Assembly: GCA_945787845.1 (NCBI GenBank)
Contig: CALZJH010000009.1
Coordinates: 99,208-163,207, forward strand
Source: an uncultured Woeseiaceae bacterium
GTDB lineage: Bacteria > Pseudomonadota > Gammaproteobacteria > Steroidobacterales > Woeseiaceae
Length of the DNA: 64,000 nucleotides
Direction: 5' to 3'
Part shown: positions 1 through 64,000 of the stretch, in pieces
How positions within the stretch are numbered: the first letter of the stretch is position 1
Layout: each line of letters opens with the position of its first letter
Translations under genes and position numbers: made by a program
The notes under the pieces: generated by a model
What the model was told of the DNA's origin: nothing
The model's database searches: none
The model's input: only the letters and a program-made list of their open reading frames with translations

Positions 1-194
1 CCGAGGAAATGAGCGACGATCTTCATGACGCTCGCACGATGACCGAGGTTGGCACCAAGCTCGACCTGGCGCGTGCGTATGTCGACATGGGCGACCCGGC
101 GGGTGCGCGCAGCATCCTCGAGGAAGTTCTGGACGAGGGCGATGAAGGCCAGCGCCAGCAGGCGCAGCAGCTGCTCGATTCGCTGCCGAGTTAA
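1..194 (+). CDS. fimV: FimV/HubP C-terminal end (partial)
   Basis: The open frame enters from the left edge and stops at 194, so only about the last 63 codons are visible. They match the conserved C-terminal domain of FimV/HubP, the polar inner-membrane hub protein: an acidic stretch, then a TPR-like helix pair (KLDLARAYVDMGD, then RSILEEVLDEG) ending in QQLLDSLPS. The family normally has a periplasmic LysM part, a membrane segment and a cytoplasmic TPR tail; only the tail can be seen. fimV directly before truA is a common gammaproteobacterial order, which supports the call. Confidence 0.75.
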   Translation, partial: EEMSDDLHDARTMTEVGTKLDLARAYVDMGDPAGARSILEEVLDEGDEGQRQQAQQLLDSLPS

Positions 195-215
195 TTCACG
201 CCGGACGGACGGCTC

Positions 216-980
216 ATGCGCGTCGCGCTAGGTATTGAATACGACGGTACGTCGTACAACGGCTGGCAGCGGCAGAAGACCGGGCTCGGCGTGCAACAGC
301 GCGTCGAGGAAGCACTTGAGGTCGTCGCCAATCACCCTGTCGAAGTGGTTTGTGCTGGTCGCACAGACACGGGCGTACACGCGTCCGGCCAGGTCGTCCA
401 TTTCGATACCAGTAGCCAACGTAGCGAACGTGGCTGGTTACTCGGTGCAAATACCAACCTGCCGAACGACGTCAATGTGTCCTGGGTTGAGCCAGTCAGT
501 GACGATTTTCACGCACGTTTTTCGGCCGTATCGCGCAGCTATCGCTACCGGATCCTGAATCGACTGCAACGCTCGGCCCTGCATCGCCATCGCGCCTGGT
601 GGGTCTATGAACCGCTGAACGCGGAGTCCATGCATGCGGCGGCACAGCGCTTGCTGGGTGAACATGATTTCTCCGCGTTTCGAGCGGCCGGCTGCCAGGC
701 GTCGACTGCGATTCGCACGATCAGCGAAATCTCGGTGAGTCGCTCGGGTGACTGGCTGACGCTCGACGTCACGGCGAATGCATTTCTGCAGCACATGGTG
801 CGCAACATCACGGGCACGCTCGCCACGGTAGGGCTCGGCGAACAGGATGAGAGCTGGGTCACCGACGTGCTGGAGAGCCGCGATCGTAAGGCAGGCGGAA
901 TAGCGGCCCCGTCCCATGGCCTGACGCTGGTCGGCGTGGCGTATCCCGCGGGATTTGGCCTGCCTTTGGCTGGCTGTTAA
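216..980 (+). CDS. truA: tRNA pseudouridine(38-40) synthase TruA
   Basis: A 254-residue protein of normal TruA length. It converts uridines 38-40 of the tRNA anticodon arm to pseudouridine in the cytoplasm. The signature AGRTDTGVHA holds the catalytic aspartate at about residue 51, and QHMVRNITGTL lies in the second half of the fold as expected. It starts 21 bp after fimV and is followed by accD, the usual gammaproteobacterial order. Confidence 0.97.
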   Translation: MRVALGIEYDGTSYNGWQRQKTGLGVQQRVEEALEVVANHPVEVVCAGRTDTGVHASGQVVHFDTSSQRSERGWLLGANTNLPNDVNVSWVEPVSDDFHARFSAVSRSYRYRILNRLQRSALHRHRAWWVYEPLNAESMHAAAQRLLGEHDFSAFRAAGCQASTAIRTISEISVSRSGDWLTLDVTANAFLQHMVRNITGTLATVGLGEQDESWVTDVLESRDRKAGGIAAPSHGLTLVGVAYPAGFGLPLAGC

Positions 981-1005
981 CTGTTGATACGGCTATGATT
1001 CTCCA

Positions 1006-1875
1006 ATGAGCTGGTTAGAGAAATTGATGCCTTCGCGCATCAGTACCGAGAAACGCGGCAAGTCCGTGCCGGAGGGCGTCTGGATCAAATGCCCCGCGTG
1101 CGACGCGCAGCTGTACCGGAATGAACTCGAGCGTAACCTGCATGTGTGTCCGAAATGCAATTTCCACATGCGCATCGGCGCCCGCAAACGGCTCGGTTTC
1201 TTCCTCGACCCGGATTCGCAGCAGGAGTTGTCAGGCCAGCTTGAGCCTGAAGACCCGCTCAAATTCCGGGACAGCAAACGCTACCGCGATCGGCTCATCC
1301 AGGCGCAGAAGAAGACGGGTGAGAAAGACGCCCTGGTATCTGTAGCAGGCACGCTGTTTAGTCGGCCGATTGTCGCTTGCGCCTTCGAATTCGGGTTTAT
1401 GGGCGGCTCCATGGGATCCGTTGTGGGTGAGCGATTCGCCCGCGCGGCGAATTACGCTGCGGATAACAACATGCCGCTTGTCTGCTTCGCGGCGAGCGGC
1501 GGCGCACGAATGCAGGAAGCCTTGTTTTCCCTGCTGCAAATGGCGAAGACCGCGGCTGCGCTCGCGAACCTGGGTTCCCGGGGTATTCCTTACGTATCCG
1601 TGCTGACTGATCCGACCACGGGTGGCGTCTCTGCGAGCCTCGCCATGCTGGGCGACGTCAATATCGGCGAGCCCGGTGCGCTTATCGGTTTCGCCGGCCC
1701 GCGCGTCATCGAGCAAACCGTTCGCGAACGTCTGCCCGAGGGTTTCCAGCGCAGTGAGTTCCTGCTCGACCACGGGGCGATCGACATGATTCTGGATCGT
1801 CGCAAGATGCGCGAAGAAATAGCCGACCTGCTGGCGAAATTTAGCGGCCAGCCAAGCCCCGTTTCTGCTTCCTGA
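1006..1875 (+). CDS. accD: Acetyl-CoA carboxylase carboxyltransferase subunit beta
   Basis: A 289-residue beta subunit of the carboxyltransferase half of acetyl-CoA carboxylase; with AccA it moves the carboxyl group from biotin to acetyl-CoA in the first step of fatty acid synthesis. The N-terminal four-cysteine zinc finger is at residues 29, 32, 48 and 51. The crotonase-type core follows with [12 protein letters not shown] and [10 protein letters not shown]. Twelve bases separate it from folC, so the genes are probably co-transcribed. Confidence 0.97.
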
Positions 1876-1886
1876 TCATCAGATCA

Positions 1887-3155
1887 GTGGTGCGAGGTCC
1901 TAGCGTGTTGCCCGCCGGTGCGCCACTCTCCGACTGGCTGACGTGGCTCGAAACACTTTCGCCAACCGAAATCGACCTCGGGCTGGACCGTGTACACGAC
2001 GTGCTCGGACGCCTGTCTCTGCGGCAGCCTGCGCACGTCTTGTTGATCGCCGGCACCAACGGCAAGGGCTCGAGCGTTGCCATGACAGACGCGCTGTTGC
2101 GTGCAGCCGGACTGCGGGTCGGCGCCTACACCTCGCCCCACGTTTTCGATTACAACGAGCGCATTGCCGTCGATGGCCGGTTTGCAGGCGACGACGACAT
2201 TGTCGCCGCATTTGAAGCCGTTGAAGCGGTTCGAAATGACGTGCCGCTGACCTACTTTGAATACGGCACCCTCGCTGCTCTTGTCATGTTCGACAGGGCC
2301 GGGCTCGATGTGTGGGTGCTCGAGGTCGGTATGGGCGGGCGCCTGGATGCGACCAACGCGATCGAGCCGACTGCTGCGCTGATTACTAACGTGGCGCTGG
2401 ATCATTGCGACTGGTTGGGTGAGGACGTCGAAACCATTGCCGCGGAAAAAGCCGGGGTGATGCGTCCAGGCATCCCCATTGTCTACGGCGGCAAGCCGGT
2501 CCCCGCGGCGATTGTCAGTCGGGCGGCCGAGATCGGTGCGACCCTGTTGTTGACGGATCGGGATTTTGCGCTTGACGGCGTGCCACAGCCGGGGCTTGCC
2601 GGTGACTTCCAGGTCGGCAATGCGGCGGCTGTTCTCGCCTTGCTGAAGGCATCCGGAATCGACGCGGCCGTGGATCCTGTCCTGGTCCGGCGCGTGTTGC
2701 CCGCGGTGCGCCTGACCGGCCGCAGCCAGCGCGTGGAACACGACGGCGTTGAATGGCTGCTGGATGTCGCACATAACCCGGCGGCAGCGCAGGCATTGGC
2801 GAATCTGCTCAACGCCGAAACATGCGACGGCACGACGACTGCCCTGGTCGGCTTCCTGGATGACAAGGATGTCGAGGGGGTCGCACAGGCCCTGAACGCT
2901 CACGTTGACCGCTGGATATGCGTGGCGGCGGACAGTCACCGGGCAATTGCGCCGGCTGAGCTCGGCCGGCGCATCGCGAACGCCTGCAACAGGCCCTGCC
3001 TGATCGCCGAATCGCTGGAGTCGGCCATCGAATCGGCGCGGCGCGACGCCCAAATAAATGACAGAATACTCGTCACGGGATCCTTCTACCTGGTGGGTCC
3101 CGTGCTGGAGCGGCTAGGCGCTGACACTGGGTTATACTCGCGACCCCGACCATGA
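1887..3155 (+). CDS. folC: Bifunctional folylpolyglutamate/dihydrofolate synthase
   Basis: A 422-residue Mur-ligase-family enzyme that makes dihydrofolate from dihydropteroate and glutamate and extends folate with glutamates. The ATP-binding loop AGTNGKGSS is at residues 55-63; VLEVGMGGRLDATN and LDVAHNPAA are further family motifs. The start is GTG at 1887. Its last bases overlap the ATG of the next gene (ATGA), implying translational coupling. Folate synthesis is also relevant to the THF-dependent corrinoid operon at 17.5 kb, though no link is shown. Confidence 0.95.
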   Translation: MVRGPSVLPAGAPLSDWLTWLETLSPTEIDLGLDRVHDVLGRLSLRQPAHVLLIAGTNGKGSSVAMTDALLRAAGLRVGAYTSPHVFDYNERIAVDGRFAGDDDIVAAFEAVEAVRNDVPLTYFEYGTLAALVMFDRAGLDVWVLEVGMGGRLDATNAIEPTAALITNVALDHCDWLGEDVETIAAEKAGVMRPGIPIVYGGKPVPAAIVSRAAEIGATLLLTDRDFALDGVPQPGLAGDFQVGNAAAVLALLKASGIDAAVDPVLVRRVLPAVRLTGRSQRVEHDGVEWLLDVAHNPAAAQALANLLNAETCDGTTTALVGFLDDKDVEGVAQALNAHVDRWICVAADSHRAIAPAELGRRIANACNRPCLIAESLESAIESARRDAQINDRILVTGSFYLVGPVLERLGADTGLYSRPRP

Positions 3156-3751
3156 TGGAACGAGCTTTGAAAGAACGAATTATCGGCGCTGCGGTGCTAG
3201 TTATCTTCGCAGTACTTGTCGTACCTATATTTCTCGACGGCCCCCCGGCGGACGGGGAGGTGGTCACAGAGCGCGTCTTGCTGCCGGGCCAGGAGGATCA
3301 GAAGACCCAGACCGTGGTTCTGGAGCGCGATCGTGAGGACCCTGTACCGACCGCGGCGGCTCCGAACCCCGAGAAGCAGGAGCGGGTCGTCGAAGAGCCG
3401 GTCCGCGCAGAGCCCCAGCCGGCGGTCGCCCGGCAGGTTGAGCCCAAAGAGGCGCCGGCCCGGTCTGAGCCTGAGCCTGAGTCCGAACCCGCGACCACGC
3501 CGGCCGCCACGTCCACAACGGGCATGTGGGCCGTGCAGCTGGGCAGCTTTTCCAACAAGGAAAACGCCGAAAAACTGGCCGCCGACCTGCGTAAACAGGG
3601 ATACGCGGCGTTCCTGAGCCAGCTGACGACCGAGAAGGGACTGTTGCATCGTGTGCGCATCGGACCACAAAAGGATCGTGCGAGTGCCGAGGCCATGGCC
3701 GGTCGCCTGGCGAAGGTTGGACACAAGGGGCAGGTTGTACCGCACCCATGA
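3152..3751 (+). CDS. dedD: SPOR-domain cell-division protein, DedD-like
   Basis: A 199-residue protein with the DedD layout: one N-terminal membrane segment (about residues 11-30, IGAAVLVIFAVLVVPIFL), a Pro/Glu/Arg-rich periplasmic linker (about 45-122) and a C-terminal SPOR domain (about 124-198) starting MWAVQLGSFSNKENA. SPOR domains bind glycan strands stripped of stem peptides at the septum. The start overlaps the folC stop by four bases. DedD between FolC and CvpA is the usual gammaproteobacterial arrangement. Confidence 0.88.
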   Translation: MMERALKERIIGAAVLVIFAVLVVPIFLDGPPADGEVVTERVLLPGQEDQKTQTVVLERDREDPVPTAAAPNPEKQERVVEEPVRAEPQPAVARQVEPKEAPARSEPEPESEPATTPAATSTTGMWAVQLGSFSNKENAEKLAADLRKQGYAAFLSQLTTEKGLLHRVRIGPQKDRASAEAMAGRLAKVGHKGQVVPHP

Positions 3752-3805
3752 TATTATCGCGATCCGTTTTGACCCCAAGCGTGCCGACCTGAGACGACAT
3801 CTCCG

Positions 3806-4336
3806 ATGCCGATCATCGACATACTCATCATTGTAGCCGTTGCGATATCCATCATCGTGGGCATTTTCCGCGGCCTCGTTAAGGAGGCAATCTCGATCGG
3901 CGCTTTGTTCTTCGCGATCTGGGCGGCGCTGTATTTCGGGCCGTCGGTCGGCAATGTGTCGGAGAGCTGGCTAAGTTCAGAGGAACTGCAGATGTGGTTC
4001 GGCCGGATCCTGGTATTTGGCGTGATCCTGGCGCTGGGCGGCCTGCTGGGCTGGGGTATATCAAAACTCGTGCGCCTGTCCGTCTTGAGCGGCATGGACC
4101 GCTTCCTTGGCTCCCTGTTCGGCGCATTGCGCGGTATCCTGCTCGTGGCCGTATTCATTATTGGTGGCCAGTTCGCGGGCTTCGACAATGACGAGTGGTG
4201 GGAAAAATCTCGCCTGATCTCGCACTTCGAGGTCGTGGCGGAGTGGATCAAGGTCATGGCCCCGCAGGGCCTTGACCTCATTACTCCTGACGAGGCAGCG
4301 AAGTCCCTGCCCGTCGATGTACCGTTAGAGCTCTGA
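3806..4336 (+). CDS. cvpA: CvpA family inner-membrane protein
   Basis: A 176-residue membrane protein with about four hydrophobic segments, beginning MPIIDILIIVAVAISIIVG and continuing into FRGLVKEA, the family signature. CvpA is needed for colicin V production and for envelope integrity in enterobacteria; its molecular activity is unclear. It lies 15 bp before purF, the same pair as in E. coli, and is probably co-transcribed with it. Confidence 0.92.
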   Translation: MPIIDILIIVAVAISIIVGIFRGLVKEAISIGALFFAIWAALYFGPSVGNVSESWLSSEELQMWFGRILVFGVILALGGLLGWGISKLVRLSVLSGMDRFLGSLFGALRGILLVAVFIIGGQFAGFDNDEWWEKSRLISHFEVVAEWIKVMAPQGLDLITPDEAAKSLPVDVPLEL

Positions 4337-4351
4337 GAGAGAATCTGATTT

Positions 4352-5863
4352 ATGTGTGGCGTCGTAGGCATTGTTAGTACGCAACCGGTTAACCAGGCAC
4401 TCTATAACGCGTTAACCGTCCTGCAGCACCGTGGCCAGGACGCGGCTGGCATTGTGACCTGGGGCGAGGAACATGGCCTGAAACAGCGCAAGGGCAATGG
4501 CCTCGTTCGCGACGTGTTCCGCAGCCGCCACATGATGCGCCTGAAAGGAAACGTGGGTATCGGGCACGTTCGCTACCCGACTGCCGGTGGCTCGAAGTCG
4601 TCCGAGGCACAGCCGTTCTACGTGAACTCACCGTACGGCATTTGCCTCGCGCACAACGGCAATCTAACCAACTACGACGAGCTCGCCGAATTGCTGATAC
4701 GAGACGATCGCCGGCACCTGGCGACCAACTCCGATTCCGAGGTGCTGCTCAACGTATTCGCGCACGAACTGCAGACACGCCTCAACGGCCGGCCCACGGC
4801 CGAGAATGTTTTCGATGCGGTCGAAGCGGTTCACCGGCGTTGCAGCGGCGGCTATGCGGTCGTCGCCATGATCATCGGCTTCGGCATCGTCGCGTTTCGT
4901 GATCCGAACGGGATTCGGCCGCTGGTGCTCGGTGAGCGCAAGGGCGACGGCTCCTCGGACTATATGGTCGCATCGGAAAGCGTTGCGCTCGATGCGCTGC
5001 AGTTCAAGCGGGTTCGCGATCTTCGGCCTGGTGAATGCCTGTATATCCGCAATGACGGCGTCCTCAACTCGCGAGACTTTCCCGGGGACGTGAAGCACAC
5101 GCCCTGCATTTTCGAATACGTCTATTTCGCGCGACCCGATTCGATAATCGATGATCTGTCGGTCTACAAGACGCGCCTGCGCATGGGCGAGCAGCTGGCA
5201 GGCAAAGTCGTGCGCGATTTCCCGGATCACGACATCGACGTTGTGATTCCGATTCCCGACACGAGCAGCACGTCCGCGCTGCAGGTGGCCTACCATCTCG
5301 GCGTCAAGTATCGGGAAGGCTTCATAAAAAACCGCTATATCGGCAGGACCTTCATCATGCCCGGCCAGGCGGAGCGCATGCAGTCCGTGCGTCGCAAGCT
5401 GAACGCAATTGACCTTGAGTTCCGTGGCAAGAACGTCTTGCTGGTCGACGATTCGATTGTGCGCGGCACTACCTCACAGCAGATCATCAAGCTCGCCCGG
5501 GAAGCGGGCGCCAGGAAAGTGTACTTCGCGTCGGCCGCGCCACCCGTGCGCTACCCGAATGTCTACGGCATCGACATGCCGGCGGCGTCGGAGCTGGTTG
5601 CGAACGGGCGTGAGGTTGAGGAAATCGAGAAGCTGATTGGCGCAGATCGCCTGATTTACCAGGATTTGAACGGCCTGATTCGAGCGGTCCGTCACGGCAA
5701 CTCCGCGATTACGGAGTTTGATACATCGTGTTTTTCGGGCGAGTACGTTACGGGCGAAGTCACGCCGGAGTACCTCGATGATCTCGAGTTGCGCCGCAAT
5801 GACGCCGCCAAGCGAAAGCGCTCGAAGAAATCTTCGTCGAACGCCAAGGTGGTTTCCTTGTAG
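4352..5863 (+). CDS. purF: Amidophosphoribosyltransferase PurF
   Basis: A 503-residue enzyme for the first committed step of purine synthesis, from PRPP and glutamine to phosphoribosylamine. Cys2 of MCGVVGIV is the N-terminal nucleophile of the glutaminase domain; [11 protein letters not shown] and HVRYPTAG follow. The PRPP-binding loop [14 protein letters not shown] is near residues 361-375. Length matches E. coli PurF (505). A half REP-like repeat follows directly. Confidence 0.97.
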
Positions 5864-5872
5864 CGTGCCCTT

Positions 5873-5910
5873 GTAGGAGTCCGCTCCGGCGCGAGACAAT
5901 CTCACTCCTA
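5873..5910. repeat. REP-like repeat half with short inverted ends
   Basis: GTAGGAGTCCGCTCCGGCGC begins at 5873 and resembles the GTAGGAGC..GC-rich REP repeats found between genes in pseudomonads and relatives. The 7-base ends TAGGAGT (5874-5880) and ACTCCTA (5904-5910) are inverted, so the element can form a hairpin. The final A of the right arm is the first base of the next gene's ATG. A better-preserved inverted pair of the same family lies at 38309-38385. Confidence 0.5.
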
Positions 5911-7115
5911 TGAGTATCAAGGTCATGATCATTGATGAGCAGGCGGACTTCCGCAGCCTGCTCATGCACCACGTCACCACGAACTGGCCCGACGCGATCA
6001 TTTCCGCGTATGACCCGGTGGCAGCCGGCCATCTCCCCGACGAGTTCTCGGGTGCCGGAAACGATCTGATTCTCCTGGGCAGTCGCCACGGTGACCGGGA
6101 CGGCGTCGATGTTCTGCGGCGCTTCCAGAGCCGGGAGAATTTTCCGCCGATCGTCTACTTCGGAACCGAAGACGATGAGAAAGAGGCGCACGCGCTGCGC
6201 CCCGACGCGCATTTCATACGCGACTACATCAACCATGATTCCCTGGTTGTGGGTCTCAGCGATGTGCTCCTCGCGCGGCAGCGCGTGGCATCGACGAAGT
6301 CACTGTTCACGGGTGACATGCGGACCGGTATTCATCCCTTGATCAAGGGCTATCGCTTCATGCGCAAGCTCGGTTCGACCGAGCATTCCGGCGTGTATCT
6401 CGCCGAACGCGAGTCGACGCATTTGCAGGTCGTGCTCAAGGTCCTGAGGCAGATGCCGGGCGGCTCTAACAGTATCGGCGCGTTCGATCGCTTCCTGCAG
6501 GAGTACGAGACGATCGCGGCCATGGACCACCCGAATATCGTTCGCATTTACGATCTGGGTGTCGGCGACGATCACGCACACATCGCCATGGAATACCTGG
6601 ACGGCGGCGCCCTGCGTGTGAAGATAGAGAACGGTATTCCTGAGCGAGCGGCCGTGCAGTACCTGCGGCAGATTGCCAGCGCGCTGTCTGCCGTGCACGC
6701 CAAGGGCGTTCTCCACCGTGACCTGAAGCCGGGCAATATCATGTTGCGCAAGGATGGCTCTGTTGCGCTGATCGACTTCGGCCTTGCCAAGACGGCGAAA
6801 CTCGAGAGCGAGATTACGGACAAGGGCGAAATATTCGGCACGCCGTACTACATGAGTCCGGAACAGGGTCATGGCAACTCCGTGGATGAGCGTAGCGACA
6901 TCTACAGTCTGGGTGTCATCTTTTACGAGATGCTTACGGGTCAGAAGCCGTTCAAGGCAGACACGGCGATGGGCATCATCTACCTGCACGGCAACGCGCC
7001 AATTCCCTTGTTGCCCCCTCGATTTGCCGCCTACCAGGCCCTGTTGAACATGATGCTGGCCAAGGCGCCCGACGATCGCCTGCAGAGTGCGGCAGAGGTC
7101 GAAGAATGGCTGTAG
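5910..7115 (+). CDS. Degenerate receiver domain fused to Ser/Thr protein kinase
   Basis: A 401-residue soluble protein. Residues 1-120 have a receiver fold (VMIIDEQ; NDLILLGSRHG; VYFGTED), but the phospho-acceptor Asp expected after LILL is Gly and the usual Lys is probably Arg (HFIRDYI), so it probably cannot be phosphorylated normally. Residues 147-400 are a Hanks-type kinase: catalytic loop HRDLKPGNIML near 269, IDFGLAK near 288 and activation segment GTPYYMSPEQ. The glycine loop is loose (LGSTEHSGVYL) and VLKVL carries the ATP-site Lys. No membrane segment or sensor domain is visible. The end overlaps miaE by 10 bases. No clear ribosome-binding site precedes 5910; ATG 5925 is an alternative start. 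Confidence 0.85.
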   Translation: MSIKVMIIDEQADFRSLLMHHVTTNWPDAIISAYDPVAAGHLPDEFSGAGNDLILLGSRHGDRDGVDVLRRFQSRENFPPIVYFGTEDDEKEAHALRPDAHFIRDYINHDSLVVGLSDVLLARQRVASTKSLFTGDMRTGIHPLIKGYRFMRKLGSTEHSGVYLAERESTHLQVVLKVLRQMPGGSNSIGAFDRFLQEYETIAAMDHPNIVRIYDLGVGDDHAHIAMEYLDGGALRVKIENGIPERAAVQYLRQIASALSAVHAKGVLHRDLKPGNIMLRKDGSVALIDFGLAKTAKLESEITDKGEIFGTPYYMSPEQGHGNSVDERSDIYSLGVIFYEMLTGQKPFKADTAMGIIYLHGNAPIPLLPPRFAAYQALLNMMLAKAPDDRLQSAAEVEEWL

Positions 7116-7729
7116 ACAGCTTGGTACCGGCGAACATCGCCGCTTTTCTCGACACGGCGACGCCGGATGCCTGGCTCGACGAGGCGTGCGAGCAAATACC
7201 TGCGATGCTGCTCGACCACGCCAACTGCGAACTCAAAGCAGCATCGACGGCGCTTGGGTTTCTCTACCGCTACCCGGAGCGCACCGCGCTGGCCCAGCGT
7301 ATGTCGCGGCTGGCCCGTGAAGAACTGCGTCATTTCGAGCAGGTCCGGTCGATCATGGACGATATGAACATTCCCTTTGAACGCCTGTCGGCGTCACGCT
7401 ATGCGGGTGGGCTGCGCGAGGTCGTGCGTCACGATGAGCCGCACAAGCTGCTCGACCTGTTATTGATCGGGGCGCTGATCGAAGCACGTTCCTGCGAGCG
7501 ATTCGCGAAGATTGGACCGCGACTGCCCGAGAGGCTTGCCCGCTTTTATGGAGGGCTGCTCGCTTCGGAGGCAAGGCATTTCGAACACTACATCGCGTTC
7601 GCGAAGTCCGAGTGCGGGGTAGACGAGGCGGAGCTCGAAGCGCGGCTTGATGAACTCAAGGCGATAGAAGCGTCACTGATCACCGAACCCGACGACGAGT
7701 TTCGCTTTCACTCGGGTTTACCGCGGTAA
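7106..7729 (+). CDS. miaE: tRNA-(ms2io6A) hydroxylase MiaE
   Basis: A 207-residue di-iron protein that hydroxylates the isopentenyl side chain of ms2i6A37 in tRNAs reading UNN codons. Ferritin-like iron ligands are visible as E-L-R-H near residues 73-76 (REELRHFEQV) and E-A-R-H near 154-157 (SEARHFEHY). It overlaps the kinase gene upstream by 10 bases and the convergent lpxH by 12 bases, so it is probably expressed with the kinase. Confidence 0.92.
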   Translation: MAVDSLVPANIAAFLDTATPDAWLDEACEQIPAMLLDHANCELKAASTALGFLYRYPERTALAQRMSRLAREELRHFEQVRSIMDDMNIPFERLSASRYAGGLREVVRHDEPHKLLDLLLIGALIEARSCERFAKIGPRLPERLARFYGGLLASEARHFEHYIAFAKSECGVDEAELEARLDELKAIEASLITEPDDEFRFHSGLPR

Positions 7730-8440
7730 CTCTTCCAGCCGGGGGCCGTCCTCGTCCCACTCGACCATGCTGCCTTGCTCGTACCAGTCACCGAGGACGA
7801 TACGGTGCACGGGGCGGTCGTCCACGTGAAATGGATGCACGGCCGGCCGGTGAGTATGTCCGTGCAGAAGGATATCGGCACCGGAGTCTCGCAGGACCTG
7901 TTCGACAGCACCCTGGTTGACGTCCGCAATGTCGTCGGTCATCGACTCGCCGCGCGCGAGGCTCTGCTCGCGTGCCTGCACAGCGAAGGCGATGCGCTCT
8001 TCAAAGGTCTTGGACAACATCATCGCCTGCCAGTCCGGGTTGCGCGTCATCGCGCGCACCTGCTGATACTCGACGTCATCGGTACACAGCGCATCGCCAT
8101 GGCTCAGCAATAAGTTTTCGCCATGCAACTCGAGCGGGTGTGGGTCGTCAAGCAGGGTGACGCCAGCCTCTGCGGCAAACTGTTGGCCGATCATGAAGTC
8201 GCGATTGCCGTGCATGAAGAACACGGGCACGCCGCTGTCAGAAAGCTCACGAATAGCCGACCTCATTTGCGCGTAGTAGGGGTTGGGGTCGTCGTCTCCG
8301 ATCCAGGCTTCGAACAGGTCGCCGAGGATGTAGAGCGCATCTGCCGTGCGGGCCGGTCCGGCGAGGAACGCGAGAAACTGCTCGCCGATCTCGGGTCGGG
8401 CAGGCTCGAGGTGCAGATCGGAAATAAACAGTGTTGCCAT
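7718..8440 (-). CDS. lpxH: UDP-2,3-diacylglucosamine pyrophosphatase LpxH
   Basis: A 240-residue calcineurin-like phosphoesterase that cleaves UDP-2,3-diacylglucosamine to lipid X in lipid A synthesis, on the cytoplasmic side of the inner membrane. The metal-site motifs appear in order: ISDLHL, LGDLFEAWIGDD, HGNRDFMIG, SHGDALCTDD and HGHTHRP. It lies one base after the cyclophilin gene on the same strand (ppi-lpxH is also the E. coli order), so the two form an operon. Confidence 0.96.
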   Translation of the reverse strand: MATLFISDLHLEPARPEIGEQFLAFLAGPARTADALYILGDLFEAWIGDDDPNPYYAQMRSAIRELSDSGVPVFFMHGNRDFMIGQQFAAEAGVTLLDDPHPLELHGENLLLSHGDALCTDDVEYQQVRAMTRNPDWQAMMLSKTFEERIAFAVQAREQSLARGESMTDDIADVNQGAVEQVLRDSGADILLHGHTHRPAVHPFHVDDRPVHRIVLGDWYEQGSMVEWDEDGPRLEELPR

Positions 8441-8441
8441 G

Positions 8442-9107
8442 CTATTCAGCCTGGACGCGCGTCATGTTTTCGATAATAACGGGGATGATCGGGGCCGGGG
8501 CGCCGCCGGGTCCGTTCGGCTCGGTCTCGTAGGCGGCGATCAGGTCGACAACGTCCATGCCCTCTGTGACGTACCCGAACACCGTGTAACCCCAACGGCC
8601 CTGGGCAGGATGTTTGACGGGGTCGAGCATGGCTGTGTTCGGGTCCTCGGCCACATTGTTGACCACGTTGATATAGAACTGTGTGCCGGCGGAGTGCGGG
8701 TCGCCGGTACGCGCCATCGCGATCGTGGAGCGCAGGTTCGCCAGGCCGTTCCCCGATTCATTCGGCACTGTCTCGGCGGTCTCGCGCAACGCGAAGTCCT
8801 CGGTGTAGCCGCCGCCCTGGATCATGAAGCCGGGGATGATGCGGTGAAAAACGGTCCCGGCATAGAACCCTGAGTCCACGTTCTTGAGAAAGTGCGCAAC
8901 GGTCAGGGGGGCCGCTCGGCCATCGAGGCGAAGCGTGAAGTTGCCGGCCGACGTGGTCACTTCCACGAACGCGACCGCGGGTGCTCTCCCGGTCGTGACG
9001 AGTGCCGGTGGTGTCTCGGCCTGTTCGGCAGCCGGCGGGGGTGCCTGGTCGGCCGTACAGGCAGCCAGAATCATCACGAAAATCAGGGAAATGAGGCGTT
9101 TGGTCAT
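8442..9107 (-). CDS. Cyclophilin-type peptidyl-prolyl isomerase, lipoprotein form
   Basis: From ATG 9107 this is a 221-residue protein with a lipoprotein signal peptide (MTKRLISLIFVMILAAC, lipobox LAAC) and a Pro/Ala-rich linker before a cyclophilin domain. Domain motifs are VFHRIIPGFMIQGGG, AMARTGDPHSAGTQFYINV and VFGYVTEGMDVVD. It isomerises peptidyl-prolyl bonds, here probably tethered to a membrane on the periplasmic side. A longer in-frame start at 9257 would run into the tRNA-Pro gene and hide the signal peptide, so 9107 is preferred. It precedes lpxH by one base. Confidence 0.9.
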   Translation of the reverse strand: MTKRLISLIFVMILAACTADQAPPPAAEQAETPPALVTTGRAPAVAFVEVTTSAGNFTLRLDGRAAPLTVAHFLKNVDSGFYAGTVFHRIIPGFMIQGGGYTEDFALRETAETVPNESGNGLANLRSTIAMARTGDPHSAGTQFYINVVNNVAEDPNTAMLDPVKHPAQGRWGYTVFGYVTEGMDVVDLIAAYETEPNGPGGAPAPIIPVIIENMTRVQAE

Positions 9108-9164
9108 CGGGGAATTCCACGTCTGGGAAAGGCTGGAGAGAGGCAATATAACCGAGCCAAACCC

Positions 9165-9193
9165 TTGATTGCCAACCATCACGCCCGTATCAT
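9165..9193 (+). promoter_or_regulatory. Sigma70 promoter of the tRNA cluster
   Basis: TTGATT (9165-9170) and TATCAT (9188-9193) are separated by exactly 17 bases and followed by a C-rich stretch, the GC-rich discriminator typical of stringently controlled stable-RNA promoters. It lies 56 bases before tRNA-Pro and probably drives all four tRNAs. Confidence 0.65.
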
Positions 9194-9249
9194 CGCACCC
9201 CCGCGAAGCTCGGCCCCGGCCAAGCAACGCGTGGCGGAAAAACTGGTGT

Positions 9250-9326
9250 CGGGGCATGGCGCAGTCTGGTAGCGCATCTGCTTTGGGAGCAGAGGGTCGG
9301 GGGTTCGAATCCCTCTGCCCCGACCA
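9250..9326 (+). tRNA. tRNA-Pro (anticodon TGG)
   Basis: A 77-base gene with encoded CCA (9324-9326). The acceptor arms CGGGGCA and TGCCCCG pair fully. The anticodon arm CTGCT-TTGGGAG-CAG carries TGG, and the T arm has GGTTCGAATCC. It is first of a Pro-Arg-His-Lys array resembling the mixed tRNA clusters of other gammaproteobacteria. Confidence 0.96.
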
Positions 9327-9354
9327 GCCAGATTTCCGGTTAGACTTGAAATGT

Positions 9355-9431
9355 GCGCCCGTAGCTCAACCGGATAGAGCATCGGCCTTCTAAGCCGAGG
9401 GTTGCAGGTTCGAGTCCTGCCGGGCGCGCCA
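9355..9431 (+). tRNA. tRNA-Arg (anticodon TCT)
   Basis: A 77-base gene with encoded CCA. Acceptor GCGCCCG pairs with CGGGCGC. The anticodon arm TCGGC-CTTCTAA-GCCGA gives TCT, reading AGA and AGG. The T loop GGTTCGAGTCC is standard. Confidence 0.96.
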
Positions 9432-9456
9432 TTTGGCGTTACACTAGTTATACCGT

Positions 9457-9533
9457 GGTGGTTGTAGCTCAGTTGGTAGAGCCCCGGGTTGTGATCCCGG
9501 TCGTCGGGGGTTCGAGTCCCCTCAGCCACCCCA
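9457..9533 (+). tRNA. tRNA-His (anticodon GTG)
   Basis: A 77-base gene including the encoded G-1 (9457), which faces the discriminator C before CCA, the identity pair of tRNA-His. Acceptor GTGGTTG pairs with CAGCCAC. The anticodon arm CCGGG-TTGTGAT-CCCGG gives GTG. Confidence 0.96.
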
Positions 9534-9567
9534 CTTTTGAAGGACCGTGCCCAAAGGCACGACAGGT

Positions 9568-9643
9568 GGGCCTCTAGCTCAGTTGGTAGAGCATCGGACT
9601 CTTAATCCGCTGGTCCGGGGTTCGAGCCCCCGGGGGCCCACCA
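9568..9643 (+). tRNA. tRNA-Lys (anticodon CTT)
   Basis: A 76-base gene with encoded CCA. Acceptor GGGCCTC pairs with GGGGCCC, including one U-G pair. The anticodon loop CTCTTAA gives CTT; the first anticodon-stem pair is a T-C mismatch. Its 3' half resembles a degenerate fragment at 11351-11396, beyond the neighbouring diguanylate cyclase gene. Confidence 0.94.
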
Positions 9644-9729
9644 CTCTTTCCCTTTGGTGTCAGTGACTCACAGGATGCCTCGAAGGCTTCCAAGCGCCTT
9701 CAGTATTCCTGCCGTCCAGACCGACAGCC

Positions 9730-11214
9730 CTAGCGCGCTTCGGCCGATCGATTGCGGCCGTCGTTCTTGGCTCTATACAGGGCCTCGTCCGCTGCCCGGA
9801 TCAAGGCAGTTTCGTCATCGGCAGGCGTCGTCGGGAAGCTCCCGTATCCCAGGCTAATCGTACAACTAATCACCTGATCACGATCGCGCACCTCCAGCGC
9901 CTCAATGGCACCGCGCAAGCGCTCGCAGATTTCAGCTGCACCTTCGACCGTCGCACTAGGCAAGATGCACAGGAATTCTTCTCCGCCATAGCGCACCAGT
10001 ACGTCACCTTCGCGCAGGAGGTTCTTGGCCTCTCGCGCAACGCTCGTCAGAACCCGGTCGCCGATGAGATGCCCGTGTGTGTCATTGACCGCCTTGAAGT
10101 GATCGATATCGAAAATGACAACGCCCAAAGGCGAGTCGCTGCGCTGCGCGCGCGTGTACTCCTCGCGCAGGCGTGTAAGCCCAAAGCGTCGATTGTAACA
10201 ATTGGTCAGCGGATCGAGCGCCGCGATCCGCTGCAAATCACCGTGCTTCATCGCATTGGAAAGGGCCATAACGAAAGTCCTGCCAAAAATCTGCGACAGC
10301 GAGCGCGAGTCTCTTTCGAACGCTGTCGATTTGGCCAGGACGACAACGCCGATCGCTGCGGAATGTATGATGAGAGGCATGAACGCGACCTCCCGGGGCT
10401 GAAACTGGACCAGTCCGGCATTCACCGACAGCCCATCGGGCAACTCGACGTAGACAGGTTCCTGGGTTCGCAGCGCCAACCGCACCTGGTCGTTCTCACA
10501 CAAGCCTTCGGCCTCCACGATGCCAAAACTTGCGAGGACGGAGAGTTCTCCACCGACATCGGCAATGATGGCTCCGGCCGTAGCACTTGTCGCTGCGATA
10601 AATCCACTGAGCGCGCCATTGCACAAGGGGCCGAGTTCCAGCTGACTCGTCATTGTCTTGCTGAAGTCGGCAACTCTATCCTCAACTTCATGGCTGTGCT
10701 GGAGAACGCCTATCAGGTGATTGAACGCGGAAGCGGACTCGCCAATAATGTCGTCGCTGTCGACCGGCAGCTGACAGGTCTCCGAATCGCAGTCTGTCCA
10801 ATCACCTGTGTATGTCGCGTTCTCAACAACCGTTTGGATCAGTCGCATGCCATCGACGAGCGCGCGCAATCTGGGCATGACGACCACTCGCATCAACCGA
10901 ATATTGATGCCACCAACGGCTATTCCCGCAACCAGGCATACGGCAAAAAAGAACGGCGTAAGAACAATTTCTCGAGGCACGCCGAAGGCAACCAACATCG
11001 GCGGGAATGCCACACCAATGAGGACGCCGACGCCGATCATCCAGATCGAGAGATCGTCGAAGACACTTCGAGTCAGTCGCACGGGAAGGCGTTGACGGTA
11101 TCCACGCGTCTGCTGCGAATCCGGCACGGAATTCCGGCGCCGGGGCGCGCCCTGAGGATCAGCGCGGTACTCGCGGATACCCTCGTTCGCGTTCGCGGAG
11201 TCAGGCTGCATCAT
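9730..11214 (-). CDS. Membrane-anchored diguanylate cyclase (GGDEF)
   Basis: A 494-residue protein with a basic N-terminus, two membrane segments (about 55-75 and 84-105), a HAMP/linker region, a GAF-like part (about 200-320) and a C-terminal GGDEF domain (about 330-490). The active site reads RYGGEEFLCIL with FDIDHFKAVND upstream, so it should make cyclic di-GMP from GTP. No allosteric RxxD is obvious just before GGEEF. The gene stands alone between tRNA-Lys and a tRNA-like remnant, which may mark it as an inserted islet. MshE, encoded at 55-57 kb, is a known type of c-di-GMP receptor. Confidence 0.9.
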   Translation of the reverse strand: MMQPDSANANEGIREYRADPQGAPRRRNSVPDSQQTRGYRQRLPVRLTRSVFDDLSIWMIGVGVLIGVAFPPMLVAFGVPREIVLTPFFFAVCLVAGIAVGGINIRLMRVVVMPRLRALVDGMRLIQTVVENATYTGDWTDCDSETCQLPVDSDDIIGESASAFNHLIGVLQHSHEVEDRVADFSKTMTSQLELGPLCNGALSGFIAATSATAGAIIADVGGELSVLASFGIVEAEGLCENDQVRLALRTQEPVYVELPDGLSVNAGLVQFQPREVAFMPLIIHSAAIGVVVLAKSTAFERDSRSLSQIFGRTFVMALSNAMKHGDLQRIAALDPLTNCYNRRFGLTRLREEYTRAQRSDSPLGVVIFDIDHFKAVNDTHGHLIGDRVLTSVAREAKNLLREGDVLVRYGGEEFLCILPSATVEGAAEICERLRGAIEALEVRDRDQVISCTISLGYGSFPTTPADDETALIRAADEALYRAKNDGRNRSAEAR

Positions 11215-11350
11215 TAGCCGAAAACCTCATTCCAAGTGCATGAGGAGAGAGGATGTCACACGAATGGCCGAGGAAGCGCCGACCTGATCGACACTTTTGA
11301 AGTGTTTTGGTCAAAAAATGAGCATTTTACAGCCATTTTTTGAAGTCGAT

Positions 11351-11396
11351 TCGACTCTTGAATCGCAGGTCCGGGGTTCGGCCCCTGCGGGCACCA
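11351..11396 (+). pseudogene. Degenerate 3' half of a tRNA, tRNA-Lys-like
   Basis: This stretch aligns with the 3' part of tRNA-Lys at 9594-9643. GACTCTT of the anticodon loop, the 13 bases GGTCCGGGGTTCG, and the ends GGGC and ACCACTC are shared, with small indels between. The 5' half is absent and the anticodon stem is broken, so no functional tRNA is expected. Such a fragment can be the duplicated attachment site left by an element that entered at the 3' end of a tRNA gene, or simply a decayed tandem copy. Confidence 0.55.
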
Positions 11397-11409
11397 CTCC
11401 TTCGTTCCT

Positions 11410-12111
11410 TCAGCTGGGGCAGGGCTCGGCAGCCATGAGCTGTAGCTGGTCCCAGTCGAGAATCTCAATCTTGCCGCGCGGTGCATACAGGATACCGCGG
11501 CGTTTCATCTTGGCCATCTGCCGGCAGACGGTTTCCTCGCTCAGGCCGAGCAGGTTGGCGATCTCGCGGCGCGAAAACGGCAAGGTGAAGCGCTTGTTGC
11601 CATGTTCTGAGCTCGGAATAACGAGCTGTATAAACGAGGCGATCTTGGCCGCGGCACTTTTGTGGCCCATGACCTTCATCAGGGATCGGCTGTGGGCGAG
11701 CTGGGCGTTGAGTGAGCCGATCAGGCGCATGGCAACTTCGCCTTTCTTCTGGGCTGTGCGCAACAGGGCCCGATGCCGGATCTTGCAGGCGTAGGTCTCA
11801 GTTTCGGCGACGGCCGAGTACTCATAGATATCATCGTTAATGGACTGCAGCCCAACCAGCAGTTTGCCGGGAGTACTGAGGCCCACGATCTGCTCGCGTC
11901 CATCCTGCGAGTGATGGGCGATCTTGACGATTCCGCTGGAGAGCGAGAACAGGGAATCGCTGCGCTGCCCCTGGGCGAACAGGATTTCGCCTTTCTTGAA
12001 CCGCACCTGTTTGACGGCGTCGGTGATCAGGCACTTTAATTCCGAGTCCGATGTCAGGTAGTCACTGGCCTGCAGTTCATGAAACGGACAGACGAAGTTG
12101 TTGCAACTCAT
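11410..12111 (-). CDS. Crp/Fnr family transcriptional regulator
   Basis: From ATG 12111 the protein has 233 residues: a cyclic-nucleotide-like beta-roll (KKGEILFAQGQRSDSLFSL), a long dimer helix and a C-terminal winged helix (FSRREIANLLGLSEETVCRQ). The start is set by GGGAGAG upstream and by MSCNNFVCPFHE fitting the family. N-terminal Cys3, Cys8 and Cys27 and one Cys in TYACKI are present, but not in the exact FNR cluster spacing, so the sensed signal is unknown. The recognition helix follows FNR (E..xR), with Cys replacing the Ser of FNR. Three identical-type palindromes lie in front of this gene and the two cytochrome genes, suggesting it controls them and itself. Confidence 0.92.
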   Translation of the reverse strand: MSCNNFVCPFHELQASDYLTSDSELKCLITDAVKQVRFKKGEILFAQGQRSDSLFSLSSGIVKIAHHSQDGREQIVGLSTPGKLLVGLQSINDDIYEYSAVAETETYACKIRHRALLRTAQKKGEVAMRLIGSLNAQLAHSRSLMKVMGHKSAAAKIASFIQLVIPSSEHGNKRFTLPFSRREIANLLGLSEETVCRQMAKMKRRGILYAPRGKIEILDWDQLQLMAAEPCPS

Positions 12112-12211
12112 GCGTTGATACTCTCCCAGGCTCGCTCGTGATGAGACCAGAATTGACGAGCTTCGTCGATACGGATTTCCCATCCCGATTCTCGGTTTTT
12201 ACCTAGCCGAA

Positions 12212-12227
12212 ACTGACATTTGTCAGT
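12212..12227. promoter_or_regulatory. Palindromic operator 1 (ACTGAC-N4-GTCAGT)
   Basis: ACTGACATTTGTCAGT is a perfect inverted repeat (6-base arms, 4-base centre; 7-base arms if the A/T inside is counted). It has the half-site spacing of FNR boxes (TTGAT-N4-ATCAA). It lies 101 bases upstream of the Crp/Fnr gene on the other strand; no good -10 lies at class II distance on that side, so autoregulation by another geometry is more likely. Confidence 0.65.
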
Positions 12228-12304
12228 AAAGAAGCACGCACAGGCCGGCGTAAGGAGAAGCCGAAAATTCAGCGATTACCCATAAGTGTAATCCACCGGC
12301 TGAA

Positions 12305-12347
12305 ACTGACTTTTGTCAGTGTTTCGAACCTCCTAAGAATCTATCGT
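12305..12347 (+). promoter_or_regulatory. Operator 2 plus -10 of the decaheme cytochrome gene
   Basis: ACTGACTTTTGTCAGT (12305-12320) is followed after 21 bases by TATCGT (12342-12347). This is the geometry of a class II Crp/Fnr-activated promoter, with the site centred near -41.5. The element at 14939-14981 repeats both parts with the same gap. The rest of the 318-base space between the divergent genes (12112-12429) holds operator 1 and no other feature I can see. Confidence 0.7.
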
Positions 12348-12429
12348 CTGCTTGCTCTGGATGACTGTCCGTATTCGGCGACAGTTGTCATCAGGCCAAC
12401 AATGATTTATCCAATAGGGGAGTACAAAT

Positions 12430-14832
12430 ATGGACAGGTTCGGCAGATTTAAAGCTTCGGCCTGGTCTTTCCTCGTAGTGACGATATTCGCGTTTGCGCT
12501 GAGTGGCTGCGAGGGTAGCGATGGCTCAGACGGCGCAGCGGGCGTTGCAGGCCCACCGGGGCCGGCAGGACCTCCGGGGCCGGCAGGACCCCCGGGTGTA
12601 CCGGACAACGTAACGGCAGCAGTAGAAGCGGCTAAGGCCGAGTCCTGCGCTACGTGTCACGACGGTGTTGGCGGCGGTCACCAGGCGATCTACGCAGCCT
12701 ACGAAGATGCAAGTACGCTTGAGCTGATTTTTGACGCCTTCACCAGCGTCAATAACGGTGGTCTCTTTGACGTCACGCTTGACTTTACGATTCTGAAAGA
12801 CGGCATGCCGTTCACAGATTTCGACTCCCTGGATCAAAAGCGCTTCTTCGTCGATCGCTACGATGCGACAGACGGCAAGTTCTACGAAGCATTCCAGAGC
12901 CTGGGCAGCGTCGTGATGGGAGCTCCGGGCGAATACACCGCTACACGGACAGGCCTGACGTATGACCCGACAGTCAGCGGCCAGGTCTATGGCTACATCG
13001 CTCAGGGCGTATTGCTCGAGCACGAATCAGGCACTGGTGGTGAAATCCCGTCTGGCTCGCACGTTCATCTGTATGACGACGTCGCCAATGCCGGGCTGGC
13101 TTTCGGCGATGCCGATCCGGCAGATCCTGACTCCTACGTCTCGGCAGCGAATGCCGAAGGTTGTGAGAACTGTCACGGCGCCCCGTACCTGAAGCATGGC
13201 TACCGCGCCGTGCAAGTTCCTGGTTTGCCTGACTTTGCGGCGTGCAAGGTGTGCCATAACGACGACGGCAACGGCGGTCACACCGAGTGGCAATACATGG
13301 TCGACGAGCCCTTCAACTGGGCCACCGGCGTTGCGGCAACGGCAGATTATTCCTACTTCCGGAATATCATGAATGACGTGCACATGTCGCATGCCATGGA
13401 ATTCCCGTACCCGATGTCGATGTCGAACTGCAACACCTGCCATGAAGGCAAACTTGACCGGGTTCTCGATGATGAGGTCTTCACCGCAGAAACCTGCAAG
13501 AGCTGCCACGCGGTTCAGGGTATTGACGCATGGCCAGAGGATGCAGGCGCGACACTGGAAGGCCTGTATGCGCAGCCACTACGTCCGCCGCCCTTGCAGT
13601 TCCTGTGGACGAAAGCCGGCGTCGATTCATTCCATAACATCGATCTGAACTGCCAGGCCTGCCACGGCACGGCTGGCTTCAGCACTTTGACCGACTATCA
13701 CTCGGGCTACGACGATCACATCTATGACGACACCGGCACGAAGTTTGCTGATATCTACACGGTATCAGTAGACAGCGTCTCGATCGCCGGCGACCTGGTT
13801 ACGGTCGAGTTCAGCTCGAGCGATCCTGCCGTCGTTCCAGAAGTCCTTCTGTCCTTCTACGGCTGGGATACGCGCAACTTCATCGTCGGCGCGCACGAGC
13901 GTGACACCAATGTCACGGGGTGCGGTGGCCGTCGTCCTGGTTGTAAGATGGAATACGTGCCTGAAAGCTCGGGCGGCGGGCCGAACCCGCTGTTCACAGA
14001 GGATCCCCTCAGTGTGCCGGGTGCCTGGATAGTCACCGCCGACTTGTCCGCATGGCAGTTGACGAAGACGGACCTGATGCCGGATCTGATCGCGAACGGC
14101 GTCGTTTCGAAGATCGAAGTATCGATCACGCCTGAGCTGGAACTCGGTGGTGAAGATGTGGTTCTCGCGGCAGTCAGCGAGACCTTCGATATCGGCACCA
14201 ATGCCTTTGTCGCTGACTACTTCTCCGGAGTAAATGCAACGGTTGACATCAACAAGTGCAACGTCTGCCACGACTCGCTGGCCAGCACGTTCCATGACGG
14301 CAGCGGCCGTGGTGGTGATGGCATCCAGGTCTGTAAGGCATGTCATACGACGACATTCCCGGGCAGTCACCTCGAGATGGCGTCTCGTGCGATCGACAGC
14401 TACGTCCATGCGATCCACTCCTTCCAGCCGTTTGACCTGGATGACGTGGCCGCGGCAGACGATCCGGTCTTTGATGCACGGAATGAACAGCACATCAAAC
14501 ACACGTTCCCGAACTTCACGATCCGGAACTGTGAGGCGTGCCACAACCCGGGTACCTACAATGTGCCTGATCAGTCCAAGTCGATGCCTGGTGTCCTGTC
14601 GAAATCCTGGGATATCCCGGATCGCGCCATCGGGACGATTCCCGAGTACGTAACGGGTCCGGCATCACGGGCGTGCGGCGGCTGCCACCGGGCTGACCTG
14701 ATCAACCCGGACCTCGCTGGCGATCTCGCTAGCTTCAACGCGCACACTGAAGCCTTCGGTACGCTTGAAGCAAACGACGACGACGACATGATCCTGTTCG
14801 GCATCATCGACAAGATCATGGGTATGTTCTAA
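12430..14832 (+). CDS. Decaheme c-type cytochrome lipoprotein, OmcA/MtrC family
   Basis: An 800-residue lipoprotein (lipobox ALSGC, Cys27) with a short collagen-like Gly-Pro-Pro run (about 33-56) and exactly ten CxxCH haem sites: CATCH, CENCH, CKVCH, CNTCH, CKSCH, CQACH, CNVCH, CKACH, CEACH and CGGCH. Number and length match OmcA/MtrC cytochromes, which sit on the outer cell surface and pass electrons to minerals or other external acceptors. No MtrA or MtrB partner is present nearby. It is divergent from the Crp/Fnr gene, carries operator 2 upstream, and ends at a strong terminator, so it is a single transcription unit. Confidence 0.92.
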   Translation: MDRFGRFKASAWSFLVVTIFAFALSGCEGSDGSDGAAGVAGPPGPAGPPGPAGPPGVPDNVTAAVEAAKAESCATCHDGVGGGHQAIYAAYEDASTLELIFDAFTSVNNGGLFDVTLDFTILKDGMPFTDFDSLDQKRFFVDRYDATDGKFYEAFQSLGSVVMGAPGEYTATRTGLTYDPTVSGQVYGYIAQGVLLEHESGTGGEIPSGSHVHLYDDVANAGLAFGDADPADPDSYVSAANAEGCENCHGAPYLKHGYRAVQVPGLPDFAACKVCHNDDGNGGHTEWQYMVDEPFNWATGVAATADYSYFRNIMNDVHMSHAMEFPYPMSMSNCNTCHEGKLDRVLDDEVFTAETCKSCHAVQGIDAWPEDAGATLEGLYAQPLRPPPLQFLWTKAGVDSFHNIDLNCQACHGTAGFSTLTDYHSGYDDHIYDDTGTKFADIYTVSVDSVSIAGDLVTVEFSSSDPAVVPEVLLSFYGWDTRNFIVGAHERDTNVTGCGGRRPGCKMEYVPESSGGGPNPLFTEDPLSVPGAWIVTADLSAWQLTKTDLMPDLIANGVVSKIEVSITPELELGGEDVVLAAVSETFDIGTNAFVADYFSGVNATVDINKCNVCHDSLASTFHDGSGRGGDGIQVCKACHTTTFPGSHLEMASRAIDSYVHAIHSFQPFDLDDVAAADDPVFDARNEQHIKHTFPNFTIRNCEACHNPGTYNVPDQSKSMPGVLSKSWDIPDRAIGTIPEYVTGPASRACGGCHRADLINPDLAGDLASFNAHTEAFGTLEANDDDDMILFGIIDKIMGMF

Positions 14833-14860
14833 ACAACAATACAAACAGCAGGAAAAGACT

Positions 14861-14891
14861 GGCCGGGAGAGCAATCTCCCGGCCTTTTTTT
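14861..14891 (+). terminator. Intrinsic terminator after the decaheme gene
   Basis: A perfect 10-bp stem (GGCCGGGAGA with TCTCCCGGCC), a GCAA loop and a run of seven T. It separates the decaheme gene from the octaheme gene, which therefore needs its own promoter. Confidence 0.93.
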
Positions 14892-14938
14892 CGTCTTGCG
14901 GTAACTCCTTATGAGCCTGCGGTTTTCACGCGTTTGGA

Positions 14939-14981
14939 ACTGATAATTGTCAGTGTTGCTTCTGCAACGATTTCCTATCTT
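14939..14981 (+). promoter_or_regulatory. Operator 3 plus -10 of the octaheme cytochrome gene
   Basis: ACTGATAATTGTCAGT (14939-14954; one arm has T for C) is followed after 21 bases by TATCTT (14976-14981). The arrangement copies that before the decaheme gene, so both cytochrome genes appear to be activated by the same Crp/Fnr-type protein. The -10 lies 73 bases before ATG 15055. Confidence 0.7.
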
Positions 14982-15054
14982 GTGTGGGCGCAATGCTGTC
15001 CTTTCTCAGGCGGTTGTTTCGCAAGGGGACATCACAACAACCAGGAGGCATACC

Positions 15055-17361
15055 ATGTCCACCAGACTCAGACACTTTCTGCTGTTAGCAGCGAGTGCTT
15101 TTCTTTTTGCCGGCTGCGAAGGCAGCGACGGGGCACCGGGCGCGCCAGGCGCATCGGGTTCTGACGGCCAGGACGCGGTTGACACCGGCACCATCAGCGT
15201 GACTGTTGATTTCAGCGGTGGACCGGTTGCCGGCGCAACGGTCACGACAGACCCGGCAACCGTCAGCGTCGATACGGACGCCGCCGGTAACGCAATGCTT
15301 AACGTGCCCATTGGCGTCTATGACGTCACGGCCACCATTTCAGGCATTAGCGTGACCGAGTCGTTGGTAAACGTTGCCGCAGGGCTGACCACTGACGTGT
15401 CGTTTACCGTCAGCGGTATTCCGGGCACCGTCTCCGGTACCGTACTGGCGCCTGACGGCACAGCCGTTGAGGGCGCAGTCGTTTCGGCACCGGGCAGCGC
15501 AGATGCAGTGACTGACGCAACAGGCGCGTTCGCAATTGACTCCGTTGTCAGCGAATTCCTGTCGATTACGCCGCCGGCTGGCTCCAACCTGCTTCCAGGC
15601 GATACGCGTCATTCAGTACGCCCGGGCGAAGTCGTTTCCGTAACGCTCTCGGGCGGCCCGGAAAGCGACGCGGTCTTCATGGGCAGCGATGTTTGCCTGA
15701 TCTGCCACAGCGGCGGTCTCGCCGATGCCTGGATGGCCTCTGGTCACTATCGTGTCGTCGAACGATCGCTCGTCGAAATGGACCCATTCAGCTTCCCGGC
15801 TGATCCGGGTGCAGGCAACTGCAGCGGCTGGTTCGATACCGGTGTCGTCGCCAACATCCCGGGCGAACCTTCTGTCAAGGGGCAGGAGACTCACGCCACT
15901 TACATCCGCACCTGCAACGACGATCCTGATCTGCGTTACGAAGTGCTGTTTGATGAAACGGGTAACGGCCCGAGCGACTTGAGTGATCTTGTGGTTCCGG
16001 TTTATGCGACGTATGGCGGACCTGGCACGCAGGCCGGTGAAATCGCCGCCCTGCAGGCACGCGGTGAAGCTAACGACATCCACGGCGCGTGGAAACAACG
16101 TTACATGTTCAGCATTGCCGATCTGGGTAACTGCTCGACGACGAACCCGGAGGGCACGTTTGACAAGAACGCAAAACCGGATTTCATCAACTGGGATACG
16201 TCCCAGACCTGCGAAGACATGCTGACGCTTCCAATCCAATTCAACCAGCGGACCAAAGAGTGGGTGTCCTACCATCCTTGGGAGTGGTACGAGCAGAGAC
16301 GCGCTTACTCGAAGAAGTGCTCAGGTTGCCATGAGGCCGGTCTACAGATCACGGCGGTTGGCGGATTGGTCACAGAGTACTCGGCTGTTGACTATCGCAT
16401 CGGTTGTGAGAAATGCCACGGACCCGGCAGCAGCCACGTTGGCAACGGCGCGGACCCGAACTTCATCATGAACCCGAACCACATGACGGCCCAGGCGGCC
16501 ACCGAGATTTGCGGTGCCTGCCACAACCGCGGTTCGGATCCGATTGATGGCGCGTTTGGATTCCCGTGGCGCAGCGACGTTGCGGACTTTGACGGCAACT
16601 TCATTGCCGGTCTGCATACCCTGACGTGGGATGCGGTCGATGCGCCGGAAGGCTACTTCCTGGAGAAACCGGGTAACTGGCCGACGGGCTTCCCGTCGAA
16701 GCATCGCCAGCAATACAACAGCTTCTTCGGTTCAGCGCATATGGACAACCCGTTCGAGAAGGTCACGTGCTACGACTGCCACTCGCCGCACAGCGGCAAG
16801 GGCGGCCCGTTCCACTTCGCCAATACGGACTTCGTCACGGGCGACGAATTCGACTTTGGCGGTAACAGCCAGGCGTTGATGTCCAATGCCCGGTGCCTGA
16901 GTTGCCACGCGACTCACGGACCGTTCGCTACGCTGACGCTTGAAGACGTCGCTATCAACCATACGGCGAATGGCGGCACGGCCGACAAGAATGGCGTTCC
17001 GTTGGCACCGACGGCTACTGAGCAGGATTCGGCGTTCACGTTGATCGAAAACGCCGTGAGGGCTCACAGCGGCGAGGCCGCGGGCATGCCGTTCGCACCG
17101 TACCAGCCCACCGAGTCTCACATTCCTGTGAACTACGAGCTTGGTGACGGTCCGGTGGGACGCTGCACGTCCTGTCATATGACCAAGACGGCCAAGAGCG
17201 GTACCTGGTTCGTCGATGCTGACGGCAAGACGATCGCAGGCGACAACACGGATCACAGCTTCCAGGTTGTCGCGCTTGAGGCTGGAACAGACCAGCCGAA
17301 CGCCTGTGGCAGCTGCCACGCATCGTTCCGCACGTCGTCAATTCCGCCGGGCGGTGACTAG
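15055..17361 (+). CDS. Octaheme c-type cytochrome lipoprotein with Ig-like N-terminal repeats
   Basis: A 768-residue lipoprotein (lipobox LFAGC, Cys21). ATG 15055 is chosen over an upstream in-frame start because AGGAGG lies just before it and the signal peptide follows. The mature N-terminus CEGSDG matches the decaheme protein. Two beta-rich repeats (about 44-120 and 120-195; VSGTVLAPDGTAVEGAVVSA) look like carboxypeptidase-regulatory/SdrB-type domains. Eight haem sites follow: CLICH, CSGCH, CEKCH, CGACH, CYDCH, CLSCH, CTSCH and CGSCH. FMGSDVCLICH resembles the start of cytochrome c554-type domains. It probably acts with the decaheme protein in electron transfer at the cell surface or in the periplasm; no substrate can be named. 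Confidence 0.88.
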   Translation: MSTRLRHFLLLAASAFLFAGCEGSDGAPGAPGASGSDGQDAVDTGTISVTVDFSGGPVAGATVTTDPATVSVDTDAAGNAMLNVPIGVYDVTATISGISVTESLVNVAAGLTTDVSFTVSGIPGTVSGTVLAPDGTAVEGAVVSAPGSADAVTDATGAFAIDSVVSEFLSITPPAGSNLLPGDTRHSVRPGEVVSVTLSGGPESDAVFMGSDVCLICHSGGLADAWMASGHYRVVERSLVEMDPFSFPADPGAGNCSGWFDTGVVANIPGEPSVKGQETHATYIRTCNDDPDLRYEVLFDETGNGPSDLSDLVVPVYATYGGPGTQAGEIAALQARGEANDIHGAWKQRYMFSIADLGNCSTTNPEGTFDKNAKPDFINWDTSQTCEDMLTLPIQFNQRTKEWVSYHPWEWYEQRRAYSKKCSGCHEAGLQITAVGGLVTEYSAVDYRIGCEKCHGPGSSHVGNGADPNFIMNPNHMTAQAATEICGACHNRGSDPIDGAFGFPWRSDVADFDGNFIAGLHTLTWDAVDAPEGYFLEKPGNWPTGFPSKHRQQYNSFFGSAHMDNPFEKVTCYDCHSPHSGKGGPFHFANTDFVTGDEFDFGGNSQALMSNARCLSCHATHGPFATLTLEDVAINHTANGGTADKNGVPLAPTATEQDSAFTLIENAVRAHSGEAAGMPFAPYQPTESHIPVNYELGDGPVGRCTSCHMTKTAKSGTWFVDADGKTIAGDNTDHSFQVVALEAGTDQPNACGSCHASFRTSSIPPGGD

Positions 17362-17389
17362 TTCGGTAGATTCTTCTAACCTTGATTCA

Positions 17390-17416
17390 GGGGCGGCTCT
17401 GCCGCCCCTTTTTTTT
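17390..17416 (+). terminator. Intrinsic terminator after the octaheme gene
   Basis: An 8-bp GC stem (GGGGCGGC with GCCGCCCC), loop TCT and eight T. It isolates the cytochrome genes from the corrinoid operon. Confidence 0.93.
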
Positions 17417-17447
17417 GTAGTTTGAAATACCGTTCCATATAGTGAAC
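17415..17447 (+). promoter_or_regulatory. Probable promoter and overlapping operator of the corrinoid operon
   Basis: TATAGT (17438-17443) with a weak TTGTAG 17 bases upstream can serve as a sigma70 promoter. The -10 lies inside an inverted repeat, GTTCCATATAGTGAAC (17432-17447), in which 12 of 16 positions are symmetric (GTTCnnTATAnnGAAC). A protein bound there would block RNA polymerase, so substrate-relieved repression is plausible. No regulator gene is adjacent and its family cannot be told. Confidence 0.45.
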
Positions 17448-17516
17448 CCGATTTGTTGGCAGGTTCGAGCGATCCGCTAGAATTCCCTATTGATTCAATA
17501 ACTCGCGGAAGCCCCT

Positions 17517-18209
17517 ATGTCGCAGGATGAAGAAGACATCATATTGGCCGATCTGCCCGACGACGAACTCGTCGAGCAGATGTTCGACGACCTGTACGAC
17601 GGGCTCGCCGATGAAATCGCGGAGGGCACGCAGATTCTGCTCGACCGCGGCTGGGAAGCGAAGAAGGTGCTCGATGAGGCCCTCGTCGGCGGTATGAACA
17701 TCGTCGGTATCGATTTTCGTGACGGCATCCTGTTCGTGCCTGAAGTCCTGCTCGCGGCCAATGCGATGAAGGCCGGCATGGCAATCCTGCAACCGATCCT
17801 GACGGCGAGCGGCGCCGAGCCTGTGGGCAAAATGGTAATCGGCACGGTCAAGGGCGATATCCACGATATCGGCAAGAACCTCGTCGGCATGATGATGGAA
17901 GGCGCCGGTTTCGAGGTCGTGGACCTCGGCATCAACACTGACGCCGAGACCTATATCGCGGCGCTCAGGGAACACCGGCCGAACATCCTCGGCATGTCCG
18001 CGCTGCTCACGACAACGATGCCGTACATGAAGGTCGTTATCGACACGATGAAAGAGGAAGGCCTGCGCGATGATTTCATCGTCCTGGTCGGAGGTGCGCC
18101 TCTGAACGAAGAATTCGGCGAGGCGGTCGGTGCCGACGCCTATTGCCGCGATGCGGCGACGGCGGTCGAAGTGGCCAAACAGCTCGTCCTGGAACAGCGC
18201 GCCTCCTGA
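17517..18209 (+). CDS. Corrinoid (B12-binding) methyl-carrier protein, MttC/MtbC-like
   Basis: A 230-residue corrinoid protein: an N-terminal helical cap (about 18-105) and a Rossmann-type B12 domain with GDIHDIGKN near residues 118-126, where His is the lower cobalt ligand, and a VLVGGAPLNEEF segment. It would accept a methyl group from a substrate methyltransferase (MttB paralogues at 22.8-25.9 kb) and hand it to the methyl-THF transferase at 19.1 kb. It opens the operon. Confidence 0.93.
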   Translation: MSQDEEDIILADLPDDELVEQMFDDLYDGLADEIAEGTQILLDRGWEAKKVLDEALVGGMNIVGIDFRDGILFVPEVLLAANAMKAGMAILQPILTASGAEPVGKMVIGTVKGDIHDIGKNLVGMMMEGAGFEVVDLGINTDAETYIAALREHRPNILGMSALLTTTMPYMKVVIDTMKEEGLRDDFIVLVGGAPLNEEFGEAVGADAYCRDAATAVEVAKQLVLEQRAS

Positions 18210-18210
18210 C

Positions 18211-18816
18211 GTGGCAGAGCCAACGGTCCTGATCATTGCGTGCGGCGCACTGGCGAAAGAGATCGTTGAACTGCAGCGCCTGAACGGCTGGTCGCCTATC
18301 AGGATTCAGTGCCTGCCTGCCGAGTTGCATAACCGGCCGGAGAGAATACCGGCCGCTGTCGAGGCGGCAATTGAAAAATACCGGGACGTGTACGACCAGC
18401 TGTTTGTTGCCTACGCTGACTGCGGCACGGGCGGAGCCCTGGACAAGCTGCTGCGGCGGTATGGCATCGAGCGCCTGCCCGGCGCTCACTGTTACGAATT
18501 TTACGCAGGCTCAAAGGCCTTCGCTGCGCTTGCCGAGCATGAGCCGGCCTCGTTCTACCTGACCGACTTCCTGGCGAGGCATTTCGACCGGCTGGTGAAG
18601 AGAGGGCTGGGCCTCGACCGACATCCCGAGCTGATGCCCGAGTACTTCGGCAATTACAAACGGCTGGTGTACCTGTCGCAGGCCGAATCAGCACAGCTCG
18701 AAACAGCGGCCCGCGGACACGCGGACTACCTGGGCCTGGCCTTTGAACACTGGCATACGGGACTCGGCCCCGTTGGACAGGAAATTGGAGAACACCTCGT
18801 TCAATGGCGAAACTGA
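18211..18816 (+). CDS. DUF1638 family protein
   Basis: A 201-residue protein from GTG 18211, one base after the corrinoid gene stop; a longer frame from 18130 overlaps that gene and is unlikely. Motifs are VLIIACGALAKEI, QCLPAELHNRPERIP and YADCGTGG, with conserved Cys and His (PGAHCYEFY) that could bind metal. DUF1638 proteins recur in corrinoid methyltransferase clusters of proteobacteria; their activity is not known to me. Overlap with the next gene (13 bases) indicates coupled translation. Confidence 0.8.
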   Translation: MAEPTVLIIACGALAKEIVELQRLNGWSPIRIQCLPAELHNRPERIPAAVEAAIEKYRDVYDQLFVAYADCGTGGALDKLLRRYGIERLPGAHCYEFYAGSKAFAALAEHEPASFYLTDFLARHFDRLVKRGLGLDRHPELMPEYFGNYKRLVYLSQAESAQLETAARGHADYLGLAFEHWHTGLGPVGQEIGEHLVQWRN

Positions 18817-19118
18817 TCTGCATCTACTGGCGCGATATTCCGGCCCAAGTCGTGGGCCGGGCCGGGCGCAAATCGACGTTCAAGAAAGAGCTCGAGCCGC
18901 GCTTCGCGACCGCGATCGATCGCGCTGCGATGCGCGCCGGCCGCGGCTCGAGTGACGCCTACCTCGAGGACTGGTGCCGCGTGACAGAAGTTGTCGACGG
19001 CGATCTCGAGGCGGCTGTCAACGAGCGCGTGGCAGCGCTCGAAAACGAATTCAATCCCGAGTATCTCGAAAAAGTCGTCAAAGCCGGCGGCCTGGTTCAA
19101 AAAGGAAACACGGAATGA
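18804..19118 (+). CDS. Small conserved protein of corrinoid clusters (virulence-factor-like domain)
   Basis: A 104-residue soluble protein beginning MAKLICIYWRDIPAQVVG, followed by FKKELEPRFATAIDRAA. I recognise it only loosely as the small family often labelled virulence factor, found beside methyl-THF:corrinoid methyltransferases in proteobacteria; that label says little about function. It overlaps both neighbours (13 and 4 bases), so it is made together with the methyl-transfer enzymes and may be a subunit or assembly factor. Confidence 0.65.
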   Translation: MAKLICIYWRDIPAQVVGRAGRKSTFKKELEPRFATAIDRAAMRAGRGSSDAYLEDWCRVTEVVDGDLEAAVNERVAALENEFNPEYLEKVVKAGGLVQKGNTE

Positions 19119-20017
19119 CCGACACCCTCATCAGTTCAAAATCGAAGGACGTCGTGATTGGATTCGAGCGCCCATTCGCGGTTATTGGCGAGCGCATAAA
19201 TCCCACTGGTCGAAAGCTGCTGGCCGAGGAAATGAAGAACGGCGACTACAGCCGCGTCGAGGCCGATGCGGTCGCCCAGGTCGCGGCGGGCGCGCACATC
19301 CTCGACGTCAATGCGGGCATACCGCTGGCCGACGAACCGGCGATTCTCGCCGAGTGTATTCGGCTGGTGCAGTCGGTCACCGACGTGCCGCTTTGCATAG
19401 ACTCTTCGATCGTCGCCGCCCTCGAGTCCGGGCTCGAGGCCTACGAAGGCAAGGCATTGCTGAACTCGGTGACGGGCGAGGAAGAGCGGCTCGAAGCAGT
19501 GCTGCCGCTGGTGAAGAAATACGGGTGTGCCGTGATCGCCATCTCCAATGACGACGACGGCATATCAGAAGACATCAACGTGCGCTTTAACGTGGCGAAG
19601 AAGATCGTCGAGCGCGCGCAGGACCACGGCATCCCGGCCAGCGATGTCATTGTCGATCCGCTGGTCATGCCGATCGGTGCCATCAACTCCGCGGGTGTGC
19701 AGGTCATGGAACTGGTTCAGCGGCTGCGTAACGAGCTCAAGGTGAATACCACCTGCGGTGCTTCAAACCTGAGTTTTGGCCTGCCCAATCGCAACGGCCT
19801 GAATACTGCGTTTATCAGCATGGCGATTGCGAGCGGCATGACGTCCGCAATCACCAACCCGCTGCACGCCGAGATCATGCAGTCCATTCGCGGGGCGAAC
19901 GTCGTCATGGGCAATGACCCCGAATGCGCGGACTGGATTGCCCATAATCGCGAGCCGTCTGCCGATGGCGACCAGCGTCGCGGCCGTCGCGGCAGCCGGC
20001 GTCGGCGCCGCGGCTGA
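19115..20017 (+). CDS. Methyltetrahydrofolate:corrinoid methyltransferase
   Basis: A 300-residue pterin-binding TIM-barrel protein starting at ATG 19115, which overlaps the previous stop; the longer frame from 18974 is an overlap artefact. Motifs are VIGERINPTGRK, HILDVNAGIPLADE, PLCIDSS and DPLVMPIG. It would move the methyl group from the corrinoid protein to tetrahydrofolate (or back). The C-terminus ends in an Arg/Gly-rich tail (QRRGRRGSRRRRRG) not expected for the family; similar tails occur on three other products of this operon. Confidence 0.9.
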   Translation: MTDTLISSKSKDVVIGFERPFAVIGERINPTGRKLLAEEMKNGDYSRVEADAVAQVAAGAHILDVNAGIPLADEPAILAECIRLVQSVTDVPLCIDSSIVAALESGLEAYEGKALLNSVTGEEERLEAVLPLVKKYGCAVIAISNDDDGISEDINVRFNVAKKIVERAQDHGIPASDVIVDPLVMPIGAINSAGVQVMELVQRLRNELKVNTTCGASNLSFGLPNRNGLNTAFISMAIASGMTSAITNPLHAEIMQSIRGANVVMGNDPECADWIAHNREPSADGDQRRGRRGSRRRRRG

Positions 20018-20028
20018 CAGATCCCTGA

Positions 20029-21984
20029 ATGACCAGCGCTCCCGACAAGGACCCGATGATCGTCTTCATGCCGTCCGGCAAGCGCGGTCAGTTTCCGCGC
20101 GGGACCGCGATACTGGATGCGGCGCGCAGCCTCGGCGTCGATATCGATTCGGTTTGTGGCGGCAGGGCGATTTGCGGGCGCTGCCAGGTTGAAGTCGCCG
20201 AGGGCGAGTTTGCCAAGCACGGAATCAATTCGACCACGGACAATGTTTCGGGTCCGGGTGACGCCGAGGGCCGTTATCGTGAGCGACGGGGGCTGGGTGA
20301 GACCCGGCGCCTGGGCTGCCAGGCGAAGCTCGAGTCGGACGTGGTGATTGACGTGCCGGCCAGCTCGCAGGTGCACCACCAGGTCGTTCGAAAACCGCAC
20401 GAAGACCATGACATTGCGATCAATCCGGTGGTCCATGCGCACTTTGTCGAAGTGCCGCAACCCACGCTCGATGAGGCACTCGGTGACCTCGAGCGCTTGT
20501 ACGGCGCATTGGCAAGCGAATGGGACCTGCACGATCTTGGCTGTGAGCCGGCGGTCGTGCGCGCACTGCAGTCGGCGCTGGCGGACGGCAAACGGCAGGT
20601 GACGGTTGCGGTTCGCAACGGCAGCCGCGTCATCGCCGTCTGGCCTGGCCTCAAGGAAAAGCTCTACGGCATCGCGTTTGACGTCGGCTCGACAACGGTC
20701 GCGGCCCACCTTTGCGACCTGGCAAGCGGTGAAGTCATTGCGAGCGCGGGCAAAATGAATCCGCAGATACGCTACGGCGAGGACCTCATGAGCCGTGTGT
20801 CCTACATCATGATGAACCCGGGCGGAGAAGCGAAATTGATCGCGGCGGTGCGCAGCGCCATGAATGAGCTCGTCGAGGAAGTCGCGGCGGACGCGGAGGT
20901 CGACGTAACGGACGTGGTGGAGGTCACGGTCGTTGGTAATCCCATCATGCAGCACCTCGTGCTGGGTATCAGCCCGGTCGAGCTGGGCACGGCGCCCTTT
21001 GCGCTGGCGACCGACTCGAGCGTCGATGTGCGCGCGTCGGACATTGGGCTTTCGATCAATGCCGGCGGGCACGTGTACGCGTTGCCGTGTATTGCCGGCC
21101 ACGTGGGCGCGGACGCGGCCGGTGTGTTGCTGGCCGAGGCGCCGCAGCGTCACGACGGCGTGTCGCTCATTGTCGACGTCGGCACGAATGCGGAAATTCT
21201 CCTCGGCGACGCCGGGCGGCTGTTGGCCGCATCCAGCCCCACGGGGCCTGCCTTCGAAGGCGCGCAGATCAGCGGCGGACAACGGGCTGCGCCGGGCGCC
21301 ATTGAACGCGTGCGCATCGACAAGGAATCGCACGAGCCGCGCTTCAAGGTGATCGGGTGTGACCTGTGGTCCGACGATCCAGGGTTTGCGAACGAGGTAA
21401 AACAGGTCACGGGTATTTGTGGCTCGGGCATTATTGAAGTCGTTGCCGAGTTGTTTCTCGCCGGCATCCTCGACGCCGACGGGAAGATCAACGCATCCCC
21501 ATCGCCTCGGGTCGTGGAAGACGGCCGCACGCTGGCGTACGTCCTGCATGACGGTGACCCGACTATTCACATCACGCAAAACGACGTCCGGGCGATTCAG
21601 CTGGCCAAAGCGGCACTGCATGCCGGCGCCAGGTTGCTCATGGAGCATCATGGCGTGGACAGGGTTGATCGCATTCGCCTGGCCGGCGCGTTCGGCGCCC
21701 ATATCGACGTCAGGTACGCCATGGTGCTGGGCCTGATTCCCGAGTGCGACCTCGACCAGGTGTCGTCAGCGGGCAATGCTGCCGGGACCGGCGCGCGTAT
21801 CGCTTTGCTCGACAAGGCGTCGCGGGCACGGATCGAACAACAGGTTCGGGACGTCGTGAAGATCGAAACCGCGGTCGAACCGCGCTTCCAGGAACACTTT
21901 GTTGCCGCTATGGCGATTCCGGGTGACGACACGGCAAGACCCTCGCGTGCGAAGCGTCGCCGCGGGCGGCGAGGGCGCTCATGA
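20029..21984 (+). CDS. Reductive activator of corrinoid proteins (2Fe-2S, ASKHA domain)
   Basis: A 651-residue protein of the RACo/DUF4445 type. The N-terminal ferredoxin part has CGGRAICGRC and a later Cys (RLGCQAK), giving a C-x5-C-x2-C...C 2Fe-2S site. The C-terminal actin-like ATPase part has FDVGSTTVAAHL near residue 220 and VDVGTNAEILLG. It rescues inactive Co(II) corrinoid by ATP-driven reduction to Co(I). The end carries a basic tail (AKRRRGRRGRS). It overlaps the next gene by four bases. Confidence 0.92.
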   Translation: MTSAPDKDPMIVFMPSGKRGQFPRGTAILDAARSLGVDIDSVCGGRAICGRCQVEVAEGEFAKHGINSTTDNVSGPGDAEGRYRERRGLGETRRLGCQAKLESDVVIDVPASSQVHHQVVRKPHEDHDIAINPVVHAHFVEVPQPTLDEALGDLERLYGALASEWDLHDLGCEPAVVRALQSALADGKRQVTVAVRNGSRVIAVWPGLKEKLYGIAFDVGSTTVAAHLCDLASGEVIASAGKMNPQIRYGEDLMSRVSYIMMNPGGEAKLIAAVRSAMNELVEEVAADAEVDVTDVVEVTVVGNPIMQHLVLGISPVELGTAPFALATDSSVDVRASDIGLSINAGGHVYALPCIAGHVGADAAGVLLAEAPQRHDGVSLIVDVGTNAEILLGDAGRLLAASSPTGPAFEGAQISGGQRAAPGAIERVRIDKESHEPRFKVIGCDLWSDDPGFANEVKQVTGICGSGIIEVVAELFLAGILDADGKINASPSPRVVEDGRTLAYVLHDGDPTIHITQNDVRAIQLAKAALHAGARLLMEHHGVDRVDRIRLAGAFGAHIDVRYAMVLGLIPECDLDQVSSAGNAAGTGARIALLDKASRARIEQQVRDVVKIETAVEPRFQEHFVAAMAIPGDDTARPSRAKRRRGRRGRS

Positions 21985-22829
21985 ACACGCTGCGTTCCGC
22001 GGAAATCCAGGTGCTGGCACATCACGTGCGCGAGGCCTACATGGAGATCTTTCCGACCGAGACCATCGAGTCGCGCCTTGGAGCGCTTGAGCCGAACTCC
22101 TACGTCGCCGTGACCTGCTCACCGAGCAGGGGCGTCGACGTGACGCTCGATATGTCGGAACGGCTCGCAAGCCGCGGCTTCAAGGTGGTGCCCCACGTGG
22201 CCGCCAGGATGGTCCGGGACAAACGGCATCTTCACGAGATTATCGCCAGGCTGAATGACCTGCCGATCATCAGTATTTTCGTTCCGGGCGGCGACGCCGA
22301 TGCGCCGCTCGGCGATTACTCCACGGCGCTTGCGCTGCTACGAGACATCGCGGAGATCGATCACAACTTCACCGAGATTGGCGTGGCCGCACATCCCGAG
22401 GGGCACCCGCACGTCGCTGCCGACGAGCTCGTCCGTGCCCTGCTCAGGAAACAGGAGGTCGCAAATTATCTCGTGACACAGATGTGCTTCGACGCCGATA
22501 TCATCGCCACGTGGTTGCGCTCGATCCGGGAGCAGGGGGTCACTCTGCCGGCGTGGCTGGGCTTACCCGGTGTCGCCGATCGCGGATCGCTGCTAAAGAC
22601 CTCCCTGCGCATCGGCGTCGGCGACTCGTTGCGCTACCTGAAGCGCAATCCCCGGGCGGCGGCACGACTCATGTTGTCGAATGAGTATCGCCCCGACGAC
22701 CTGTTGTTCGGCCTGGCGCCGTACCTTGCGGACCCGGCGTATGATATCCACGGGCACCATGTCTATTGCTTCAACCAGGTTGAAAAAACCGAGCAATGGC
22801 GGCACGAGTTCCTGGAGGGATTGAGCTGA
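21981..22829 (+). CDS. Methylenetetrahydrofolate reductase-like protein
   Basis: A 282-residue TIM-barrel protein similar in size to MetF (296 in E. coli) but divergent. Recognisable features are VAVTCSPSRGVDVTLDMSE, GVAAHPEGHP and NYLVTQMCFDAD, typical of the flavin-dependent reductase. In this operon it would oxidise methyl-THF to methylene-THF, carrying the methyl group towards C1 oxidation or biosynthesis. Overlaps of four bases upstream and one base (TGATG) downstream tie it to its neighbours. Confidence 0.85.
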   Translation: MNTLRSAEIQVLAHHVREAYMEIFPTETIESRLGALEPNSYVAVTCSPSRGVDVTLDMSERLASRGFKVVPHVAARMVRDKRHLHEIIARLNDLPIISIFVPGGDADAPLGDYSTALALLRDIAEIDHNFTEIGVAAHPEGHPHVAADELVRALLRKQEVANYLVTQMCFDADIIATWLRSIREQGVTLPAWLGLPGVADRGSLLKTSLRIGVGDSLRYLKRNPRAAARLMLSNEYRPDDLLFGLAPYLADPAYDIHGHHVYCFNQVEKTEQWRHEFLEGLS

Positions 22830-24337
22830 TGGCGCGACGCAGCCGACGCAAACGGCGGACTGCCAATGCGACAGGGCAGCTCAAGTGGCGCGATATTGTG
22901 AACCGCTACGGCCCGATCAACGTCCTCAACGAGGAGCAGGTGCAGACCATCATCGACGGTGCGCTGGCAATACTGCAGTCGAAGGGCATGCGTTTTCTCG
23001 AGCCCGGCAGCCGCAAGCGCCTGGCCGCGGCCGGGGCCGATATCGATGAAGAGACCCTGATGGTGCGTTTCGACTCGTCGCTGGTCATGGAGCAGGTAGC
23101 ACTGGCGCCGTCGTCCTTCAAGCTACGTGCGCGCAACCCTGACCGGCGTCTCCAGTTTGGTGGCAACGCCATTAATTTTGCCTCAGTAGGCGGACCCGCT
23201 TTCGTCAGTGATCTGGACAAGGGCCGACGGCCGGGCACCTACGAGGAAATGTGCGACTACCTGCGCCTCGTGCAGAGCCTGAATATCATTCACCAGGAAG
23301 GTGGCGGCCCGTTCGAGGCTATGGACCTGCCCGCAGAGACGCGGCACCTCGACCTGTATCTCGCGCAGTATCGCCTGACGGACAAGAACTGCCAGTCGTA
23401 TGCGCTGGGCGGCGTGCGTGCGCGCGACTCAGTAGAGATGGCCTGTATTGCAATGGGGCTGGATCGCGCCGCCTTGCTCGACACGCCGGCATTGCTCGCC
23501 ATTATCAACACGAACTCGCCGCTGCAGCTCGACGTTCCGATGACCGAAGCGGTCGATGAGCTCGCGGCGGCCGGGCAGGTGTGCTGCATCACGCCGTTTA
23601 CGCTGGCCGGCTCGATGAGTCCCGTAACGCTGGCCGGAACGCTGGTGCAGCAAACGGCGGAGGTATTGGCGGTCGTGACTTACGCGCAAATTGTGCGGCC
23701 GTGCGCCCGCGTCATGTACGGCAGTTTTGCCTCCAATGTCGACATGCGCAGCGGCTCACCGGCGCTAGGGACGCCGGAATACACCAAGGCCGCACTGGCC
23801 AGCGGCCAGCTCGCGAGAAAACTCGGGCTGCCGTATCGGTCCAGCAACACGACGATGTCGAACTGCAACGATGCGCAGGCCGCTTACGAGAGCCAGATGT
23901 CCTTGTGGGGCTCGATCATGGGCGGTGCCCATCTCGTCAATCACGCGGCGGGCTGGCTGGAAGGCGGACTGACAGCGTCTTTCGAAAAACTCATCATTGA
24001 TGCCGAGATGCTCCAGATGATGGCCGAGTACCTGCGCCCGATCGAACTCTCGGACGACGAACTTGCGCTCGACGCCATCGCCGAGGTGGGTCCCGGCGGC
24101 CACCATTTCGGTACGGCTCACACGCTGCAGCGTTATGAGACCGCCTTTTATGAGCCGCTGATCTCCAGCCGCGAGAATTTCGAAAGCTGGCAGGAAGCCG
24201 GCAGCACGGATGCGGCGACCCGTGCGAACGCGACCTGGAAGCGGATGCTCAGGGACTACGAACAACCGCCGCTTGATGCGGCTATTGATGAAGCGCTCGT
24301 CGATTACGTCGAGCGACGCAAACAGGAATTAAGATAA
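22829..24337 (+). CDS. MttB-family (trimethylamine methyltransferase-like) protein 1
   Basis: A 502-residue member of the MttB superfamily, which demethylates quaternary or tertiary amines and passes the methyl to a corrinoid protein. The frame has no internal TAG, so this is the non-pyrrolysine type, some members of which use glycine betaine, proline betaine or carnitine. ATG 22829 is preferred over 22796 because TGATG couples it to the previous stop and GGAGGG lies upstream. The N-terminus is very basic ([10 protein letters not shown]), unlike typical MttB. Motifs include [15 protein letters not shown] and [19 protein letters not shown]. Substrate unknown. Confidence 0.88.
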
Positions 24338-25866
24338 TGCGACCGACACTCAGTGTTCTTTCAAGCGCCATGATCGGGGATATTCTCGACGAGGCAAAGC
24401 GGATCATGGCGGAAACGGGAATGGAGATCCGGGGCGCGAAGCTCAGGCAACGACTCCTGGATCATGGTCTCAAGACCGACGCCTCCGGCAAGCGCATCCT
24501 GTTTACGCCGGACGTGGTCGATGCGGCTATCGCGAGTGCGCCCAGGTCGTTCACGCTCCATGATCGCGACGGCAATCCGTTTACCGAAATCGGCGGCAAC
24601 AACGTGCACTACGTGCCGGGCTCGAGTGGCCTGAAAATACAGGATCACAGGACCGGAGAGACGCGGCTGTCGAACTCGACGGATTTTGTCGAGTACGCGC
24701 GCCTGTGCGACGGCCTCGAGCACATTGCTTACCTTGCCACAGCGTTTTCTACGAACAAGGATATCGAGTCGCAGGTGTCCGATGCATGGCGCCTGTACAT
24801 GTGCCTCACGACATCGAAAAAACCCATCGTCTCGGGTGCCTTTAGCGAGGAGGGCGTGCCGCGCATGGCGGACATGATGCAGATGTTTCGCGCAGATCGT
24901 GCCGACCTGGTTGCCAGGCCCATGTCGATCTTCACGATCACGGCGACGGGCAATTTCCGCTACGGCGAGGATTCCTGCCAGAACCTGCTCGACTGCGTCG
25001 AGGCCGGTATCCCGGTCGAAATCGTGCCCGTGACGCTCATGGGTCTGATTGCGCCGGTGACGCTGGTCGGCGCGCTCGTGTTTCACTGCGTCGATGTCCT
25101 GACCGGCATCACAATGGCGCAAATCGTTCGGCCTGGAGCGCCCGTGCTTTTCGGCGGTGCGCCGGCGACCTTCCACATGAAGGCAGCGAGCTCGCCGATG
25201 GCCGCCATCGAGGCGCAGCATCTGAATGTCGCGTACGTGCAGATCGCGAAGTCGCTGAGCCTGCCGACGCAGGCCTACATGGCATTGAGCGACGGCAAGT
25301 TCCTGGACGCCCAGGGCGGCGGGGAGACCTTCAGCAGCGCGCTGCTCGCAGCCATTGCCGGCGTCAATTCGGTGTCCGGCCCCGGCATGCTCGATTTCGT
25401 CCTGACGTTCAGCCTGCCGAAGCTCGTGCACGACAATGAGGTCTGCGGCCAGGCCTTGCACTTCGTGCGAGAGGTCAAGGTGCTCGACGATCTGCCGACG
25501 CAGCATCTCGTCGATCAACTCATGGCCGAGGATCACCTGATTACCTCGCCTCACACCCTCGAGCACTGGCCCAGGGAACTGTACCTGACCGACCCTGTGA
25601 TCGACCGCCTGAACCGTGAGACCTGGGAAGAGGGCGGTGAGATGCAATTGTGGGATCGTGCCTGCGCCGAGGTCGAGACCCGGCTTGCCAAGTACGAGCC
25701 TGTCGAAACCGATGCGGCCATAGACGCCGCAATGCGCGATTGTGTGAAGGACGGCCTGGTCGACCAGGATTCGCTACCGGATCTGCCGCCACTGCCGGAC
25801 AAACCGGCACCCGCTGCCGCTCAGGGGCGCCGCGGCCGACGAGGCCGCCGTCGCCGCACAAGTTAG
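24337..25866 (+). CDS. MttB-family (trimethylamine methyltransferase-like) protein 2
   Basis: A 509-residue paralogue of the preceding protein; its start overlaps that stop by one base. It shares the fold and signatures ([33 protein letters not shown]) but is clearly diverged, so the two may take different amines or form a mixed complex. No in-frame TAG is present. The C-terminus ends in a Pro/Ala linker and a basic tail ([13 protein letters not shown]). The last four bases overlap the convergent pdxH gene. Confidence 0.88.
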
Positions 25867-26540
25867 GGCGCCAATCTCTCGATTCGCCAGCTATCGTCTT
25901 CCTGCCTCGTGTACTCGAAGCGGTCGTGCAGGCGGTTGCGCCGGCCCTGCCAGAATTCGATCTCCTGCGGGACCACGCGGTACCCGCCCCAGAAGGAGGG
26001 TAGCGGCACTTCCTTGTCCCTGAATTTCTGCTTGATCTCCTGGAACTTGTTCTCGAGCAGGGAGCGCGACGAGACGACGCTGCTCTGCGCCGAGACCCAG
26101 GCGCCGATCTGGCTGCCGCGCGGGCGCGACAGGAAGTAGGCCAGCGATTCCCGGGTAGAAATCTTCTCTGCCGTCCCGCGGATCTTGACCTGCCGTGCCG
26201 CGGCCGACCAGAAGAACAGCAGCGACACATTCGGGTTCTTTTCCATGTCCGCTGCCTTGCGGCTCTCGTAGTTCGTGTAAAACACAAAGCCGCGCTCATC
26301 GAAGGACTTCAGCAACACGGTGCGGCTCGAGGGCCGGTTGTCACCGTCGACCGTCGACAAGCTGAGGGCATTGGGATCGAGCGGCACCGTCTCGCAGGCA
26401 TACCGAAACCAGTCCTCGAACTGCACGATAGGATCGTCATTGAGGTCGTCGCGGTCGAGCGCAAAGCCCGTGGCGGAGCGCCGCAGGGCGGCGACATCCA
26501 TGCCGTGGTGGGCGGTGGGATTGCCTGATTCGTCTGACAT
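25863..26540 (-). CDS. pdxH: Pyridoxine/pyridoxamine 5'-phosphate oxidase
   Basis: A 225-residue FMN enzyme that oxidises pyridoxine or pyridoxamine phosphate to pyridoxal phosphate. Motifs are [21 protein letters not shown] cut to its core [29 protein letters not shown] and [12 protein letters not shown] near the C-terminus. Length matches the family. It converges with and overlaps mttB paralogue 2 by four bases. Confidence 0.96.
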
Positions 26541-26596
26541 GGCGCAAATATATCAAGGTCGCCACCAAAGAGGGGGGAATCGTCGGGAGATCACTG

Positions 26597-26626
26597 TTTC
26601 AATCCCAAATAGCCTGCGGGTATAAT
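26597..26626 (+). promoter_or_regulatory. Promoter of tRNA-Leu
   Basis: A perfect -10 TATAAT (26621-26626) followed by GCCCGG, with a poor -35 (TTTCAA, 18-base spacing). The GC-rich discriminator fits stringently regulated stable RNA. It lies 51 bases before the tRNA gene and may also serve tig. Confidence 0.6.
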
Positions 26627-26676
26627 GCCCGGCTGGACAGGCTGTGCGGGTCTCAAGATCGCGTCGCGCGCAGGAT

Positions 26677-26762
<86 letters not shown>

Positions 26763-26806
26763 GTCCTAACCTGGTCTAAATTACTAATTATTAAGAGAAA
26801 TATAGA

Positions 26807-28102
26807 ATGAACGTCACTGTCGAGTCGACAGGTGCTCTGGAACGCCGCATGCGCGTCGAAGTGCCCATCGAGCGCATAGAAAGCGAAGTGGATTCACGCC
26901 TGAAGTCGGTTGGCCGCACGGCCAAGATCAAGGGTTTTCGGCCGGGCAAGGTGCCGGCCAGGGTGGTGCGCCAGCGCTATGGCAAGCAGGTCCGCCAGGA
27001 AGTGCTGGGCGAGATCATGCAAAAGAGCTATTCCGATGCGGTCATGCAGGAGAACCTGAGGCCTGCGGGCGGGCCGCAGATCCAGACCGAGGACGAAGAC
27101 GGCAAGACCTTCGCGTTCGTCGCGACGTTCGAGGTGCTGCCGGAGGTTAAGCTCAAGGATCTGGACAAGATCAAGGTTGAGACTCCCGTGGTGGAAATCG
27201 GCGAGTCTGATATCGACGACATGCTCCTGAGCCTGCGCAAGCAGCGTGCGACCTGGGAAGAAGCACAGCGCAAGTCGAAGGAAGGCGATCGCGTCATTGT
27301 CGACTTCACCGGCACGGTCGACGGCGAAGAGTTCCAGGGCGGGTCGGGCACCGAGATTCCGGTGGTGCTTGGGCAGGGCCAGATGCTGCCGGACTTCGAG
27401 AAGGGTCTGAAAGGCATCAAGGCTGGTGACGAGAAGACGATCAAGGTCAAGTTTCCCAAGGACTATCACGCCGAAGATCTCGCCGGGAAGACGGCCGAGT
27501 TCGCGATCAACACCCATCGCGTCGAGGCTGAAATACTGCCCGAACTGACCGACGAGTTCGCCGAGGCATTCAATGTGTCCGAAGGCGGCCTCGAACAATT
27601 GAAAGTTGACGTGCGCGAGAATATGGAGCGCGAGGCGAAGCAGAAGATCGACGGCGATATTCGCGAGCAGGTAATGAACAGTTTGATCGAGAAGAACCCG
27701 ATCGATGTGCCGCAAGCGCTTGTGCATGAGGAAATGCACTCGATGCAGCACGAGGCCATGCAGCGCCTCGGGATCGAGGACCACGACAAGGCGCCGCCCA
27801 TGGAGAACTTCAAGGAAGCGGCCGGCAAGCGTGTCCGCCTTGGTCTCCTGTTGCGCCAGGTTATCGCGGACAACAACATTACTGCCGACGAGGCCGCGGT
27901 ACGCGCTCGCGTCGAGGAAATGTGTGCGGGTTACGAAAATGCCGACGACATGGTCAACATGTACCTGGGCAATCCGCAGGTGATGCAGCAAATCGAGCCG
28001 ATGGTGGTCGAGCAAAAGGCCGTCGAGTGGCTGCTTGAGAACGGCAAAGCGAAGAAAAAGAAGGTGTCGTTCAAAGACTACATGAACCCACCGGCTTCGT
28101 GA
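26807..28102 (+). CDS. tig: Trigger factor, ribosome-associated chaperone
   Basis: A 431-residue protein of family length. The N-terminal ribosome-binding domain has the signature GFRPGKVP near residues 45-52. The middle FKBP-type isomerase domain has GDRVIVDFTGTVDGEEF near 162-178 and is followed by the helical C-terminal arms. It folds nascent chains at the ribosome exit. The tig-clpP-clpX-lon order is conserved here. Confidence 0.97.
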   Translation: MNVTVESTGALERRMRVEVPIERIESEVDSRLKSVGRTAKIKGFRPGKVPARVVRQRYGKQVRQEVLGEIMQKSYSDAVMQENLRPAGGPQIQTEDEDGKTFAFVATFEVLPEVKLKDLDKIKVETPVVEIGESDIDDMLLSLRKQRATWEEAQRKSKEGDRVIVDFTGTVDGEEFQGGSGTEIPVVLGQGQMLPDFEKGLKGIKAGDEKTIKVKFPKDYHAEDLAGKTAEFAINTHRVEAEILPELTDEFAEAFNVSEGGLEQLKVDVRENMEREAKQKIDGDIREQVMNSLIEKNPIDVPQALVHEEMHSMQHEAMQRLGIEDHDKAPPMENFKEAAGKRVRLGLLLRQVIADNNITADEAAVRARVEEMCAGYENADDMVNMYLGNPQVMQQIEPMVVEQKAVEWLLENGKAKKKKVSFKDYMNPPAS

Positions 28103-28155
28103 GACAATACGGACCTTACACAGACAAGCCATCCTGACTGGAGACGAACAATACT

Positions 28156-28779
28156 ATGAGCGCAACTTCACTGAACCTCGTGCCGATGGTCGTCGAGCAG
28201 ACGGCTCGCGGCGAGCGTGCCTACGATATTTACTCAAGGTTGCTGAAGGACCGTCTGGTGTTCATTGTCGGCCCGGTTGAGGACCACATGGCGAACCTTG
28301 TCGTCGCGCAGCTCCTGTACCTCGAGTCCGAGAACCCCAACAAGGATATCCACCTCTATATCAATTCGCCGGGCGGGGTCGTGTCGGCGGGGCTGTCGAT
28401 CTACGACACGATGCAATTCATAAACTGTGATGTCTCGACGATCTGCGTCGGTCAGGCCGCCAGCATGGGCGCCTTGTTGCTCGCCGGTGGAACCAAGGGC
28501 AAGCGCTTTGCCTTGCCGCATTCGCGCGTGATGGTGCATCAGCCCAGCGCGGGCTACCAGGGGCAGGCCACAGACATCAGCATCCATGCCGAGGAAGTCC
28601 TCGAACTCAAGCGCCGACTCAACGCCATCATGTCCAAGCATACCGGCCAGTCCATTGAGGACATCGAGCGTGACCTCGAGCGCGACAACTTCATGAGCGC
28701 CGAAGCGGCGGTCGAATACGGATTGATAGACACCGTGCTGGCACAGCGCAACGAGATGACCGGCGCGTCGGACGACTGA
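28156..28779 (+). CDS. clpP: ATP-dependent Clp protease proteolytic subunit
   Basis: A 207-residue serine protease of the ClpP tetradecamer. The nucleophile lies in [11 protein letters not shown] (near Ser101), the catalytic His in [11 protein letters not shown] and the Asp in [12 protein letters not shown]. It works with ClpX, encoded downstream. A minus-strand lipoprotein gene separates clpP from clpX, so clpX has its own promoter. Confidence 0.97.
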
Positions 28780-28785
28780 GCCCGG

Positions 28786-29535
28786 CTACTCGCTGGTAAT
28801 GTTCGCGTCTTCGAGGAGCACCGGGAACGCATATCCGGCGCCGAGATCCTTACCGAGGACGACCGTCCCGCTAACGACTACCGTTGCGCCTACGGTTGTA
28901 GTGGCCTTGCTGGTCACCGTCAGGTCATTGTTACCATTGGCGACGTCGCCGGAACCATCCTGAATGTGGAAGAAGTTCCAGCCCAGGATGTTGCCGTTGT
29001 ACTTCACGACCTTGCCGCGCAGCCTGACTGGCTGGTCGGCCAGTGAATCCTTGTTGGCGTAAAGCCACGCGATATTCTGACCTGCTTCGAGTTCCGCCAC
29101 GCTGACATCGGCAACGCCCAGAGGGGCGGATTTGCCGACATCGGGCTCACCGGCTATGGGCGCGGCTGCCGCGGGCGTCGTCAGGTTCTCTATGGCATTC
29201 ACGAAATACAACACGTCGAACGTTCGATTCAGGGTCTTGCTCGTGAATTGCTGCATCGGCATGCCCTGGGAGATCTGGATCACGTCACCGGTCTTCACAG
29301 TGGTTTTCGGTCCGGCGGCCCAGACAGGATCCTGATCGGTTTCAATCGCCACATAGGTGTATCCGCCCGAATCCATCGTCTCAAGCACCACGCCGCGGAG
29401 CATACCGGCCGGTATCGGCGTGTTCAGGCCCGGGTCTTCGGCAGCAGGCCCTTGCGTCGACTCCGTGCAGCCGGCCAGGTTCACAAACAGGCTGGCCGAG
29501 AGCAGGATGGCAAGTGCAGAAATAGTTGATTTCAC
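28786..29535 (-). CDS. Lipoprotein of unknown function with OB-fold-like C-terminal half
   Basis: From GTG 29535 (GGAG ten bases upstream) the product has 249 residues with a lipoprotein signal (lipobox NLAGC). A longer frame to 29676 lacks a signal at its start. Two beta-rich halves are visible: one with MLRGVVLETMDSGGYTYVAI and one with PVRLRGKVVKYNGNILGW and FFHIQDGSGD, the latter like an OB fold in nucleic-acid-binding or NrfJ-type proteins. It interrupts the usual clpP-clpX linkage. No function can be assigned. Confidence 0.8.
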   Translation of the reverse strand: MKSTISALAILLSASLFVNLAGCTESTQGPAAEDPGLNTPIPAGMLRGVVLETMDSGGYTYVAIETDQDPVWAAGPKTTVKTGDVIQISQGMPMQQFTSKTLNRTFDVLYFVNAIENLTTPAAAAPIAGEPDVGKSAPLGVADVSVAELEAGQNIAWLYANKDSLADQPVRLRGKVVKYNGNILGWNFFHIQDGSGDVANGNNDLTVTSKATTTVGATVVVSGTVVLGKDLGAGYAFPVLLEDANITSE

Positions 29536-29715
29536 AAAATTTTCTCCGCATATCGTGGTGTGTAGGCGGGTATTCTGCCAGCTGCCGGCAAAGGGACTAT
29601 ACGAGCAACTGCCTATGTCTATTCGCCATATTCCGGGTGCCGCTAACGGCGAATCGCACAAGTACCCAAATATCAATAAGTTATATTGGATATGACCCTG
29701 GCCGTGACGCAGTCC

Positions 29716-29776
29716 TTTGCACCTTGTTAACGCCCATGTAAACTACGGCCCATAGTCGTAAACGACTGATTTTTTT
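29716..29776 (+). promoter_or_regulatory. Possible clpX promoter and leader hairpin
   Basis: TTTGCA (29716-29721) and TAAACT (29739-29744) are 17 bases apart and could be a weak sigma70 promoter. Downstream, AGTCG-TAAA-CGACT (29754-29767) is followed by seven T (29770-29776), which looks like a small terminator 21 bases before the clpX ATG. It could attenuate clpX or end an upstream transcript. The rest of the 262-base space from 29536 shows nothing else clear. Confidence 0.3.
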
Positions 29777-29797
29777 GGGCAACAAAGGCACGCAAGT

Positions 29798-31114
<1,317 letters not shown>

Positions 31115-31123
31115 AGAGGCAGA

Positions 31124-31978
31124 ATGTCTGAAAAAGATCTGATTTCTTCGATCGACGACGACTCGATCGTCGACGACTCGTCTGGCGTTCCCGTATTACC
31201 GCTGCGCGACGTGGTCGTTTATCCCCACATGGTGATTCCGCTCTTCGTCGGGCGCGAGAAATCCATTGTTGCGTTGAACAGGTCGATGGACGCCGGCAAG
31301 CGCATCCTGCTTGTCGCACAGAAAACGGCCGATCTCGATGATCCGCAACCGGGTGATCTGTACGAAGTCGGGACGCTCGCGACGATTCTGCAGCTGCTGA
31401 AGCTGCCTGACGGCACGGTCAAGGTGCTGGTCGAAGGCGGCGAGCGTGCGCTGATCGATCGTTTCAACGTTGAGGATCATTTCTCGGCTGAGATTACGCC
31501 GCTTGTTGACGACGATCGTCACGATGAACGCGAAATCGACGTCCTGGTGCGCTCGATCATCACGCAGTTCGAGCAGTACGTGAAACTCAACAAGAAAGTA
31601 CCGCCCGAAGTGCTGACGTCGTTGTCGGGTATCGACGAGCCGGGCCGGCTCGCTGACACGGTCGCTGCGCACATGGCGCTCAAGCTTTCCGAGAAACAGC
31701 GCATCCTCGAGATCCAGGACATCAAGAGCCGCCTCGAGCAGGTGCTCGGCATCATCGAAGGCGAGATCGACGTCCTGCAGATCGAGAAACGCATCCGCGG
31801 CCGCGTCAAGCAGCAGATGGAAAAGAGCCAGCGCGAGTACTACCTGAATGAGCAGATGAAGGCCATTCAGAAGGAACTCGGCGAGATGACGAACTGGCCG
31901 ACCTCGAGAAGAAGATCGAGGAAGCGGGCATGCCGAAAGAAGCCAAGGAAAAGGCGGTCTCGGAGCTCAACAAACTGA
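31124..31978 (+). CDS. lon: Lon protease, N-terminal part before the frameshift
   Basis: This frame codes for the Lon substrate-recognition (LAN) domain and coiled region: [18 protein letters not shown] is the usual start and [17 protein letters not shown] the usual helix before the ATPase. True Lon sequence ends at Met255 (codon at 31886). The remaining 29 residues ([10 protein letters not shown]...) are the wrong frame, caused by one missing base. The natural continuation, [20 protein letters not shown], is in the next frame. Confidence 0.9.
31886..31890 (+). other. One-base deletion breaking the lon frame
   Basis: The bases read ATGAC where ATGGAC (Met-Asp) is expected. Restoring one G joins both frames into a normal Lon of 811 residues (E. 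coli 784). No slippery heptamer is present, so programmed shifting is unlikely. A sequencing or assembly error, or a genuine recent mutation, are both possible. Confidence 0.85.
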
Positions 31979-33558
31979 AACTGATGTCGCCGATGTCGGC
32001 CGAAGCGACCGTCGTGCGCAACTACGTCGACTGGCTCGTCAAGGCGCCCTGGAAGAAACGCAGCAAGGTCTTCAAGGACCTGAAAAAGGCCGAGGACGTC
32101 CTGGAGGCCGATCACTACGGCCTCGAGAAGGTCAAGGAACGCATCCTCGAGTATCTCGCGGTCCAGCAGCGCGTCAAGAAGCTCAAGGGCCCGATCCTGT
32201 GCCTGGTCGGTCCTCCGGGTGTCGGCAAGACCTCGCTGGGCCAGAGTATTGCCCGGGCGACCAACCGCAAGTTCGTCCGCATGAGCCTCGGCGGTGTGCG
32301 CGACGAGGCCGAGATTCGTGGTCACCGCCGTACGTATATCGGTTCAATGCCGGGCAAGATCATCCAGAATCTCTCGAAAACGGGCGTACGCAATCCGCTG
32401 TTCCTGCTCGACGAGATCGACAAGATGGCGATGGACTTCCGCGGCGATCCGTCATCGGCGCTGCTCGAGGTTCTCGACCCCGAACAGAACTCGACGTTTG
32501 CCGATCACTACCTCGAAGTCGATTTCGACCTCTCGGACACGATGTTCGTGTGCACGGCCAACAGCCTGAATATTCCGGCGCCGTTGCTCGATCGCATGGA
32601 GGTCATTCGCATCCCGGGCTACACCGAGGATGAGAAGACCAATATCGCCTTGCGCTACCTCGTGCCGAAGCAGCTCAAGGAAAACGGCCTCAAGGAAAAA
32701 GAACTCAAGATCACCGAGGGCGCGATTCGCGACATCATCCAGCATTACACCCGCGAATCGGGTGTCCGCAACCTCGAGCGGGAGATTTCCAAGATCTGCC
32801 GCAAGGTCGTCAAGTCACTGCTCTTAAAGCCGCGCAAGAGCCGTGTCCTGGTCACGCCCAAGAGCATGGAGAAATACCTCGGGGTGCGCCGTTTCCGCTA
32901 CGGCAAGGCCGAAGATAACGACCAGGTAGGGCAGGTTACGGGCCTGGCCTGGACCGAGGTCGGTGGCGAGCTTCTGACGATCGAAGCAGCTGTCGTCCCG
33001 GGCAAGGGCAAGCTCACCCCGACGGGGCAATTGGGCGATGTCATGAAGGAATCCATCGAGGCAGCCATGACCGTTGTTCGCAGTCGTGCGAGCGTCCTGG
33101 GGCTGGCTGAGGACTTCCACCAGAAGCTGGATGTGCACATTCATGTGCCCGAAGGCGCCACACCAAAGGACGGTCCGTCTGCGGGAGTTGGCATGTGTAC
33201 GGCGCTGGTGTCGGCATTAACCGACATCCCTGTAAAGGGCGATGTGGCCATGACTGGCGAGATCACGCTGCGTGGTGAAGTGCTGCCTATCGGCGGGCTC
33301 AAAGAGAAGCTGCTGGCGGCTCATCGCGGCGGCATTTCGAAGGTGTTAATACCCGAGGAAAACGAGAAGGACCTTGCTGAAATTCCGAAGAACATCAAGG
33401 ACAAGCTGACGATTGTTCCAGTGAAATGGATAGACGAGGTGATGGCCCATGCACTGCTCCGTCAACCCGTCCCTGAAGGCCATAATAAGGACGCCGAAAG
33501 CGAGTCGAAAAAGCCGTCGGAAGAGGCAAAATCCGAGGACGTTGTCCGCCCCCACTAA
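31930..33558 (+). CDS. lon: Lon protease, ATPase and protease domains after the frameshift
   Basis: In the genuine protein this frame begins at 31888; 31930 is only the first ATG after the shift. It holds the whole AAA+ domain (Walker [23 protein letters not shown]) and the Ser-Lys protease domain, with DGPSAGVGM (catalytic Ser) and [14 protein letters not shown] (catalytic Lys). Both catalytic parts look intact, with no sign of further decay. That favours an error or very recent mutation over an old pseudogene. Confidence 0.92.
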
Positions 33559-33588
33559 AGGCCTGAAACCCGCATGGTTAAAGGATAT

Positions 33589-33617
33589 TTGACCGATTAT
33601 ATGGCAGTAGGTATAAA
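33589..33617 (+). promoter_or_regulatory. Sigma70 promoter of hupB
   Basis: TTGACC (33589-33594) and TATAAA (33612-33617), 17 bases apart, form a strong consensus-like promoter. The leader to ATG 33743 is about 120 bases and contains the palindrome CGCAGCTGCG (33621-33630) and a hairpin beside the ribosome-binding site. Confidence 0.75.
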
Positions 33618-33700
33618 CGTCGCAGCTGCGCGTGATTAAGTAAAAGCACGGAGACGCGCGTGGCGATCTAGCGGATTGCGCCATTGTGGGGAGCTCGCTG

Positions 33701-33727
33701 GATTGATCAAAACTTCTTTAATCAATC
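33701..33727 (+). promoter_or_regulatory. Leader hairpin before the hupB ribosome-binding site
   Basis: GATTGATCAAA (33701-33711) and TTTAATCAATC (33717-33727) pair over 11 positions with one mismatch around an ACTTC loop. It ends four bases before AAGGGTG, the likely ribosome-binding site. It could affect mRNA stability or initiation; no factor is known. Confidence 0.4.
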
Positions 33728-33742
33728 TGCAAGGGTGAAAGC

Positions 33743-34015
33743 ATGAACAAAGGTGAACTTATTGATGCGGTAGCTGGCGCGGCGGGACTGTCACGCGCTG
33801 ACGCAACGAAAGCCGTCGACGCAGTTCTCGACAGCATCCAGGGAACGCTCGCGAACGGTGGTTCGGTGTCGCTTGTTGGCTTCGGGACCTTCTCTGTGAA
33901 GGCTCGCGCAGCCCGCGCCGGACGCAATCCGCGTACGGGTGAAACGATCCAGATCCCGGCTTCGAATGTTCCCGGGTTTAAGGCTGGTAAAGGCCTGAAG
34001 GATGCCGTAAACTAG
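33743..34015 (+). CDS. hupB: DNA-binding protein HU
   Basis: A 90-residue histone-like protein with MNKGELIDAVAGAAGLSRADA at the start (20-residue core) and the DNA-arm signature GRNPRTGETIQIPA near residues 61-74. It bends and compacts DNA as a dimer. Position after lon matches E. coli hupB. It has its own promoter and terminator. Confidence 0.97.
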   Translation: MNKGELIDAVAGAAGLSRADATKAVDAVLDSIQGTLANGGSVSLVGFGTFSVKARAARAGRNPRTGETIQIPASNVPGFKAGKGLKDAVN

Positions 34016-34045
34016 CGCGCCCTTCGGGGGCACAGGGTACGAAAG

Positions 34046-34066
34046 AGCCCGTTTTACGGGCTTTTT
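34046..34066 (+). terminator. Intrinsic terminator after hupB
   Basis: Stem AGCCCG with CGGGCT, loop TTTTA, followed by a short T run. It lies between hupB and tRNA-Val. Confidence 0.85.
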
Positions 34067-34083
34067 CATGTCCCTGGAAAAAT

Positions 34084-34159
34084 GGGTGCTTAGCTCAGCT
34101 GGTAGAGCATCGCCCTTACAAGGCGAGGGTCGGCGGTTCGATCCCGTCAGCACCCACCA
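34084..34159 (+). tRNA. tRNA-Val (anticodon TAC)
   Basis: A 76-base gene with encoded CCA. Acceptor GGGTGCT pairs with AGCACCC. The anticodon loop CTTACAA gives TAC. It is 17 bases past the hupB terminator and 57 bases before ppiD. Confidence 0.96.
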
Positions 34160-34215
34160 GATTCGGAGCGGTAGTTCAGTTTCGGGCCTTGGGCCTCTTC
34201 GGATAAAGACAAATC

Positions 34216-36111
34216 ATGCTGCAAAAACTTCGCGAGAAATTCACAGGCTGGATCGCCATCTCGATCCTGGCTCTCATTGGTGTCACGTTCGTCTTCGTAG
34301 GCGGCGCCAACTTTGTCTTCACCGGTAGCAACTATGCCGCCAAGGTTGGCGATTCCGAGATCGGCATCAATCAGTTCAATGCGGCGTACAACGACCAGAT
34401 CATGCAGAACCCGCAGCTGGCGCAGGCATCCGATAGCATTCGCATGCAGCTGCGAACCAACGTACTCGAGCAGTTGATCGAGCAGCGGGTGATCGATAAC
34501 TACATTGAAGACGCGGGTTACCAGATCAGCGACGAGCAGATCACGCGGATTATCCAGCAGACGCCGGACTTCCACGTCGATGGCAAGTTCAGTATCGAGA
34601 AGTACCGTGAACTGCTGCTGGTGAACGGCTATGACCCGACGACCTTCGAGAATGCACAGCGCGTCACTTTGCGTCGTAACCAGCTGCAACGCGCGCTGCG
34701 TGGTTCGGCCCTGATGACCCCGGCAGCCTATCGTCGCTATCTGAACCTCGCGACAGAGCAACGCATTGTGACGCTGGCGACGATCGACCCGGCATCCGTT
34801 ACGGATGAGATTCTGATAACCGACGAGAAGGTCGTGGCCTTCTACGACGAGAACACGACGATGTTCCAGGTGCCCGAGTCAGCCGACGTCGAGTACGTCG
34901 AAGTGCTGCGTAGCGACATCGCGCAGGGTATCAGCGTCACTGAAGAAGAGCTGAACGATTACTACGCCATCAACGAGGACCGGTATCTTCAGGATGAGCA
35001 GCGCCAGGCGCGCCACGTTTTGATTCTGTTCAATGACGACGAAAATGCCGCCGAAGCGAAAGCCAACGAACTGTTGGCCCAGATTCAGGCCGGCACATCA
35101 TTCGATGACGTCGCGCGCGAGCACTCTGATGACACGTCGACGGCAGACCAGGGCGGCGATCTGGGTTTCCAGACGCAGTCCGCGCTGGACATTGACCTGG
35201 GCGCGGCAATCTTCACGATGAATGAGGGTGACATCGAGGGCCCTGTGAAGAGCCAGTTTGGTTTCCACATCGTGCGCCTGGATCAGATCAGCCAGCCCGG
35301 TCCATTGCCGCTGGAGCAGGTTCGATCAGAGCTGACGATTGAGCTGCAGCAGCAGAAGGCGGAAAGCCAGTTCCGTGAGCTGGAATCGCGCGTGTCGAGC
35401 GAACTCTTCGACGCGCCGGACCTGCGCACACTGGCTGACGCGGTGGGGCTGGAGATCAAATCGGCTCCGGGTTTCACGCGTCTCGGCAATGACACGCTGG
35501 GAACGGCAGCGGCGATCATTGGCGCAGTGTTTGATGAGACCGTCGTCTCGGGCGCACAGATTTCGGACATCGTGGAGGTTGATGCGGATCGCTCGGTGGT
35601 AGTTTCGGTTACGAATCATCGGCCTGCATCGCGTCAGCCGCTCGAGGAGGTGCGCGACCAGGTTGTCGAGGCCCTCAGGCTGCGGGAGGCGGAAGCGCTC
35701 ATGGCAGCAAAGGCTGACGAGATGCTTGCAGCGATGTCGGCCGGTACGGACTTTGCCGACGCCGCAGCGTCTGTCGGTGCGACGGCCGCCGAGCCGAGGT
35801 TGATGTCGCGCAACGCGGAAGGTGCCGACGAATTTGTTGCCGTCGCTGTCTTCACCGCGGTGAAGCCGACGCAGGACGACCCGACGACCGGCAGCACGCG
35901 CAATGCGGCGGGTGGATACACCGTCTACAGCCTGGATGCCGTGATTCCGGGACGGCCGGAGATTCTGCCCCAGGACCAGCGTGATGCGGGCAAGCTGCAG
36001 CTGACCGACCAGGTGGGTATCGGCGAATTCGTCGCGTTCATCATGGCCTTGCGCGAGGATGCAGAGGTCGTCATCAACGAGGACGTGCTGGCTCAGGAAG
36101 ACCTGCTCTAG
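34216..36111 (+). CDS. ppiD: Periplasmic folding chaperone PpiD (SurA-N/parvulin)
   Basis: A 631-residue inner-membrane-anchored protein: one N-terminal membrane segment (about 14-34), a SurA-type chaperone region (DSEIGINQFNAAYNDQI), and a parvulin domain near residues 268-355 (QARHVLILF; ADQGGDLGFQTQ; FGFHIVRLD). It assists folding at the periplasmic exit of the Sec channel. Length matches E. coli PpiD (623), and its place after hupB is conserved. Confidence 0.94.
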   Translation: MLQKLREKFTGWIAISILALIGVTFVFVGGANFVFTGSNYAAKVGDSEIGINQFNAAYNDQIMQNPQLAQASDSIRMQLRTNVLEQLIEQRVIDNYIEDAGYQISDEQITRIIQQTPDFHVDGKFSIEKYRELLLVNGYDPTTFENAQRVTLRRNQLQRALRGSALMTPAAYRRYLNLATEQRIVTLATIDPASVTDEILITDEKVVAFYDENTTMFQVPESADVEYVEVLRSDIAQGISVTEEELNDYYAINEDRYLQDEQRQARHVLILFNDDENAAEAKANELLAQIQAGTSFDDVAREHSDDTSTADQGGDLGFQTQSALDIDLGAAIFTMNEGDIEGPVKSQFGFHIVRLDQISQPGPLPLEQVRSELTIELQQQKAESQFRELESRVSSELFDAPDLRTLADAVGLEIKSAPGFTRLGNDTLGTAAAIIGAVFDETVVSGAQISDIVEVDADRSVVVSVTNHRPASRQPLEEVRDQVVEALRLREAEALMAAKADEMLAAMSAGTDFADAAASVGATAAEPRLMSRNAEGADEFVAVAVFTAVKPTQDDPTTGSTRNAAGGYTVYSLDAVIPGRPEILPQDQRDAGKLQLTDQVGIGEFVAFIMALREDAEVVINEDVLAQEDLL

Positions 36112-36142
36112 TACTCCGTCAACCTAATATTGACGGAGTACT
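36110..36142. terminator. Large hairpin between convergent ppiD and symporter genes
   Basis: AGTACTCCGTCAA and TTGACGGAGTACT form a perfect 13-bp stem around a 7-base loop. The ppiD stop codon lies within the left arm. No T run follows on either strand, so it may protect mRNA ends or act with Rho instead of being a classic terminator. Confidence 0.5.
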
Positions 36143-36153
36143 GACAGGCTCCC

Positions 36154-37461
36154 TCAATCGGCATCCGCCGTGGCATCCGCCGTGGCGTGCGGCAGGTGGA
36201 TTTCCTCGACGATGCCGGCATCGGGATCGTAGAAAATCTCCTCGTCCAGGCTGCCCTCGCTCTTGGCGACGATGCTCGTAATCGCCGCATCCCCGGTAAC
36301 GTTGACGGCGGTGCGCATCATGTCCAGCAGTCGGTCGACACCCATGATCAGCGCGATGCCCTCCACAGGCAAACCAACCTGGTTGAACACCATCGCCAGC
36401 ATGATCAGTCCCACCCCGGGCACACCCGCCGTGCCGATCGAGGCCAGCACGGCCATGCCGATCACCGTCAGGTACCCGCTTATGCCGAGGTCGATGCCGT
36501 AGACGTTGGCGATGAAAATGGTCGCCACGCCCTGCATGATCGCGGTGCCGTCCATATTGATTGTCGCGCCGAAAGGCACAATGAAAGACGCGGTCGGATT
36601 GTCCACGCCGAGGCGTTTCTCCGTGGTGCGCAAGTTCACCGGAATTGTCGCGTTCGAACTCGATGTGCTGAAGGCAAATATCTGCACGGTGCGCATCTTG
36701 CGGAGAAACATCACCGGACTGATTTTCGCCAATAGCTTTAACAACAGCATCAACGTGCCGGTGGCGTGCAACAGCAAGACTGCGACCACCGTTCCAAAAT
36801 AGGCGATCATCGGCAAAATCAGTCCGAGGCCCTGCAATGCAAACGTCTTCGCCATCAGGGCGAATACACCGTAGGGTGCGACGTGCATAACGACGGTCAC
36901 GACTTGCATCATGATCTGATTGAGCCGCTCCGCGCCTTCGGCAACCTTGCGGCCGGGCTCGCCGACCATGAGCATGCACACCGCAAACAGGATCGTAAAA
37001 AAGATGATCTGCAGCATGTTGCCTTCGGCATACGCGGCAACCGGATTACCCGGAACAAGGTTGATAATGACCTCGGTCAGCGGTGGCGCTACGGGCGCGA
37101 TGAAATCGCCCTGGTCGCCCGTAAGCTCGAACCCTTCTCCTGGGCCGACGATGCCGGCGACTATGATCGCCAGTGTTATCGCAAGCGCGGTCGTCAGAAT
37201 AAACAGGCCAAACGCCTTGACGCCTACGCGACCCAGCTTGGCAATGTCGCCGATGCCGTAGACACCGCAGATCAGTGAAAACGTCACCAGGGGTACGACT
37301 AGCATCTTGAGGCCCGTGATGAACATCGCGCCGACCACATGAAACAGGCCATTGACGAAGTAGTCCTGGATAAACCCGACGTCGGAGGCGAACGCGTTGA
37401 TCAGGCTGCCCACTAACAACCCCGCAGCCATCCAGATAAGTATTTTGGTCGTCGTCGTCAT
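36154..37461 (-). CDS. Dicarboxylate/amino acid:cation symporter (DAACS family)
   Basis: A 435-residue membrane carrier of the GltP/DctA type with about eight hydrophobic segments and re-entrant loops. The family motifs are FSTSSSNATIPVNL and the substrate/Na+ region FGATINMDGTAIMQG, followed by GVPGVGLIMLAMV. It imports glutamate, aspartate or C4-dicarboxylates with Na+ or H+; the exact substrate cannot be told. The gene stands alone, 9 bases after the fabI gene on the same strand. Confidence 0.92.
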   Translation of the reverse strand: MTTTTKILIWMAAGLLVGSLINAFASDVGFIQDYFVNGLFHVVGAMFITGLKMLVVPLVTFSLICGVYGIGDIAKLGRVGVKAFGLFILTTALAITLAIIVAGIVGPGEGFELTGDQGDFIAPVAPPLTEVIINLVPGNPVAAYAEGNMLQIIFFTILFAVCMLMVGEPGRKVAEGAERLNQIMMQVVTVVMHVAPYGVFALMAKTFALQGLGLILPMIAYFGTVVAVLLLHATGTLMLLLKLLAKISPVMFLRKMRTVQIFAFSTSSSNATIPVNLRTTEKRLGVDNPTASFIVPFGATINMDGTAIMQGVATIFIANVYGIDLGISGYLTVIGMAVLASIGTAGVPGVGLIMLAMVFNQVGLPVEGIALIMGVDRLLDMMRTAVNVTGDAAITSIVAKSEGSLDEEIFYDPDAGIVEEIHLPHATADATADAD

Positions 37462-37470
37462 AACAGGCTC

Positions 37471-38265
37471 CTAGTCTTCGTCAAACACCATACCCATGAT
37501 GTTGACTCCGGCGTCGACGAACGTCGTCTCGCCTGTGATGCCGGACGCGAGGTCGGAGCAGAGAAACGCGGCCGTATTGCCGACTTCCTCGATCGTGACC
37601 GTGCGGCGCAGCGGAGACGCTTTCACGGCGTAGTGCTGCATCTTGCGGAAGCCGCCGATGCCCGCGGCTGCCAGCGTCTTCACAGCGCCCGCAGAGATCG
37701 CGTTGACGCGAATCCCCTTGGGGCCCAGGTCGGCGGCCAGGAAGCGCACACAGGACTCCAGGCTGGCCTTGGCAAGGCCCATTACGTTGTAGTTCGGGAC
37801 GACCTTGGTTGCCGCGTCGTAGGTCAGCGTCAGGATCGCGCCGTCGCGTCCTTCCATCATCGGCAGCCCCGCCTTGGCGAGCGCCGCGAGGCTGTAGGCG
37901 GAGATGTCGTGCGAGATCGCGAAGCCTTCTCGTGTGATTGACTCGGTGAAGCCACCGGCGAGCTGTTCGCGCGGGGCGAAGCCGACGGAATGGATGATGA
38001 TGTCCAGGCCATCCCAGTGCTTGCCGAGCTCCGCGAACACGGCGTCGATTTCCTCGTCCGAGGTGACGTCGCAGGGAAAGAGCAGGTCGGTGTTCTGCCC
38101 GAGACGCTCCGCGAGCTTCTCGACACGGCCGCGCAGTTTCTCGTTCTGGTAGGTAAATGCGATGTCGGCGCCTTCGCGGGCAAATGCCTCTGCGATCCCA
38201 GACGCGATCGAACGATCACTTGCGACGCCGACGATCAGCGCCTTCTTGCCGGCCATAAAGCCCAT
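37471..38265 (-). CDS. fabI: Enoyl-[acyl-carrier-protein] reductase FabI
   Basis: A 264-residue short-chain dehydrogenase that performs the last step of each fatty acid elongation cycle with [24 protein letters not shown] is the FabI cofactor loop. The active-site Tyr/Lys pair lies in [12 protein letters not shown], preceded by [12 protein letters not shown]. Length equals E. coli FabI (262). Confidence 0.95.
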
Positions 38266-38308
38266 AGTGTTTCCCCCGGGAGGTTTAGATTGCCGGGTAT
38301 TCTAACCT

Positions 38309-38385
38309 GTAGGAGCCCGCCTTGCGGGCGATGTTATCGATGAATCTCCCGCTACGTGCCCTCGGGGTGCAAGGCGGGCTCCTAC
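38309..38385. repeat. REP-like inverted repeat pair
   Basis: GTAGGAGCCCGCCTTGC (38309-38325) and its exact complement GCAAGGCGGGCTCCTAC (38369-38385) face each other across 43 bases. The motif is the GTAGGAGC..GCGGGC type of REP sequence common in pseudomonads and relatives. The right copy supplies the TAG stop codon of mltD. A half copy lies at 5873. It sits upstream of fabI. Confidence 0.75.
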
Positions 38386-39977
38386 GAAGACTGGGCCGTC
38401 ACATCGACATACAAGCTGAGTTTCTGGCCCGGCCGCAGGATCTTGTTCCTGTCAATGCCGTTCCAGCGCGCGATCTGGTCGATGCCCACGCGAAACTTGC
38501 GGGCGATCAGGTACAGCGAATCGCCATTGCGAACCGTGTAGCGCAGCTTGCGCGTGGTATTGCCCAGCGCGTCGGTCGGCGAGGTGCGCGGCTGTTCCAC
38601 CCGGGCGACGGGACCGTTCGTCCAGACCACGAGTTTCTTGCCAACCGACAGCGTGTCGCCGGGCGCCATACCGTTCCACTTGGCCAGCGACCGATGCGTC
38701 ACGCCATAGTGGCGCGAAATCGTCCAGAAGCTCTCGCCGCTACGAACGATGTGCTCGACCTTGTTGCCCGCACGTTTGCGGTTCTGCGTCTTTTCGAGCC
38801 GCGCGTCCGCGCTCTGGCTGTAGGCATTGAGCGGTTTGGTCGCGACCGGGATCATCAGGTGGTGGCCGGCGCGGATCGTGTTGCCGCGCAGGTTGTTCGC
38901 GGCACGCAGCGCCGGCACGGTCGTGTTGTATTGCTCTGCGATCTGCGAGATGGCCTCGCCACTTTTGACTTTATGGCGCTGCCAGCGTACTCGCTCGCGC
39001 GCCGGAACCTGTGCCAGCGCGGCGGTGAACTTGTCCGCGACATCGATCGGCATGACCAGGCGGTGCGGGCCGGCCGGATCCGTGGACCAGCGGTTGTAGC
39101 CAGGGTTGTACTGGTAAATCGTGTCAACGTTAACGCCCGCGAGCTCCGCGGCCAGTGCGAGGTCGAGCTGCGTATCGATATCGGCAACGACAAACTGCTG
39201 CTCGTTGGGGACTTCGGGCAGAGTCAGGTTGTATTTGCCGGGATCCGCCACGATCTCGACGAGCGCAAGCAGTTTGGGTACGTACATGCTCGTTTCTTTG
39301 GGCAGCTTCAGGTACCAGAAGTCGATGGGCTTGCCGGACTTGCGGTTCTTGCGCGCAGCTCGAAGCACGTTGCCTTCGCCGGAATTGTAAGAGGCGATGG
39401 CATTGAGCCAGTTGCCGTCGTTAAGCTCCTCCAGGTATTCGAGGTAGTCGAGAGCGGCCCGAGTCGAGTCAACGACGTCACGGCGACCGTCGTACCACCA
39501 GTTCTGTTTGACGCCAAAGCGTCTGGCCGTTCCCGGGATCATTTGCCAGAGGCCGGCAGCACGACCATGCGAGTAGGCGAACGGGTCGTAGGCGCTTTCG
39601 ACGATCGGCAGAAGGGCGAGTTCGAGCGGCATGTCGCGGCGCTCGAGTTCGGCGACGATGTACGGCAGATAGCGTTGTGCCCGCGTGAAGACACGGTTGA
39701 GGTAGTCGGGGTGCCTGGCGAACCACTTGCGTTCCGCCGCCGTGCGCTGGTTGTCCTCGTACGTCAGTTCGAAGCCCGCGCGCAGCCTTGAAAGCACATC
39801 CTCGGCCCGGGCGGGCGAGGAGGGCATGTGGATGCCGGCGACCGGCGAGATCAGCGTCAGTACCGGTTCCGCAGCCGCGGGTGTCGCCAGAAGCGCGAAA
39901 AAGGTGACGGAGATTGCGCCAATGGCCCGGAATCTCTGCAATAATTGGCGGGTCAGTGCCCGGAATCGATAAGACAT
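38382..39977 (-). CDS. mltD: Lytic murein transglycosylase MltD-like with LysM repeats
   Basis: A 531-residue secreted protein: signal peptide (about 12-37), a SLT-type transglycosylase domain (about 105-240; ELALLPIVESAYDPFAYS with the catalytic Glu, and AIASYNSGEGNV), then three C-terminal LysM repeats that bind peptidoglycan (HKVKSGEAISQIAEQYN; EHIVRSGESFWTISRHY; YTVRNGDSLYLIARKF). It cleaves glycan strands. The stop codon falls inside a REP-like repeat, so the end may have been altered by that insertion. Confidence 0.93.
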   Translation of the reverse strand: MSYRFRALTRQLLQRFRAIGAISVTFFALLATPAAAEPVLTLISPVAGIHMPSSPARAEDVLSRLRAGFELTYEDNQRTAAERKWFARHPDYLNRVFTRAQRYLPYIVAELERRDMPLELALLPIVESAYDPFAYSHGRAAGLWQMIPGTARRFGVKQNWWYDGRRDVVDSTRAALDYLEYLEELNDGNWLNAIASYNSGEGNVLRAARKNRKSGKPIDFWYLKLPKETSMYVPKLLALVEIVADPGKYNLTLPEVPNEQQFVVADIDTQLDLALAAELAGVNVDTIYQYNPGYNRWSTDPAGPHRLVMPIDVADKFTAALAQVPARERVRWQRHKVKSGEAISQIAEQYNTTVPALRAANNLRGNTIRAGHHLMIPVATKPLNAYSQSADARLEKTQNRKRAGNKVEHIVRSGESFWTISRHYGVTHRSLAKWNGMAPGDTLSVGKKLVVWTNGPVARVEQPRTSPTDALGNTTRKLRYTVRNGDSLYLIARKFRVGIDQIARWNGIDRNKILRPGQKLSLYVDVTAQSS

Positions 39978-40005
39978 CGGGTTATCCTACTGGGGCAAAA
40001 AAGTT

Positions 40006-40755
40006 GTGCAAGGGGTAAGTTCACACAAAACGCAGGACTGGTTGCAGTCGCCACTTGGCGAGGCGCTGGTGCAGCAGGAAGCGCGAGTCGTGGAAGAAGC
40101 GTTCGACGGGATCTTCGGTGAACACTGCCTGCAGCTCGGATTATGGGGCGATAACCGGACTTTCCTGCGGTTCGCGCGCACCCAGCGCTGCGTACTGATC
40201 GCGGAAACGACCGTGGGTGAACCAGGCGCTGTGGGCGAATTCCACCGGCTGCCGGTCGAAAGCGACTCCATCGACGCCATCCTGTTGCCGCATACGCTCG
40301 ACTTTAACGACCGCCCGCACGAGATTCTGCGCGAGGTGGACCGCGTCTTACGGGCGAACGGCCATATCGTCATTCTTGGTTTTAAACCCGTTGGATTGTG
40401 GGGCCTGCGCCGACTGATTCCCGGTGCCGGTATGCCGCCTGGGGCGGATCACCTGATCGCGCAGCGTCGCATCCGTGACTGGCTACAGTTACTCGACATG
40501 CGCATCCAGAGCGAGAGGCGCTATTTCTTCCGCTGGCCGCTGCCGCGAAAATCGGTGCGTCCCTCGCAAAAATGGGAGCGGCGGGGCCAGACCCTGTGGC
40601 CCGAATTGGCGGCATGCTATATGCTCACTGCGCAAAAGCGGGTCAGTACTCTGACGCCGGTGAGACCGCTCTGGCGCCGCAAGCCGAAGGTCGTCACGGG
40701 GCTGGCCGAACCATCCACACGAGTATCACGAATCCGTTTTGACACGAACGATTGA
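40006..40755 (+). CDS. SAM-dependent methyltransferase, YafS-like
   Basis: A 249-residue class I methyltransferase starting at GTG 40006. The fold is seen in [29 protein letters not shown] and [20 protein letters not shown], the late strand-helix signature. Size and the position before rnhA match E. coli YafS, whose substrate is unknown. Its end overlaps rnhA by 17 bases. Confidence 0.85.
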
Positions 40756-41173
40756 GATCTATACCGACGGGGCCTGCAGGGGCAACCCAGGGCCGGGCGG
40801 CTGGGGCGCTGTGCTTATCGCGGGGCATCATCGCAAAACGATGCATGGCGGCGATCCGGAAACCACCAATAACAGGATGGAGCTCACAGCTGCCATCGAG
40901 GCGCTGAACGCGCTGAAGGGCCCGAGCAAGGTGACGCTCTACACCGACTCAAAATACGTCATGGACGGGATCAACGAGTGGATGGCGAACTGGAAGAAGC
41001 GCGGGTGGAAAACCGCGGGTAAAAAGCCGGTGAAGAACAAGGAACTGTGGATGGCGCTTGATGATGCGACCGAACGCCACGACATTCAGTGGAAATGGGT
41101 CCGGGGGCACACGGGCAACCCGGGCAATGAAGAAGCCGACGCGCTGGCGAACCAGGGGATCGACGAGTTATGA
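40739..41173 (+). CDS. rnhA: Ribonuclease HI
   Basis: A 144-residue enzyme that cuts the RNA of RNA-DNA hybrids. The four catalytic acids are in [16 protein letters not shown] (Asp), NNRMELTA (Glu), [11 protein letters not shown] (Asp) and GNEEADALA (Asp). The start is TTG at 40739, inside the previous gene, chosen because it gives the standard N-terminus. It overlaps dnaQ by four bases, as rnhA and dnaQ are often linked. Confidence 0.96.
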
Positions 41174-41910
41174 GACAAGTTGTTCTGGATACCGAAACTA
41201 CCGGCCTGTCCGTCACCCAGGGCCACCGAATTATCGAGATTGGCTGCATCGAGATGGTCAATCGGCGTCTGACCGGCCGCGAGTTTCATCGCTTCCTGAA
41301 TCCGGATCGCGATATCGACGAAGGTGCGGAGGCTGTGCACGGCATCAGCCGCGAGCAGCTCGAGACCGAGCCGCGCTTTGCTGAGATCGTTGAAGACTTC
41401 CTTGAGTTCGTCAGTGGTGCCGAACTTGTTATTCATAACGCCGAGTTTGATGTCGGCTTTATCGAGCACGAACTGCGGCTCATGAAGCATCCGCGGCCCA
41501 AAGTCGACAAACATTGCACGGTACTCGATACGCTGACGCTGGCGCGCGAGATTCATCCCGGACAACGCAACAGTCTCGATGCACTCTGCAAACGCTACGC
41601 GGTGGATGCATCCAAGCGCGACGTTCACGGGGCCCTGATCGACTCGGAGTTGCTGGCACGCGTGTACCTTGCGATGACCGGTGGGCAGTCGAGCCTGCTG
41701 CTGGACGAAGAGACTGAGAACGGCATGGCTGCGGGCGCGGCGCCGGGTGACGCGGGCATGACTGCAGGAGAGGCCGGTGCGCGCGAAGCGCGCCCGGCTG
41801 GGGTGTATAAACTCTCGGTCATCAGGGCCACGCCTGACGAGGCCGCTGCCCACGAGGCCATGCTCGAGAAAATCCGCAAATCCGGTGCGTGCGTCTGGGA
41901 TTTTGACTAG
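41170..41910 (+). CDS. dnaQ: DNA polymerase III epsilon subunit (3'-5' exonuclease)
   Basis: A 246-residue proofreading subunit. The DEDDh exonuclease motifs are [10 protein letters not shown] (Asp, Glu), [10 protein letters not shown] (Asp) and [13 protein letters not shown] (His, Asp). A flexible Gly/Ala-rich linker (about 183-205) precedes a C-terminal segment that binds the alpha subunit. It overlaps rnhA by four bases (ATGA). Confidence 0.96.
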
Positions 41911-41962
41911 AATGCGCAGTCCGCCCCGACTCTGGGCGTGCAATAAGAAGGACAAGAACTAA

Positions 41963-43462
41963 ATGGCCTATACGATGACGGACGCGTTCCGCAATAATTT
42001 CCTGGGCAACTCGCCGCAGTGGTACAAGCTCACGATCATCGGTTTCCTGATGCTGAACCCGATCATCGCACTGTACGATCCGTTTGTTGCGGGCTGGGTA
42101 CTGGTCCTCCAGTTCATCTTCACGTTGGCCATGGCCTTGAAGTGCTACCCGCTGCAGCCGGGCGGCTTGCTCGCGGTGGAGGCGATTGTCCTGAACCTCG
42201 CGACGCCGGAGATGGTGTTCCACGAGGCCGAAGTGAACTTCCCCGTCATCATGCTCCTGATGTTCATGGTTGCCGGTATCTACTTCCTGCGAGAGATGTT
42301 GCTGTTCGTTTTCACCAAGATTCTTCTTGGTGTGCGCTCCAAAGTTCTCCTGTCGCTCCTGTTTTCGTTTACGGCAGCATTCCTGTCTGCTTTTCTCGAT
42401 GCGCTGACCGTTACAGCCGTCATCATCACGGTTGCGGTTGGCTTCTTTGGCGTTTACCACAAGGTCGCGTCGGGCAAGAAATTCGACCACGACCATGATC
42501 CAACAACTGATGACCAGGTGGTCGAGTTACATCGAGGCGACCTTGAGAACTTCCGGGCTTTCCTCCGGAGTCTCATGATGCACGGTGCCGTCGGTACGGC
42601 ACTCGGTGGTGTTACCACCCTTGTCGGCGAGCCGCAGAACCTGCTGATCGCCGAGGTGATGGACTGGGAGTTCGTCGAGTTCTTCCTGAAGATGGCGCAC
42701 ATTTCGATGCCGGTGCTGGTCGTCGGGCTCCTGACCTGTATCGGGCTTGAGCTCACGAAGACGTTCGGCTACGGCGCACAGCTGTCACCGAAGGTGCGCG
42801 AGGTGCTCGAGGATTTCGACAACGATATGGCGGCCAAGCGGACGCGCGAAGAGAAAGTAGCGATTATCGTGCAGGGTATTGTTGCAGTCATCCTGATCCT
42901 GGCACTGGGGTTTCACCTTGCCGAGCCGGGTGTGGTCGGTTTGCTCGTCATCGTCCTGGCGACGGCTCTGAACGGCATCACCGAAGAACACCGGATTGGA
43001 CATGCGTTCGAGGAGGCTCTGCCTTTCACAGCGCTCCTCGTCGTGTTCTTTGCCATCGTTGCCGTCATCCATGAACAGCATCTTTTTACGCCGGTGATTG
43101 ATTGGGTGATGACGTATGAGGGCAAAACACAGGAAGCGCTGTTCTACCTGGCTAACGGTGGGCTCTCGATGATCAGCGACAACGTCTTTGTAGCGACCGT
43201 ATATATTGGCGAAGTACAGCAAATGTACGAAGCTGGCACCATCACGCGTGATCAGTTCGATGGGCTCGCAATTGCGATCAACACGGGCACGAATATTCCG
43301 TCGGTTGCGACGCCGAACGGACAGGCGGCGTTCCTGTTCCTGCTGACATCGGCGCTGGCGCCGCTGATTCGTTTGTCTTATGGCCGCATGGTCATAATGG
43401 CCGTGCCGTACACCATTACGATGAGCATTACGGGCCTGCTGGCACTCTGGTATTTCGGCTAG
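41963..43462 (+). CDS. nhaB: Na+/H+ antiporter NhaB
   Basis: A 499-residue inner-membrane protein with about twelve hydrophobic segments. The start [20 protein letters not shown] is characteristic of NhaB, as are [15 protein letters not shown] and [14 protein letters not shown]. It exports Na+ in exchange for protons, which fits a marine habitat. A large palindrome follows 12 bases after the stop. Confidence 0.95.
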
Positions 43463-43474
43463 ATCAAATCCACC

Positions 43475-43512
43475 GGTGCTAGTCACCTTATACCGGGTAT
43501 AAGGTGAGCACC
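43475..43512. promoter_or_regulatory. Long imperfect palindrome between nhaB and the sugar dehydrogenase
   Basis: CACCTTATACC (43484-43494) and GGTATAAGGTG (43496-43506) are exact complements around one G. Outer arms GGTGCT (43475-43480) and AGCACC (43507-43512) extend the stem, with a 3-base bulge on the left. No T run follows. It could end the nhaB transcript, stabilise mRNA, or be an operator for the sugar genes that start 20 bases later. Confidence 0.5.
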
Positions 43513-43531
43513 TGATTTCCGGAGACTCCTA

Positions 43532-44812
43532 ATGTCCTTTGACATCGATAAACTACGCATTGGCATCGTTGGCCTCGGCTACGTAGGCCTGCCGCTGGCG
43601 GTTGAGTTCGGCAAGAAGTATCCGACGGTTGGATTTGATATTCACGAGGGCCGCGTTGCAGAACTAAAGGACGGGACGGACTCGACGTTGGAATGCTCGA
43701 GCGAGGAACTCGCCGAGGTGGAGCACCTGGCTTACACGTCGAATGTCGAGGACATCGCGGACTGCAATTTCTTCGTTGTGACCGTGCCGACGCCGATCGG
43801 CGACAGCAATCGTCCGTTACTCACACCACTACGTGCGGCGAGCGACACGCTGGGCAAGATCCTCAAGCAGGGCGACATCGTGGTCTATGAGTCGACGGTC
43901 TACCCGGGCGCGACCGAGGAATTCTGTGTGCCGTTGCTCGAAGCAGGGTCGGGCCTGAAAATGAACCAAGGATTTTTCGTCGGTTATAGCCCCGAACGTA
44001 TTAATCCAGGCGACAAGGAACACCGCCTGCCCTCGATCCTCAAGGTAACGGCAGCCTCCACGCCAGAGGCGGCAGACTACGTTGACGAGGTGTACGCGTC
44101 GATTATCACCGCCGGCACGCACAAGGCCTCCAGCATCAAGGTGGCCGAGGCAGCCAAGGTGATCGAGAACACACAGCGTGATGTCAATATTGCGCTCATC
44201 AACGAGCTTGCGATGATCTTTCAGCGCGTCGGGATCGATACCGAAGAGGTCCTCATCGCCGCAGGCACGAAGTGGAATTTCCTGCCGTTCCGGCCAGGCC
44301 TCGTGGGCGGCCACTGCATCGGCGTTGATCCGTACTACCTGACTTACAAGGCGGAGCAGCTCGGCTACCACCCGCAAATGATCCTGGCGGGCCGCCGCAT
44401 TAACGACAACATGTCGCTTTACGTCGCGTCGCAGGTCGTCAAGAAAATGCTCACCAAGGAGATTCAGCCAAGCGGTGCACGCGTTCTGATGCTCGGGCTT
44501 GCGTTCAAAGAGAATTGCCCGGATCTGCGCAACACGAAAGTCGTCGACATTGTCAACGAACTGGCTTCATATGGCATGCGCATCGATGTGCACGACCCAT
44601 GGGTCGACGCGGACGAAGCCAGGGAAGAATACGAACTCGATCTCGTCGAGACTCCGGATCAAGGGGCGTATGATGCAGTCATCATTGCGGTTGCCCACGA
44701 CCAGTTCAGGGCGCTCGGTGTCGACGGCATCCATGCATTTTGCAGGGACACGTCTGTGCTCTACGACATCAAGTACGTCCTGCCGCCTGATGCCGTTGAC
44801 GATCGCCTCTAG
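43532..44812 (+). CDS. UDP-N-acetyl-hexosamine/nucleotide-sugar 6-dehydrogenase (TviB/WbpA type)
   Basis: A 426-residue NAD-dependent dehydrogenase that oxidises C6 of a UDP-sugar to a uronic acid. The N-terminal Rossmann motif is [18 protein letters not shown]. The catalytic region is [19 protein letters not shown], with the active-site Cys in GGHCIG, and the C-terminal lobe has [33 protein letters not shown] is typical of the VipA/TviB group, which uses N-acetylated UDP-sugars. It leads a short sugar operon with the epimerase and pgi. Confidence 0.9.
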
Positions 44813-44821
44813 GAGCTTGCT

Positions 44822-45826
44822 TTGAAAATTCTCGTAACGGGCGCGGCCGGGTTTATCGGCTTTCATACGTCGAAGAAGCTGCTCGACCGTGGCGATACGG
44901 TCGTCGGCCTCGACAACTTTAACGACTACTACGACGTCAGCCTGAAGGATGCGCGCGCCGCGATACTCGATGACTACGACGACTTCGCGATGGCGCGAAT
45001 CGACCTTGCCGATCGTGCTGCGATGGAAGCGCTGTTCGAGAAAGAGAAGTTCGACAAGGTCATCCATCTTGCGGCGCAGGCCGGTGTGCGCTACTCGATT
45101 GAAAACCCGCATTCCTACATCGAGAGCAATATCGTCGGGACACTGCACATTCTCGAGGGCTGTCGTCATCACAAGGTGCAGCACCTGACCTACGCGTCGT
45201 CGAGCTCCGTGTATGGCGCGAACACAACGATGCCGTTTTCAATCCACCAGAACGTGGATCATCCCCTGGCCTTGTACGGGGCGACGAAGAAAGCCAATGA
45301 GTTAATGGCGCACACGTACTCGAATCTCTACAACCTGCCCACAACGGGTTTGCGCTTCTTCACCGTTTACGGCCCGTGGGGGCGTCCGGACATGGCGCTG
45401 TTCATGTTCACGCGCAATATCATCGAAGACAAACCCATCGATGTCTTCAATTACGGCAAGCACAAGCGCGACTTCACGTACATTGACGATATCGTCGAGG
45501 GCGTAGTGCGGACAAGCGACAATACGGCGACGCCCAATGAAGACTGGGACCCGGCATCACCGGACCCGGGCACAAGCATGGCGCCGTACCGGATTTACAA
45601 TATTGGTAACCAGCAGCCCGTCGAACTCATGGATTACATCGCCGCGATCGAGAAATGCGTTGGCAAGACGGCGGAGAAAAACCTCCTGCCGATGCAGCCC
45701 GGCGACGTGCCGGATACCTGGGCGGACACGCAGGACCTTGCCGACGATGTCGGCTATCAGCCTTCCACACCCATGGAAACCGGCGTCAAGAACTTTGTAG
45801 ACTGGTATCTTGAGTTCTATTCCTGA
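44822..45826 (+). CDS. NAD-dependent UDP-sugar 4-epimerase (UDP-glucuronate epimerase-like)
   Basis: A 334-residue extended SDR protein starting at TTG 44822. [16 protein letters not shown] is the NAD-binding motif; the Ser/Tyr/Lys active site lies in YASSSSVYG and [28 protein letters not shown] is the signature of UDP-glucuronate/galacturonate 4-epimerases. Paired with the 6-dehydrogenase nine bases upstream it would make a UDP-(N-acetyl)uronic acid for polysaccharide. No glycosyltransferase gene is nearby. Confidence 0.9.
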
Positions 45827-45839
45827 CGACGGACGACAC

Positions 45840-47345
45840 GTGGCCAACGCCTACACGAACAGAAAACTCTCCGCGCGCTATCCCACGGACCTTCCGGCCT
45901 GGAAGAAGCTGGCGGCGCACCACAAAGACGACATGCGTAACAAGGCGTTGCGTGAGCTGTTCGCGCGCGACAAGAAACGCGCGGAGCGATTCAGCCTCAA
46001 TGCCGGCGACCTGACGCTCGACTACTCGAAGAATCATGTCAACGCCACGACGATGAAGAGCCTGGCGCAGCTCGCGAAGCAGTCGGACGTGCCGGCGGCA
46101 ATCGAGGCGATGTTTACAGGCGAGCAGATCAACCAGACGGAAGGGCGCGCAGTGCTTCACGTTGCATTGCGCTCGAAGATCTCCGACATGGTAGCGCTGG
46201 ACACACCCGGGGTGCGCGAGGTCTGGGAAGTACTGACCAGGATGGAAGCCTTCGTCGACGGCGTGCAAAGCGGCAAGATTCGAGGCAGCACGCGCAAGAA
46301 GATCACCGACATCGTCAATATCGGCATTGGCGGTTCGGATCTCGGCCCGGTCATGGCGAGCCGGGCGCTTCGCCCCTATTGGAAGAAGGAGCTTCGTTTC
46401 CACAGCGTCTCCAATATCGACGGGACGCAGCTCGACGATCTCGTCGAGGAACTCGACCCGGAGCGCACGTTATTCGTGGTGTGCTCGAAGACCTTCACGA
46501 CCCAGGAAACGATGGTCAATGCGCGTGCAGCGCGCGACTGGGTTGTCGACAAGCTCGATGCGGTGGCCGTGCAATACCATTTTGTTGCCGCATCGACGAA
46601 CCACGAAGCACTCGATGAGTTCGGCATTCGTTCTGACTATCGCTTTGGCTTCTGGGACTGGGTTGGCGGCCGCTACTCGATGTGGTCCGCCGTCGGTCTG
46701 TCGCTGGCACTTGTCATCGGCATGGAGAATTTCAGGCGCATCCTGTCGGGCGGGCGGCGCATGGACCTGCATTTCCGGCAGGCTCCGATGGATGAGAACA
46801 TGCCGGTGCTGCTGGCAATGCTGGGCATCTGGTACAACAATTTCTTCGGAGCCCAGTCACAGGCAATCTTGCCGTACACCAATCGCCTTGATCGTTTCCC
46901 GGCATACCTTCAGCAGCTCCAGATGGAGTCGAGCGGCAAGAGCGTCCGCATGGATGGCAAGCCCGTGCGCTGCGATACCGGCATGATTATTTGGGGCGAG
47001 GCGGGCAGCAATGCCCAGCATTCCTTCATGCAGCTTATGCACCAGGGGACACGTTTTGTGCCTGTTGATTTTCTGTTGCCCAGGACGTCAAAACTCGCGA
47101 CGGCGAACTGCAGGGCGCAGGCCCGGGCGCTCATGGAAGGCACGACAAACGACTCGATCGAGGCGTATCGCGTGCACGCGGGAAACCGGCCGAGCAACAC
47201 GATTCATTTCAAGTCACTGACGCCAGAAACGCTCGGCCAGCTCATCGCGCTTTACGAACACAAGGTGTTCGTCGAAGGTGTCGTCTGGGGCATCGACTCT
47301 TTCGACCAGTGGGGCGTCGAGCTCGGCAAGAAGCTCGCTCAATAA
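45840..47345 (+). CDS. pgi: Glucose-6-phosphate isomerase
   Basis: An approximately 501-residue isomerase of glucose-6-phosphate and fructose-6-phosphate. Motifs are NIGIGGSDLGPVMASRAL, VVCSKTFTTQETMVNA, FGFWDWVGGRYSMWSAVG and GSNAQHSFMQLMHQG. GTG 45840 is preferred; TTG 45810 is in frame but lies inside the epimerase gene. The seven last bases overlap the convergent mshQ end. Confidence 0.95.
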   Translation: MANAYTNRKLSARYPTDLPAWKKLAAHHKDDMRNKALRELFARDKKRAERFSLNAGDLTLDYSKNHVNATTMKSLAQLAKQSDVPAAIEAMFTGEQINQTEGRAVLHVALRSKISDMVALDTPGVREVWEVLTRMEAFVDGVQSGKIRGSTRKKITDIVNIGIGGSDLGPVMASRALRPYWKKELRFHSVSNIDGTQLDDLVEELDPERTLFVVCSKTFTTQETMVNARAARDWVVDKLDAVAVQYHFVAASTNHEALDEFGIRSDYRFGFWDWVGGRYSMWSAVGLSLALVIGMENFRRILSGGRRMDLHFRQAPMDENMPVLLAMLGIWYNNFFGAQSQAILPYTNRLDRFPAYLQQLQMESSGKSVRMDGKPVRCDTGMIIWGEAGSNAQHSFMQLMHQGTRFVPVDFLLPRTSKLATANCRAQARALMEGTTNDSIEAYRVHAGNRPSNTIHFKSLTPETLGQLIALYEHKVFVEGVVWGIDSFDQWGVELGKKLAQ

Positions 47346-50300
47346 ATCTCGCGCGTGTAGATCCGCTTGGAGTTGCCGTCATAGATGCCGAATGTGGCGG
47401 TGCCTGTTGGGTCTTCCAGTCCGGGTATTGACGTATTCCAGTCGAATTCCAGCCACGCCGGCACGTCGGCGTTCACATCGACGCTGCCCTGGTTGCCGTT
47501 GCCTGGGGCGAGCAGGTAAAGGTTGAAATCCCCGCCCAACGGCGGTTCGCGATAGCGTTTTCCTGCCGGTCCCGCTGCTGCGCAACCCGCACCACTGTCT
47601 CCGGGATTGCCGTTGTCGAGCACACAGGTGTCACCCGCGGTCAGGCTATCGGTGAAGTTCGAAAGGGTCTGGGTGACATTCGTCGTACAACTATCGTCCG
47701 TATTGACTATAAATCCGGTCGCTGCATCGACGAAGTATTCGGAGCGCATCGGCACGGCGAGATCGACGAGTTCAGAACCAATTGCATTGTTAATGCGAAC
47801 ACGGCCGTAGCGCATGCTGGCGCCGGTGTCGAAATTGATGCTCGAAAATTCCACGGGGGAGCCTGGCGTCGTCACGCCATCGGTGTCGAATATCTCGATG
47901 CTCAGGCTGATATCTGCATCGAACGCCGCTTCGGGCGCAGATCGCAGAAACGCGATGCCGGTGCCCGAGTCGAACAGCAATGTACTGCTGCCGCCACCGC
48001 TATCGGTGACTACCGGGTCACTACTTGCGGGCGGTAATCCGGTCAAATCCAGGGTGCCGACCGCGGATGTGTACTGGCGGTTCAGCAGACTGAGATTGGT
48101 TATTTTGAAAAACGAGCTCGTGTAGTTCTGCGTGATGCCGCCGTTTGCGGCGCGTGCGGTCACGGTGATCAAAGGGCTGACGTCATAGCCGAATGGCTGC
48201 CCGATGTAGCTGAATGCGCCGGCCGCGCACTGGGTATCGAATGCCGGGGCATTGAGCGCGGTTGTAAAATGATCTGGTATGAAGCGTCCGACGTTACCGG
48301 ATGCAAGACCCGTGACGTTGCCGCCACCGAGGTAGTCTCCGTCACCGATTGAGGGCTGGAGCGTGATGATGCCGACCTCCGGCCAGGTAAAACCCGTGCC
48401 GGTTGCCGAGCCGCCGCTGAAGCTGCCAAAGCCGAGAGCCGGGCTGATTCCCGGATCGTTGCCGCCCACCGGTGCCGCCAGGCTGCTGGTCAGAAGTACG
48501 GTCTCCGGCGCACTTTCCCGGCCGAAATTTGGCGTCACGTCAGCTTCGGCGTCGTAGGCGGTTACCGTGACAGAAAACGGTGCTCCGGCGGCGACAAAGA
48601 CCGGGCCGGACGCGTCCGCTGCGGCCGGATTGGGGTTGCCCAATGCATCCTCGATGCCGCTCAGTCCGAAGTAAGCCGGTTTGACGACGAAGTTGGCGGT
48701 GGCGCCGCGAATGCCTGTCGGCAAGTCGGGATGATTACCGCTGTCGTCCTTGACCAGCACCTGGATACTCCCGGCATCCTTGTATTTCGCGGTGACGGCG
48801 GCCTGACCGTTCGCAAACACTACGGCCTGATTGCTTGCGGACCCTTCCACGGTGCCTATCGCGCTGCCGTCAATCGTGGGTACGATCGTGCCGGTGGCGG
48901 GGTCCGCCCGGTCAAACCAGAATTTCAGGTTTTGCGCGCCGTTGTAGGACTCGATGATGCCGCAGGCCGGGTCGTTTGCGGTCTGGCCGTAGGCCGCGAG
49001 GAAGATGTTGAAATCCGTCCCTGCAATTTGCGTGGTGCCAAATGGCGCGATGACGCCCGGTGGCGGGTTGCTGAGCGCTGTGGCCGTCAAGGTAAAGCCG
49101 CTGGCGGAGAACTCGATGTTGCCTTCCGCGTCATTGTCGCGAACGGCCGGGTCGCTGGTCTGGTAGACATCGATGTCCAGGATAGGCGTGCCCGAGGCAT
49201 AGCTGAGGGCGAATACGGCGGAGGACTCGCCGAGTGGCCAGTCGTAGCTCGCCAGGCCGTCGTCAGGGATCGGGTCGGTAAAGGTCCCCCCACCGCTGAT
49301 GAGCACCCAGGTTCCGTTACCGGTCTGGGTATCCAGCGTCACCGGCTCGTCGTAGTTGTTGACGGGATTGGCCTGTGCGTCTTCGATCGTCACGGTCATA
49401 GTTTCTGCGAGGCAATGGATGCCATAGTTGTCGTGATTGATGGTGAACACGACCGAGTCATCCACGCAGGAAGTGATTTGGGCATTTTTCCCCGCGAAAT
49501 AGGCGTTGCCGCTGGCCGACACCCAGACATCCTTGATTTCCTCATCGGACCGGGTGTCCTCCTGCCACGTGACGCCGTCGAACTGCACGACGATGCCGTC
49601 CTTGCCCGCGGCGACAACCTGGCTGCCAAAGCCCGACACACCCCTGAGATCCTTACTCGCGCTCGCCACGAGGGTGCAACTCGCGCCATCGTACTGGTAT
49701 ATGTCCTTTTTCTTCACGAGATAGATGTCGCCGCTACCGTCACCCCAGAGATCCTCGAATCCTTTGCCGAAATCGCAGGAGGCATCCGGTGTCGCCCAGG
49801 TACCGGTATTGCGATCGTAGCGGTACAGCGTACCGTCGGTGTCCAGCGCAAAGAAAAAGTTACTATCGCCCCAGGCGTCCACAAGCCTTTCCTTGCCAGT
49901 GCCCGCGGCTGTGCCCTGATCGGTCCAGGTCGAACCGTCAAAATAGAACAGTGCGCCTTTTTCACCGACAACCCAGGCCGCGGTGGCGGAGTCTGCCCAG
50001 ACGCCGAACAAATCGTCTTTGGTGAAGCCGGTATGGGATATCCAGTTGCCTGCAACCAGTTGCAGGGTTTCGCCTTTCTTGCCGACCGCAAACGCTGTCG
50101 AGTTGTCGACGACTTCGACGTCGTTGAGATCCTCGTCGTCCGGACTGGCCATGAGATTCCAGGCGGCACCGTCATAGCGGTAAATGATGCCTTTCTTGCC
50201 GACACCGATGATATTGGTGTCCGAACTGCCCGATATGCCGAGGAATTCCCTGTTGCCGACCGTCTGGGTGGTGCACACCTGTGCAGCGGGCGTGTCGACC

Positions 50301-50377
50301 GGAACGAGGGCAAGCAGCACGGCCATCAACACGGCAGTCTGCATGGCTGAAATCGATCTTGCTGAAGTGCGTCTCAT
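47339..50377 (-). CDS. mshQ: MSHA biogenesis protein MshQ-like large surface protein
   Basis: From ATG 50377 (GAGGAAA upstream) the product has 1012 residues with a signal peptide ending near DTPAA. The first part (about 35-330) contains repeats of about 40-45 residues (YRYDGAAWNLMASPDDEDL; VVQFDGVTWQ) resembling a beta-propeller. The rest is beta-rich, and its C-terminal third resembles the conserved end of MshQ, with VRINNAIGSELVDLAVPM. As the last gene of the pilus locus it is probably a secreted tip or adhesion component. The longer frame to 50536 has no signal at its start. Confidence 0.8.
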   Translation of the reverse strand: MRRTSARSISAMQTAVLMAVLLALVPVDTPAAQVCTTQTVGNREFLGISGSSDTNIIGVGKKGIIYRYDGAAWNLMASPDDEDLNDVEVVDNSTAFAVGKKGETLQLVAGNWISHTGFTKDDLFGVWADSATAAWVVGEKGALFYFDGSTWTDQGTAAGTGKERLVDAWGDSNFFFALDTDGTLYRYDRNTGTWATPDASCDFGKGFEDLWGDGSGDIYLVKKKDIYQYDGASCTLVASASKDLRGVSGFGSQVVAAGKDGIVVQFDGVTWQEDTRSDEEIKDVWVSASGNAYFAGKNAQITSCVDDSVVFTINHDNYGIHCLAETMTVTIEDAQANPVNNYDEPVTLDTQTGNGTWVLISGGGTFTDPIPDDGLASYDWPLGESSAVFALSYASGTPILDIDVYQTSDPAVRDNDAEGNIEFSASGFTLTATALSNPPPGVIAPFGTTQIAGTDFNIFLAAYGQTANDPACGIIESYNGAQNLKFWFDRADPATGTIVPTIDGSAIGTVEGSASNQAVVFANGQAAVTAKYKDAGSIQVLVKDDSGNHPDLPTGIRGATANFVVKPAYFGLSGIEDALGNPNPAAADASGPVFVAAGAPFSVTVTAYDAEADVTPNFGRESAPETVLLTSSLAAPVGGNDPGISPALGFGSFSGGSATGTGFTWPEVGIITLQPSIGDGDYLGGGNVTGLASGNVGRFIPDHFTTALNAPAFDTQCAAGAFSYIGQPFGYDVSPLITVTARAANGGITQNYTSSFFKITNLSLLNRQYTSAVGTLDLTGLPPASSDPVVTDSGGGSSTLLFDSGTGIAFLRSAPEAAFDADISLSIEIFDTDGVTTPGSPVEFSSINFDTGASMRYGRVRINNAIGSELVDLAVPMRSEYFVDAATGFIVNTDDSCTTNVTQTLSNFTDSLTAGDTCVLDNGNPGDSGAGCAAAGPAGKRYREPPLGGDFNLYLLAPGNGNQGSVDVNADVPAWLEFDWNTSIPGLEDPTGTATFGIYDGNSKRIYTREIY

Positions 50378-50399
50378 CGGAGTTTCCTCGGCCAGCTCG

Positions 50400-50807
50400 T
50401 CATGATATGTCCGTGACCGTCGCGCGAATGCGTCGGGAAACGTAGTCCGGGCTGCCATAGCTGCCGGAATAAGCGAATGCCTCAAGTACGTAGATGCTGG
50501 TCGTTGTCGTGCCCTCGGCATGGCTGGAACTCGCACAGGTCGTACTCACCGTGAACCCGGCGAGTCCGGCTTCGGTCAGCGACACGGTCGAGTTGCCACA
50601 GCTGCCGTTGGCGATTGCCTGGTAGGCCGACCACTCGATGCCAGCCTGGGCAGCGGAGTAGGCGCGCACGCTCTGCATGCTCAGGACCACACCCTGGTGC
50701 TCGACCGCAGTCAGGCGCACGGCGACAGCGCCCAGCACCGCCAGCACCACGAGCAGGAACAAGGCCGGGATGAGAGAGAAGCCGCGTTGTCCGGTTTTGT
50801 CATGCAT
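50400..50807 (-). CDS. mshP: MSHA pilus minor component MshP
   Basis: A 135-residue pilin-like protein starting at ATG 50807 after AGGAG. The leader ends QRG, followed by FSLIPALFLLVVLAVLG. The fifth mature residue is Pro, not the usual Glu, as in PilX/GspK-type tip pilins that need no Glu5 pairing. Two cysteines (NGSCGN and STTCAS) may form a disulfide. Neighbours fix the identity as MshP. Confidence 0.82.
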   Translation of the reverse strand: MHDKTGQRGFSLIPALFLLVVLAVLGAVAVRLTAVEHQGVVLSMQSVRAYSAAQAGIEWSAYQAIANGSCGNSTVSLTEAGLAGFTVSTTCASSSHAEGTTTTSIYVLEAFAYSGSYGSPDYVSRRIRATVTDIS

Positions 50808-50820
50808 CCGTCGTGAGCTC

Positions 50821-51678
50821 CTAAGGCACATTCTGCACATGAACCTGGTGCAACAGTGAAATTGTCTCGCCGCTGTCGGCAATGCTGATCTGTAGTGTCA
50901 CCAGGCCGGCGCGCTGCGACGTTCCCGGTGCGTAAGTGATACTGCAGGCGCTGATGTGGCTCGCGATAAGCGTATTCGTGGCTCCCGCTGCGCTAAGCTC
51001 AGCCGCACTGTCGCGATTCGACTGGCTGGCCGCGATGCTGTAGCCCGCATAGCGCGTCAGCGTACCTGCGCCGAGGTCGCAGAGGTAACTCAAGGGTCCA
51101 TCGACCAGAAAGACTCTTTGTGCCGGCGAACCGTAGGCAAAGCGAAAGGCCGGGGAGAGCGTCACGTTGTCCTCGCCGGCGACCGCGTCTGCGTCGATGT
51201 TAATCTGCGTACCCGGTGGCGTGATCACATTGGCCAGCTCGTAGGCATTGGCGCCAGGAACACCGACGTTGTAAATGGACAGGTAATGGCTGGTCGAGGT
51301 AAACGGCTTACTGATGCCCGTGAACGCGCCTATGCTGTTGAAGGCATCGTCGCTCGTCGTGAAGTCGAGTTGTTTGGTCGCATCGTCGGGCGGCGGTTTT
51401 TCACGATAGCGGACACCGTCGATCGTGTTGATCATTTCGAGGGCAACTACGGATCCCGACCCGGTGACCCGGATACTGTTCGGCAACGCACGATGCACGT
51501 CGCGAGACATACGGTGCAACGAGGTCTCGGCGAGATCGACAAGTTCGGCGCGCCGCACCTGGTCGGTATAGCCACGAATCGGACCCGCGATGAACATCGC
51601 CATGAAGGACACGACGATCGTGCTCAGAACGATGACGACGACGAGTTCGATTAATGTGAAGCCGCTGGCGTTACGCAT
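50821..51678 (-). CDS. mshO: MSHA pilus minor pilin MshO
   Basis: A 285-residue prepilin starting at ATG 51678: leader MRNASG, then FTLIELVVVIVLSTIVVSF with Glu5. A much longer frame upstream overlaps mshD and is not real. Two Cys (SYLCDLG and ISACSIT) may form a disulfide. It lies 7 bases after mshD and 13 before mshP, the standard MSHA order. Confidence 0.86.
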   Translation of the reverse strand: MRNASGFTLIELVVVIVLSTIVVSFMAMFIAGPIRGYTDQVRRAELVDLAETSLHRMSRDVHRALPNSIRVTGSGSVVALEMINTIDGVRYREKPPPDDATKQLDFTTSDDAFNSIGAFTGISKPFTSTSHYLSIYNVGVPGANAYELANVITPPGTQINIDADAVAGEDNVTLSPAFRFAYGSPAQRVFLVDGPLSYLCDLGAGTLTRYAGYSIAASQSNRDSAAELSAAGATNTLIASHISACSITYAPGTSQRAGLVTLQISIADSGETISLLHQVHVQNVP

Positions 51679-51685
51679 GACAGCC

Positions 51686-52144
51686 TCAGAACCGGATGCG
51701 GTAGGCGCTGACTGTGAAATTAATGTCAGCAGCCCAGCTAACGTTGACGTCGATGCGCAGCGCGTCCGTTGAGGGTACGCCGGGCAGGGCCGCCGATGTA
51801 TTGACCGCGACTGCAATCGTGTAGTCGGCCAGAGCCGGTATTGCATTGCCGAATTGATCGCGCGCGCCGGCATCGGACAAGCCGTCGTAGTCGTCCACAT
51901 CGTCGAAAGCAGCGCGGGTGGCTTCACCGTCCACACCGTCAGGATCGGCAAAAGACTTGAGCAGGATCTCCTCGAGGTAGGCCTCGGCAATCGATGTTGC
52001 CTGCCGGCGAACCATAGGGTCGGCGCTGCTGCCCGTGGTCATCGCAAGGGTTGCAAGAACCGCGCTCGCGGCTACCGCGACGATCACGATCGATATCAGC
52101 AACTCCACGAGAGTGACGCCGTTTTGGTTCTTGTGAGCGAACAT
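51686..52144 (-). CDS. mshD: MSHA pilus minor pilin MshD
   Basis: A 152-residue prepilin: leader MFAHKNQNG, then VTLVELLISIVIVAVAASA with Glu5. The body is acidic and beta-rich. It resembles PilV/GspI-type minor pilins. Spacing to mshC (10 bases) and mshO (7 bases) indicates one transcript. Confidence 0.86.
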   Translation of the reverse strand: MFAHKNQNGVTLVELLISIVIVAVAASAVLATLAMTTGSSADPMVRRQATSIAEAYLEEILLKSFADPDGVDGEATRAAFDDVDDYDGLSDAGARDQFGNAIPALADYTIAVAVNTSAALPGVPSTDALRIDVNVSWAADINFTVSAYRIRF

Positions 52145-52154
52145 GGCTGCGCCG

Positions 52155-52691
52155 TCAGGGTGTTACTACGAGGCCGCTTTCTGCCTCGATCACCAGGGAC
52201 CAGGAGCCGACGCTGATGGCCTGATCGGCGGCCAGGTTAGTGCGGCCAAGCGCATCGTAGGTAAAGCTCAGCGGCGGCGTCAGTGTGGTGTCGGACGGTG
52301 CCGTTCCACTAACTGCCTGGCCGTCGGCAAGCAAGACCGGTAACGGAAAGCTCGAATCCGCTGTGTCGCAATGGCCACCACCGGCAATGGCCTGCTGATG
52401 TAGCTCGTAGGTTTGGGCAGTAAGATTGACGCGTACGCGACAGCCACTGGCTACCGCGACCTTCTGCGCATAGCGCACGGCGCTGGTCAATTCATTGAAA
52501 TAGCCGCGTTCCTGGAAAACAGAATTGCTGAAGAAGCGCGGTCCGGCTACCGCACCCAGGATGCCAACGATGACGATGACAAGGACGAGTTCGACCGCGG
52601 TAAATCCCGCACTAGTGGCGGGAGCGGCAAAGCGGGCCTGCGGAATCCATCCTCGGCCTCGTAGTATGCGCCTGCTCATGCGGCATGGCAT
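52155..52691 (-). CDS. mshC: MSHA pilus minor pilin MshC
   Basis: A 178-residue GspH-like prepilin with an unusually long leader (28 residues) ending TSAG before FTAVELVLVIVIVGILGAV. ATG 52679 is an alternative start four codons in; GGAGG lies upstream of 52691. RYAQKVAVASGCRVRV is typical of GspH/MshC. Two Cys (SGCR and GHCD) may be paired. Confidence 0.85.
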   Translation of the reverse strand: MPCRMSRRILRGRGWIPQARFAAPATSAGFTAVELVLVIVIVGILGAVAGPRFFSNSVFQERGYFNELTSAVRYAQKVAVASGCRVRVNLTAQTYELHQQAIAGGGHCDTADSSFPLPVLLADGQAVSGTAPSDTTLTPPLSFTYDALGRTNLAADQAISVGSWSLVIEAESGLVVTP

Positions 52692-52782
52692 TCAGCACCT
52701 CCATATATCGACAGCCATACCTGGCGCTGCTTGCGTCAGTCGCGAACTGTGTGCGAGGAGGGTCGTACCGAGAGGAACCGTG

Positions 52783-52866
52783 ATGACTACCATCTGCTCA
52801 GTGCGCACAAAGCCAGCCTTCCTGGCCCTGTTGATGGTGGCCATCACGGTATTCTCCGGTTACTAG
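52783..52866 (+). CDS. Candidate 27-residue membrane peptide antisense to the mshA-mshC gap
   Basis: An ATG with a good ribosome-binding site (AGAGGAA, five bases upstream) opens a 27-codon frame ending TAG at 52864-52866, opposite the mshA stop. The peptide MTTICSVRTKPAFLALLMVA continues ITVFSGY and has one possible membrane span. The 170-base gap has no other gene. It could be chance; no homologue is known to me. Confidence 0.25.
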   Translation: MTTICSVRTKPAFLALLMVAITVFSGY

Positions 52867-53294
52867 CAGTCGGTAACGTCGACTGTGATGGTGGGCGACG
52901 AGTTAGCGGCTGCCTGCGCGTAAGTCACGCTGCAGTTGGCCGGCGTCGTGGCGCCATCTTTTGAGAACACGCCTGTTGTGGCGTCGTAGCTGAAACCGGT
53001 GATATCCAGCAGCGCATCGTCAATAGATGCAAGCGTCGGATAGCGGTTCGCCATGGCGACAGAAGTACCTTCCATCGATACTGCTGCAGCAGGTGCTGCT
53101 CCCGTTGCCAGTGACAGGCTGTGTGCCAGCGTCGCAGCACTGCGTACGCTACCGCCAAGACCCTGCACGGCGGCTTCACGAGCCTCAGTTTCGAGGTTGG
53201 CAAAGCGCGGAATCGCAAATGCGGCCAGAATGCCGAGGACGGTGATAACCACCACCAACTCGATGAGTGTGAAACCTCCAACTGCCTTCTTCAT
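52863..53294 (-). CDS. mshA: Major MSHA pilin MshA
   Basis: A 143-residue type IVa prepilin: leader MKKAVGG, then FTLIELVVVITVLGILAAFAIPRF with Glu5. ATG 53294 has GGAGAG upstream; the longer frame to 53396 is not real. Two Cys near the C-terminus (ANCSVTY and VTDC) form the D-loop disulfide. It polymerises into the MSHA pilus used for surface attachment. A CRP-like site lies 140 bases upstream, so mshA probably has its own promoter. Confidence 0.92.
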   Translation of the reverse strand: MKKAVGGFTLIELVVVITVLGILAAFAIPRFANLETEAREAAVQGLGGSVRSAATLAHSLSLATGAAPAAAVSMEGTSVAMANRYPTLASIDDALLDITGFSYDATTGVFSKDGATTPANCSVTYAQAAANSSPTITVDVTDC

Positions 53295-53433
53295 GTCTTT
53301 CTCTCCAGTTTGCTGGCGACCTTTGCCGGCAGCCAGGGTTTGCCCAAAATATTCAAATTTTCCAAGAGTTTGCGAGCTGTAGACCCGCCTCCTCATAGCT
53401 TTCGAGCATTCTTCCGAAAAGCGGGTTTTTTGT

Positions 53434-53451
53434 CTGTGACTCTATTCACAG
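53434..53451. promoter_or_regulatory. CRP/Vfr-like binding site upstream of mshA
   Basis: CTGTGACTCTATTCACAG has perfect TGTGA-N6-TCACA half-sites, extended by one base each side. It lies in the 195-base gap between mshB and mshA, centred about 148 bases before the mshA ATG. On the minus strand AAGAAT (53408-53413) lies at the class II distance and might be the -10. The gap also holds a short AT-rich stretch and no gene. Confidence 0.6.
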
Positions 53452-53489
53452 TTATGTAAACTGTCTTCGGCCACGTGTCAGGCAGGTAT

Positions 53490-54041
53490 TTACGGACCCG
53501 CCTGTTTGCGGCCTGCCAGCCATTCCGTACCCGCCACGCGGTGCAGGCGTATGCCCCACAGTTCGTCGGCACCGGGCTCGAAACTGCCGCTGCCGTTACG
53601 ATCCTCAAAGGCAACGCGAACTTCGAATTCCGTATCGGCATCTGTCTCGTTATCGCTTGTATTTCCGAACGGCCGGCCTTTGCGGTATACAAGGCGCCGC
53701 GTGCTCAGGTCGAAGTACCAGTTGCGCCTTGGGACCGCAGCCGCCTCACTACTGTGAAATTCCCCGGCATAATTGCCGGGTGGTTCGAGCATGAGTTCCA
53801 TTGGATTCGTACCGTCAAGCTCCCCAATCGTCGCTGAGCGACCGCCAGCGATGCGCTTTGCTGCGGACATCGTGAGAGCACTGCGAATCTGGCTTTCGGT
53901 GGTTAGCACGCCGACCCGCTCCGCCTCGTCGATATACGGCAACAAGCGGCCCAGCGCGACGGCCAGCAGGATGCCGATGATGCTGATTACAAGCACCAGC
54001 TCCAGCATGGAGAACCCACGTATTCGTGAGTCGATTATCAT
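53490..54041 (-). CDS. mshB: MSHA pilin-like protein MshB
   Basis: A 183-residue prepilin: leader MIIDSRIRG, then FSMLELVLVISIIGILLAV with Glu5. ATG 54041 overlaps the mshG stop by four bases, so it belongs to the upstream machinery transcript; the longer frame to 54068 is less likely. Position matches mshF/mshB of other MSHA loci; the pilin leader favours MshB. The C-terminal half is charged and lacks the pilin disulfide. Confidence 0.75.
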   Translation of the reverse strand: MIIDSRIRGFSMLELVLVISIIGILLAVALGRLLPYIDEAERVGVLTTESQIRSALTMSAAKRIAGGRSATIGELDGTNPMELMLEPPGNYAGEFHSSEAAAVPRRNWYFDLSTRRLVYRKGRPFGNTSDNETDADTEFEVRVAFEDRNGSGSFEPGADELWGIRLHRVAGTEWLAGRKQAGP

Positions 54042-55264
54042 GCTCTTGCCGCGGCGACCATATCCCACATCGGCAGGAAGACACCGAGAGCGAGTACCAG
54101 GACAACGACTCCAACGAGGACAATGAGAATTGGCTCCAGGGCCGCGCTCAGGTTTTCCAGGTCGTAATCCACTTCGCGCTTGTAGTGATCCGCGGATTCG
54201 TGCAGCAGCTCGGGCAAGGCGCCGGTCTCCTCACCAAGTGCGATCATCTGTAGCACCAGCGGCGTAAACAAACCGGTCGGATGGGCAGTGCGCGACAGCG
54301 ATTCCCCGTGCTCAATACCATTGCTGACATGCGACAGCTTGTCGCTAAGGTAGGCGTTGCCTATGGCTCCGGACACCGTGTCGAGTGTCACATTCATCGG
54401 CAATCCGGATTCGAGTGAAATCGCGAGTGATCGGGTGATGCGCGACAGCGCAGCGTTGCGCATGATCACACCGGTCACAGGAATCCTGAGCTTAAGTCGG
54501 TCCCAGCGAAAACGTCCCTGGTCGGTTCGTATATAAGAGGATACCGATGCCGCCATCACGCCACCCATCAGCAGCACCTTCCACCAGTGATTCACGGCGA
54601 AGTCGGACGCGCCCATGATGATGCGGGTCGGTAGCGGTATGTTGTCGCCCAGTACCCTGAATATAGGCGCGAAATTCGGAATCACGAAAATGGTGATGAT
54701 CGACAGCGCAATGGCGATGCTGATCAGGACGATGATCGGATAACGGACCGCCGATCGGACCCGGTCGCGGACCTGCTGGTCCATGGTCAGGTAGTCGTAC
54801 ATCCGTTGAAACGCAACATCGACGGTTCCCGTCGCCTCACCGACCTCGATGATGCTGATGAATAACTGCGAGAAGATTTGCGGGTGACGCTGCAACGACT
54901 GCGACAGGCTGCGGCCCGATTCGAGGTAGACGATCACGTCCTGCAACGCTTCCTTAAGGACGACGTTGTGCGTCGTTTCGGCGAGCCCGCTCAATCCCTG
55001 CAGAAGGGGCAGGCCGGTTCGCGTAATGACGTGCATTTGACGGCAAAAAAGACATAGATCCTTGGTCGTGGGCTTGCCGCCACCCAGTTGTCTCCACAGG
55101 TCGGTAACCGTCTTGCCGCCGTGATCAATTGCGGCAATGATTTCTGTCGGCGTGACGCCGACCCTGATGAGTCGCTCCGCGACCGCTTCTGATGACGAGC
55201 CGTTGATGCGTCCACTAACCAGGGTTCCGGTGGAGGATCGGCCTTTGTAAGAGAACTCAGCCAT
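54038..55264 (-). CDS. mshG: MSHA pilus inner-membrane platform protein MshG
   Basis: A 408-residue GspF/PilC-family protein with two cytoplasmic helical domains and about three membrane segments (near 170-195, 220-240 and 375-400). FCRQMHVITRTGLPLLQGL and IALGEETGALPELL are family motifs. It links the MshE motor to the pilus base. The start overlaps mshE by eight bases. Confidence 0.92.
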   Translation of the reverse strand: MAEFSYKGRSSTGTLVSGRINGSSSEAVAERLIRVGVTPTEIIAAIDHGGKTVTDLWRQLGGGKPTTKDLCLFCRQMHVITRTGLPLLQGLSGLAETTHNVVLKEALQDVIVYLESGRSLSQSLQRHPQIFSQLFISIIEVGEATGTVDVAFQRMYDYLTMDQQVRDRVRSAVRYPIIVLISIAIALSIITIFVIPNFAPIFRVLGDNIPLPTRIIMGASDFAVNHWWKVLLMGGVMAASVSSYIRTDQGRFRWDRLKLRIPVTGVIMRNAALSRITRSLAISLESGLPMNVTLDTVSGAIGNAYLSDKLSHVSNGIEHGESLSRTAHPTGLFTPLVLQMIALGEETGALPELLHESADHYKREVDYDLENLSAALEPILIVLVGVVVLVLALGVFLPMWDMVAAARA

Positions 55265-57062
55265 GGCCGATCTCGACCATGCCGTGGCTGCCCGCCGGCT
55301 GCTCAGATTCGGCCATCAGGTCTTCATCGTCGACGCCGCCGGCAATGCGAAGGGCTTCCTCGAAGGACGTAATGCCTTCAATCGCATACTCCAGTGCGCG
55401 ACGGCGCAATGGCACGAAACTCTTCTTGTTGTCGACAATCTCGAGGAACTCGTCGAGGTTGCCATGCCGGATGGCGCTGGTCAGCTTACTGTCGATCTCG
55501 AGCAGTTCGAAAACACCAATGCGGCCCCGATAACCGGTCAGGTAACAGTAGTGGCAGCCGCGTCCCTGGACGAATTCGACAGTCCCTGCTCGCTTGGCGC
55601 CGATCTGTTTGCTTAGCCACGCTTTTTGCCGGGCATTCAATTGCGACGTCTCTTTGCATTCGTCGCAGACCCGCCGTACCAGGCGCTGGGCGACGATGCA
55701 GGTCAGCGCCGCGGCGAGCAGGTAGCCGGGTGCGCCCATGTCATGGAGGCGGCTAACGGCTGCGGGCGCGCTGACGGTATGCAGGGTGGAGAACACCAGG
55801 TGTCCGGTCATGGCTGCGCGCAGACCGATATCAACGGTTTCCCTGTCGCGCATTTCGCCGACGAGAATGATATCGGGGTCCTGGCGCAGCGCCGTACGGA
55901 GCACACGGCCGAAGTCCAGACCGATAACGGAATTGACCTGGACCTGGTTGATCCGTTCGAGGCGGTACTCCACCGGATCCTCGACGGTAATAATCTTGGT
56001 CTTGGCGTTATTGACGTGGTTGAGCGCCGAATAAAGCGTCGTGGTCTTACCGCTGCCGGTAGGTCCCGTAACGAGCACCATGCCGCCGGGTTTCTCGATC
56101 ATCGCCTCGAATCGCCGGCAAATGTCCTCGGGCATGCCGAGTTTGTCGAGCGTCATCAGGTTCGCCGAGTGATCGAGAAGACGAAGCACGACAGACTCGC
56201 CATGCTGTACCGGCAGTGTGGAAACACGAACGTCAAGATTCAGGTCGTTGACGCGAATCGAAAAGCGCCCGTCTTGCGGCATCCGTTTTTCCGAAATGTC
56301 CAGGCCGCTCATGAGCTTGAGGCGGGTGACGAGTGCCGCGGATACGCCGTGGCCATCGATAATGTGCTCCTGCAAGATACCATCCACGCGCTGGCGAATG
56401 CGGAGCTGATGCTCTTCCGGTTCGATGTGAATATCCGATGCCTTGACCTGAACAGCATCTTTGAACATCGACTGCAAAAGTCTGATGACAGGTGCGTCGG
56501 CTGAGCTCTCATCGGACGTCAGCTTGTCGATATCGATCTGGCCGTCGCCGAGTTCGCGTTTGACCTCATCGGCCAATGCGCTGATTTCGTCGGTGCGTCG
56601 ATAAACGGTGTCTATCGTCCGTAGCAGCATGGATTCCTTGACCAGGACCAGGCGCACGGGTTTCTTCAACAGGCGGCATACAGCATCGTAGGCGACGATG
56701 TCGGTCGGGTCGGCCATGCCGACCGTCAGGCCCTCGTTATCCGCCTTCAGGACCAGCGCCCTGTGGCGGCGCGCATGGACCTCGGGAAGTATCGTCACGG
56801 TCTCGGCGTCCAGATGCAGGCTGCCAAGGTCGACGAGTTCGGTGTTCAGGTGGACAGCAAGGAACTCGAGCAGTTTCTGCTCGGTGATGGCGCCGATTTC
56901 GGTCAGCGCACGCCCAAGCTTGTGCCCCGTGGATTTTTGCAGAGCCAGCGCATCATCGAGCTGCTGTTGCGTGATGACATCGGCACCCAGCAACAGGTCG
57001 CCAAGACGCAATTTCTTACGCCTCTGTGTCGTCTTGTGGAATTGTGCTTCGGCTTCAGCCAT
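55257..57062 (-). CDS. mshE: MSHA pilus assembly ATPase MshE
   Basis: A 601-residue GspE/PilB-type motor. N-terminal MshEN motifs that bind cyclic di-GMP are visible: RLGDLLLGADVITQQQLDDA near residue 19 and KLGRALTEIGAITEQKLLEF near 51. The C-terminal ATPase has Walker A TGPTGSGKTTTLYSALN, a degenerate Walker B (ILVGEMRD) and the four-Cys zinc motif CDEC...CHYC. The first MshEN motif has Asp where Gly is usual. It drives pilus extension, probably in response to c-di-GMP. Confidence 0.94.
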   Translation of the reverse strand: MAEAEAQFHKTTQRRKKLRLGDLLLGADVITQQQLDDALALQKSTGHKLGRALTEIGAITEQKLLEFLAVHLNTELVDLGSLHLDAETVTILPEVHARRHRALVLKADNEGLTVGMADPTDIVAYDAVCRLLKKPVRLVLVKESMLLRTIDTVYRRTDEISALADEVKRELGDGQIDIDKLTSDESSADAPVIRLLQSMFKDAVQVKASDIHIEPEEHQLRIRQRVDGILQEHIIDGHGVSAALVTRLKLMSGLDISEKRMPQDGRFSIRVNDLNLDVRVSTLPVQHGESVVLRLLDHSANLMTLDKLGMPEDICRRFEAMIEKPGGMVLVTGPTGSGKTTTLYSALNHVNNAKTKIITVEDPVEYRLERINQVQVNSVIGLDFGRVLRTALRQDPDIILVGEMRDRETVDIGLRAAMTGHLVFSTLHTVSAPAAVSRLHDMGAPGYLLAAALTCIVAQRLVRRVCDECKETSQLNARQKAWLSKQIGAKRAGTVEFVQGRGCHYCYLTGYRGRIGVFELLEIDSKLTSAIRHGNLDEFLEIVDNKKSFVPLRRRALEYAIEGITSFEEALRIAGGVDDEDLMAESEQPAGSHGMVEIGHG

Positions 57063-57110
57063 GCCCTTCTAGCTCCATACTCGGGTGTCGCCGCAGGTAT
57101 GCAATCCTGT

Positions 57111-58805
57111 TCACTGTTCGGTGCGTCCCTGGATACGACTCAGGGAATCGCCTGCCATGGTCGCCCATACCTCGTCGCTGTCGGCAACGATGGGCTTGAG
57201 CAGGATGACGAGTTCGGTCTTGGTTTCAACTTCACGCCGGGTCTGGAAGAGCTTGCCGATGCCGGGAATGCGGCTCAGTCCGGGCGTACCAAACTCGTCC
57301 GTGCGGCTGGAATTTCGCATCAGGCCGCCGATCACGATGATCTGGCCGCTGCGCGCCTTTACAATGCTGTCGGACTCCCTGATTTCACTGAAGGCCAACG
57401 GCAGCGTGTCCGACTCGCCGGAAACCGTGACGACCTTTTGCTGGTCCGTGACGTCACTGACCGTCGGATGAATGTGCAGGATGATCTCGCCATCGGCGCT
57501 GATCTGTGGCGTTACATCCAGTGCGATACCCGAGAAGAACGGCGTCAACTGCACATTACGACTGGTTGCCGACGACGTGCCTGTGACCACGTTACTGGCG
57601 ACGTCGGTGACGAAGAACTCATCCGTACCGGCCTTGATTACGGCCTTTTGGTTGTTAAGCGTCGCAACTCGCGGGCTGGACAGTACGCGTGTTTCGCCCT
57701 GCGACTCCAGCAGTTCGATGAAGGAATTGAAGTCGCCGATATCGAAAGCCATCGTGAATGCCCCACCCAGGGTTGAATTCACAAAGTCCGTTGTCACCTG
57801 GCCGGGTCCCACCGTAATCGGTGAGCCGCCCAGTGACCCCAGGTCGCCGGAGAAATCACTCGGCGGCGTTTGCTGGCCAAACGTGTAGGTATGGCCGCGG
57901 CTGTTCTGGGCTACAGCGACCCAGTTGACACCCGCCTGGAAACTGTCGCTAAGCTGCACTTCGATAATCTTTGCTTCGATGATGACCTGTCGCTGGGCGA
58001 TCGACTGCACGGTCTTCAGGTAGTCGCCCACGTTGCGTAACTGCTCGGGCAGGGCGCGCACGACCACGACACCGGTCTGGGCGTTCACGACGACCTGGTG
58101 CTCCGGCTCACTGCCCACAATCGCTTCGAGCGTCGTTCGAAGTTCTGTCCAGAAGTCAGCCTTGTACTCCGTCTCGATACGTGAGCCACTCAAATTCTGT
58201 GCCTGTCTTCCTCCCGCAATTGCCATGGGCGACGAGAACGGGTCCGATCCGCTCAGCGCCGCGCCGCCCGAATCTGAATTGGACGGCGATTCGCTGACCT
58301 GCCCGGAACTAACACGCGTACGGGATGTTCCCGACCGCTGCAGGTTAAGGTAGTTGATCTGGAAAATACGGCTCTGCACTGTGGCTGGCAGCACGATAAA
58401 GCTCGTGCTCGTCTTGCGGTAGCCATAGCCGTAGACCTCACTAATGACCTCGAGAACCTCGGGCACAGTGACGTTTTTCAGGGAAAGGGATATCGTCCCG
58501 GAGACGTCGGGATGCACAACGATGTTATGGGGTGTGCCTTCGACCAGGCCCATGAAGAAAGCTCTTGCAGGCACGTTTTCCGTATTCACGTCAAAGCGGT
58601 CTTCTTCTTCCACAGGCTCCGGCAACGTGGTGACGAGTTCGGGTTGCGGCACGATGGCGACATCGGCGGGCGGTTCGGGAGCCGTCTGAGCGTCCTCGAG
58701 CGCGGTGGCAATTTGTTCGTGTGTGGACCCGCCGTGCGGCATCGGGGTCGTGCAACCGGCAAGTATCGCCAGCAAAATCGTATAACTCAGTGTTGTTTTC
58801 CACAT
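57111..58805 (-). CDS. mshL: MSHA outer-membrane secretin MshL
   Basis: A 564-residue lipoprotein (ATG 58805; lipobox LAGC) with short N-domains (about 80-290) and a C-terminal secretin domain (about 300-540), including VLSSPRVATLNNQKAVIKAG and VIGGLMRNSS. A Ser/Gly-rich insertion near 190-225 is typical of MshL. It forms the pilus pore. mshE follows 48 bases later; mshM and mshN, usual between them, are absent. Confidence 0.93.
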   Translation of the reverse strand: MWKTTLSYTILLAILAGCTTPMPHGGSTHEQIATALEDAQTAPEPPADVAIVPQPELVTTLPEPVEEEDRFDVNTENVPARAFFMGLVEGTPHNIVVHPDVSGTISLSLKNVTVPEVLEVISEVYGYGYRKTSTSFIVLPATVQSRIFQINYLNLQRSGTSRTRVSSGQVSESPSNSDSGGAALSGSDPFSSPMAIAGGRQAQNLSGSRIETEYKADFWTELRTTLEAIVGSEPEHQVVVNAQTGVVVVRALPEQLRNVGDYLKTVQSIAQRQVIIEAKIIEVQLSDSFQAGVNWVAVAQNSRGHTYTFGQQTPPSDFSGDLGSLGGSPITVGPGQVTTDFVNSTLGGAFTMAFDIGDFNSFIELLESQGETRVLSSPRVATLNNQKAVIKAGTDEFFVTDVASNVVTGTSSATSRNVQLTPFFSGIALDVTPQISADGEIILHIHPTVSDVTDQQKVVTVSGESDTLPLAFSEIRESDSIVKARSGQIIVIGGLMRNSSRTDEFGTPGLSRIPGIGKLFQTRREVETKTELVILLKPIVADSDEVWATMAGDSLSRIQGRTEQ

Positions 58806-58809
58806 CTGC

Positions 58810-59148
58810 TTATCGCTCCGGAATTCGTTCTTGTGACGCGGCAGTCTGGAGCAGGGCGGTGACCTTCTTGCCGTGAACATTCAGTAGAACCTGGTCTGGC
58901 AGGATCTCAGTTACAGTTGCACCATTGATCTGGTCGCCTTCGGTCACTCGCTGACCATTGACGATGGCAATGCGCCGATCTTTCGAAATAAAGACGGCCG
59001 ATACGCTGAAGCTCGCTACCGATTTGATGACCGGCGGCCGCGGCGTATAGGGTCGCGTCGGGTCGCGCAGCAGCTCGGCTCGCGCGTCCTGGAACGTCGC
59101 GCACAGGAGTGTTGCGGAGATGACAAAGATCGTTATTGCCCTAAGCAC
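58810..59148 (-). CDS. mshK: MSHA biogenesis protein MshK
   Basis: A 112-residue periplasmic protein: signal peptide ending ARA, then LLRDPTRPY, the usual MshK/PilP-like start, and a small beta domain (AIVNGQRVTEGDQINGATV). It probably connects the inner-membrane proteins MshJ/MshN-like to the secretin. It overlaps mshJ by eight bases and is four bases before mshL. Confidence 0.85.
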   Translation of the reverse strand: MLRAITIFVISATLLCATFQDARAELLRDPTRPYTPRPPVIKSVASFSVSAVFISKDRRIAIVNGQRVTEGDQINGATVTEILPDQVLLNVHGKKVTALLQTAASQERIPER

Positions 59149-59803
59149 CGATCCACTCCTTGTCCAGACTCAAGGTGCTGATCTCGAGCCGTACGCGGTT
59201 CGTCGGATAGTCGAGAACCTCGAGGTCGAGAATCTGCCAGTAGAAACGCCACGGCAGGGCTTCGATATCCTGCAGATAGGCAAGGCATGCGAAGTAGCTG
59301 CCCTCGAATTCGATTTCCAGTCCATGTTTGTAAAACGTTGCCGTCTGCGCATCGGTCGACGCCGATAACGCCTCCGGGGCGAGATTTCGAATATGCAACA
59401 GCCGTAGCTGGGATTGCTCCTTGAGCACGTCTTCAAGAACCGTCGCCATCTCGGCGGGGTCGATCAACTCGGCAGCGTAGTCGCCCAGGCTTTCATTGAT
59501 CTGATCGATCCGTTGCTGGGCCTGCGTGTGTTTCTGCTGGTATTCAGAGCCGGTGCCGACAACCTGCAATACCTTGTCTTCGAAGCTGTTGTTGCTCACC
59601 TCAATTCGTACTTGCAGCGACTCGATTTCACTCCCGGTCCTGGTCGCATGCTGGACGAGCGGCTGGATCAGGAACAGGTACCAGATCGATACCAGTGCCA
59701 GTATTGCCGTGCCCAAAACAAGCACGCGCTCGCGCAGGCTCAACTTGTCAACGGCCTGATGGAGCGACGTCAGGGCGTCAATCACGTGAGTCGTCATGCT
59801 CAT
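59141..59803 (-). CDS. mshJ: MSHA biogenesis protein MshJ (PilO-like)
   Basis: A 220-residue inner-membrane protein with one membrane span (about 27-48, ERVLVLGTAILALVSIWYLF), a coiled coil (about 55-110) and a ferredoxin-like C-terminal domain ending in LPWRFYWQILDLEVLDYP. The layout is that of PilO/GspM. It overlaps the PilN-like gene by four bases and mshK by eight. Confidence 0.85.
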   Translation of the reverse strand: MSMTTHVIDALTSLHQAVDKLSLRERVLVLGTAILALVSIWYLFLIQPLVQHATRTGSEIESLQVRIEVSNNSFEDKVLQVVGTGSEYQQKHTQAQQRIDQINESLGDYAAELIDPAEMATVLEDVLKEQSQLRLLHIRNLAPEALSASTDAQTATFYKHGLEIEFEGSYFACLAYLQDIEALPWRFYWQILDLEVLDYPTNRVRLEISTLSLDKEWIGA

Positions 59804-60423
59804 CGAGCTTCCACCACGTTTGTGAGTAGCCCGGCATCGCTGTTCATCGAAAAGGCAACCATGCCGCTACCGTCGTCCAGTCCGGTGATCTCGAACTGGT
59901 TGAAGCGCTGTTTTGCGAACGGTGGTTGCTGCGCCAGGCCTTGCAGGTAACTTGCGACATAGTCGGCACGGAGGGCCTTGCCCTGCAGCTGATTCTGGTC
60001 GCCGAGAGCCGACAGGCTGATCCGGGTCAGCCATAGAACGTCGGTATCCTCGCGCGCCAGGGATCGTAAATGGCGGGCGAAGCCCCTGGTGTCACCTAGC
60101 GTGGAACCCTGCAGGAGACTCAGCATGAGTTGCTTCTCCTGCAATGCGCGCGTAGCGACCTCGAGTCTCTGCGACCACGATTGCTGGTTGTTAACGGCGT
60201 TAATGACCGGTTGAATCTGTTCCAGGCGCTGCATCGCAACCACTTCCTGGCGGCTGATGATGTTGAGTTCGTTTTGAAGGTCGTTGACCTTCTGCGAGGC
60301 AAACACATAAGCAACCAGCAGCCCGAGCAGGATCGCGCTGCAGGAGATAATCAGCGTATTGGCGCCAAATACGCGTTGCTCGCCTTGGAAATCGGCCCGG
60401 TAGAAATTGATTTGCTGTTGCAT
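59800..60423 (-). CDS. PilN-like MSHA biogenesis protein
   Basis: A 207-residue protein with the PilN layout: the short cytoplasmic start QQQINFYRADF, one membrane span (about 22-44), a coiled coil and a C-terminal ferredoxin-like fold. The N-terminal INFYRADF is the segment that docks on the PilM-like partner, encoded 11 bases upstream as mshI. In some MSHA loci this product is called the second MshI; I leave the symbol open. Confidence 0.8.
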   Translation of the reverse strand: MQQQINFYRADFQGEQRVFGANTLIISCSAILLGLLVAYVFASQKVNDLQNELNIISRQEVVAMQRLEQIQPVINAVNNQQSWSQRLEVATRALQEKQLMLSLLQGSTLGDTRGFARHLRSLAREDTDVLWLTRISLSALGDQNQLQGKALRADYVASYLQGLAQQPPFAKQRFNQFEITGLDDGSGMVAFSMNSDAGLLTNVVEAR

Positions 60424-60434
60424 TCTGTACTTAC

Positions 60435-61382
60435 CTAAGCCGCGCGCTGGTGCTGACGCAGTGCAGCACCGATTGCCAGCAGGCAGGCTCCCTGATCTTC
60501 GGGCGAGGCTGCATTCTCGAAATCGAACAATTCGCCTAAGTCGAGGCGGCTAACGGTCAGGTCGAGTTGCTCGCTGAAGGCATCGGACAGGCCACCGACA
60601 TCAGAGCCCGGGGCGATGACGAGCTCCATTAACGGTCGGCGGTCAAAGTGGCTTTCGTAGTAATCCAGTGAACGTTGGACTTCCAGCACGAAAGTGGTGA
60701 TCAGTTCATCGCGTTCGAAACCCTCAGTCGCCTCGCGCAGGGCGCGCCGACCCCTTTCGATGTGGCGAACGACGTACAACAACCCCTGTCTGGATACCGT
60801 CAGGATTCCGTGATTCTCAGTCAAGTGCAGAAAGGCGACGCCGTTGGCATCCTGCGGAAGCATGGTGGCGATGTTGCGGGCACAAAGTTCCGGAATACTG
60901 ATGACGTCCGGCGACAGGCCGGCGCGTTTGAGTAGCCCGATATGATCTTCGATATTGCTTCGTCGTGAAGCCACGGCGTAGGCTATGGGACGCTCGTTGC
61001 TACCCGACGAGCGTGCCGGCATGTCGCAGATCTCGACGACGGTTTCTTCCACCGGATAATCCAGCAGGTCTTTTATTTGCCACCGAACAGCGTCTCTCGC
61101 TTCGGCGGGAGGCACGTTCGGCTGCTCGATCTGCAATAGCTGATAAGCGCGATTTGGCAGAGATGAGGTGACAGGCGGTCCGGCGGAGTAGGCGGCGCCG
61201 ACCTGTTTCGCCAGGCGAAGCGCCCATTCGTCATTATCGGCGTACTTGTCGACCGATGCGGCAAGAACCTGCAACCTGCCTGTCTTGGGGTGTCGCACAC
61301 GGGCATAGGCGACGCACGAGTCGTCGGCCGAAAACCCAGCGCTACTGCTTCCAGCCGCTGTTTTGTTAAATCTCCGCCACAT
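60435..61382 (-). CDS. mshI: MSHA biogenesis protein MshI (PilM-like)
   Basis: A 315-residue cytoplasmic actin-like protein of the PilM/MshI family; ATG 61382 is chosen because GGAG precedes it at ten bases (a longer frame begins at 61403). YQLLQIEQPNVPPAEARDAV and WQIKDLLDYPVEE are recognisable family segments. It opens the minus-strand pilus machinery operon, running mshI, PilN-like, mshJ, mshK, mshL, mshE, mshG and mshB. Confidence 0.85.
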   Translation of the reverse strand: MWRRFNKTAAGSSSAGFSADDSCVAYARVRHPKTGRLQVLAASVDKYADNDEWALRLAKQVGAAYSAGPPVTSSLPNRAYQLLQIEQPNVPPAEARDAVRWQIKDLLDYPVEETVVEICDMPARSSGSNERPIAYAVASRRSNIEDHIGLLKRAGLSPDVISIPELCARNIATMLPQDANGVAFLHLTENHGILTVSRQGLLYVVRHIERGRRALREATEGFERDELITTFVLEVQRSLDYYESHFDRRPLMELVIAPGSDVGGLSDAFSEQLDLTVSRLDLGELFDFENAASPEDQGACLLAIGAALRQHQRAA

Positions 61383-61514
61383 TGAAATGGCTCCAACAGT
61401 CATTTAACAGAATGCATAAGTCTAGGAGCTGACTGGTGTTGATGGCGTGAGGCCGGTCACAGTTCTGCGCAGTTGCCAATCAGCCGCCGCGAACTGCACA
61501 TAATGTGAATTCCG

Positions 61515-61533
61515 ACAAGTCATCGTGACTTGT
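61515..61533. promoter_or_regulatory. Perfect inverted repeat ahead of the Cys-repeat protein gene
   Basis: ACAAGTCA (61515-61522) and TGACTTGT (61526-61533) are exact complements around TCG. It lies in the 160-base space between divergent mshI and the signalling genes. It could be an operator for either side or a hairpin in the leader of the plus-strand gene. No clear -10/-35 pair was found. Confidence 0.45.
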
Positions 61534-61542
61534 GTATGACGT

Positions 61543-62397
61543 ATGGTCGCCTCATCAGTAGCTCTCACGGACTACGGGTCGATGAGTGATGATGACGACA
61601 ACGGAATCCTCTGGCATACAGGTTTGTTTGCCCGCCTCGATTCTTCGTTTCCGAAGAAGTGCATGAACTGTGGGCGCGTTTTCGAGAATTCGGAGCAGTA
61701 CTTCACGGAAACCGAAGATATCAATGACCGGGACAGGGGAATCAAGCCTTACGTTGACGACGGCACGGCAACGATTGTGGAGGCGTTCCGGAACTGTCCG
61801 TGTGGCTCAACGCTAATGGAAACCTTTGACGACCACCGGGAAGAGTCGAACGCCAATATTGCTTGCGACAACAAGCCATCCGCACCCGCCCCGTCAACCG
61901 GCAGCTCACATTTGGATAGCGCGCTGGAGGAAAACCTGGGCGTGGAGTTTACGGATTTGTTCGCTGATGAACCCGGCCCATGGGGTGACGCATGGTACCT
62001 GGGGCTGCGGCCTAATGCCGGCGAAGCGTTCCCGAAGAAGTGTCGTAACTGTGGCCGCGTCTATGAAACACCGGACGAGTTTTTCAGGGAGACGGGCGGG
62101 ACTCACGACGACCGGACGGGGCTAAAGGAATTCGCGGATGATGATGCCGGGACATGCGTCGAGGCGTACCGGAACTGCTCGTGTGGGTCGACCCTGATGG
62201 ATGTCTTCAGCAATCGGCGCGACACGTCGCCAGCAGGGCAGGTTCGGCGTGAGAAATTCGATGAGCTGCTCACATTCCTTACTAAGGCCGGACTCGATCC
62301 GGAGTCGGCGCGCACGGAACTGCTGAAAATCGCTCGCGGCCGCAAGAGTGCCGTCTTGTCGCAAATCAGGCCTCCTGGTCAGAGGGGCACGAAATGA
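61543..62397 (+). CDS. Unknown protein with two CxxC/CxC repeat modules
   Basis: A 284-residue soluble, acidic protein (ATG 61582, MSDDDDNGILWHTG, is an alternative start). It contains two copies of one unit of about 70 residues, near 35-98 and 160-227. Each has FPKKCxNCGRVxE, then an FxET segment, a D-R-G-K stretch and EAxRNCxCGSTLM. Each unit thus has a CxxC and a CxC pair that could hold one zinc. The C-terminus is a basic helical region. Four bases overlap with the histidine kinase gene imply joint function. I do not recognise the family; no activity is proposed. Confidence 0.8.
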   Translation: MVASSVALTDYGSMSDDDDNGILWHTGLFARLDSSFPKKCMNCGRVFENSEQYFTETEDINDRDRGIKPYVDDGTATIVEAFRNCPCGSTLMETFDDHREESNANIACDNKPSAPAPSTGSSHLDSALEENLGVEFTDLFADEPGPWGDAWYLGLRPNAGEAFPKKCRNCGRVYETPDEFFRETGGTHDDRTGLKEFADDDAGTCVEAYRNCSCGSTLMDVFSNRRDTSPAGQVRREKFDELLTFLTKAGLDPESARTELLKIARGRKSAVLSQIRPPGQRGTK

Positions 62398-63722
62398 TGC
62401 CTTCACTGCCAGTCTGGAACGACGTCGAGAGCGACACTCACCAGGTACGCCTGCTGCTCATCGATGAGCATGGACAGAGCGCCGAAGAGCTCAAGAAGCA
62501 TTTCGCGCGGTATGCCGATAAGGGCGCGGTCTGGTGTGCGCAACAAAATAATGCACTGCAGACTGCTTTGAGGGTACAGCCGACCGTTATCTTGCAAGGA
62601 TTGGCGACACCGGCCGACGCGGGACTGGAGCTCATAAGTTCAATTCGTGCCGCTGCCACGTGCAGGGATGTCCCGATCGTCGTCTTGTCCTCGAGCGGCG
62701 AAGCGGTCGTAAAGAATGCGGCATTCCTCGCGGGCGCGAACGATTTTATCGTTGAGCCATCCGATGAACTGGAAGTGATATCACGATTACACTATCACTC
62801 AAACTCCTACTGCACGCGACGCGATCTTCGATCGACGGCGAACAAGCTCGAGAAAGCGCACGATCAACTGCTTCAATCGGAAAAGATGGCCTCGATGGGG
62901 ATGCTCGCTGCGGGTGTGGCTCACGAAATCAACAACCCGATTGCTTTCGTCACATCAAATCTAAATAGCCTTGACGGCTATTGCCGCGATTTATTCAGAA
63001 TGCTCGATGCATACAGCACGGTCGAGAAGCGTGTTACCGACACTGGAATTACCGCGATCAATGCGCTGAAGCACGATCTGAAGCTTGGTGATGTTCGTGA
63101 AGATATCTCCCAGATTCTGGATGAGTGCAGAGACGGCATGTCGCGAGTTCGCAAGATCGTGGACAATCTTAAGAGCTTTTCGCGCATGGACGAGTCGGAA
63201 TGGCTCTGTGCCGACATGCATGAGGAACTGGATCGTGCCCTCAATCTTGCCGGCAACGAGCTCAAGTACAAGGCGGAAATCGTCAAGGAGTACGCCGACC
63301 TGCCCCAGGTTTATTGCATACCGACACAACTTAACCAGGTGTTCCTGAACCTGCTCGTTAATGCGGCGCATGCGATCGAGAATCGAGGCCGCATAACGCT
63401 GACGACCTGTCTGTCACGAGCACCGGATGTCGCCGGGTGCCGGGAGCAAGATGAGAGCGAATGGGTGCGTATTGCGGTGGCCGATACCGGCTCAGGTATG
63501 GATGACGAGACCAAAGCGCGCATTTTTGAACCGTTCTTCACCACCAAGGAAACCGGCAAGGGGACAGGTCTTGGTTTATCCGTGTCCCACGGCATTGTGC
63601 AGACCCATAACGGACATATCAGCGTGGCGAGCAGTTCGGGAGAAGGGACTACGTTCACTGTGTGGCTGCCGGTGAATCGTTGCGCGGATGTAACGGAAAC
63701 AGTTCAGCACCCGGAGAGGTAA
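62394..63722 (+). CDS. Sensor histidine kinase with degenerate N-terminal receiver domain
   Basis: A 442-residue soluble kinase. Residues 17-135 form a receiver fold (VRLLLIDEHGQ; PTVILQGLATP; PIVVLSSSGEA), but the phospho-acceptor Asp is replaced in ILQGL, so it is probably a pseudo-receiver. A coiled helix leads to the dimer/phospho-acceptor domain with AAGVAHEINNPIAF (His near 178) and an ATPase domain with the N box VFLNLLVNAAHAIENRG, GSGMDDETKARIFEPFFTT and GTGLGLSVSHGIV. No membrane segment. It overlaps the Cys-repeat gene and precedes a response regulator by five bases. Confidence 0.9.
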   Translation: MMPSLPVWNDVESDTHQVRLLLIDEHGQSAEELKKHFARYADKGAVWCAQQNNALQTALRVQPTVILQGLATPADAGLELISSIRAAATCRDVPIVVLSSSGEAVVKNAAFLAGANDFIVEPSDELEVISRLHYHSNSYCTRRDLRSTANKLEKAHDQLLQSEKMASMGMLAAGVAHEINNPIAFVTSNLNSLDGYCRDLFRMLDAYSTVEKRVTDTGITAINALKHDLKLGDVREDISQILDECRDGMSRVRKIVDNLKSFSRMDESEWLCADMHEELDRALNLAGNELKYKAEIVKEYADLPQVYCIPTQLNQVFLNLLVNAAHAIENRGRITLTTCLSRAPDVAGCREQDESEWVRIAVADTGSGMDDETKARIFEPFFTTKETGKGTGLGLSVSHGIVQTHNGHISVASSSGEGTTFTVWLPVNRCADVTETVQHPER

Positions 63723-63727
63723 TTATC

Positions 63728-64000
63728 GTGTATCGAATAATGATCGTTGACGACGAGCCGAATATCCTGAGCTCGATAAATCGTGTGCTCAAGAAAAAAG
63801 ACGATTGGGAAATCGAAACGTACGATAGCGTCGACAAAGCGCTCAAGCGAGTGCAGACAATGACGTTTGAACTTGTCATTTCAGACTACATGATGCCGGA
63901 AATGGATGGCGTCAAATTTCTGAACGAAGTGAAGGAATTTCAGCCCGACGCGATGCGCATCATCCTGAGCGGCTTTACCGAGCTGCGTGCTTTACTTGGT
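63728..64000 (+). CDS. Response regulator, N-terminal receiver domain (partial)
   Basis: A frame from GTG 63728 runs to the right edge without a stop (91 codons). It codes for an intact receiver start: YRIMIVDDEPNILSSINRVL, then the phospho-acceptor Asp in VISDYMMPEMDGVKFL and IILSGFTEL. Its output domain is outside the window; the LSGFTE form is common in RpfG-like (HD-GYP) regulators, but that is only a hint. It is the likely phosphate acceptor of the adjacent kinase. Confidence 0.85.
   Translation, partial: MYRIMIVDDEPNILSSINRVLKKKDDWEIETYDSVDKALKRVQTMTFELVISDYMMPEMDGVKFLNEVKEFQPDAMRIILSGFTELRALLG

Follow-up and report, generated by a model that had tools for sequence, protein, structure and literature searches.

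A Crp/Fnr-family activator with an operator of its own very probably switches on multihaem lipoprotein cytochrome genes in class II fashion, acts on its own promoter and controls a small, dedicated regulon, as judged from DNA sequence and its comparison among relatives. We analysed a stretch of 64,000 nucleotides from an uncultured Woeseiaceae bacterium (here called the window), whose relevant features are collected in Table 1. Across over two dozen species of this marine sediment family, a private operator is conserved through which a relative of the oxygen sensor FNR appears to turn on genes for surface cytochromes. Comparison shows that the site, its spacing, the predicted promoter element and the linkage are conserved; that the regulator itself binds the operator, and activates, we infer. 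In the proposed mechanism, a dimer of the regulator would bind GCYGAA-ACTGAC-N4-GTCAGT at -41.5 and, once bound, would recruit RNA polymerase to multihaem lipoprotein cytochrome genes, whose promoters have weak TANNNT -10 elements. At the promoter of its own gene the regulator would act from a site at about -61 that adjoins a second conserved element, and a low-oxygen or redox signal may reach it via four conserved cysteines.

Table 1. Features of the regulator and cytochrome region, in window coordinates.
Feature	Position	Strand	Remarks
Crp/Fnr-family regulator, 233 aa	11410..12111	-	Pfam cNMP_binding and HTH_Crp_2; longer ORF opens at 12183
TATCGA, candidate -10 of regulator gene	12166..12171	-	would place the centre of operator 1 at about -60.5
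Second conserved element beside operator 1, TTCGGCTAGGTAAAAACCGA	12192..12211	-	its TTCGGC is the operator flank; pattern in 23 of 26 regulator promoters
Operator 1, regulator-facing	12206..12227 (core 12212-12227)	+	exact match; GCCGAA flank
Operator 2, predicted class II site of cytochrome gene 1	12305..12320	+	exact match
TATCGT, predicted -10 of cytochrome gene 1	12342..12347	+	predicted start about 12354
Cytochrome 1, OmcA/MtrC-like, 800 aa, 10 CxxCH	12430..14832	+	lipobox-like LSGC, collagen-like stretch; Pfam Mtrc-MtrF_II-IV
Operator 3, predicted class II site of cytochrome gene 2	14939..14954	+	one mismatch
TATCTT, predicted -10 of cytochrome gene 2	14976..14981	+	predicted start about 14988
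Cytochrome 2, 768 aa, 8 CxxCH	15055..17361	+	lipobox-like FAGC; Pfam CarboxypepD_reg and Cytochrome_C7 above cut-off

An initial annotation of the window had reported two perfect copies of ACTGAC-N4-GTCAGT and a third with one base changed. All three were found at the positions it gave, as ACTGACATTTGTCAGT (operator 1), ACTGACTTTTGTCAGT (operator 2) and ACTGATAATTGTCAGT (operator 3). The number of matches in the window was unremarkable: four with up to two mismatches, compared with a mean of 2.1 in shuffled sequence, and 20 of 100 shuffles held at least four. This count, falling within the shuffle range, is what speaks for a chance origin of the palindromes, the intergenic region being compact. 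We regard that reading as extremely improbable, since exact copies occur nowhere else in the genome and conservation over 26 loci and 37 promoters refutes it. The genome-wide motif scan that the annotation had proposed (3.68 Mb) returned the exact 16-mer only twice, at sites 93 bp apart, both in the space that separates the regulator from cytochrome gene 1. Sites with one mismatch numbered 12, operator 3 included, as compared with 8 for the reversed control pattern. All 12 are located inside frames that run stop-free for at least 100 codons, and on neither side of the other 11 was a TANNNT present at +21. The scan points to a regulon in this genome that would consist of the regulator and its two neighbouring cytochrome genes, as had been guessed from the window alone.

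The operator is probably longer than the 16-mer. On the regulator side, where the flank is kept in 23 loci, the majority reads TACSTAGCYGAA-ACTGAC. The AA adjoining ACTGAC also stands, distal to the -10, at nearly all sites that face a cytochrome gene, where GCYG before this AA was the majority form, each base occurring in 59-95% of the 37 sites. Because the AA and the GCYG flank are common to both types of site, the full operator probably reads GCYGAA-ACTGAC-N4-GTCAGT.

Promoter geometry was assessed at 37 sites that, in our judgement, face a multihaem gene; the selection leaves out sites facing the regulator, sites with a GC-rich spacer and the one at G024:C1. In the window, the predicted -10 elements of both cytochrome genes begin after exactly 21 bp from the palindrome, as the annotation had claimed, and when the -10 is placed at -12 to -7 the site is centred at -41.5. 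The operator arms were near-invariant across the 37 sites, and TANNNT occurred exactly at +21 in 35 of them, the two exceptions reading GAAGAT and CATGCT. At the remaining 59 offsets TANNNT was found at 0 or 1 site each, a single match being seen at three offsets only. Much of the 21-bp spacer is little conserved, so the fixed +21 does not simply reflect identical sequence, even though the loci are related by descent. The -10 elements are poor matches to TATAAT, and no -35 is evident. On predicted starts, 35 of the 37 selected sites therefore have the features of class II Crp/Fnr-dependent promoters, namely a centre near -41.5 and a fixed distance to the -10. The proposal of class II geometry thus stands for the cytochrome genes and fails for the regulator's own promoter, which has no -10 at +21.

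The same position, which overlaps the -35 region, would also suit a repressor that blocks RNA polymerase at -41.5 until a signal releases it, and FNR can repress as well (excerpt of PMC4505428). A repressor needs no fixed distance, whereas a class II activator depends on just such an arrangement, a single fixed 21-bp spacing to weak -10s that have no evident -35; repression is thus an unlikely reading of these promoters, and we retain activation.

Upstream of the regulator gene, the arrangement differs. We compared 26 regulator loci, leaving out truncated regulators (L120, L122, G070, G062) and duplicate copies of a contig, recognised by its length and the position on it. The annotation had expected the palindrome to recur in orthologous promoters, and this was the case both at the cytochrome-facing sites described above and here: a site with at most one mismatch was present in 26 of 26 loci in the 450 bp preceding the regulator gene (265 bp in one locus). 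When only regulator-proximal sites (at most 130 bp from the start) were counted, 20 loci had one with at most one mismatch, four had one with two mismatches and two had none. The weaker or absent proximal site in these six loci slightly lowers our confidence in the overall scheme. The regulator-facing site is followed by TTCRGCTASGTA-NNN-ACCGA and then by a TATCGA-like element. The TAGGTA-NNN-ACCGA portion is almost confined to regulator promoters: genus-wide, 15 of 17 matches to a strict pattern adjoin the operator at such a promoter (the regulator of G062 is cut by the contig end). This second element may possibly be the site of a second regulator. At 40-41 bp past the site, 22 of 23 regulator promoters carry TATCGA (18 promoters) or a near form of it (four). 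With TATCGA as the -10, the regulator's site would lie near -60.5 or -61.5, which is a class I position. We do not claim helical phasing of the paired sites, whose centres lie 85-207 bp apart in 21 loci. Phasing near 10.2-10.5 bp was reached in 0 of 20000 draws over all loci and gave a p value of 0.02 over 13 distinct spacings, which rose to 0.32 once similar spacings were merged.

Orthologues of the regulator were detected in 27 of 73 congeneric genomes and in 15 of 60 relatives (window's genome included), all 15 of which were congeneric. Among relatives of the regulator in 28 named loci, 23 were near full-length, with 55-88% identity, and the other five were partial or distant; the 23 were labelled Woeseiaceae (18), Gammaproteobacteria (four) or Chromatiales (one). 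A search of plasmids for the regulator gave no match. In the set of 60 genomes, the 15 with the regulator contained 34 exact operators, spread over 14 of them, and nine were found in the 45 others (9 of 45 with one). The exact reversed control gave nine matches in the same genomes, three in regulator-bearing genomes and six in others, and none in the window's genome.

The composite pattern, an operator followed after 21 bp by TANNNT, with one mismatch allowed, was present in all 27 regulator-bearing congeners and in 8 of the 46 others (Fisher p 3e-13, a value that ignores shared descent, the relatives being of one genus and the loci not independent). Across the 73 genomes there were 60 composite matches, some of them regulator-facing or due to chance, compared with four for the reversed control. 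This co-occurrence upholds the suggestion of a local electron-transfer regulon with its own DNA specificity. A divergent frame for a haem protein was found at 24 of 26 regulator loci, with 4-10 CxxCH motifs in 20 and one or two in four shorter frames. It was not seen at the regulator in G033 or G024, of which the latter has just 265 bp of contig before the regulator; in both, multihaem genes with a site occur elsewhere in the genome. Unlinked sites before multihaem genes (5-10 CxxCH) were found at G014:C59, G024:C15, G028:C33, G033:C51 and G036:C192.

These distributions also bear on whether the palindrome might be the site of a different protein, for example another Crp/Fnr paralogue, with the linkage reflecting one conserved locus. 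The window's genome does hold three other PF13545 matches above cut-off, and some genomes have sites without a detected regulator. We nevertheless consider this quite unlikely: the presence of the site tracks that of the regulator, unlinked sites lie on other contigs of regulator-bearing genomes, the site stands upstream of the regulator at every locus compared, and PETLSR, the helix read for one of the three paralogues in this genome, is of another type. The linked regulator is thus our preferred candidate for the protein that would bind the operator.

Exact composites without a detected regulator were found in four genomes that are 73-89% complete (G018, G028, G066, G083). The first three face multihaem genes, and that of G083 runs to the contig end. 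In G018, the contig ends 277 bp past the cytochrome site, where a divergent regulator would lie. The one-mismatch composites of G008, G015, G080 and G082, in which the regulator was likewise not detected, had no haem gene beside them. At G024:C1 an exact site and -10 precede a gene without haem motifs. Exact matches with a GC-rich spacer in G016, G034 and G037 had no multihaem gene beside them. Such GC-rich-spacer matches also occur in G014:C39, G002:C344, G027:C3, G027:C12 and G012, and further exact matches in G025:C112, G046 and G050. Among 369 members of the class, an exact composite was found in four: the window's genome, one congener and two others (2 of 367). Outside the genus, the composite of G393, whose spacer is GC-rich, is not accompanied by a haem protein. 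In G307, also outside the genus, what looks like a genuine site precedes a cytochrome 1-like multihaem gene on a contig of 3 kb that is possibly misbinned; the best match to the regulator in this genome, at 104 bits, is not close.

The regulator probably starts at the ATG at 12111 rather than at 12183, as suggested by comparison of orthologues and by a Shine-Dalgarno-like GGGAGAG read by eye. It belongs to the Crp/Fnr superfamily, with PF00027 (62 bits) and PF13545 (57.7 bits) both above cut-off. All scores against the NCBIfam models were far under their cut-offs: 94 of 300 bits for FnrL, 78 of 300 for FixK, 74.4 of 228 for Fnr (NF008365) and 39.7 of 266 for CRP (NF008732). The best PDB matches to its predicted structure were Aliivibrio fischeri FNR, with CRP-type proteins close behind. 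Mean pLDDT of the model was 83, with residues 1-4 and 14-25 below 50, and the N terminus is modelled too poorly to show whether the four cysteines meet.

These cysteines (C3, C8, C27 and C109) are invariant in the regulator and its 22 orthologues, as is the recognition helix E192-E193-T-V-C196-R197 in the same 23 aligned proteins. C109 aligns with the fourth cysteine of FNR-type proteins, and the N-terminal set is C3-x4-C8-x18-C27 instead of C-x2-C-x5-C. FNR has an oxygen-labile [4Fe-4S] cluster. The four invariant cysteines suggest that the regulator may be an Fe-S sensor akin to FNR in which the cysteine spacing is altered, and an Fe-S cluster in the regulator is plausible. FNR and ANR of Gammaproteobacteria share with the regulator the fold, the half-site spacing, the E..R pair of the recognition helix and the fourth cysteine. 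The arms had been described as departing from the FNR box, TTGAT-N4-ATCAA, with the half-site spacing kept, and this was confirmed: they read ACTGAC and GTCAGT, so that CTGAC stands in place of TTGAT. By its NF008365 score, its N-terminal cysteine set and its operator, the regulator thus falls outside FNR. The recognition helix of CRP is R-E-T-V-G-R, and by its helix E-E-T-V-C-R and its NF008732 score the regulator falls outside CRP as well.

Aligned with two FNR-type proteins, the regulator keeps E193 and R197 and has C196 for Ser and E192 for Val. The Cys for Ser exchange is shared by PP_3287, an FNR paralogue of Pseudomonas putida for which the authors expected an ordinary FNR box (PMC4505428, in the part available), so the Cys alone need not explain CTGAC. 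For this reason E192 is the more interesting change, and it may contact the outer C of the operator arm. A broader reading is that the regulator and its orthologues form a separate Crp/Fnr subfamily, so far found only in Woeseiaceae-type genomes, which would sense oxygen or redox state by an Fe-S cluster with rearranged cysteines (C3-x4-C8-x18-C27...C109), have its DNA specificity shifted by the recognition-helix glutamate, and serve as a dedicated switch turning on surface multihaem cytochromes. We offer this wider proposal tentatively, as somewhat less than an even prospect. In titles and abstract openings of the open-licence literature, we found no description of the regulator or the operator. 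The pair provides a test case for a change of DNA specificity in Crp/Fnr proteins.

Both cytochromes have a lipoprotein-type signal (LSGC and FAGC) followed by a collagen-like stretch, as read by eye, and on the strength of these signals both are probably located on the outer surface. Cytochrome 1 scored above cut-off for PF22113 (MtrC/MtrF domain) and below it for TIGR03507 (OmcA/MtrC decahaem; 120 of 209 bits). Cytochrome 2 contains a carboxypeptidase-regulatory-like domain. Relatives of cytochrome 2 with 72-80% identity lie beside the same operator in G020, G024, G025 and G026, and twice in G029. The operator could serve as a simple sequence marker for cytochromes that may be co-switched, even when scattered in the genome, and the small promoter set is offered for a reporter of surface electron transfer.

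In Shewanella oneidensis, omcA and mtrC are activated by the global regulator cAMP-CRP at class I sites (-61.5 and -60.5), from promoters with a weak -10, TAGCCT, and no clear -35 (PMC4417206, as given in the portion available). On the same portion, the two systems have in common that promoters of outer-membrane cytochromes, with a weak -10 and lacking a clear -35, are served by an activator of the Crp/Fnr family, all of this being predicted in the present case. Unlike the global cAMP-dependent regulator of Shewanella with its class I sites, the Woeseiaceae regulator is linked and seemingly dedicated, with a site at -41.5 and another operator, and would thus represent a different solution.

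Sediment-derived Woeseiaceae genomes carry mtrCAB, which has been taken as potential for iron reduction (PMC12175321, partial text). An mtrC-mtrA-mtrB-like set also occurs in the window's genome, on a different contig, and no operator with up to two mismatches was found in the 19 kb read there. As this set is without the operator, the regulator here seems to supply additional surface cytochromes to a conduit under other control. In other genomes, an MtrB-family gene lies within 9 kb on the regulator's contig (G013, G014, G025, G063 and G069), with MtrA-like 10-haem frames beside it in G013 and G014. Genus-wide, MtrB was present in 45 of 73 genomes, comprising 22 of the 27 with the regulator and 23 of the 46 without it.

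In the promoter of the regulator gene, the stretch from the operator to the candidate -10 included a further conserved element with the sequence TAGGTA-NNN-ACCGA. When this pattern was searched for genus-wide, 15 of the 17 matches were located at regulator promoters and the element was scarce elsewhere; it is possibly the site of a second regulator.

Genome G029 contained two loci (L063 and L076), both laid out regulator-cytochrome-cytochrome, whose regulators shared 70 and 71% identity with that of the window. At G024:C1:133424 an exact operator was accompanied by TAAGTT at +21, the -10 position seen at the cytochrome genes. The gene that follows had no haem motif and, judged by eye, resembled a secreted glycoside hydrolase. 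This gene is perhaps an additional target. In G307, a member of another family, a multihaem gene similar to cytochrome 1 was preceded by the operator and a -10 element (G307:C71; L209 / L182). The site lies on a 3-kb contig, on which no close regulator was found, and may reflect transfer or misbinning.

A distant relative of the regulator (L123), with 32% identity, displayed FNR-like N-terminal cysteines and likewise the E-E-T-V-C-R helix. Neither a frame with at least two CxxCH motifs nor a palindrome match was seen nearby.

With up to two mismatches allowed, no operator was detected in 19 kb of sequence covering the mtrC-mtrA-mtrB-like set of the window's own genome, nor ahead of the cluster downstream of the cytochrome genes, whose members by eye resembled corrinoid-protein methyltransferase genes.

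Coordinates of the features described (in the window unless a locus is named)
Feature	Position	Strand	Remark
TAGGTA-NNN-ACCGA element	12192-12211	-	same place in relatives
Exact operator, G024:C1:133424	L081 5025		
Distant regulator relative	L123 6821-7591		
mtrC-mtrA-mtrB-like set	L207 7158-12557 (G000:C3)		separate from regulator locus, same genome
Downstream cluster	17517-24337		
tRNA-like 3' end with CCA	near 11360-11396		no ARAGORN call
tRNA genes Pro, Arg, His, Lys	9250-9643		four, consecutive
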